Shown one piece after another: positions 1 through 35,825 of a DNA stretch of 35,825 nucleotides. Origin of the DNA: an uncultured Clostridia bacterium (GTDB taxonomy: Bacteria > Bacillota > Clostridia > Lachnospirales > Lachnospiraceae); NCBI GenBank assembly GCA_947304065.1, contig CAMZAI010000002.1, positions 1 to 35,825 of the forward strand. The letters run 5' to 3'. The first letter of the stretch is position 1. Every line of letters starts with the position of its first letter. The notes beneath the pieces were generated by a model, which searched no databases, had not been told where the DNA came from, and saw nothing but the letters and a program-made list of their open reading frames with translations. The translations under genes and the position numbers were made by a program.

Positions 1-229
1 CCGCTTCCGTCAGGATCTTCCTGACCTCGGTCACATCCTGCAGCGGAGGATTTCCGAGGTTTTCCATCATTTTCCTGCTGTTGCCGGTTTCGCGAAGCTT
101 TACGTTCAGCTCCGCTTCATCAAGGATTACAGACGCATTCGCTATTTCCGCTTTGGCAGCTCCCGTAACCGCAAGCTGCGCCCATATTTCTTTTATCTTA
201 TCAAATTCTATCTGTTGTTCTGTATTCAT
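1..229 (-). CDS. MutS/MutS2-family protein, N-terminal fragment (runs off left edge)
   Basis: Minus-strand reading from ATG at 229: MNTEQQIEFDKIKEIWAQLAVTGAAKAEI...VILDEAELNVKLRET...NLGNPPLQDVTEVRKILTEA. Resembles the MutS2-like N-terminus (EFDKIKE, LRET, PPLQDV). Not in the supplied ORF track because it is truncated. Confidence 0.65.
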   Translation of the reverse strand, partial: MNTEQQIEFDKIKEIWAQLAVTGAAKAEIANASVILDEAELNVKLRETGNSRKMMENLGNPPLQDVTEVRKILTEA

Positions 230-317
230 TTCTGTTAATCTCCAATATTATACCATATTCTTAATGTGTTTTTCTTCAGTGCTTTTCTTATTTTTTAACT
301 TTATTTTTTAACCTTCG

Positions 318-361
318 AAATAAGAACAAGCCATGACATCCTGACGCAAAGATATCATGGC
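318..361 (-). terminator. Putative intrinsic terminator/attenuator hairpin downstream of rlmD-type gene
   Basis: Arms CCATGATATC / GATGTCATGG on the minus strand (10 bp, one G-U pair only in minus RNA), followed by T-rich CTTGTTCTTATTT. Confidence 0.45.
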
Positions 362-627
362 TCTGAATTAAAAATATATACAATTATCCGCATAGAGAGG
401 AAGCCTCCCTATGAACGAGGTATGTATCCATGATATTAAGCGTACTGAAAGAAAGCTAATGACGCCTATGCCATTAACCCAAATATTACTGATCCTCTTA
501 TCTCAGAAAAATCAGCAATAGTTATCTAACCACGCTTAACATAAAATACCTCGTCTTTCTTAAGTTATTTACTGCAATCCCTTTATAACACTAAAACGGG
601 ATGTTGTCAATTTGGGACTTCTGTTAA

Positions 628-2016
628 TTATCTTTGTTTGCTCAAGAGGCATACCGTCTCCACATGCCCCGTCTGCGGGAACATATCGACGCACTTTGCC
701 TTCTCCAGCCTGTATCCGCCGGCCTGCAGGGGACCTAAGTCACGGGCAAGGCTCACGGGATTGCAGGAAACGTAGACAATGCGGTCCACTCCGTAAGCAA
801 TGATCTTGTCGAGTGCCTTCGGGTGAATGCCCTCGCGCGGAGGATCGAGCACGATCAGGTCGGGCTTGTCTTCTATCGTATCGAGGACCTTTAAGACATC
901 GCCGCAAATGAACTCGCAGTTCGTGATATTGTTGAAATTGGTATTGTCACGGGCAGCCTCGACAGCCTCCTGAACTATCTCCACTCCGATGACCTTCTTC
1001 GCGACGGGCGCGAGCACCTGGGCAATGGTTCCGGTGCCGCTGTAAAGGTCGAAAACGATCTTGTCGCCGGTATCGCCGATGAAATCGCGAGCGGTATTGT
1101 AAAGCACCTCCGCGCCGCGGGAATTCGTCTGGAAGAAAGAGAAGGTCGATATCCTGAAGAACAGTCCGAGCAGCTCCTCAATAAGGAAATCCTTGCCGAA
1201 CAGGATCTCGGTACGCTCTGCTTTTACGGCGTCGGCGTTGTCATCGTTGACCGAATGAAGTATTCCGACGATGCTTCCGTTGAGATTCAGCGCGAGCAGC
1301 CTGTCGCGGAACTTGCCCATGAATTCCGTCTCTGTAATGATGCCGTCGGTCCACTGCGAGGTGGTGATCAGATTGACCAGTATCTCGCCCGTCATCGTGG
1401 CGCGGCGGATCAGAAGATGGCGCAGATACCCTCTGTGAGTAAGCTTATGGGTATATGTCAGTCCATACTCGCGCGCAAGTCCGATCACGCATTTAATGAT
1501 CTCGTTGTAATCGCTGTCAACGATAGCGCAGTCGGTGATCTGAAGGATATCGTAAAAACTGCCCTTCTTGTGCAGGCCCAGCGTCAGCTCGCCGTATTTG
1601 CAGGAATCGCCGAAGCTGAACTCCATCTTGTTGCGGTAAGCGCGATCCGAAGGGCTGGGTGCGATACCGAGGAATTCATATTCTCCTTCAACCGCATTGT
1701 CCAGCAAACGCTTTACCTGAGCCGATTTGAGTTCTAACTGGTCACGGTAGGAAATGCCCTGATACGAGCAGCCTCCGCACTGTCCGAAATGAGGACAGAG
1801 ATACTCCTCCGTCTCGATCGGTGAGCGCTCAAGGACTTCTTTGAGATTGCCTTCCGCTCTTCCGTTGCGTACTTTTCCGATCGTAAATCTGATCTTCTGT
1901 CCGGGAAGCGCGTTCTTCACTGTGACTTTCTCGTCTTCAACAAACACTACTCCCTTGTTCGGAAAATCGGTGCGCTCCACCGTTCCTGTATATTCCATTC
2001 CCTTTTTTACTGCCAT
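628..2016 (-). CDS. rlmD: 23S rRNA (uracil-C5)-methyltransferase, RlmD/RumA (TrmA) family
   Basis: 462 aa: N-terminal TRAM-like region, Fe-S cysteine cluster CPHFGQCGGCSYQ, FDLYSGTGTIAQVLA SAM motif, VLDPPREGIH and YVSCNP motifs. Confidence 0.9.
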   Translation of the reverse strand: MAVKKGMEYTGTVERTDFPNKGVVFVEDEKVTVKNALPGQKIRFTIGKVRNGRAEGNLKEVLERSPIETEEYLCPHFGQCGGCSYQGISYRDQLELKSAQVKRLLDNAVEGEYEFLGIAPSPSDRAYRNKMEFSFGDSCKYGELTLGLHKKGSFYDILQITDCAIVDSDYNEIIKCVIGLAREYGLTYTHKLTHRGYLRHLLIRRATMTGEILVNLITTSQWTDGIITETEFMGKFRDRLLALNLNGSIVGILHSVNDDNADAVKAERTEILFGKDFLIEELLGLFFRISTFSFFQTNSRGAEVLYNTARDFIGDTGDKIVFDLYSGTGTIAQVLAPVAKKVIGVEIVQEAVEAARDNTNFNNITNCEFICGDVLKVLDTIEDKPDLIVLDPPREGIHPKALDKIIAYGVDRIVYVSCNPVSLARDLGPLQAGGYRLEKAKCVDMFPQTGHVETVCLLSKQR

Positions 2017-2165
2017 TTTCTCTCCTCTTTGGGTGCGTTTTATTCCATATTTGACTTATTTTACCACAACATTGCATATATTGCACGTCGGCTTACGATT
2101 TCTCTTTACTTTAGTTCTTCGAAGTGTTAAAATTGTATTGTATTAAACAAACAAAGGAGTAAGTC

Positions 2166-2483
2166 ATGAATCAGAAAATACATACCGAAGCGGTCAGCTA
2201 TCTTTTCGAAGCAGTCCTAAGCCTTAAGGACGAGAACGAATGCTATACCTTTTTCGAAGATATCTGCACTATCAACGAGCTCTTATCGCTTGCGCAGCGT
2301 TTTGAGGTTGCTTCGATGCTCCGTTCCGGAAAAACATATCTCGACATTGCTGAGAAGACCGGTGCTTCAACCGCTACCATCAGCCGTGTAAACCGTTCCT
2401 TAAACTATGGCAACGACGGCTATGACATGGTATTTAAGCGTATTTCTCCCGCACCCGATGTAAAGCATGAGAAAAAGGATTAA
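2166..2483 (+). CDS. YerC/YecD family TrpR-related DNA-binding protein
   Basis: 105 aa: LLSLAQRFEVASMLRSGKTYLDIAEKTGASTATISRVNRSLNYG, the TrpR/YerC helix-turn-helix. RBS aaaggag upstream. Confidence 0.88.
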   Translation: MNQKIHTEAVSYLFEAVLSLKDENECYTFFEDICTINELLSLAQRFEVASMLRSGKTYLDIAEKTGASTATISRVNRSLNYGNDGYDMVFKRISPAPDVKHEKKD

Positions 2484-3231
2484 GCCCATGCTCCTGCGTA
2501 CGATCATTGCCGTACTGCTTTTTCTCGCCGCTCTTGCCTGCATTAAATACAGCTTCACGATCATGGCTGTGGGTTCGGGCTCGAAGTTCTTCATCTTCTG
2601 GGACGTATGCGGCGTAATCTTTATTTTGCTCGGAATCTCCGTATTCTCGGGCTTTTTTTCGCATATCCCGACGGCTCTAAAAGCTGTCTTTTTCTCTCTT
2701 GCCGGCATTCTGGCGGTACTCTTCGCCGTTATAGTCTCCCTGATCTATTCCTCCTATAAGAAAGAAGCGCCGAAAGATCTCGATTATGTGATCGTTCTGG
2801 GAGCTCAGGTAAAGCCCGACGGCCCGAGCGTCGTGCTCTCATACCGTCTGCAGGCAGCTCTCGACTATCTGCAGTCCAATCCCGATACCAAATGCATAGT
2901 TTCGGGCGCACAGGGTTCAAACGAGCCCTGCACGGAAGCATCCGCGATGTGCGACTGGCTCACCTCTCACGGCATAGAAAGAGACCGCATCATCCTTGAG
3001 GAAAAAGCGGTCAACACACGTCAAAATATATCCTACAGCAAGGAATTCATCCCCGAAGGCTCCTCGATCGGCATTGTGACCAACCGGTTCCACATGTACA
3101 GAGCACTCTTCCTCTGCCGCAAGTTCGGGATCGCGGATCCGCAGCCGGTCAACGCAGATTCACTGCGAAAATATGAGCCGAATAATGTCGTAAGGGAATT
3201 CTTCGGCGTACTGAAAGACTGGATATTCTGA
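2467..3231 (+). CDS. YdcF/SanA-like (DUF218) membrane protein
   Basis: N-terminal TM helices, then DYVIVLGAQVKPDGPSVVLSYRLQAALDYLQSNPDTKCIVSGAQG...EASAMCDWLTSHGI...RIILEEKAVNTRQNI, the DUF218 signature. Confidence 0.85.
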   Translation: MRKRIKPMLLRTIIAVLLFLAALACIKYSFTIMAVGSGSKFFIFWDVCGVIFILLGISVFSGFFSHIPTALKAVFFSLAGILAVLFAVIVSLIYSSYKKEAPKDLDYVIVLGAQVKPDGPSVVLSYRLQAALDYLQSNPDTKCIVSGAQGSNEPCTEASAMCDWLTSHGIERDRIILEEKAVNTRQNISYSKEFIPEGSSIGIVTNRFHMYRALFLCRKFGIADPQPVNADSLRKYEPNNVVREFFGVLKDWIF

Positions 3232-3264
3232 TCCGCAAGCAAATTTAACGTAACTGACAAAGCA

Positions 3265-3303
3265 GCCTGCCGCACGTTTTCGTGTACGGCAGGCCTGTTT
3301 TTT
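3265..3303 (+). terminator. Intrinsic terminator after the YdcF-like gene
   Basis: Stem GCCTGCCG-CACG tttt CGTG-ta-CGGCAGGC followed by CTGTTTTTT. Confidence 0.8.
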
Positions 3304-6300
3304 ATACGTTCATTGAAAAGATATCTTCGAGTTCTTCCCTCGTAAGAAGGTTGATGAATACCTCCTTCGACTGGATAACGGAATCCGAGAGCTCCTTCTT
3401 TTTCTGCTGCAGCTTGTAAATATTCTCCTCGACCGAATTTCTGGTCAGCAGCTTAAGCACATAAACATTGCTCGTCTGTCCGATACGGTAGGCACGGTCG
3501 GTCGCCTGGTCCTCGACAGCGGGATTCCACCAGGGATCGTAGTGGATAACGGTATCCGCTCCGATCAGGTTCAGTCCGGTGCCGCCTGCCTTCAGCGAGA
3601 TCAGGAATACATCGCATTCGCCCGCATTGAAGCGTTTCGCCATGTCCAGACGGTCCTCGGGATCGGTCTGGCCGTCGAGGTAGAAGTACTTTATCTCCCT
3701 CGTATCGAGCTCCTTGCGGATGATCTCGAGCATGCTCGTAAACTGTGAGAATACGAGCGTACGGTGGCCGTTCGCGATGGCGTTGTCCAGCTGCGTCATA
3801 AGGAGTTCGAGCTTTCCGCTGCCGCCGTTGTAATTCTCTATGAATGTGCCGGGATGGCAGCATATCTGGCGCAGTCTCGTAAGAGCCGCCAGTATCTTTA
3901 TCTGGCTCTTCTCTATGCCGTTCTGGTTTATCTCGCCGAACAGATCGGTCCTTATCTGGCTCAGATACGACAGATATACCTTCTTCTGCTCCTCGGTCAT
4001 CGTAGCGATCATCTTCTCTTCGAGCTTGCCCGGGAGTTCCTTAAGTACGTCTTTCTTCATACGGCGCATGATGAACGGACGTATCCTGGTGTTCAGGCTC
4101 TCGAGAACCTCAGTGTCGCCCGCTATTATGGGCTTCTCATATCTCGCAGCGAATCTCGAATGCGCCATCAGGAAGTTCGGCATGATAAAGTCAAATATCG
4201 ACCAGAGCTCCGAAAGCGAATTCTCGATGGGCGTACCCGTAAGGGCGAACCTGTGCTCGGCTCTCAGCAGCTTTACCGACTGGGCGTTCAGTGACGCCGC
4301 ATTCTTTATGAACTGAGCCTCGTCCAGGAATATGGTCTCGAACAGTATCTTGCGATAGAGCGCCACATCCCTTCTCATCAGCGGGTAGGACGTGATCACT
4401 ACGTCGTAATCCGCATAACTCTCTATCATGGCCTTTCTGTCGGGCGGTGCGCCGGTAACGACGATGGCCTTCATGTCGGGACAGAAATTCGATATCTCGT
4501 CCATCCAGTTATATACGATCGAGGAAGGACAAACGATCAGGAAATGCGCGGGCGTACCTTTCTCTTCCGCTCGCTGCTTCACGGCCTTCATGTAAACGAT
4601 GGTCTGGAGCGTCTTTCCGAGACCCATATCGTCGGCAAGTATTCCGCCGAGGCAATTCTTCGCGAGCGTCATGAGCCAGCGATAGCCGACCTCCTGATAA
4701 CCGCGGAGCGTTGCGTTGATGCCCTCGGGCAGTTCAAATACCTCATTCTCAGCGTTGCGGATATTGTCAATGAGCTTAACAAAGTCGGAATTGCGTTCAA
4801 CGTTGAAGCCGCATTTGTCGAGAGCGTCGTTCAGATAGAATGCGTTGCTCTTGCTGAGACGAATGCCGTTCCGGCCGATGTTCTTCGACGAAACACCCAG
4901 ATTGTCCAGGATGTCCATCAGATGCTCGAAGCCGTCGTCCTGCAGATTTATGAAGCTGCCGTCCTGCATGCGGTAGTACTTCTTTCGTACGCGCAGAGAG
5001 CGGAACAGGCTCTGCAGCTCATCCGCGTCCATATCCGCGTAATTGAAGTCCATCTCGAGAAGGTCCATGTCGGAGCTGACTCTCAGTCCGATATTGAAGC
5101 CGCTTCCCGAAACAACCCTCAGCTTCCTGAATTCGTCTGAATAATAGAGCTCCGCCTCCGCTGAAAGATCCGAGATATCCCCGGTCAGGAAATCGTAGAT
5201 GCCGGACTCGCTCTTTAACAGATAGAAGCCGGATCTCGCCTCAAATCCGCGGCTTTCAAGGAGGTCCGTAAGCTCGCCCTCCTTATTCTTGTCGCGCGTG
5301 ATGATATAGTAATCGCTCTTGGGGTTCTCGAACGAATTGAACTCGAAATCACCGTAGATAAAGTGCACCTCGGCCTTGATCGAATTCACGTAACGGTCGA
5401 AGTAAATGCTGCACTTGAGCTCGGGCGCGATGTAGCGGTCCTGCAGCTCCTCGGGGATCTCGATGTCCATGCTGTCGCCGATCTTCGGCAGGACTTCCTC
5501 GAGGAAACGCTGCTTGTTCTCGCCGCGGAATATAAGCGCGGGCTTATCCGGTCCGAGATTATTGAAGAAGGGCGCGTAATTTCGCTTAAAGCGAGCGTCG
5601 GGCATGAATACCGCACCGTTGTAGTAGATCAGGTCTCCGGTCTTCGCAAGCGGTATTACGGCCTCTTTATCGCGGTAATCGAGTACGATCGCGTCGTCTA
5701 CGATATCGAGATCGTATTTGATGTTGGGGTTCTGATTGAATACGCGCACGTTCTCGTAGGTATTGTCATAGAGTTTGAGCGTGAACGAATACTTTCCGAC
5801 GATCTTAAGCAGCTTCAGCAGAAGCGTCTGCGTCAGCATCATCCTCGAACGCTCGAAGACCTTCATCGTCGAGCTGTCCTCGTCCATTCCGAGTATCTCG
5901 AGCACCTCGATAATAAAGTCGAGGATCTCCTGTGATGATTTGTCGAATTCGCTCTCGTAATAGATAAACTTGAATTCTTTGCCGAGGATTATATCCTGTT
6001 TGCCGATATAATCGAGGACAAAGCGCTTGATATTCTGAATCTTGTAGAGACGGTCGTGGCCGCATTTGAGTGAAAGGAACGCGTTGCCTTCGGCGCTGCC
6101 GAGGATCTGGGGAACGGTGATCTCGGGCTCGATGTGATAGATCTCCATCGGGCATACCATGTCCTCCTGACCCCTGAAGAAATCAAGGCATGCGCAGGCG
6201 CGCCTGTCCTCGGGATTCGCGAGCTTCCCCATCTTTTCCTTTTCCTGATGCTTGAGGATGCTCAAGAAACCGGCGATCGCATGGCGGCAGGCTCCCTTTT

Positions 6301-6529
6301 CCTTCGCGGCGTCGGCGCAGTTGCAGGTATAGGTAAGTCCCTTTTCCTCGTCTTCGCCCAAAGTCACCGTATATTCAAAATTGTCCAGAACACTGCATCG
6401 GATCAGTCCGGTCGACCTCTGTATCTGAACGTTTCTGACCGCACCGCTCCTGTACAGCTGGGTGCCCCTCAGATATACCTGACTTCCCGAGGCTATGCCT
6501 CTTAGCATGGTCCTGTTTAATTCCTGCAT
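3302..6529 (-). CDS. SNF2-family DEAD/DEAH helicase with N-terminal SWIM zinc finger
   Basis: 1075 aa: SWIM motif CNCADAAKEKGACRHA; helicase motifs GILADDMGLGKTLQTI, DEAQFIKN, LTGTPIENSLSELWSIFDF, GGTGLNLIGADTVIHYDPWWNPAVEDQATDRAYRIGQ. Confidence 0.95.
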   Translation of the reverse strand: MQELNRTMLRGIASGSQVYLRGTQLYRSGAVRNVQIQRSTGLIRCSVLDNFEYTVTLGEDEEKGLTYTCNCADAAKEKGACRHAIAGFLSILKHQEKEKMGKLANPEDRRACACLDFFRGQEDMVCPMEIYHIEPEITVPQILGSAEGNAFLSLKCGHDRLYKIQNIKRFVLDYIGKQDIILGKEFKFIYYESEFDKSSQEILDFIIEVLEILGMDEDSSTMKVFERSRMMLTQTLLLKLLKIVGKYSFTLKLYDNTYENVRVFNQNPNIKYDLDIVDDAIVLDYRDKEAVIPLAKTGDLIYYNGAVFMPDARFKRNYAPFFNNLGPDKPALIFRGENKQRFLEEVLPKIGDSMDIEIPEELQDRYIAPELKCSIYFDRYVNSIKAEVHFIYGDFEFNSFENPKSDYYIITRDKNKEGELTDLLESRGFEARSGFYLLKSESGIYDFLTGDISDLSAEAELYYSDEFRKLRVVSGSGFNIGLRVSSDMDLLEMDFNYADMDADELQSLFRSLRVRKKYYRMQDGSFINLQDDGFEHLMDILDNLGVSSKNIGRNGIRLSKSNAFYLNDALDKCGFNVERNSDFVKLIDNIRNAENEVFELPEGINATLRGYQEVGYRWLMTLAKNCLGGILADDMGLGKTLQTIVYMKAVKQRAEEKGTPAHFLIVCPSSIVYNWMDEISNFCPDMKAIVVTGAPPDRKAMIESYADYDVVITSYPLMRRDVALYRKILFETIFLDEAQFIKNAASLNAQSVKLLRAEHRFALTGTPIENSLSELWSIFDFIMPNFLMAHSRFAARYEKPIIAGDTEVLESLNTRIRPFIMRRMKKDVLKELPGKLEEKMIATMTEEQKKVYLSYLSQIRTDLFGEINQNGIEKSQIKILAALTRLRQICCHPGTFIENYNGGSGKLELLMTQLDNAIANGHRTLVFSQFTSMLEIIRKELDTREIKYFYLDGQTDPEDRLDMAKRFNAGECDVFLISLKAGGTGLNLIGADTVIHYDPWWNPAVEDQATDRAYRIGQTSNVYVLKLLTRNSVEENIYKLQQKKKELSDSVIQSKEVFINLLTREELEDIFSMNV

Positions 6530-6531
6530 TA

Positions 6532-7791
6532 TCAGACTGCCTTTCCTCTGAAAAGATCGCCTTCGCGTATCCTTCGGTCAACGGTTACATGTATGATCTG
6601 CGAAGCATGCGGGCAGCTCTCCATCTGCTCGCCCTGCTCGTTGGTTATAGAAATGACTTTTGTCTGCTCGCACAGTATCTTTCCGGGCGCGAGTATCTCG
6701 AGGCTGTCCCCGACGCAGAACTTGTTCTTCTGCTCGAGCACTCCGGTAAAGGTTCCGTCGGCGTTCTCCGTCACGCTCCTTACCGTACCGTAGTAGACAT
6801 ATTCCTTTACGTATGTGCTGTTCTCGTAGACCATCGAGTCGGTCCCGGGCTTCCCGAAATAGAAGCCTGTGGTAAATCTGCGGTTCGTGCACTTGCCTAT
6901 TTCCCCGAAGTATACCGGGATATTCTTTTTATACTCTTCGGGATCCTCAAAAAAAGTATCGATCGCGTTCCTGTATGCCCTCGCCACCGTAGCCACGTAC
7001 AGCGCGGTCTTCATCCTTCCCTCGACCTTCAGTGAGTCGATGCCGGCGTCCACTATCTCGGGGATGTGATCGACCATGCAGAGGTCCTTTGAGTTAAAGA
7101 TAAATGTGCCTCTCTCGTTCTCCTCAACGGGCATGTACTCGCCCGGACGCGTCTCCTCCGTCAGATAATATCTCCATCTGCAGGGATGCGTGCATTCACC
7201 GAGATTCGCGTCACGGCCCGTCATATAATTGCTGAGCAGGCATCTTCCCGAATAGGAAATGCACATCGCTCCGTGTATGAAGCTCTCTATCTCCATCCCG
7301 TCGCCGATATGCCCGCGGATCTGTTTTATCTCGGCCAGACTCAGTTCACGCGCGGAAACAACTCTCGTCGCGCCCTGCTCCTTCCAGAAATCGTAGTCCA
7401 TGTAATTCACATTATTGGCCTGGGTGCTTATATGTCTCTCGATCGAAGGAGCATATTTTTTCGCGAGCATGAAAACGCCGGGATCCGATATGATCAGACC
7501 GTCGGGAGCCATCTCCTCCAGCTCCTTCATATACTCCGCGATCCCGTCAAGATCGCCGTTATGAGCCGTTATGTTGACCGTAACATAGACCTGCTTTCCG
7601 CGCTCGTGAGCATAAGAAATACCCGCGATCATGTCTTCTTTCGGAAAGTTCTTCGCCTTCGCGCGGAGTCCGTACATATCGCCTCCGATATATACGGCGT
7701 CTGCGCCGAAATCGATCGCCGTCTTCAATACATCAAGACTGCCCGCAGGCATCAAAAGTTCGGGTTTCTTCATAATGTCCTTTCGCTTCAC
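6532..7791 (-). CDS. Peptidase U32 family protein
   Basis: MKKPELLMPAGSLDVLKTAIDFGADAVYIGGD..., ESFIHGAMCISYSGRCLLSNYMTGRDANLGECTHPCRW, the U32 signature. Confidence 0.93.
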   Translation of the reverse strand: MKRKDIMKKPELLMPAGSLDVLKTAIDFGADAVYIGGDMYGLRAKAKNFPKEDMIAGISYAHERGKQVYVTVNITAHNGDLDGIAEYMKELEEMAPDGLIISDPGVFMLAKKYAPSIERHISTQANNVNYMDYDFWKEQGATRVVSARELSLAEIKQIRGHIGDGMEIESFIHGAMCISYSGRCLLSNYMTGRDANLGECTHPCRWRYYLTEETRPGEYMPVEENERGTFIFNSKDLCMVDHIPEIVDAGIDSLKVEGRMKTALYVATVARAYRNAIDTFFEDPEEYKKNIPVYFGEIGKCTNRRFTTGFYFGKPGTDSMVYENSTYVKEYVYYGTVRSVTENADGTFTGVLEQKNKFCVGDSLEILAPGKILCEQTKVISITNEQGEQMESCPHASQIIHVTVDRRIREGDLFRGKAV

Positions 7792-7796
7792 GAAAA

Positions 7797-8438
7797 CTAA
7801 ATCACATAAGAAACCGCAAGTCCGTCCCCGATCGGGAGGATCACGGTTTGAAGCCGTTCATCGTGGGTAATATCGTACAGATAATCCCTCATCCTCATGT
7901 GGATCGTACGGTCTCTGCGTTCTATCGAGAATTTTGACTCGGCAATGCTGCCCTCGAGCAGTACATTGTCGGTGAGAAGCATCCCGCCCGCAGGCAGGAG
8001 CTTTAGGATATCGGGCAGCCACGCGGGATACTGTCCCTTCGCGGCGTCAAGGAAGATCATGTCGAAGGTCCTGCCCTCGGAAACGAGCTTTTTAAGGGTC
8101 TCCCCCGCATCGCCTTCGATAAGCTTTATGCGCTCATGTCCTTCCAGATTTTTCCTGGCATGAACGAGCCTCATCTCAACCTTCTCGAGCGTCGTGATCG
8201 TACAGTCGGCGGGCGCGTACTCATGCATATATAATGTCGAGAAGCCGACCGCAGTTCCGATCTCCAGAACTGCTTTCGGCTTTTGACTGGTCAGCATAAA
8301 CCGCAGATATCTCTGCGTATCGCGTCTGATGATGGGAACGCCTTCGCTCAGGGCCCACTCTTCGAGCTGCCTGAGGTACGCGGGTTCGTCACCGTCGAGC
8401 GATTCCAAATACTTTGTTATATGTTCGTTTACGATCAT
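7797..8438 (-). CDS. O-methyltransferase (class I SAM, TrmR/COMT-like)
   Basis: VLEIGTAVGFSTLYMHEY, MIFLDAAKGQYPAWLPDILKLLPAGGMLLTDNVL. Confidence 0.88.
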   Translation of the reverse strand: MIVNEHITKYLESLDGDEPAYLRQLEEWALSEGVPIIRRDTQRYLRFMLTSQKPKAVLEIGTAVGFSTLYMHEYAPADCTITTLEKVEMRLVHARKNLEGHERIKLIEGDAGETLKKLVSEGRTFDMIFLDAAKGQYPAWLPDILKLLPAGGMLLTDNVLLEGSIAESKFSIERRDRTIHMRMRDYLYDITHDERLQTVILPIGDGLAVSYVI

Positions 8439-8884
8439 GGCGTAGATTCCACATCCTCCACCGTCGTCTCGGCGTCAATGGACTGTCCGTAATCCGTGAT
8501 GACCTTCAGGATATCGTCATAGGTCATCGAGGTGTTCAGCACAAAGGTTCCGGGCATGATCTCGTAGTCCTTTAACTTGAGCTTCAGGTAGAAGGAATAC
8601 TTGCTCGTTACAAGCTTCGCATCTTCGAGCTTGCTCGCGATGTTCATCGAGCTCTCGCCTTTTAGTATCGTGACCTTTACGTCTCTTCCGGGCGCCGCTT
8701 CAACGGTCGTATTTCCGAAAAGCTGGTATGCGAAATCATAGCTGTAATTAGCAGCCTTTTTGATGCCGTATACCACCACCGCGTAGAAAATAACCGCGAT
8801 GCCTATCGTCAATATTCCGAGCGCGAAGTTCAGCAGTATGCGTACCGCTTTGTTCGACCCTGACGAAGACTTTGATTTTGCCAT
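8435..8884 (-). CDS. MltG/YceG-like membrane protein, N-terminal LysM-like part only
   Basis: 149 aa: one TM helix, then VTILKGESSMNIASKLEDAKLVTSKYSFYLKLKLKDYEIMPGTFVLNTSMTYDDILKVIT, which matches the start of MltG. No catalytic domain. Confidence 0.65.
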   Translation of the reverse strand: MAKSKSSSGSNKAVRILLNFALGILTIGIAVIFYAVVVYGIKKAANYSYDFAYQLFGNTTVEAAPGRDVKVTILKGESSMNIASKLEDAKLVTSKYSFYLKLKLKDYEIMPGTFVLNTSMTYDDILKVITDYGQSIDAETTVEDVESTP

Positions 8885-8912
8885 AGTTTTCCCAGCTTTC
8901 TAAATCTAACGT

Positions 8913-10592
8913 TTATACTTCCATGATCACGGGAAGGATCACGGGGCTTCTGCGCATCCTCTTCCAGAGGTAATCGCTCAGCTCATCCTTAACCCTGTTC
9001 TTTATCCTGCTGTAATCCGTGATATTCCTGCAGTAGCAGTCGTCGAGCGTGCTGTTCACGACATCGGTGAGCTCCTCGATGAGTTCCTCCGACTCTCTCA
9101 TGTAAACGAAGCCTCTCGAAATGATATCGGGACCCGATACAACCTCATGCGTCGCCTGCTCGATCGCCATGACTACCATGATAAGGCCCGCCTCGGAAAG
9201 CATCTGTCTGTCGCGCAGAACGACATTGCCTACGTCGCCGACGCCCAGACCGTCAACCATGAGTCCGCCCACCTGAACATGTCCGGTGATCGCAGCGCGC
9301 TCCTCGTTAAGCGTGAGCACGTCGCCCGAATTCAGAATAAATGCGTTCTCCTTCGGAATACCCATCGCCATCGCGATCTCACGCTGCATCGAAAGATGTC
9401 TGTACTCGCCGTGTACGGGAATGGCGTATTTGGGCTTTGTGAGCGCATAGATCAGCTTGATCTCTTCCTGGCTCGCGTGGCCCGAAACATGTGCGTCCGA
9501 ATAAATGACCTTCGCTCCCTTCTGCGAGAGCTCGTTTATCACCTTCGTGATATTCTTTTCGTTGCCCGGGATGGCCGAAGAACTGAATATTACAACGTCT
9601 CCGGGTTTAAGCGTAACCTTCTTGTGAATGTTCGAGGCGATCCTCGAAAGCGCCGCCATGGCCTCTCCCTGGCTGCCCGTGGTTATGAGCACGAGCTTGT
9701 CGTCCGGGTAGTCCTTCATGGTCTCGATCGGAATGATCGTGGTGTCCTTAGCCTTTACATAGCCGAACTCAACAGCCGTCGATACGACATTGACCATGCT
9801 TCGGCCTTCGATAACGACCTTCCTTCCGAATTTCTCGGCGGAATTGATGATCTGCTGTACGCGGTCGACATTCGACGAGAAGGTCGCCACGATGATCCTG
9901 TTCTGGGCGTTGTCCGCGAAGATCGTATCAAAGGTCTTTCCAACCGTCTTCTCCGACATCGTAAATCCGGGTCTCATCGCGTTCGTCGAATCGCACATGA
10001 GCGCGAGCACGCCCTTCTTGCCGAACTCGGCGAATCTCGCAAGATCGATCGTCTCGCCGTATACCGGAGTGAAATCGACCTTAAAGTCGCCTGTGTGGAT
10101 AACGGTTCCCGCGGGTGAATGGATGGCCAGCGCGCATGCGTCCGCGATGCTGTGGTTCGTCCTGATGAATTCCACCCTGAAGTCGCCGAGGTTGATGTTC
10201 TGGCCGTAAACAACGGTCTTCAGCTTCGCCTTCTTCGGAACCGGATGCTCTTTTAATTTGTTCTCGATAAGGGCAACGGTAAGCCTGGTCGCGTAAACGT
10301 TGACCGGGATCTCGTTCAGCACGTAAGGCAGGGCTCCGATGTGGTCTTCATGTCCGTGCGTGATGACAAAACCCTTAACTTTATCAATATTTTCCTTGAG
10401 GTACGAAACGTCCGGAACCACCAGATCGATGCCCAGCATCTCGTCCTCGGGAAATGCGATACCGCAGTCCACGACTATGATCGAGTCTTCATACTCGAAC
10501 GCCGTGATGTTCATACCTATCTGTTCAAGTCCCCCAAGAGGTATGATCTTAAGGGATGACAAATTCTTTTCTGTTTCTTTTTTCTTACTCAT
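8913..10592 (-). CDS. rnj: Ribonuclease J
   Basis: Metallo-beta-lactamase/beta-CASP: HGHEDHIGALPYVL, HTGDFKVD, DSTNAMRPGFTMSE, VSGHASQEEIKLI, PVHGEYRHL. Confidence 0.95.
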   Translation of the reverse strand: MSKKKETEKNLSSLKIIPLGGLEQIGMNITAFEYEDSIIVVDCGIAFPEDEMLGIDLVVPDVSYLKENIDKVKGFVITHGHEDHIGALPYVLNEIPVNVYATRLTVALIENKLKEHPVPKKAKLKTVVYGQNINLGDFRVEFIRTNHSIADACALAIHSPAGTVIHTGDFKVDFTPVYGETIDLARFAEFGKKGVLALMCDSTNAMRPGFTMSEKTVGKTFDTIFADNAQNRIIVATFSSNVDRVQQIINSAEKFGRKVVIEGRSMVNVVSTAVEFGYVKAKDTTIIPIETMKDYPDDKLVLITTGSQGEAMAALSRIASNIHKKVTLKPGDVVIFSSSAIPGNEKNITKVINELSQKGAKVIYSDAHVSGHASQEEIKLIYALTKPKYAIPVHGEYRHLSMQREIAMAMGIPKENAFILNSGDVLTLNEERAAITGHVQVGGLMVDGLGVGDVGNVVLRDRQMLSEAGLIMVVMAIEQATHEVVSGPDIISRGFVYMRESEELIEELTDVVNSTLDDCYCRNITDYSRIKNRVKDELSDYLWKRMRRSPVILPVIMEV

Positions 10593-10633
10593 ATTCTCCT
10601 AAATAATAATTCGCCGGATGCGGCTTACTTCCT

Positions 10634-10909
10634 TTATTCGTCCTCTTCGGGGACCAGATCCACTTCCCCGTCCAGAAGTTCTTCAAGAAGCCCCGCTACG
10701 GCTTCGATCTCTTTTTCATCTTCTACAAATTCGTATGTAAGGTCTTTGTCGGAATTCTTTGCAACCTGCTTCATGATGTAGGCCATGGCCTCATCGTCAT
10801 CCTCGCTCTCGGTCACCAGCAGGTAATTGGTGCCGTTCAGCTTTGCTTCTTCAATAACGAAGAACTCGACCTTCTCTCCGTTCTCTCCGGTAAAAAGTAT
10901 CTTCTCCAT
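10634..10909 (-). CDS. DUF1292 family protein
   Basis: MEKILFTGENGEKVEFFVIEEAKLNGTNYLLVTESEDDDEAMAYIMKQVAKNSDKDLTYEFVEDEKEIEAVAGLLEELL. The internal Met start fits the family better than the track start at 10942. Confidence 0.8.
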   Translation of the reverse strand: MEKILFTGENGEKVEFFVIEEAKLNGTNYLLVTESEDDDEAMAYIMKQVAKNSDKDLTYEFVEDEKEIEAVAGLLEELLDGEVDLVPEEDE

Positions 10910-10938
10910 CTGTGTCAGTGCTCCTTCCAATGTGCAGG

Positions 10939-11376
10939 TCACGCCTGTTCACGCAGTCCGGGGTTTGCGTCAAGGTAATTCTGAAGTATCAGGGACGCCG
11001 CGAGCTTATCGACCACCTGTGCCTTCTCGGTGTAGTCAAGACCTGCCTCGTCAAGTACTCTGTGCGCCTCCACCGTGGTCAGGCGCTCATCCCACATGAG
11101 AGTCTCGAGTCCGGTACGTCTCTTTACATCTTCGGCAAAGGCTCTGCAGGCAGCCGCACGCTCACCCTCGCTTCCGTCGAGACGCTTCGGGAGCCCGACG
11201 ACTATCCTCTGTGCGCCGTACTCCTGGCATATCTCCTCTATGCGCGCAAAAGTCTGGCGAAGCTTATTCTCATGCTTTCGCCGTATGGTCTCCAAAGGCT
11301 GCGCGGTAATGAGCAGCTCGTCGCTTACGGCCACGCCGCACGTCATGGCTCCGAAATCAAGTCCGATAATACGCAT
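10939..11376 (-). CDS. ruvX: Holliday junction resolvase-like RuvX/YqgF
   Basis: MRIIGLDFGAMTCGVAVSDEL..., IVVGLPKRLDGSEGERA, WDERLTTVEAHRVL. Confidence 0.92.
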   Translation of the reverse strand: MRIIGLDFGAMTCGVAVSDELLITAQPLETIRRKHENKLRQTFARIEEICQEYGAQRIVVGLPKRLDGSEGERAAACRAFAEDVKRRTGLETLMWDERLTTVEAHRVLDEAGLDYTEKAQVVDKLAASLILQNYLDANPGLREQA

Positions 11377-11390
11377 GCAATTTCCTCTGA

Positions 11391-11663
11391 TCAGTTATTC
11401 TGTACGTCGAAATGTGTACGAATGTACTCACGGAGCAGCTCCTCGATGATCTCATCGCGCTCAACGCGCATGATCTGGCTGCGGGCTCCGTTATGATTCG
11501 TGATATAGGTGGGATCTCCCGACATGATGTATCCCACGATCTGGCTAACAGGATTATAGCCCTTCTCGGTCAATGCGACATAGACGCTGTCGATCGTGTC
11601 CTTAACGATCAGGTTCGCGTCGTTCTGGATCTTAAAATACTGTGTGTTTGAATTTCCCTGCAT
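11391..11663 (-). CDS. IreB family regulatory phosphoprotein (DUF965)
   Basis: MQGNSNTQYFKIQNDANLIVKDTIDSVYVALTEKGYNPVSQIVGYIMSGDPTYITNHNGARSQIMRVERDEIIEELLREYI. Start reassigned to 11663; the track start at 11723 overlaps mtaB. Confidence 0.9.
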   Translation of the reverse strand: MQGNSNTQYFKIQNDANLIVKDTIDSVYVALTEKGYNPVSQIVGYIMSGDPTYITNHNGARSQIMRVERDEIIEELLREYIRTHFDVQNN

Positions 11664-11719
11664 TATATATACCTTCCTTCCGGCCTTTCCGGCCAAAAAC
11701 CTTATCAATTCATTATATC

Positions 11720-13210
11720 TCACAAAATGGCTTTTTTCAATCCCAAAAGATATTCTCCGTTCAGGAACCCTCGCGTGCAGACCGTGACAAAACGGTTGAC
11801 CGGATCTTCGTCAAACTCATCGCACGGTACGGCAACGCTCACATATCTCGCGGTAAGGCCGGTGTAATAGTCCTTTCCTTCGATACTCTGAACACTCTCG
11901 ACCAAGATCGTCTCGTCACGGTCGGCAAAGATCTCCATGAAATCATGATGGTTCTTCCTGTCGATAACGGCAAGCGTCTCGCTTCTTTCGTGCTTTTCCG
12001 CCTCGGTCAGCTGGCCTTCCATGCGGTCCGCAACAGTGCCGCGGCGGCGTGAATACTTGAAAATATGCATCTTTGCGAAGTTTACCTTCTCCAGAAAAGC
12101 CTTTGAAGTCTCAAACTCTTCCACAGTCTCGCCGGGGAAGCCTACGATGACGTCCGTATTGATCGACGGATCGTCAAATACTTCTCGCAGCAGCTCAACC
12201 TTCTCATAAAACTCTGCCGTGTCGTAATGCCTGTTCATTCGCTTTAAAACGCTGTCGCACCCGCTCTGAAGGGACAGATGGAAATACGGACAGAATTTCG
12301 GCTCGGCCGCAAGCGCTTCGGCAAACTCCCTGCAGACAATGCGAGGCTCGAGAGATCCGAGCCGGATGCGCTCGATACCGTCGATCTTCGCTATCTGCCT
12401 GATCAGCTCGAGAAGCGGTGTGAAGTTAAACATAACATTGTCGTCATCCGCTGCTTTTGTCCCGTTCTGCGCCGTGGCCTTCTCATAATTCTCAAAACCG
12501 TAAGACGATACGTGGATACCGGTGACCACTACTTCCTTAAAACCTTTTTCGGCGAGGCCTCTTACCTCTTCGAGCACGCTCTCTGGCGTACGCGATCTCA
12601 CGCGTCCCCTCGCGTACGGGATGATGCAGTATGTACAGAACTGGTTGCAGCCGTCCTCGATCTTCACAAAGGCTCTCACGCGCTCATCGCACGAATCGAT
12701 CTTCATGTCCTCGTAGCAGTGCTCGTCCTTCATGGAGGTCACATACAGATTCGAGGGACTCCCGGGCTCCGCATCGGCGCTCATCTCCCGATGCGCCGGT
12801 TCCTCCGTCCGGTCTTTTTCCAAATACTCAGCTATCATCGCGATCAGCTCGCTCTTATGCGAATTGCCCGCGACTATGTCCGCCACGCCGCTGTCGATCA
12901 GCTCCTGCGCTCCGATCTGCGCATAGCAGCCCGTAGCCGCAACGATCGCGCCCGGATTGTTCTGGCGCGCCCTGCGCAGCATCTGTCTCGACTTGCGGTC
13001 GGCAATGTTCGTGACCGAGCATGTATTGATCACGAAAATATCCGCTCCGCCGTCAATCCCCTTGCAGGCACCGTCAAAATCAACGATCTCGGCGCCGGCT
13101 TCTTCGAACTGTCTGCGGATCGAATCCGTTTCGTATGAATTGACCTTGCATCCCAAAGACAGCAAAGCCACTTTTGTACCGTGAAATACGGGCTTGTCAG
13201 AATATTTCAC
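11720..13210 (-). CDS. mtaB: tRNA (N6-threonylcarbamoyladenosine(37)-C2)-methylthiotransferase MtaB
   Basis: LSLGCKVNSYETDSIRRQFE, VNTCSVTNIADRKSRQMLRRA, radical SAM CNQFCTYCIIPYARGRVRSR. Confidence 0.93.
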   Translation of the reverse strand: MKYSDKPVFHGTKVALLSLGCKVNSYETDSIRRQFEEAGAEIVDFDGACKGIDGGADIFVINTCSVTNIADRKSRQMLRRARQNNPGAIVAATGCYAQIGAQELIDSGVADIVAGNSHKSELIAMIAEYLEKDRTEEPAHREMSADAEPGSPSNLYVTSMKDEHCYEDMKIDSCDERVRAFVKIEDGCNQFCTYCIIPYARGRVRSRTPESVLEEVRGLAEKGFKEVVVTGIHVSSYGFENYEKATAQNGTKAADDDNVMFNFTPLLELIRQIAKIDGIERIRLGSLEPRIVCREFAEALAAEPKFCPYFHLSLQSGCDSVLKRMNRHYDTAEFYEKVELLREVFDDPSINTDVIVGFPGETVEEFETSKAFLEKVNFAKMHIFKYSRRRGTVADRMEGQLTEAEKHERSETLAVIDRKNHHDFMEIFADRDETILVESVQSIEGKDYYTGLTARYVSVAVPCDEFDEDPVNRFVTVCTRGFLNGEYLLGLKKAIL

Positions 13211-13227
13211 AAATTATCCTTTCTGTT

Positions 13228-13246
13228 ATTGTGCATGTTGCACAAT
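13228..13246. repeat. Perfect dyad ATTGTGCA-tgt-TGCACAAT upstream of mtaB
   Basis: 8-bp inverted repeat with 3-bp spacer, 18 bp upstream of the mtaB start codon. Confidence 0.7.
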
Positions 13247-13330
13247 TCGCATTCTCTAAAACTCTGTTTTGCATCCAAAATTCTTTTTAGCGGAAATATT
13301 GAGCTCTTTAAAGTTTATGAACTCTGCATA

Positions 13331-13358
13331 TTGACTATTTCTTCACTAAATGTATAAT
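13331..13358 (+). promoter_or_regulatory. SigmaA-like promoter for the HPr-like gene
   Basis: TTGACT - 16 bp - TATAAT, 43 bp upstream of the ATG at 13402. Confidence 0.75.
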
Positions 13359-13401
13359 ATTATCGTAATCAATAAAACACAGATAGAAAAGGAGAAGGCA
13401 A

Positions 13402-13635
13402 ATGAAGACAGTTAAAGTTAGCTTAAATTCAATTGATGCAGTTAAGTCATTCGTTAATGTTGTTACAAAGTATGACTCGGATTTCGATCTTGTTTCCGGA
13501 AGATATGTTATAGACGCTAAGTCGATCATGGGTATCTTCTCACTGGATCTGTCCAAGCCCATCGACCTCAACATTCATGCTGAGAACAATGCCGACGGCA
13601 TTCTCGAAGAGCTTAAGCCTTACATCATCGGCTGA
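13402..13635 (+). CDS. HPr-family protein lacking the His15 site (Crh-like)
   Basis: 77 aa: MKTVKVSLNSIDAVKSFVNVVTKYDSDFDLVSGRYVIDAKSIMGIFSLDLSKPIDLNIHA. The KSIMG Ser46 region is kept; the GIHARPA His15 motif is replaced by SIDAVKS. Confidence 0.82.
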   Translation: MKTVKVSLNSIDAVKSFVNVVTKYDSDFDLVSGRYVIDAKSIMGIFSLDLSKPIDLNIHAENNADGILEELKPYIIG

Positions 13636-13687
13636 TAAGCACAGCCACACAAGCGAAGCCTGCGGGCTTCATTCACTTAAAGATTTC

Positions 13688-13717
13688 AGCGGGTCGCTTA
13701 CATGCGGCCCGCTTTAA
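13688..13717. terminator. Probable (bidirectional) intrinsic terminator between the HPr-like gene and thiI
   Basis: AGCGGGTCGC-ttacat-GCGGCCCGCTTTAATT stem-loop; thiI converges from the minus strand with its stop at 13723. Confidence 0.65.
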
Positions 13718-13722
13718 TTCTC

Positions 13723-14904
13723 TTATCCTATGTTGATCACTTCTACGGTTCTGATCGCTTCTTCGACCAGAGCTTCGATCGTACCCTCAAGCTTCTTTTC
13801 CGAGCGCTCTATCACGCCGATGATAGGCTTTGTCACGGGATGCTTCGCCACAAATATCGTGCAGCAGTCCTCGTAAGGCTCGATCGAGGTCTCATAAGTG
13901 TTTATCCTGAGCGCGATATCCACGATGTCCTGCTTGTCAAACGCGATGAGCGGTCTGTAAACGGGAAGGCTGCAGACGGCGTTCGTAGCCGCAAGACTCT
14001 GCATGGTCTGGCTCGCAACCTGTCCGATGCTTTCGCCGGTAACCAGTCCGAGCGACTTGCACTCCTTTGCGAAATGCTCCGCGATCCTCATCATATAACG
14101 TCTCATGATGATCGTAAGCTCATCTCTCGGGCACTTGTCGATGATCGCCAGCTGGACGTCGGTGAAATTAACAACATGAAGTCTGATGGGACCCGTGTAT
14201 ACACTGATCAGCTTCGCAAGATCGACGACCTTCTGCTTTGCCTGCTCGCTCGTATAAGGCGGAGCGTGGAAATAAGTCGCGTCTATCGCAACTCCGCGCT
14301 TTGCGATCATGTATCCCGCAACGGGACTGTCGATACCGCCCGAAAGAAGCAGCATCGCGCGTCCGTTCGCGCCTACGGGCATTCCGCCGGGTCCGGGGAT
14401 GGTCTGTGTAAATACATAGGCGTTGGTACGGATCTCAACCTGAACCTTCACATCGGGGTCGTGAACGTCAACCGTAAGCTCAGGGAAACGCTCGAGCAGG
14501 TATCCGCCCATGTTCGAGCAGATCTCGGGAGACTGGATCGGATATTTCTTGTCAGCGCGGCGCGCCTCAACCTTGAACGAGAATTTCCTCTCGGGATATA
14601 CAGCCTCGATAAAGTCGCCGACCTTCTGAGTAAGATTATCCCATGATGCGTCCTCGATGACTGCCGCGGGGCAGATCGCCCATACTCCGAAGATCGTCCT
14701 GATCGCGGCGATCGCCTCGTCGAAATCGTACTCTTCGGGGCAGGAAACGAATATCCTTCCCTGCTCTCTCACACAGGTAAAGCCGTCCGCTACGGCCTTA
14801 AGACGCTCTCTTACCTTATCGCAGAGCGCGTCCTCGAACACATATCTGTTCTGTCCTTTAATGCCTATCTCTGCGTATTTGATGAGCAAAGCTCTGTAGA
14901 TCAT
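13723..14904 (-). CDS. thiI: tRNA 4-thiouridine synthetase ThiI
   Basis: THUMP region, then GRAMLLLSGGIDSPVAGYMIAKRG (PP-loop), FHAPPYTSEQAKQKV, LVTGESIGQVASQTMQSL. Confidence 0.95.
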   Translation of the reverse strand: MIYRALLIKYAEIGIKGQNRYVFEDALCDKVRERLKAVADGFTCVREQGRIFVSCPEEYDFDEAIAAIRTIFGVWAICPAAVIEDASWDNLTQKVGDFIEAVYPERKFSFKVEARRADKKYPIQSPEICSNMGGYLLERFPELTVDVHDPDVKVQVEIRTNAYVFTQTIPGPGGMPVGANGRAMLLLSGGIDSPVAGYMIAKRGVAIDATYFHAPPYTSEQAKQKVVDLAKLISVYTGPIRLHVVNFTDVQLAIIDKCPRDELTIIMRRYMMRIAEHFAKECKSLGLVTGESIGQVASQTMQSLAATNAVCSLPVYRPLIAFDKQDIVDIALRINTYETSIEPYEDCCTIFVAKHPVTKPIIGVIERSEKKLEGTIEALVEEAIRTVEVINIG

Positions 14905-14945
14905 TTAAAACCTCCGTATTATCTGAATAGCAATAATATTCTCTT

Positions 14946-16148
14946 TTATCTTCGCTGGAAGCGGTTGTACTTCGGAACCAGCTCTTTAAGCCGTTCTATC
15001 GCATAATCGATCTCTCCGGCGGTCGTATTCACCGAAAAACTGAAGCGCAGCGTCGAATCGAGCAGATTCCTGTCGACTCCGATCGCCTTAAGAGTGCCGC
15101 TGATGCCGGGATGGTTCGATGAGCAGGCCGAGCCCGAGCTCACATACACATGCTTCTCCTCGAGCGCATGCAGGAGCACCTCAGCCTTGATCCCGTCGAA
15201 GCTCACGCTCACGATATGCGGCGCCGTCTTCACGATGTCTTCCGGAGAGAAGCTGCCCACAGCGTTCACATGGGCTCCCGGTACCTCACCTATCCTTGAG
15301 ATAAAATGCTCTTTGAGCTCATAGAGATGCGCGACCTTGGTCTGATGGTCGTCGTATATCTCCTTAACCGCCTCGCCGAGTCCCACGATCGCCGGTACGT
15401 TCTCTGTGCCCGAGCGTCTGTCCTTCTGCTGTCCGCCGCCAAAGATCAGAGGTCTCACCCTCACTCCGTCGGCAATATAGAGGAATCCGCTGCCTTTGGG
15501 TCCGTGGATCTTATGTCCGCTGACACTGAGCATGTCGATTCCCTCTTTTTTCGGATTTATCCTGTATTTGCCGTACGCCTGGATCGCATCGACATGGAAA
15601 ATGATATCCTTTTTCTTCGCCTTTATCCTGCGCGAGATCTCCGCGATATCCTGCACGGCTCCGACCTCGTTGTTCACGTACATCACCGATACCAGAACGG
15701 TTTTGTCCGTGATCATATTCTCGAGTTCGTCGAGCTTAATGTGCCCGAGCGCGTCTACCGGCGCGAAATCCGCCTTAAAGCCGAAATCCTCTAGACTTAA
15801 GAGCGGGTTGTATACCGAAGGATGCTCGAAGCCCGATGCTATCACATGGTCTCCGGTCCTTCTGTGCGCGAGTGCGGCGCCTATCAGCGCCATATTGTTC
15901 GATTCGGTGCCGCCAGAGGTAAATACGATCTCCTTCGGCTGTACCTTAAGAGAAGCGGCTATTATCTCAGTCGCTTCTTTGATCTTCTGCTGTGCCTCAA
16001 AGCCCTTGTAATGCTTCGAGGACGGATTTCCGTAATCCTCGAGCATCATCTCTTCCACGGCCTTTGCGACCGCTTCTGAGGTCCTGGTCGTGGCGGCGTT
16101 GTCGAGGTACGCCTCTGTTATGGCATTTATTATTTCTTCACTCATCAA
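14946..16148 (-). CDS. Cysteine desulfurase (NifS/IscS family)
   Basis: AYLDNAATTRTSEAV, FTSGGTESNNMAL, SVSGHKIHGPKGSGFLYI (PLP lysine), SSGSACSS (active-site Cys). Confidence 0.95.
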   Translation of the reverse strand: MMSEEIINAITEAYLDNAATTRTSEAVAKAVEEMMLEDYGNPSSKHYKGFEAQQKIKEATEIIAASLKVQPKEIVFTSGGTESNNMALIGAALAHRRTGDHVIASGFEHPSVYNPLLSLEDFGFKADFAPVDALGHIKLDELENMITDKTVLVSVMYVNNEVGAVQDIAEISRRIKAKKKDIIFHVDAIQAYGKYRINPKKEGIDMLSVSGHKIHGPKGSGFLYIADGVRVRPLIFGGGQQKDRRSGTENVPAIVGLGEAVKEIYDDHQTKVAHLYELKEHFISRIGEVPGAHVNAVGSFSPEDIVKTAPHIVSVSFDGIKAEVLLHALEEKHVYVSSGSACSSNHPGISGTLKAIGVDRNLLDSTLRFSFSVNTTAGEIDYAIERLKELVPKYNRFQRR

Positions 16149-16174
16149 TATCAGATCTTTCTAAAACAATTATC

Positions 16175-16924
16175 TCAGTCGAGTTCAAACATGATCACCG
16201 AAAGGATCGCAAGACCTGCGGTCTCGGTGCGGAGTATCCTTCTTCCGAGGCTAATGCATTTAAAGCCGGCTTCTATCGCCTGTTCGATCTCGCTTTCTTC
16301 AAAGCCGCCCTCGGGTCCGATAAAGATACCGACCGAACGCTTTCCGTGCAGGTCTCTTACAACCGACCTGGAATTCTCCATTCCGCACTCGGAACTGTCG
16401 GCGTTCTCATAGGGGATCAGGTTCACATCAAGCGTCTTCGCGTATTCCAGCGCCTGCCTGAAATTCATTACCTCGACGATCTCCGGTATAATGCCTCTCC
16501 CGGACTGCTTCGCAGCGCTTTCCGCAATGCTCTGCCAGCGCTCAAGCTTTCGCGCTTCCTTCTTCGCATCGTCAAGTTTTACGATCACGCGCTTTGTCAT
16601 CACAGGGATTATCTCGTATACGCCGAGCTCTACGGCCTTCTGGATGATCAGCTCCATCTTGTCCTTTTTCGGCATCCCCTGGAAAAGGTAGATCTTCGTA
16701 TCAAGCTCAGCCTTCGAGCCGAAGCTCTCAAGGATATCCGCGATCACGGTATCACGTTCAAACGACGCGATCCTGCAGTAATGGTCCGTTCCTTCGCCGT
16801 CGCAGACGATCAGCTCCTCGCCCGGCTTCATGCGGAGCACATTCTTAATGTGATTCACATCTTCACCGGTCAATGTGATCTGCGTCTCTGAAATATTCGA
16901 TCTTTCGGTGTAAAAATGATACAT
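16175..16924 (-). CDS. rsmE: 16S rRNA (uracil(1498)-N3)-methyltransferase RsmE
   Basis: GEDVNHIKNVLRMKPGEEL, KAVELGVYEIIPVMTKR, IFIGPEGGFEESEIE, SLGRRILRTETAGLAIL. Start taken at 16924 (1-nt overlap with the prmA stop) rather than 16954. Confidence 0.94.
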   Translation of the reverse strand: MYHFYTERSNISETQITLTGEDVNHIKNVLRMKPGEELIVCDGEGTDHYCRIASFERDTVIADILESFGSKAELDTKIYLFQGMPKKDKMELIIQKAVELGVYEIIPVMTKRVIVKLDDAKKEARKLERWQSIAESAAKQSGRGIIPEIVEVMNFRQALEYAKTLDVNLIPYENADSSECGMENSRSVVRDLHGKRSVGIFIGPEGGFEESEIEQAIEAGFKCISLGRRILRTETAGLAILSVIMFELD

Positions 16925-17913
16925 TATTTCTTCCTCACGGTAAAGCTGACCCAATCCTTCATCCTGTTCACTTCGACGATCTCAAAGTCATTCTTAAGGA
17001 GAGCTGCGCGTACGTCTTCCTCTGCAGTATTGATGATACCGGAGCTGATGAAGTAAGCTCCGGGCTTCATAAACCTGCCGGCGATATCGCTCAAAGGAAT
17101 GATAACGGGCGCAAGGATGTTCGCAACAACGACGTCATAATCCACGCCTATCTCTTCGCAGAGCGCCTCATCCTCGAGCACATTGCCCGTCGCGAAGCAT
17201 ATCTGGTCGTCGAGCAGTTCGATATCGGCGGGAGACGCATAAAATGCGGTCAGATCGTTCGTGTCCGCGTTCTCCACGCTGGTCCTTACGGCGTTGTCAT
17301 CGACGTCAATACCGATCGCGCCCCAAGCTCCGAGCTTCATGCCTACGATTGACAGAATACCGCTTCCGCAGCCTATATCGAGCAGCCTGTCGCCCTTTTT
17401 GAGATACTTCTTAAGTCCCAGGATGCAGAGCTTCGTGGTCTCATGCGCGCCCGTTCCGAATGCGGTGCCCGGGTCGATCTCGATCACGAGATCGTCTTCC
17501 TTCGCGTCCGTCAGTTCTTCCCATGTGGGCTTGATAACTATCGAATCATCCACCCTGAAAGGCTTGAAAAACTGCTTCCAGTTATTGATCCAGTCCTTGT
17601 CCTCGGTCTCCGAAAGGATCACCTTCATCGAGCCGAAATCGCAGAACTCCGCGTACCGGGCTGCCGTCTGCTTTATCGCCTCTCCGATCGCCGCAGCGTC
17701 GGCGTCCTCATCGATATAGAAATGCACCTTTGCGCTGCCGTCATCGGGCGGAAGCTCGGGCAGGATATCGATGAACATGCTCTTTTTTTCCTCTTCGGTC
17801 AGAGGAACATTGTCCTCGATCTCGAAACCCTCAAGACCGAGCTCGTCGGCGATCGCGCCCATATAATCAAGCGCTTCTGTCGTAGTCTCTAATGTAAGCT
17901 TTTTCCATTTCAT
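16924..17913 (-). CDS. prmA: Ribosomal protein L11 methyltransferase PrmA
   Basis: DPGTAFGTGAHETTKLCILGLKKYLKKGDRLLDIGCGSGILSIVGMKLGA, VVANILAPVIIPLSD. Confidence 0.95.
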   Translation of the reverse strand: MKWKKLTLETTTEALDYMGAIADELGLEGFEIEDNVPLTEEEKKSMFIDILPELPPDDGSAKVHFYIDEDADAAAIGEAIKQTAARYAEFCDFGSMKVILSETEDKDWINNWKQFFKPFRVDDSIVIKPTWEELTDAKEDDLVIEIDPGTAFGTGAHETTKLCILGLKKYLKKGDRLLDIGCGSGILSIVGMKLGAWGAIGIDVDDNAVRTSVENADTNDLTAFYASPADIELLDDQICFATGNVLEDEALCEEIGVDYDVVVANILAPVIIPLSDIAGRFMKPGAYFISSGIINTAEEDVRAALLKNDFEIVEVNRMKDWVSFTVRKK

Positions 17914-17967
17914 GGCATTCTCCTGATCAGGACCTGCTTTCGGCCGGCCCCTAAGGCTCCTGAAAGA

Positions 17968-19488
17968 TCACTCTGCGGTCGTACCTTCTTCGCCTTCTTC
18001 AAGGCTCTCGTCCACAATGTATCTTAAATACTTCTGCCTCTCCACGCCGAGCATATAATTCCCGTTCGCCTCGAGCAGCGCGCCGTTCTCATCGTTTGAT
18101 ACAAGCGTATATTTTCCTGCGCCCGTGAGCACATCCTCTCTGGCGGGATCGCTCTCATAGACGGATTTCTCCGCAACGTAGAAATTAAAATCGTTGATAT
18201 CCGCATCGGAGGCAATGAGCACCTCTATGCAGGGCCTTGATGCGTCGTCTCCGAAGGCCGCCTCGGAAACGGTGATGCCTTCGATTGATTCAACTCCGAG
18301 ACGCTCGGCGTAATAAGCCTCCGCGAGATAATCCTCGTACATCTTATCCTTGTAGCCGCGCTCGTAATTGATGCCGGTCTCTGAAAGATCATAGCCGTAA
18401 TATTCCTTGATCAGGTTCCAGAAGAAGCCGGGAGTCAGTTCTTCGGTATTCAGATCGTGAACAACGTCAAAGCAGTCGCGCATCGTATTCTTCGAATAAT
18501 TGTAGCTTCTTACATAGCCGAACATCGTCATGGTGTAGAGCACCTGGAGCGAAGGGCTGGCCTGAACATGCGCGAATGTAAGATAAGGCGACAAAAATGC
18601 CTGAACGGGAGCGTCGAACATCAGCTTCGGATTCTCCATAACGGATTTGATCATATCCTCAACAAACGCCTCGCCTGCCTTGTCAAAATTGATCCATACA
18701 GCGGTCCAGAGCGTCTTGTCGGTGAACTCCTTCGGGCAGGTTCCCGCCTCGGTAAGTCCGCCTTCGATCGCTTTCGCGGCTTCCGCTCTTACAGATTCGG
18801 GCACCTGAGTGTTATACGCGCGCATTCCGTAAATGTCAAGTCCTCCGAGTCCCATGGCTCCGTCATATCCGATATCCGAGAGCGTATAAAGCGAGAAGAT
18901 CACATCGTCTGCGGTAACGGGCGTTCCGTCGGCAAAGGTCAGGCCTTCCTTCAGAACGATCGTATATTTGTCGTAGGTCTTATCATCGGCGGGATCGGCA
19001 TCGGCCTCGCCTTCCGCGGCCTCATCTCCGGTCCCGGGCTTAACGCCCTCATCGGTCTTTACGATCGAGTAAGCGATGCAGGGATAATCGATACCTGCGC
19101 GGATCTTGCCGTTCTCATCGATGTCAAACAGGCGCACCTGTGTCTGATCCACGATCTCGAGTTCCTTCTCTTCCGTGCTGTAGAACGGGTTAAGCTTTAC
19201 CCAGGCTGCAGCGCCCGAAACGACCTGCTCGCCCTCTTCTTCAGCTGTACGGCTGAGTTCCTCCGCAGATACTCTGGTCAGAGGCATGTCGACGATCGGA
19301 GTGGGCGTGGGTATGGGAGTCGCTGTGGGAGCAACTGTAGGCGTCGCTTTGGCAGATACGCCAGGAGTGACCGAGGGCGTCGCGTCAATCGGCGTCGAAG
19401 TGTGCTTGCATCCGAATGCGAGCAATGCCGCCATGACGACCGCCACGGCGAGCACTATCCTTTTGGGATATAAAGTTTTCTTGTTCAT
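17968..19488 (-). CDS. Lipoprotein with solute-binding family 5 (oligopeptide/nickel type) signature
   Basis: Lipobox-like LLAFGCKH, Pro/Thr-rich linker, and SBP_bac_5 core YTIVLKEGLTFADGTPVTADDVIFSLYTL. No ABC permease or ATPase in the window. Confidence 0.75.
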   Translation of the reverse strand: MNKKTLYPKRIVLAVAVVMAALLAFGCKHTSTPIDATPSVTPGVSAKATPTVAPTATPIPTPTPIVDMPLTRVSAEELSRTAEEEGEQVVSGAAAWVKLNPFYSTEEKELEIVDQTQVRLFDIDENGKIRAGIDYPCIAYSIVKTDEGVKPGTGDEAAEGEADADPADDKTYDKYTIVLKEGLTFADGTPVTADDVIFSLYTLSDIGYDGAMGLGGLDIYGMRAYNTQVPESVRAEAAKAIEGGLTEAGTCPKEFTDKTLWTAVWINFDKAGEAFVEDMIKSVMENPKLMFDAPVQAFLSPYLTFAHVQASPSLQVLYTMTMFGYVRSYNYSKNTMRDCFDVVHDLNTEELTPGFFWNLIKEYYGYDLSETGINYERGYKDKMYEDYLAEAYYAERLGVESIEGITVSEAAFGDDASRPCIEVLIASDADINDFNFYVAEKSVYESDPAREDVLTGAGKYTLVSNDENGALLEANGNYMLGVERQKYLRYIVDESLEEGEEGTTAE

Positions 19489-19540
19489 GTTTCTTGCCTT
19501 TCATACGGACCTGCAAGGTCCTTTTAACATTTATGTCAGA

Positions 19541-20896
19541 TCACCGTCTGTGTCTTCTGTCATTATGACTCAGGTAATACTGTTTTTTGTCTGAATACAT
19601 CTCATTATCGGCACGGCTGAATACATCCTGATGAGACTTGTCCCTGCCGGGAGTATAGATCGCATAGCCCTTCGAAACGGCTATCTCGGGGAGTCCGTCG
19701 CTCCTGTCCTGCATTGCGAGCACGCCTTCGAACTTGTTCATCAGACGCTCTATCGTGGGCCGGTCGCATTTCAGGTCCACGACAAATTCGTCGCCGCCGA
19801 TCCTGAATACCCTGTAGCCCTCAAATGCTGACGTAAGAAGCCTGGCAACCTTAATAATGGCCATATCTCCGCGCTCATGACCCTGCTCGTCGTTGATGTC
19901 CTTAAGTCCGTTTATATCGAACATGGCTACGCAGAAATCCGCAGTCCCGTTCTCGATCTCCTGATCGAGCAGATGAATATGCTCAAGATAAGCGGTCCTG
20001 TTCTCGAGTCCGGTCAGGCCGTCCCTGTACGCCTTGGCGCGCACATACCCTATCTGCCTGCTCATGTACATCTGAAGGGCCCTGATCTTGTCGCCCATCC
20101 GGAAAATGTCGTCGTCCGAGCCTTTGCGCTCGCCGGTGAATTCCTTGAGCAGTTCGGTACCGCCCTCAAAGACCGATTCGGTCGTAAGCTCGTTCGCCAG
20201 CGTTTCGATACCGTCCGTAAGACTGTTCAGTTCGTCGTATACCATACTGAAACGCTTTCTGAAACGGTACGCAACAACGAGCACCACAAGAATGCCCGCA
20301 AACAGCGATACGGAGCTGATCATGAGGATCGTCCGGAAGTAAACCTTCATCTTTTCTTCATACCAGTCAGCCGAAAAATCAACAGCCACTATACCGCCGA
20401 CATTCCCCTTCGAATCGAACACGGGGGAATAAGCGCTGTAAAAGCGTCCCCATCTGTCCTCATACGCTATCTTGTCAACAGAGGACGTACCGAGACTGGC
20501 CTCATAGAGTGCATCCGTAAATACGATAGGTTCGCCGAACTCAGCCGGATCTGAGACAGTCGGATCGAGCGTGATAACGAAATTCTTATTGCCGAGATCA
20601 CGTATGCAGTATATGTATGAAAGCTCGATATTGTCCTGATAGTACGTGAGCGTTCTCATGATATTCCGATACTCGGGCGTATTCTCGTCTTCCGCCGTGA
20701 TGGTGCCCAGAATATCTCCGTCTATCATATCCGCCGCAGTGTTGGACACATCGAGCATTCTGTCACGGATCAGAGACTTCAGCGCATCCGACGACTGCAA
20801 TGCCAGCACGATGCCCAGCGTGGCGTTTACTATCAACAGGAATGAGCAGACAATTATAATATATAAGCTTGTTCTGCCGATCTTGTTTTTGATCAT
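19541..20896 (-). CDS. Membrane diguanylate cyclase (extracellular sensor domain + GGDEF)
   Basis: Two TM helices flank a Cache-like region (VSGIVAVDFSA-type end: GNVGGIVAVDFSADW). YRDGLTGLENRTAYLEH and RVFRIGGDEFVVDL are canonical GGDEF motifs. Confidence 0.9.
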   Translation of the reverse strand: MIKNKIGRTSLYIIIVCSFLLIVNATLGIVLALQSSDALKSLIRDRMLDVSNTAADMIDGDILGTITAEDENTPEYRNIMRTLTYYQDNIELSYIYCIRDLGNKNFVITLDPTVSDPAEFGEPIVFTDALYEASLGTSSVDKIAYEDRWGRFYSAYSPVFDSKGNVGGIVAVDFSADWYEEKMKVYFRTILMISSVSLFAGILVVLVVAYRFRKRFSMVYDELNSLTDGIETLANELTTESVFEGGTELLKEFTGERKGSDDDIFRMGDKIRALQMYMSRQIGYVRAKAYRDGLTGLENRTAYLEHIHLLDQEIENGTADFCVAMFDINGLKDINDEQGHERGDMAIIKVARLLTSAFEGYRVFRIGGDEFVVDLKCDRPTIERLMNKFEGVLAMQDRSDGLPEIAVSKGYAIYTPGRDKSHQDVFSRADNEMYSDKKQYYLSHNDRRHRR

Positions 20897-20940
20897 ATCT
20901 CCTCCGGCTGTTAATGTATGCTGATTAATACGACTTACTA

Positions 20941-23718
20941 TTATAACATATCTTTCAGTCCTGTGCCTATCGAATTTATTTTTCCGGAATTAATGATAGA
21001 TCCGGTCACGCGTCCAAGGGCTTTCACATCCTCTAACAGGTCATTCGCCGTAACAAGCCGGCAGCCCGCTCCGCGGATGATGATCTGCTCGAGGCCGTCG
21101 GAGGTGGCCACGCTGATATCCGTCTGCTTCGCGTTCTCGTGCGCAAAACGCTCTATGAACTTATCCGCGGTCTCGGCCTCCTTCGTATAGACAACTATGA
21201 TATTATGATGCCTGAAAAACTCGGTCGGATGGCCTTTTACACGGTACGCGTCGTATATTACGATCACCTTGCAGCCTTTCTGCGCCTGGTAATCGCAGAG
21301 AATGTCGTTAAGACGCTCCCTCGCACCGTCCACGTTGTCCTTCGTAAGCTCCGAGAGCTCCGGCCATTTGAAAATGATATTGTAGCCGTCGACCAGAAGG
21401 TATTTATCCTTCATGTCGAACGGATTCATAAACCGCTTCAGGCCGCTCGCATCGCTGCTCTTGCCGCTTTGTGCCGCGCCGGTTCCGCCCGCGGACGCCT
21501 TTTCTGCTTTATAATCCCGGTAAGCAGCGGCGCTGTCAGCTCTTTTATGTTTTCTGAACGGATTCCTGTAGGTCTTCTCTCTCTTGTTCGCGTGAGAGGT
21601 TTTGGCAATGATCGCGTCGATCTCATCGGTCCCGATCGGAGGTGCTTCACCCGCATGCGAGACAAAATTGATCGGCATCATCTGCTCGGGATCGGTCTCG
21701 GATACCAGCTCTCCGGTATCCTGGTCCCAGTCGAGATGCTTATAGCTGTCGACATCGTTCCACTCAACGACAAAGCCGGCTCCGTGCGCGCAGAATACCG
21801 ATGACGAGGGATTGCGCAGATCTGCCTCGGGCACATAACCCGACGCCGCGACAACCTCATCGGTATTGTGGCAGGGCAGATATCCGTAAAATGAAAGATA
21901 AACGCTTCCCAGACCGCCCGTATAGGCTGCGACTTCCTTCGAATAGCCCTGCATCAGCGCTGCGGGCGCGATACCGGTAAGTCCAACCATATCGTCCGCG
22001 CCGACCTCGTACTGCGAAGTAATCCTTCCGCAGCGCGCCTCGACATCTGTCATCGCCCTTCCGCAGTTTACGCGCGGAAGCTCTATCGTGATCTCGTAAT
22101 AAGGCTCAAGGAGCACGCATTTGCCTTCTGTACGGGCCCTCATAAGTCCCTGACGTATGGCGCGGTAGGTCGACTGTCTGAAATCTCCGCCCTCGGTATG
22201 TTTTAAATGCGATCTTCCGGCCACGAGCGCGATGTTCACATCGGTCAGCTCCGCTCCGGTCAGCACTCCCTTATGCTTCTTTTCGAAAATATGCGTAAAT
22301 ATGAGCCTCTGCCAGTTCAGCTCCAGGAAATTCGTTGAAACGCGCGATTCCGCGCCGATCCCGGATCCCCGCTCCGCGGGTTCGATCAGCAGCTGTACCT
22401 CGGCGTAATGGCGCAGCGGTTCGAAATGTCCGACGCCCAGCACAGGTTCGGAAACAGTCTCTTTATAGAGCACGCTTCCCCTGTCAAAATCCACGTCCTC
22501 TCCGAAGCGGTCCATCAGCTGCCTCTTCAAAATCTCCAGCTGGATCTCGCCCATGATCCTGATCTGCAGTTCCCCGAGTTCCGCGTTCCAGGCGATGCTC
22601 AGAGTAGGATCCTCTTCCTCGAGCTGCCTGAACTTCGGCAGGAGTCTCTGCAGGGCCGAACGGTCACGCGCAAGGACCTTATATGTCATTACGGGTACGA
22701 TATCATTGGCTGCGAGTTCTTCCTCGCTGCCGAGTCCCTGTCCGGGATAAGTGGCGGTAAGGCCGAGCACCGCAACTACCATGCCCTGCTCCGCCGCATC
22801 TGCCGTATCGTATTTCTCGCCGGAATAAACCCTGATCTGCGTGATCTTCTCATTATACTCAACAGCTTCCGCCTCAGGTGTTTCTTCCGTGGGCTTACGT
22901 AAAAGCAAAGGCTCTTCTTTTACAGCCTCGTAAGTGATCACGTCCCGGTTCTTTAAGACTCCGCCCGTGATCTTCATATATGTCAGCCTGTTCCCGTCGG
23001 TATCGCGTCCGATCTTGTACACGCGCGCACCGAAAGCATCCTCGGGATAAGGAACGGGCGCAAATCTTGCCAGTCCGTCGAGGAATTCATCGACTCCGTC
23101 GAGTTTCAGCGCAGAGCCGTAAAAGCACGGAAAAAGCTTCCTCTCGCCGATCAGCGCACGGACCGTATCGTCCGTGAGTTTCCCGGTCTCCAAGAAGCTT
23201 TCCATCACGTCTTCATCGCACAGAGCTATCTTCTCATCCAGCTCATCCGCCGCAAAATCGACGCATCCGTCCGAAAGCCTGCCCTCGAGCTGAGCCTGCA
23301 GCGCGTCCTTATCGCAGCCCTCGCGGTCCATCTTGTTGACGAAGATGAAGGTAGGGATGTCATAGTGATCGAGCAGCTTCCAGAGCGTACGCGTATGCGC
23401 CTGAATGCCGTCCGTTCCGCTGATTACAAGGATAGCCGCGTCGAGCACCGAAAGAGCTCTCTCGGTCTCCGTGGAAAAATCCACGTGCCCGGGCGTATCG
23501 ATCAGCGTGAATTCTGCGTCTCCGCGCGTAAATACGGCCTGCTTCGAGAAAATAGTAATTCCCCGTTCACGTTCGAGGGCATAATTATCAAGGAAGGCGT
23601 CTTTTTTATCGACTCTTCCCAGCCTGCGGATCCTGTCGCATTTGTACAGGATTGCTTCGGATAATGTCGTCTTGCCCGCATCAACATGAGCGAGGATTCC
23701 TATTACAAGTCTGTGCAT
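20941..23718 (-). CDS. Tet(M)/EF-G-like ribosomal-protection-type GTPase fused to C-terminal NYN/YacP (Rae1-like) endonuclease domain
   Basis: G-motifs AHVDAGKTT, RGIT, DTPGH, NKMD; domain IV/V LLEPYYEITIELPR; then KYLLVDGYNIIFKWPELSELTKDNVDGARERLNDILCDYQAQKGCKVIVIYDAYRVKG...VVYTKEAETADKFIERFA...ISVATSDGLEQ, which closely matches Bacillus YacP/Rae1. Confidence 0.92.
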   Translation of the reverse strand: MHRLVIGILAHVDAGKTTLSEAILYKCDRIRRLGRVDKKDAFLDNYALERERGITIFSKQAVFTRGDAEFTLIDTPGHVDFSTETERALSVLDAAILVISGTDGIQAHTRTLWKLLDHYDIPTFIFVNKMDREGCDKDALQAQLEGRLSDGCVDFAADELDEKIALCDEDVMESFLETGKLTDDTVRALIGERKLFPCFYGSALKLDGVDEFLDGLARFAPVPYPEDAFGARVYKIGRDTDGNRLTYMKITGGVLKNRDVITYEAVKEEPLLLRKPTEETPEAEAVEYNEKITQIRVYSGEKYDTADAAEQGMVVAVLGLTATYPGQGLGSEEELAANDIVPVMTYKVLARDRSALQRLLPKFRQLEEEDPTLSIAWNAELGELQIRIMGEIQLEILKRQLMDRFGEDVDFDRGSVLYKETVSEPVLGVGHFEPLRHYAEVQLLIEPAERGSGIGAESRVSTNFLELNWQRLIFTHIFEKKHKGVLTGAELTDVNIALVAGRSHLKHTEGGDFRQSTYRAIRQGLMRARTEGKCVLLEPYYEITIELPRVNCGRAMTDVEARCGRITSQYEVGADDMVGLTGIAPAALMQGYSKEVAAYTGGLGSVYLSFYGYLPCHNTDEVVAASGYVPEADLRNPSSSVFCAHGAGFVVEWNDVDSYKHLDWDQDTGELVSETDPEQMMPINFVSHAGEAPPIGTDEIDAIIAKTSHANKREKTYRNPFRKHKRADSAAAYRDYKAEKASAGGTGAAQSGKSSDASGLKRFMNPFDMKDKYLLVDGYNIIFKWPELSELTKDNVDGARERLNDILCDYQAQKGCKVIVIYDAYRVKGHPTEFFRHHNIIVVYTKEAETADKFIERFAHENAKQTDISVATSDGLEQIIIRGAGCRLVTANDLLEDVKALGRVTGSIINSGKINSIGTGLKDML

Positions 23719-23721
23719 ATA

Positions 23722-24843
23722 TTATTTAAAAAATCTCTTTTTCTTTCCTTCCTCGGGTCCGGCGCTTCCGCCCATAGCCTCGTCGAACTTCTTCAGGAGT
23801 TCCTTCTGCTCGGAATTGAGCTTGGTGGGAACCTGAACAATGAGGGTTACGTAATGGTCGCCCCTTACGTTCTTGTCGCGTACCGAAGGAACGCCCTTGC
23901 CCTTAAGCCTGATCCTGGTCTCGGTCTGTGTTCCGGGCTTTACGTCATAGATCACATCGCCGTCGATCGTGGATATCCTGATCTCTCCGCCGAGAGCCGC
24001 AGTAGCGAAGCTCATCGGAGCAGTGGAGTAAATGTCCATTCCGTCACGCTGGAAAATAGGATGGTCGCTTACGCTGACCTCAACGTACAGATCGCCTCTG
24101 GGTCCGCCGTTCTCGCCGGGCTCACCCTTCCCTGAAATACGGATGCTCTGGCCGTCGTCGATACCTGCGGGTACGGAAACCTGGATCTTTTTGCGCCTCG
24201 AGATATATCCCGAGCCGTAGCAGTTCGGGCACTTATCCTTGATGATCTTACCTGTGCCGCGGCAGTCCGGGCATGCCTGAATGCTCCTGGTCATGCCGAA
24301 AAGAGTCTGCTGCGTGTACGCAACCTGTCCCTTACCGCCGCACTTCGAGCATGTGGTGGCGCTGGTGCCGGGCTTTGCGCCTGTTCCGTGACAGTTCTCG
24401 CACTCTTCCTTCAGCGTGATCTCGAGCTCCTTATCGACGCCCTTCATGGCCTCGTCAAAGGTGATCCTTATGCGTGCGCGAAGATTTGCGCCCTTCTGGG
24501 GACCTGTGGGATTACGTCTGGCTCCTCCGCCGAACATACCTCCGAACAGATCTCCGAACAGGTCGGTGAAGTCCATGCCGTTGAAGTCAAATCCACCGCC
24601 GCCCATGCCTCCGTTTTCGAAGGCCTGATGTCCGAACTGGTCGTACTGACGGCGCTTATCGGGATCCGAAAGCACAGCGTACGCCTCTCCGACCTCTTTG
24701 AACTTTTCCTCGGCGGTCTTATCACCCGGGTTTGCGTCGGGATGATACTTTTTGCCGAGGGTCCTGTAGGCCTTTTTAATTTCATCGGCCGACGCGTCTC
24801 TCGAGACACCGAGGACCTCATAATAATCTCTTTTCTCTGCCAT
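23722..24843 (-). CDS. dnaJ: Chaperone protein DnaJ
   Basis: J domain with HPD (YHPDANPGD), Gly-rich region, four CxxCxGxG-type zinc motifs. Confidence 0.97.
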
Positions 24844-24860
24844 AATGTTCTATCCTTTTC

Positions 24861-24933
24861 CCCGTGCAAAGCTGTCTTCGATGCACGGGACATCATTGTT
24901 TATACCCGAATGGGGCGAGACCGTAAGGCCCCA
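24861..24933 (-). other. Two consecutive hairpins in the dnaK-dnaJ intercistronic region
   Basis: CCCGTGCA/TGCACGGG (24861-24868 with 24882-24889) and TGGGGC/GCCCCA (24911-24916 with 24928-24933). No T-tract follows. Confidence 0.5.
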
Positions 24934-24989
24934 CCCCGTCCGGACATCAAAGAACCCTCAAAACCGGATCCTCTGTATTATTTCAAGCA

Positions 24990-26924
<1,935 letters not shown>

Positions 26925-26977
26925 TCAATATATTTCACCGGAGCCATTTTACGGCTCCTGCTGAACTTACAGGTCAA

Positions 26978-27643
26978 TTAGTTGGCTACCTTTACCATCG
27001 AGTGTCTTACGACGCTGTCGCGGTACATATAGCCCTTCTGGAGCTCTTCGCTGACCGTGTTCTCACCGAACTCGTCATTCTCCTCATGCATTACCGCATT
27101 GTGGAGATTCGGATCGAATTCCTTTCCTACCGCCTCGATAGGCTTAACTCCGGCCTCCTCGAGCGACGACATCAGCTGCCTGTATACCTTATCCATGCCC
27201 TGAACGAAAGGATCGTCCTTCTTATCCTCGGGAACGCTTGCGAGTCCGCGCTCAAAGTTGTCTATGGTCGGGAGTATCTTCTCAACGATGCTCTTCGCGC
27301 CGACCTCAAACATCTGGGCCTTCTCTTTATCGTTTCTCTTGCGGAAATTATCGAACTCCGCGAGATTCCTCAAAAGTCTGTCGTTAAGTTCCTCAACCTT
27401 GCCGGTGAGCTCCTCGATCTTTACATCCTTCTTGTCTTTCTTGTCCTTTTTCGTGAACAATGAGACCTTTTTCTTTTCCTCCGAGCCTTCCTCAGCCTCT
27501 TCGCCTTCGTCTCCGATCGGGATCTCTTCTCCCGCGTCTTCTTCGAGGACTTCCTCAGCGGCCTCGTCTTCCGCCTTCTCAGCGGCTTCCTCGGCAGCCT
27601 TGCGAATGGCTTCCTTGATAAGCTCTTCCTTTACGTCTGACAT
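26978..27643 (-). CDS. grpE: Nucleotide exchange factor GrpE
   Basis: LLRNLAEFDNFRKRNDKEK, LPTIDNFERGL, FDPNLHNAVMHEE, GYMYRDSVVRHSMVKVAN; acidic N-terminus. Confidence 0.96.
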   Translation of the reverse strand: MSDVKEELIKEAIRKAAEEAAEKAEDEAAEEVLEEDAGEEIPIGDEGEEAEEGSEEKKKVSLFTKKDKKDKKDVKIEELTGKVEELNDRLLRNLAEFDNFRKRNDKEKAQMFEVGAKSIVEKILPTIDNFERGLASVPEDKKDDPFVQGMDKVYRQLMSSLEEAGVKPIEAVGKEFDPNLHNAVMHEENDEFGENTVSEELQKGYMYRDSVVRHSMVKVAN

Positions 27644-27663
27644 CTTGCATCCCTTCCTGTTTA

Positions 27664-28710
27664 CTACTTGTTTTTGAATATCGAATCGAGATCGTTCATC
27701 AGATTCTTAAGAGTCGCGACAACCTTCTCATAGTCCATTCTCTTCGGTCCGATGATGCCGACCTTGCCGTAAACGCCCTCATCCATCCTGTAGGTGGCGG
27801 TGACAACGGAGCAATCCTTCATCGAGTCGATCGGGGTCTCGCCTCCGATATAGACCTGAATGTCGTTCTTCGGCTCGTCGTCATGCCCGCTGCCATCCAG
27901 CTTATTATCTATCAGCTCCGCGAGCTCCTGCTTATCCTCGAGCGTGAACAGAAGGTTCTGCGCCGTCGCGGTATCGGTGAGCTCCGGATACTTGAAAAGA
28001 TTCGTGGCACCGCTCGTATAGACCTGTATCTGGCCTTCCTCTTCCATCGAATTCGCAACCGCGTCGAGAATGTCTCCGACCAGGGATGTATGCTCGCCGG
28101 CCTGCTCCTTCATCTTCTGGACGATGCCGATATTTATCTCTTCGAGATCAAGTCCCACAAGGAATGTGTTCAGGATCAGGTTAAGCTTCAGAACCACATC
28201 CTTCTCAACAGGTTCGCTCACGGGAATGATCTTGTTCTTCGGGATATTGCCCTCAAGAAGGATAACCGCGAGTATGTGGGTGGGATCGACCTCGGTAAGC
28301 TGTATGAACTTTACCTTACGGCTTCTGTATTTCGGCGTGGTGATCATGGTCGCGTAGTTCGTATTGACCGCGAGGAGCTTAACAACCTGCTGGAGAAGTG
28401 TCTCGATCCTGTCGGACTTCTCCGTGAGCTGGTCGCGCATCGTGTTAACCTCTTCGACCTTCTCTTCCATCATCGTATCGACATAAAGACGATACCCCTT
28501 ATCCGTCGGAATACGTCCCGCGGAAGTATGGGGCTGGATCAGATAACCGAGCTCCTCAAGGTCCGCCATCTCGTTACGGATGGTAGCCGAGCTGAGGCTC
28601 AGGTCGGTGTACTTGGAGATCGTGCGCGAACCTACCGGCTCACCCGTCTCCAGGTAATTCCTGATGATAGCCTGAAGTATCTTCACTTTTCGATCATCGA
28701 GCTGCTCCAT
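27664..28710 (-). CDS. hrcA: Heat-inducible transcriptional repressor HrcA
   Basis: RKVKILQAIIRNYLETGEPVGSRTISKYTDLSLSSATIRNEMADLEELGYLIQPHTSAGRIPTDKGYRLYVD. Confidence 0.97.
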   Translation of the reverse strand: MEQLDDRKVKILQAIIRNYLETGEPVGSRTISKYTDLSLSSATIRNEMADLEELGYLIQPHTSAGRIPTDKGYRLYVDTMMEEKVEEVNTMRDQLTEKSDRIETLLQQVVKLLAVNTNYATMITTPKYRSRKVKFIQLTEVDPTHILAVILLEGNIPKNKIIPVSEPVEKDVVLKLNLILNTFLVGLDLEEINIGIVQKMKEQAGEHTSLVGDILDAVANSMEEEGQIQVYTSGATNLFKYPELTDTATAQNLLFTLEDKQELAELIDNKLDGSGHDDEPKNDIQVYIGGETPIDSMKDCSVVTATYRMDEGVYGKVGIIGPKRMDYEKVVATLKNLMNDLDSIFKNK

Positions 28711-28760
28711 CTTTAATCTCCCGCAATACTAAGCCAAATTAAGATCTCCGCTTCCGGTTG

Positions 28761-28787
28761 TTAGCACTCAATCAGTAGGAGTGCTAA
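28761..28787 (-). promoter_or_regulatory. CIRCE element (HrcA operator)
   Basis: TTAGCACTC-N9-GAGTGCTAA, a perfect match to the CIRCE consensus, 50 bp upstream of the hrcA start. Confidence 0.98.
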
Positions 28788-28798
28788 TACCCTATAAC

Positions 28799-28827
28799 AA
28801 TATACCTCTACCCGTTTTTATTGTCAA
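28799..28827 (-). promoter_or_regulatory. SigmaA promoter of the hrcA-grpE-dnaK-dnaJ operon
   Basis: Minus strand TTGACA - 17 bp - TATATT immediately upstream of the CIRCE element. Confidence 0.88.
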
Positions 28828-28856
28828 CATTGAAAATATAAAAAAAATGTAAAAAG

Positions 28857-28882
28857 AAAACGGGCCTTAATGACCCGTTTTT
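28857..28882. terminator. Intrinsic terminator (symmetric) downstream of the FeoB-associated small protein
   Basis: AAAACGGG-ccttaatga-CCCGTTTTT; the minus strand also continues into CTTTTTACATTTTTTT. Confidence 0.75.
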
Positions 28883-28894
28883 ATCAGTATAAAG

Positions 28895-29068
28895 TTACTG
28901 TTTGTAATGGCATTTCCCGCTCATTGCACAAGTGCCGCAATCGCAGCCGCAGGAAGCTTTTCCGCTTCTCTTATCCTTTACCATCTTCCTGACAATAAGG
29001 AAAACCACTGCTATCAGCACCAGCGATATAATTATCGTAGCTGCATTGGCCGAGATCCATTCCAACAT
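28895..29068 (-). CDS. FeoB-associated Cys-rich membrane protein
   Basis: 57 aa, not in the ORF track: MLEWISANAATIIISLVLIAVVFLIVRKMVKDKRSGKASCGCDCGTCAMSGKCHYKQ*. One TM helix plus a Cys-rich tail. Confidence 0.82.
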   Translation of the reverse strand: MLEWISANAATIIISLVLIAVVFLIVRKMVKDKRSGKASCGCDCGTCAMSGKCHYKQ

Positions 29069-29112
29069 GACCGTATTCCTTTCTGTAATTCAGCTCGGAG
29101 AAAAACACTCTG

Positions 29113-29745
29113 TCAGATAATGCTCAGCAATTCACCTATATTTCCTATCTTCGCGTCTGCCTTTTCATACGATGCGGCATCTCCGATACCAATGCTGTAA
29201 AAGCCTCCTGCGTTGGCTGAATCTATGCCGGCAACCGCGTCTTCCACCACGGCGCATGCCTGGGGTGAAAGGCCGAGATAATCGGCTCCCTTTAAAAACA
29301 CTTCGGGATCGGGTTTGGACTTTGTAATATTTGTCCCGTCAGAAACCGCATCAAAATACTCTGCCAGCCCGGTCAGCTTCAATATAAGCTTTGCGTTTTT
29401 GCTCGAACTGCCTACCGCTGTCTTTATCCCGCGCCTTTTCAGCTTGATCAGCGTGTCTCGCACATCCTGCGTCACTGCTTCAGGCGTAAGCGACCGCAGC
29501 AGCGATACATAACGGTCGTTTTTCCGCTCCGCAAGGTTCTGCTTCTCTTCTTCGGTAAGAGAAAGATTACCGAGCCCCAGAATTATATCGAGCGAAGCCA
29601 TGCGGGAAACCCCGCGTAAAAGATTATTCTCTTTGCGTCCGAACGGAATCCCCAGTTCATCGGCGATCGACTTCCATGCCGTATAGTGCATCTCGTCGGT
29701 CGAGATCAGAACGCCGTCCAGGTCAAAGATAATACCCTGTTTCAT
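29113..29745 (-). CDS. pgmB: Beta-phosphoglucomutase (HAD family)
   Basis: GIIFDLDGVLISTDEMHYTAWKSIADELGIPF, LLRGVSRMASLDIIL, AVGSSSKNAKLIL, KPDPEVFLKGADYLGLSPQACAVVEDAVAGIDSA. Confidence 0.93.
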   Translation of the reverse strand: MKQGIIFDLDGVLISTDEMHYTAWKSIADELGIPFGRKENNLLRGVSRMASLDIILGLGNLSLTEEEKQNLAERKNDRYVSLLRSLTPEAVTQDVRDTLIKLKRRGIKTAVGSSSKNAKLILKLTGLAEYFDAVSDGTNITKSKPDPEVFLKGADYLGLSPQACAVVEDAVAGIDSANAGGFYSIGIGDAASYEKADAKIGNIGELLSII

Positions 29746-29754
29746 ACGTAATCC

Positions 29755-30774
29755 TCACTGTCTGTTTAGATTACGAACGCTTTCCCTTTCTACAAGACTG
29801 ACCGGAAGAATGATCGACTTCTGCTCCACCGTTTCATGGCGGAACTGGGACAGCAGCATATCCACCGCAAGATAGCCCTTCTGTTCGGCATCCTGATGGA
29901 TCGTTGTAAGTCCCGGATTTGTCAGCTGGCACAGATAGTTATCATCAAATCCGATGATCGATTTATCTCTGGGAACAAGAACTCCCTTCTCCCTTAAACC
30001 TGTCATGATGCCGGCTGCCAGTATATCCGCGGAAGCAAAGACTCCGGTGATCTCCGGTTTTGAAGCCAGATAATGTCCGAGTTTCTTACCCTCCGGAATG
30101 AATATCTCCTGCGTAAAAACAAGCGATGCGTCAAACGGTATACTGTATTCGGCAAGCGCCCTTTTGTATCCGTTGAGACGTTTTTCTACAACTCCGCCCT
30201 CACGGATCGTAGGCGATGCAAAGGCTATGACCTTATGCCCGTTCTCAAGCAGATGCCTGGTCGCTATATAACCGCCTTTTTCATCTTCGAGTCCGATATT
30301 AAATATATCCTTATCGTCCAGATAACTGTCGATCAGTACAAACGGTATTCCAAGATTCTTTACGCCTTCAAAGAAATCGTCGGCAAACACACCCGTCAGG
30401 ATCACACCGGACAGTTTCCAGCTGCGGCGCAGCGATTCAAGCGCCTGCGCATCCTCAACCGACCGTATCATTAAGAAATAGCCCTCTTCGCGGGTTCTGA
30501 ACTCAATCCCCTCAACAAACGACCCCTGGAACGGATCGCTCATCGTGCTTCCCACATTCGTCGGGGTAATATGCGATATTACCCCGATGATATATGATTC
30601 GTCGTTGACCAGTGTTCTCGCCGTCATGCTCGGGACATAGTGCTCCCGTTCAATGATAGAGCGGATCCTGTTGACCAGCTCGGGTGAAACCCTGCTGGAC
30701 CGATTGTGTACAACATTCGAAACGGTCGTGATGCTCACACCCGCTTCGGTTGCGATATCCTTCAAAGTGACCAT
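29755..30774 (-). CDS. LacI-family transcriptional regulator
   Basis: VTLKDIATEAGVSITTVSNVVHNRSSRVSPELVNRI helix-turn-helix, followed by a periplasmic-binding-like sensor domain. Confidence 0.95.
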   Translation of the reverse strand: MVTLKDIATEAGVSITTVSNVVHNRSSRVSPELVNRIRSIIEREHYVPSMTARTLVNDESYIIGVISHITPTNVGSTMSDPFQGSFVEGIEFRTREEGYFLMIRSVEDAQALESLRRSWKLSGVILTGVFADDFFEGVKNLGIPFVLIDSYLDDKDIFNIGLEDEKGGYIATRHLLENGHKVIAFASPTIREGGVVEKRLNGYKRALAEYSIPFDASLVFTQEIFIPEGKKLGHYLASKPEITGVFASADILAAGIMTGLREKGVLVPRDKSIIGFDDNYLCQLTNPGLTTIHQDAEQKGYLAVDMLLSQFRHETVEQKSIILPVSLVERESVRNLNRQ

Positions 30775-30892
30775 GCCTTTTTACTCCCTTATTTCTCGGC
30801 TAAAGAGTACCATTTTTTCAAGTCTCATTTCAAGTCTTTTTGTTCAATTCTTTAGTTTTTCATATGGAAAACGTTCGCATTAAGCCGGTTGA

Positions 30893-32191
30893 TCAATTAA
30901 GACCTGCAACAAAATCCTTTATAGGAAGATCTCCGGGCTTTCCTGTTTCGTCAAGTGTAATGCCTGCCATTACATCCTCTGCGTTAATGGGCGCTACAGG
31001 CTCAGCAAAGCCGATCTCGTCGATCCAGATCACACAGGATGCAAATGCACGGATATGCAATGCATTTGTCATTCCGGGGAATCCCGACGCCTCAAGGTCG
31101 ATCACAAGATCCTGCCAGTCGGTCGTGATAGCCGGGTGGCTGCCGTCCGCGAGCACAAGATCCGAGAAACGTGCAGCATAGAACTTAGCGTCTTCGGGAT
31201 GCCAGTCCATGATAAGCTTGTTCTCTTCGCCGCCTTCGGCACCCTTTACGCGGATCACCAGATACTTGCAGTAGGAAACACCCTCGAGTGCCCACATATT
31301 AACGGCTTCACCCCAGTTGCCCATCCAGTCGCCGGCATGTGCATAATAATCGTCCTCGGTCTCATAATCCTCGGGATCGTATTTCTTGGGACGGTAATCG
31401 AGCTTGATCGCGCCGTCTTCGTTCTTTCCGCGAAGGTTTGCCCAGTTGTCCCACCAGATATTAACACCGTTAGGTCCGAGTTCAGGCTTGTTATCGGGAT
31501 CACGGTCATCAAAATTATCCCAGAGGTAAGCAATCTCTACACTTGCAGTATCAGTAACGCCAAGGTACTCCCTGATGGGAAGATCGCCGGGTTTGCCGGA
31601 TTCTGGTACGGTAAAGCCGGCAATGATCGTATCTGCGCTTGTTGCATCGATAGGCGCAATAGGCTCTGAGAACACAAGCTCATCAAGCCAGATCACGCAT
31701 GCTTCAAATGCGCGGATATGAAGAGCATTTGTCATTCCGGGGAAACCTGAAGCTTCAAGGTCAATAACAAGATCCTGCCACTCGGTGGTGATCACGGGAT
31801 GGCTGCCGTCAGCAAGAACAAGATCCGAGAAACGTGCGGCATAGAATCTGCTGTCCTCAGGATGCCAGTCCATGATGAGCGATGACTCTTCACCGCCTTC
31901 GGCGCCCTTAATGCGAATAGTCAGATATTTGCAGTAGGAAATACCCTCAAGCGACCACATATCGATCGCCTCGCCCCAGTTTCCCATCCAGTCTGCCGCA
32001 TGTGCAAAATAATCATCAAGAGATTCAAAGTCCTCAGGATCAAAATCCTTGGGACGATAATCAAGCTTAACAGCTCCGTCCTCATTCTTCGCACGAAGGT
32101 TAGCCCAGTTGTCCCACCAGATCGATGCGCCGTTGGCTGCAGTATCAGGCTTTACATTAGGGTCACGGTCGTCAAAGTTGTCCCAGAGGAA
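30893..32191 (-). repeat. In-frame tandem duplication, period 663 bp (221 aa)
   Basis: Copy 1 begins at residue 71 (nt 32191), copy 2 at residue 292 (nt 31528). Long identical blocks, e.g. HPEDxxFYAARFSDLVLADGSHPxITTxWQDLVIDLEASGFPGMTNALHIRAF. Confidence 0.93.
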
Positions 32192-32401
32192 AGTTGAGGG
32201 AGCATCGGCCACAACGGGTGTTGAAGGCTCAGTGATATCAACCGTAGGTTCTTTAGCAGGTTCCTTGGTAGGCTCTTTCGTTTCGGGAGCCTGTGTCGTT
32301 GAACCTGTTGACTGAGGCTGCTCAGTTTCTGTCTTCTGACCGCATGCAGTCAGCGATAAGATCATAATTACTGTCAGCGCAAATGCGAGTAACTTTTTCA
32401 T
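30893..32401 (-). CDS. Lipoprotein with two tandem copies of an approximately 220-aa domain, putative carbohydrate-binding
   Basis: Signal/lipobox SLTACGQK, Thr/Pro/Glu-rich linker, then two near-identical modules starting (F/Y)LWDNFDDRDP and containing IWWDNWANLR.KNEDGA.KLDYRPK. Confidence 0.8.
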   Translation of the reverse strand: MKKLLAFALTVIMILSLTACGQKTETEQPQSTGSTTQAPETKEPTKEPAKEPTVDITEPSTPVVADAPSTFLWDNFDDRDPNVKPDTAANGASIWWDNWANLRAKNEDGAVKLDYRPKDFDPEDFESLDDYFAHAADWMGNWGEAIDMWSLEGISYCKYLTIRIKGAEGGEESSLIMDWHPEDSRFYAARFSDLVLADGSHPVITTEWQDLVIDLEASGFPGMTNALHIRAFEACVIWLDELVFSEPIAPIDATSADTIIAGFTVPESGKPGDLPIREYLGVTDTASVEIAYLWDNFDDRDPDNKPELGPNGVNIWWDNWANLRGKNEDGAIKLDYRPKKYDPEDYETEDDYYAHAGDWMGNWGEAVNMWALEGVSYCKYLVIRVKGAEGGEENKLIMDWHPEDAKFYAARFSDLVLADGSHPAITTDWQDLVIDLEASGFPGMTNALHIRAFASCVIWIDEIGFAEPVAPINAEDVMAGITLDETGKPGDLPIKDFVAGLN

Positions 32402-32458
32402 ACTTCTCCTCCATAAATAAGTGTTTTGTGATCAAAAAAGTGATTGGTTTTTCAATAG

Positions 32459-32472
32459 GTTTAACGTTAAAC
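32459..32472. promoter_or_regulatory. LacI-type operator palindrome GTTTAACGTTAAAC (lipoprotein side)
   Basis: Perfect 14-bp palindrome, identical to the second site at 32601-32614; sits just downstream of a minus-strand promoter. Confidence 0.85.
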
Positions 32473-32485
32473 TTGTTGTGATTTC

Positions 32486-32515
32486 ATTATATCATCGCAT
32501 TTTTTTAATTGTCAA
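32486..32515 (-). promoter_or_regulatory. SigmaA promoter for the duplicated-domain lipoprotein gene
   Basis: Minus strand TTGACA - 18 bp - TATAAT. Confidence 0.85.
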
Positions 32516-32558
32516 GCCTGATTTTGGTCAAAAAAGTGCTAAAAAACGTTTTTTTCGC

Positions 32559-32587
32559 TTGCTCGGAAGCCATTCTGAGTGTATAAT
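32559..32587 (+). promoter_or_regulatory. SigmaA promoter for the beta-helix gene
   Basis: TTGCTC - 17 bp - TATAAT (preceded by TG: gtgTATAAT). Confidence 0.75.
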
Positions 32588-32600
32588 CTTTTCAAGATGA

Positions 32601-32614
32601 GTTTAACGTTAAAC
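32601..32614. promoter_or_regulatory. LacI-type operator palindrome GTTTAACGTTAAAC (beta-helix side)
   Basis: Perfect 14-bp palindrome, 13 bp downstream of the -10 TATAAT. Confidence 0.85.
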
Positions 32615-32642
32615 TTTTGACAAATCCGAAAGGGGTATTACA

Positions 32643-34157
32643 ATGAAAATAAGGATGGCATTATATGCCAAAACAATCATACTAAGCATTGCCGCTGTGC
32701 TGCTTCTGTCGTTTTCGATCTTCATGTTCGTCTCGCCGAAAGCTCCGCGGCTGCATCCCAAAAGTACAGGCGGTGAAAGCGAAACGAAACTCATATTATA
32801 TGAAGGACCAAAAACCATGACCTCCTCTCAGAACGTCCGTGTCAGTGCAAACGGTCACGAACTCTTTGTTTACGATGTTATGGTCAATCACAAGCATATA
32901 TGGGACGCCAATACAGTACCTGCTGACACTCCGGTCACCTATTTTGATTTTGAAGGTACCGTAGAACTCGATCTTACTGCCCCGGGCCTCAGCGATCAGG
33001 TCACGATTGCTTCGGTATTACCGACCTCATGCGGTATCATTCCTGTTATCGAAGACGGACATGTACGCTTTACGATCACGCAGCCCGGTCAGTACACTGT
33101 CGTTTACAATAATAATGTAAACAAAGCGACACATATCTTCGCCAACGCTCCGGAGACCGACGTTCCTTCCCCCGATGATCCAAATGTCTATTACATAGGT
33201 CCCGGTGAATGGACTATGGACGCGATCACCTTAACGGACGGCCAGACGCTTTATCTCTCAGGCGGAGCTGTTCTGCATTCCGTTGTTTCTGTTAGCAATG
33301 CCAAAAATGTCAGAATCTGCGGCCGCGGAATGATAGACGGTTCCGACTATCCCGCATGGAATCAGCCCGGCGCCTATGCGCGTGTTCCGATTGATCTGAA
33401 TCATGCTAAGGATGTCACGGTTGAGGGCATCTCGATCGTTAACTCCAACTGCTGGAATTTCAATTCCTTTGCATCGCAGCGTGTAAATATTAACAATGTC
33501 AAGATCATTTCCGGAAGACAGAACGGTGACGGCTTTACGTTCCAATCCTGTACCGACCATCTCGTGACGAACAGTTTCGCCCGTACCTGGGACGACTCGC
33601 TTGTCGTAAAGAACTACTCTTCTTCATCAAAGGGAATAACCTTCCGCGGTGTTCAGATTTGGACCGATCTTGCGCAGTCGATGGAGATCGGCTACGAAAC
33701 CGATAAGGGCATGACTCTTGACCCTGAGATCAGCGATGTTACGTTCGAAGACATAACCGTTCTCTATAACTTCCATAAACCGGTCATCAGCATCCACAAC
33801 AGTGACGACGCCTTTGTGCACGATGTCGTTTATCGCAACATCACTGTCGAGAACGCGTTCATGCAGGGCGATAACGGAAGCAATAAGGAACTCATAGAGA
33901 TGTCGCTTCAGAAATCCGGCTGGTCTACGGTGCGCGATGAATACGGAACGATAGACAATATCCTGATCGACGGACTGAACGTAATGAATACTGCCGACGG
34001 TAAGGTCCCCGCCTCCAGATTCGCGGGGCAGAGCGATGAATATCGCATCACAAACGTTACAATGAAAAACATCACTGTCCTCGGAGAAAAGATATCCGAT
34101 CTGAAAGCCATGAAGGCTTCGGTCAATGATTTCTGTGACGGAATAACGGTAGAATAA
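32643..34157 (+). CDS. Secreted/anchored right-handed beta-helix glycosidase-like protein (GH28/GH49-like)
   Basis: 504 aa: signal anchor, N-terminal beta-sandwich-like region, then WTMDAITLTDGQTLYLSGGAVLHSVVSVSNAKNVRICGRGMIDGSDYPAW...NSNCWNFNSFASQRVNINNVKIISGRQNGDGFTFQSC...ARTWDDSLVVKNYS, a polysaccharide-hydrolase beta-helix pattern. Confidence 0.75.
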   Translation: MKIRMALYAKTIILSIAAVLLLSFSIFMFVSPKAPRLHPKSTGGESETKLILYEGPKTMTSSQNVRVSANGHELFVYDVMVNHKHIWDANTVPADTPVTYFDFEGTVELDLTAPGLSDQVTIASVLPTSCGIIPVIEDGHVRFTITQPGQYTVVYNNNVNKATHIFANAPETDVPSPDDPNVYYIGPGEWTMDAITLTDGQTLYLSGGAVLHSVVSVSNAKNVRICGRGMIDGSDYPAWNQPGAYARVPIDLNHAKDVTVEGISIVNSNCWNFNSFASQRVNINNVKIISGRQNGDGFTFQSCTDHLVTNSFARTWDDSLVVKNYSSSSKGITFRGVQIWTDLAQSMEIGYETDKGMTLDPEISDVTFEDITVLYNFHKPVISIHNSDDAFVHDVVYRNITVENAFMQGDNGSNKELIEMSLQKSGWSTVRDEYGTIDNILIDGLNVMNTADGKVPASRFAGQSDEYRITNVTMKNITVLGEKISDLKAMKASVNDFCDGITVE

Positions 34158-34168
34158 GGAGGACAGTC

Positions 34169-34780
34169 ATGAATCAAAAACTTAATATCATACTTTCAGT
34201 GATCATTGCACTTTCGATCGTATCAAGCGGTATAGCGTTTTTTACGCCCTCAGGTGCAGCACCTGATCAGGGCGTCACGGTTATTGCGGCACCGGAGCAG
34301 ACAAAAGCCGAACGTCCGCCCTGCTTCCCCGATCCCGAAGCGAATTATATCAAGCTTCCGGAAACAGAGAATCTGGCTCTCAACAAACAGGTATCATCCG
34401 GTGAATATACAGATGTCTATGTCGAATCCAATGTAAACGACGGAAAAACCGATACCTATTGGGAAAGCAAAGGTTTCCCTTCAGAGATGACTATAGATCT
34501 TGCAGGCAGTTTTAAGATATCAACCGTTGCGGTAAGGCTTAACCCTTCTGCCGTATGGGAAGCCAGAACTCAGGAGATCGCGGTTCTGATCAGTACCGAC
34601 GGGGCTCAGTTCACGGAAGCTTCCCCCGCGACGCGTTATACGTTCGATCCTGCTACAGGCAACCGTATAAGAATTGACTTCGCATCATCCGATGCACGGT
34701 ATGTAAAGCTGGTATTCACGATGAAGTCCTCAGCAAGGACAGGCGGCGCGCAGGCTGCGGAGATCGAAGTTTACGAATAA
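34169..34780 (+). CDS. Secreted/anchored F5/8 type C (discoidin, CBM32-like) domain protein
   Basis: N-terminal TM/signal, then NLALNKQVSSGEYTDVYVESNVNDGKTDTYWESKGFPSEMTIDLAGSFKISTVAVRLNP...DARYVKLVFTMKSSARTGGAQAAEIEVY. Confidence 0.88.
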   Translation: MNQKLNIILSVIIALSIVSSGIAFFTPSGAAPDQGVTVIAAPEQTKAERPPCFPDPEANYIKLPETENLALNKQVSSGEYTDVYVESNVNDGKTDTYWESKGFPSEMTIDLAGSFKISTVAVRLNPSAVWEARTQEIAVLISTDGAQFTEASPATRYTFDPATGNRIRIDFASSDARYVKLVFTMKSSARTGGAQAAEIEVYE

Positions 34781-34798
34781 AAAGATGTGGCTAAAACA

Positions 34799-34831
34799 AA
34801 AAGAGATAGGGCTCACTGCCCTATCTCTTTT
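34799..34831. terminator. Bidirectional intrinsic terminator between convergent genes
   Basis: AAAGAGATAGGGC-tcact-GCCCTATCTCTTTT, perfect 13-bp arms with A/T tracts on both sides. Confidence 0.9.
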
Positions 34832-35825
34832 ATTGTATGAGCTTCATGCGTAACGGTTACAAGATAATCTCTTCCTCGCAGCGTTATCGGAAACTTTATT
34901 TCCGTGATCTGGTCAGGCAAATGCGGGTCAAGTGCTATTTCTCCGTCCCTGACCGTTAAACCTGCGAATCCCAAAACCGCGATCATCCATGCTCCGCCAT
35001 TCGCAGCAGGATGCGTTCCTCCGATATATATCTCTCCTGCCCACTGCTTTCCGCCGCCCTTCAGGTCGATCGACGCAGTATTAATAAAATGCTTCCAGGC
35101 AAGCTCCGGCCGTCCTATACGGCAGGCTGTCAGAGCATACATACATGCTGAAAGGCTAGATCCGTGTTCCGTGCGAGGTTCATAATACTCCCAGTTGGCA
35201 GCTACTTCTCCGCAGCCGAAATTCCCGGGAAAAAGCGCCATCATCGCTATCACATCAGCCTGCTTGATGACCTGAGCCGTTCCGGCAACTCCGTGATCAC
35301 CGCCCCAGTACTCACGCGGATTGACCAGGCGCGATCTTACCGTGTCCAGTGAACAGTCCTCCAGGTCAAAGTATCCGTCAAACTGCTCTATAACATTATC
35401 ACGTACTGCAGGTCTGCGTATCCGTCCGACAATACTCCCGAGCAGCTCCCAGTCACTGGCATAACCCAGTCGTTCAAGAAGATCGGCAAACCATTCAGGT
35501 CTGTCAGCAAAGACCTCCTTCAATCGCAGCGCATTTTCCATGCAGGAACGGATCATGCAGTTCGTAAATGCGTTGTTCGAAACTCTCTCGTGATATTCAT
35601 CCGGTCCGATCACATCCTGAAAATCGATTGTCTCGCAGTCAGGATGCGCACATGCGCGGCTGATGTAGAAACGGGCACATTCGAGTATGACTTCGGCGCC
35701 GCCCTGTTCGAGCAGAGTACGGTCTCCGGTGATCCGATAGTATTCCCACAGCGCATAGACAATATCGCCGCTGATATGGATCTGTTTGTCCCTGAAGTAA
35801 GTCCTGACAGGACGGTGGGTGAATA
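34813..35825 (-). CDS. Glycoside hydrolase family 65 (maltose/kojibiose/trehalose-type phosphorylase), C-terminal part, runs off right edge
   Basis: Frame is open upstream of the track Met to the edge: ...FTHRPVRTYFRDKQIHISGDIVYALWEYYRITGDRTLLEQGGAEVILECARFYISRACAHPDCETIDFQDVIGPDEYHERVSNNAFTN. The VIGPDEYHE catalytic motif is diagnostic of GH65. Confidence 0.92.
   Translation of the reverse strand, partial: FTHRPVRTYFRDKQIHISGDIVYALWEYYRITGDRTLLEQGGAEVILECARFYISRACAHPDCETIDFQDVIGPDEYHERVSNNAFTNCMIRSCMENALRLKEVFADRPEWFADLLERLGYASDWELLGSIVGRIRRPAVRDNVIEQFDGYFDLEDCSLDTVRSRLVNPREYWGGDHGVAGTAQVIKQADVIAMMALFPGNFGCGEVAANWEYYEPRTEHGSSLSACMYALTACRIGRPELAWKHFINTASIDLKGGGKQWAGEIYIGGTHPAANGGAWMIAVLGFAGLTVRDGEIALDPHLPDQITEIKFPITLRGRDYLVTVTHEAHTIKEIGQ

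Follow-up and report, generated by a model that had tools for sequence, protein, structure and literature searches.

Rae1 of Bacillus subtilis (YacP/Rae1) has been described as a ribosomal A-site mRNA endoribonuclease (PMC6613710; PMC12320835), and proteins of the Tet type bind where EF-G does and extend to the tetracycline site in the decoding center (PMC8161019). Both meet in an architecture published in 2015: ten Clostridiales species have Tet proteins with a YacP-like NYN domain, for which resistance by means of an RNase was suggested (Atkinson 2015, PMC4342817). That paper gives no functional test of the Tet-NYN proteins, and our literature search found no experiment on any fused protein. 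Here we analyzed a gene of this type in a window of 35 825 nt (the whole stretch of DNA under study) from an uncultured member of the Lachnospiraceae. A first-pass annotation made from the letters alone had suspected that the architecture might already exist in databases, and in this it was right. The gene shares with the published clostridial proteins the single ORF composed of a GTPase and a C-terminal YacP NYN domain, but while PMC4342817 puts them into the Tet subfamily, we observed a clade of its own with its own loop and extension, in which rae1 is replaced, and in this lineage the fusion sits in the dnaK operon. The architecture is thus already known; to it our analysis adds the separate clade, the loop/extension signature, the single fusion in the GTPase tree, the rae1 exchange and the heat-shock operon. 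We lean, with modest conviction, towards the view that the fusion is the Rae1 of its species, a ribosome-dependent mRNA endonuclease that is linked in one polypeptide to an EF-G/Tet-like GTPase of its own and acts on stalled ribosomes.

The fusion gene (positions 20941–23718; this and all features of the protein lie on the minus strand) encodes 925 amino acids, which according to Pfam and a structure model form a translational GTPase, a C-terminal extension, a disordered linker and an NYN (YacP/Rae1) nuclease. Reading of the ORF and the Pfam domains of EF-G type confirmed that one unbroken frame holds a complete GTPase, as had been noted in the first pass. The G domain covers residues 5–221 (23056–23706; Pfam GTP_EFTU, E = 4e-50) and contains the motifs AHVDAGKTT (starting at residue 10), RGIT, DTPGH (74) and NKMD (128). 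It is followed by EFG_III at residues 342–411 (Pfam), by domain IV at residues 415–528 (22135–22476; Pfam EFG_IV) with its loop III at residues 501–514 (GRSHLKHTEGGDFR; 22177–22218, defined by alignment) and by domain V at residues 535–618 (21865–22116; Pfam EFG_C). The C-terminal extension with the pattern GYxxCHN...SVFCxHGxG...W..V..H comprises residues 612–661 (21736–21885; family alignment and structure model), and the disordered linker with one short conserved helix comprises residues 670–768 (21415–21711; structure model). A profile search placed the NYN nuclease domain proposed for the C-terminus at residues 774–902 (21013–21399; Pfam NYN_YacP, PF05991) with E = 1e-44 and 152.8 bits, above the gathering cut-off of 24.6; its motifs LLVDGYN, EAETAD and ATSD start at residues 774, 847 and 871. 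An assembly error or frameshift joining two genes can be dismissed, because about 105 of 289 Clostridia genomes and 78 of the 80 named loci contain the same fused ORF.

Among solved nucleases B. subtilis YacP/Rae1 comes closest: its crystal sequences (5MQ8 and 5MQ9) are matched by the NYN part with E = 6e-24 and have the same acidic NYN residues. The catalytic acids, already recognized in the first pass, are intact: in a proper alignment D777, D823, D852 and D874 showed no variation among 32 fused and 24 stand-alone NYN copies. The C-terminal part has diverged from that of B. subtilis Rae1. Our copy matches positions 1–131 of the 166 profile positions, the remainder (132–166) being unrecognizable, and many other fused copies reach position 165. 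A frameshifted Rae1 C-terminus was considered and rejected, as inspection by eye of the other two frames beyond residue 905 did not reveal an obvious continuation. In B. subtilis Rae1 the R166P change was recovered as a suppressor, in keeping with loss of function (PMC6613710).

Searching the window's own genome (81% complete) for a stand-alone rae1, a check proposed in the first pass, we found no NYN gene besides the fusion, and across Clostridia the fusion tracks the loss of rae1. Among 289 Clostridia genomes a second NYN copy occurs in 4 of the 105 with the fusion, and a stand-alone copy in 84 of the 184 without it (Fisher P = 8e-16, a value that overstates the independent evidence because the genomes share ancestry). 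The stand-alone NYN genes mostly follow the order cysS-mrnC-rlmB-rae1-sigH, in which the gene names were assigned from sequence motifs and from the gene order in B. subtilis. Whereas Rae1 of B. subtilis stands alone and adjoins rlmB, no rae1 was found in the rlmB-sigH slot of any of the three fused genomes inspected (G287, G121 and G333). Taken together, the fusion has probably taken over from a separate Rae1 enzyme in its genomes. One locus (L179, genome G377) has the fusion together with a diverged stand-alone NYN gene beside an rlmB-like gene. The NYN tree has poor resolution and by itself gives no evidence of a single fusion event.

For the GTPase module the closest solved structures are those of Tet(O), Tet(M) and EF-G. 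The domain IV loop reads GRSHLKHTEGGDFRQ, exactly as given in the first pass, and it is nearly fixed in the GTPase clade as RxHxKHTEGGDFR; in a sample drawn without regard to the motif, xxHx[KN]HT[ES][GS]GDFR was kept in 27 of 27 readable sequences. H504 of the fusion aligns with the translocation histidine of EF-G (GSYHEVDSSEMAF). Loop III retains the length and the DFR end of Tet(M), but the fusion lacks the SPxSTPADFR loop that every true RPP in the comparison, Tet B(P) among them, possesses. Relative to Tet(M), Tet(O) and Tet B(P), with which it shares the EF-G-like domain order and about 30% identity over 610 residues, the fusion thus has RxHxKHTEGGDFR in place of SPxSTPADFR and a different C-terminal extension. 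The latter is common to fused and unfused members of the clade, while RPPs and EF-G are without it. EF-G has the domain order, the fold and the loop histidine in common with the fusion, but the fusion falls into a separate clade and adds the extension and the nuclease. Neither family model describes the protein well, with 381.6 bits against a cut-off of 775 for NCBIfam tet_protect, about half of that required, and 247.3 bits against 659.4 for TIGR00484 (EF-G); the unfused sister GTPases score 379–450 bits on tet_protect.

We calculated two GTPase trees, one with 71 rows and one with 38 rows and a careful method, and their topologies agree. In the 38-row tree the fused members form one clade (support 100/99). 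Fused and unfused GTPases together form one clade (100/100) apart from the true RPPs, and Tet(O), Tet(S), Tet(W) and Tet B(P) form their own (100/100), with the fusion outside. Support for the unfused group as a single clade is weak (80/68). Judged from these alignments and trees, the GTPase is a clade of its own, set apart from the true tetracycline-protection proteins, and the fusion event happened once in the GTPase tree, with unfused sisters existing. Tet B(P) is not the founder of the unfused group, because it carries SPASTPADFR and groups with the RPPs. A further EF-G-like group (L189, L192 and L200), for which we found no name, is sister to the true RPPs in the trees and has a loop of roughly HxxHxxPxDF.

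A pattern scan of GTDB genomes revealed at least 595 relatives, mostly in Lachnospiraceae and other Clostridia. At the class level, the fusion is present in 105 of the 289 Clostridia genomes and an unfused GTPase, usually about 650 aa long, in 18; in the phylum as a whole the family is far less frequent (21 of 299 genomes). Unfused copies also occur in three genomes not labeled as Clostridia and on megaplasmids of Ligilactobacillus salivarius, where the gene is annotated as TetM-family resistance and lies beside rpsN and a gene with a putative role in metal homeostasis. The KHTEGGDFR GTPases in unfused form, about 650 aa long (L142–L159, L182, L195–L199 and L201–L203) come from genomes with or without a stand-alone rae1, and therefore GTPase and Rae1 can exist apart. 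Strict co-occurrence of the unfused GTPase with NYN is unsupported, since 11 of the 18 genomes have a stand-alone NYN gene, an association that is not significant (P = 0.21). Two unannotated faecal 'Bacteriophage sp.' records (MT835563.1 and MT835514.1) each contain an almost complete fusion gene, which may be host DNA that entered the virome assemblies.

To view the arrangement of the modules we used an AlphaFold model built from a 44-row family alignment, from which rows of plasmid and phage records were left out. In the model (mean pLDDT 82.8, pTM 0.64), residues 1 to about 670 form one confidently predicted module and residues 770 to about 910 a second, and Foldseek matched EF-G structures to the model over about 700 columns. 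The linker has pLDDT values below 50 at residues 675–697 and 707–768 and is hence classed as disordered; the relative placement of the modules is not fixed by the model. In 92 fused proteins the tether measures 60–161 residues with a median of 84. Within the otherwise variable linker, the helix at residues 697–711 (21586–21630) has conserved Glu, Ile and Thr positions (approximately EEIDxIxxxTFxAN) and is perhaps a docking motif. The extension at about residues 612–661 had gone unremarked in the first-pass annotation, as had the dnaK operon and the CIRCE element described below. Its Cys and His residues C616, H617, C643 and H661 are conserved, which makes them a candidate metal site, and a sequence search found no solved homologue of it.

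The fusion is the fifth gene of a series that begins with hrcA-grpE-dnaK-dnaJ, all on the minus strand. The hrcA gene for the heat-shock repressor (27664–28710) is followed by grpE (26978–27643), dnaK (24990–26903) and dnaJ (23722–24843), whose stop lies 3 nt ahead of the ATG of the fusion. Before hrcA we found an exact CIRCE operator, TTAGCACTC-N9-GAGTGCTAA (28761–28787; 0 of 100 shuffles), and directly upstream of it a promoter-like site TTGACA-17-TATATT (28799–28827, minus strand). No terminator-like site was observed between dnaJ and the fusion, and no known RNA leader or attenuator near the fusion gene. This layout is that of an HrcA/CIRCE operon, and heat induction of the fusion would be expected from it. 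In the closest relative found, L062 from an uncultured Lachnospiraceae, the fusion also stands directly after dnaJ, but no dnaJ was found near the fusion in the other 79 named loci; heat-shock control would therefore be specific to this small lineage. A conserved gene neighborhood was likewise rejected, with no neighbor common to more than 10 of the 80 named loci and dnaK linkage confined to L062. A GreA-like ORF (by eye) lies on the same strand in 4 of the 80 loci, and in L073 it immediately follows the fusion. A small ORF MLEWISANAATIII...CGCDCGTCAMSGKCHYKQ (28895–29068, minus strand), located shortly upstream of the heat-shock promoter, resembles an FeoB-associated Cys-rich membrane protein.

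From the A-site position of Rae1 (PMC6613710; PMC12320835) and the position of Tet-type proteins at the EF-G site and decoding center (PMC8161019) one would expect both modules to want one site. The proposal in the first-pass annotation that the two activities share a substrate site therefore holds as far as the A site is expected for both, but we would not expect both to be docked at once, and they probably act in turn or on neighboring ribosomes. Sequential action is allowed because the tether spans 60–161 residues. The fusion of a Rae1-type nuclease to a GTPase of ribosomal type is confirmed; the order of action, the GTPase first and then the nuclease, is our conjecture. In such a scheme the GTPase module would bind ribosomes with an unproductive (stalled or blocked) A site in the position of EF-G, and its His-containing domain IV loop would enter the decoding center. 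GTP hydrolysis would clear or reset the A site and the GTPase would then depart, whereupon the NYN domain, kept close by the disordered tether of about 100 residues, could cut the A-site mRNA of the same ribosome or of a collided neighbor. The usual trans-translation and exonucleases would complete the process. In this lineage the gene would be co-transcribed with hrcA-grpE-dnaK-dnaJ under CIRCE/HrcA, and the fusion would therefore be made when protein synthesis and folding are under stress.

A rival explanation is the 2015 proposal of an antibiotic-protection factor, in which a tetracycline or a different drug of the A site would be ejected by the GTPase, and mRNA cleared from drug-stalled ribosomes by the NYN domain. 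An RNase-based resistance mechanism was proposed there (PMC4342817), Tet(O) and Tet(M) are the nearest solved relatives, NCBI labels relatives as TetM, TetW, TetO or TetS family, and loop III has the length and DFR end of that of Tet(M). From the lost Tet(M) proline the first-pass annotation had argued against simple tetracycline protection. The direction of this argument is upheld by the tree and the whole loop, but the proline taken by itself is weak evidence, because a S508A/P509A/V510A triple mutant of Tet(M) was reported active (PMC4750697). Stronger evidence is provided by the entire loop, which lacks the SPxSTP of all compared true RPPs, by the tree, in which the clade is separate from Tet(O/S/W) and Tet B(P), and by true tet genes coexisting with the fusion: several fusion-bearing genomes also have one or two ordinary RPPs of 639–644 aa (loop checked in L208). 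The tet_protect score far below its cut-off, and the occurrence of the fusion in about 80% of 100 related genera in a neighborhood that is not conserved, also speak against this explanation, and on this comparative evidence resistance appears unlikely as the main job of the fusion.

Two further roles would give the nuclease another purpose, and we consider both improbable. A LepA/BipA-like GTPase might place the NYN domain to trim rRNA or tRNA precursors in ribosome assembly. A part in rRNA/tRNA maturation has been proposed for NYN domains (Anantharaman and Aravind 2006, quoted by PMC4342817), an mrnC-like gene and rlmB share a cluster with stand-alone rae1, and co-expression with chaperones would suit assembly stress; however, the published descriptions of B. 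subtilis Rae1 are of an endonuclease that cuts mRNA in the A site (PMC6613710, PMC12320835), and the domain IV loop and the EF-G histidine are conserved as in a factor of the decoding center. Alternatively, the fusion might tune particular mRNAs in a codon-specific manner, as B. subtilis Rae1 does on a few short ORFs, with the GTPase chiefly boosting ribosome occupancy. The few substrates named for B. subtilis Rae1 in the literature consulted (S1025, yrzI/spyTA and bmrCD) and the tolerance of B. subtilis to its loss (PMC6613710) would fit such a role, yet an entire EF-G-like GTPase whose loop is strictly conserved seems excessive for tethering alone, and the fusion is close to universal in the family. 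An anti-phage system was also considered and rejected, the sole match being weak and of GTPase type (LeoA, E = 1.5e-5).

Beyond the rescue role favored here for the fusion itself, the KHTEGGDFR GTPases may represent an unrecognized class of translation factors that opens the A site for Rae1, fused to it in the majority of Lachnospiraceae and their relatives, working with it in trans in others and heat-shock-controlled in this lineage. They would then define a GTP-dependent ribosome-rescue nuclease pathway that is unrelated to tetracycline resistance though so annotated; this wider reading is speculative, and we hold it with clearly less confidence. If the rescue reading is right, a very common 'tetracycline resistance' protein of gut bacteria would be a housekeeping ribosome-rescue enzyme, and resistance-gene counts would be affected by the misannotated fusion. 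Rae1 would gain a dedicated GTPase partner, so that access of the nuclease to the A site and the coupling of cutting to rescue become testable, with the copy in the heat-shock operon offering an easy handle for induction. About 10 kb from the fusion and on the same strand, the window also contains a gene for RNase J (8913–10592, minus strand), with prmA, an RNA methyltransferase gene and thiI in between; RNase J is a plausible partner for clearing the cut mRNA.
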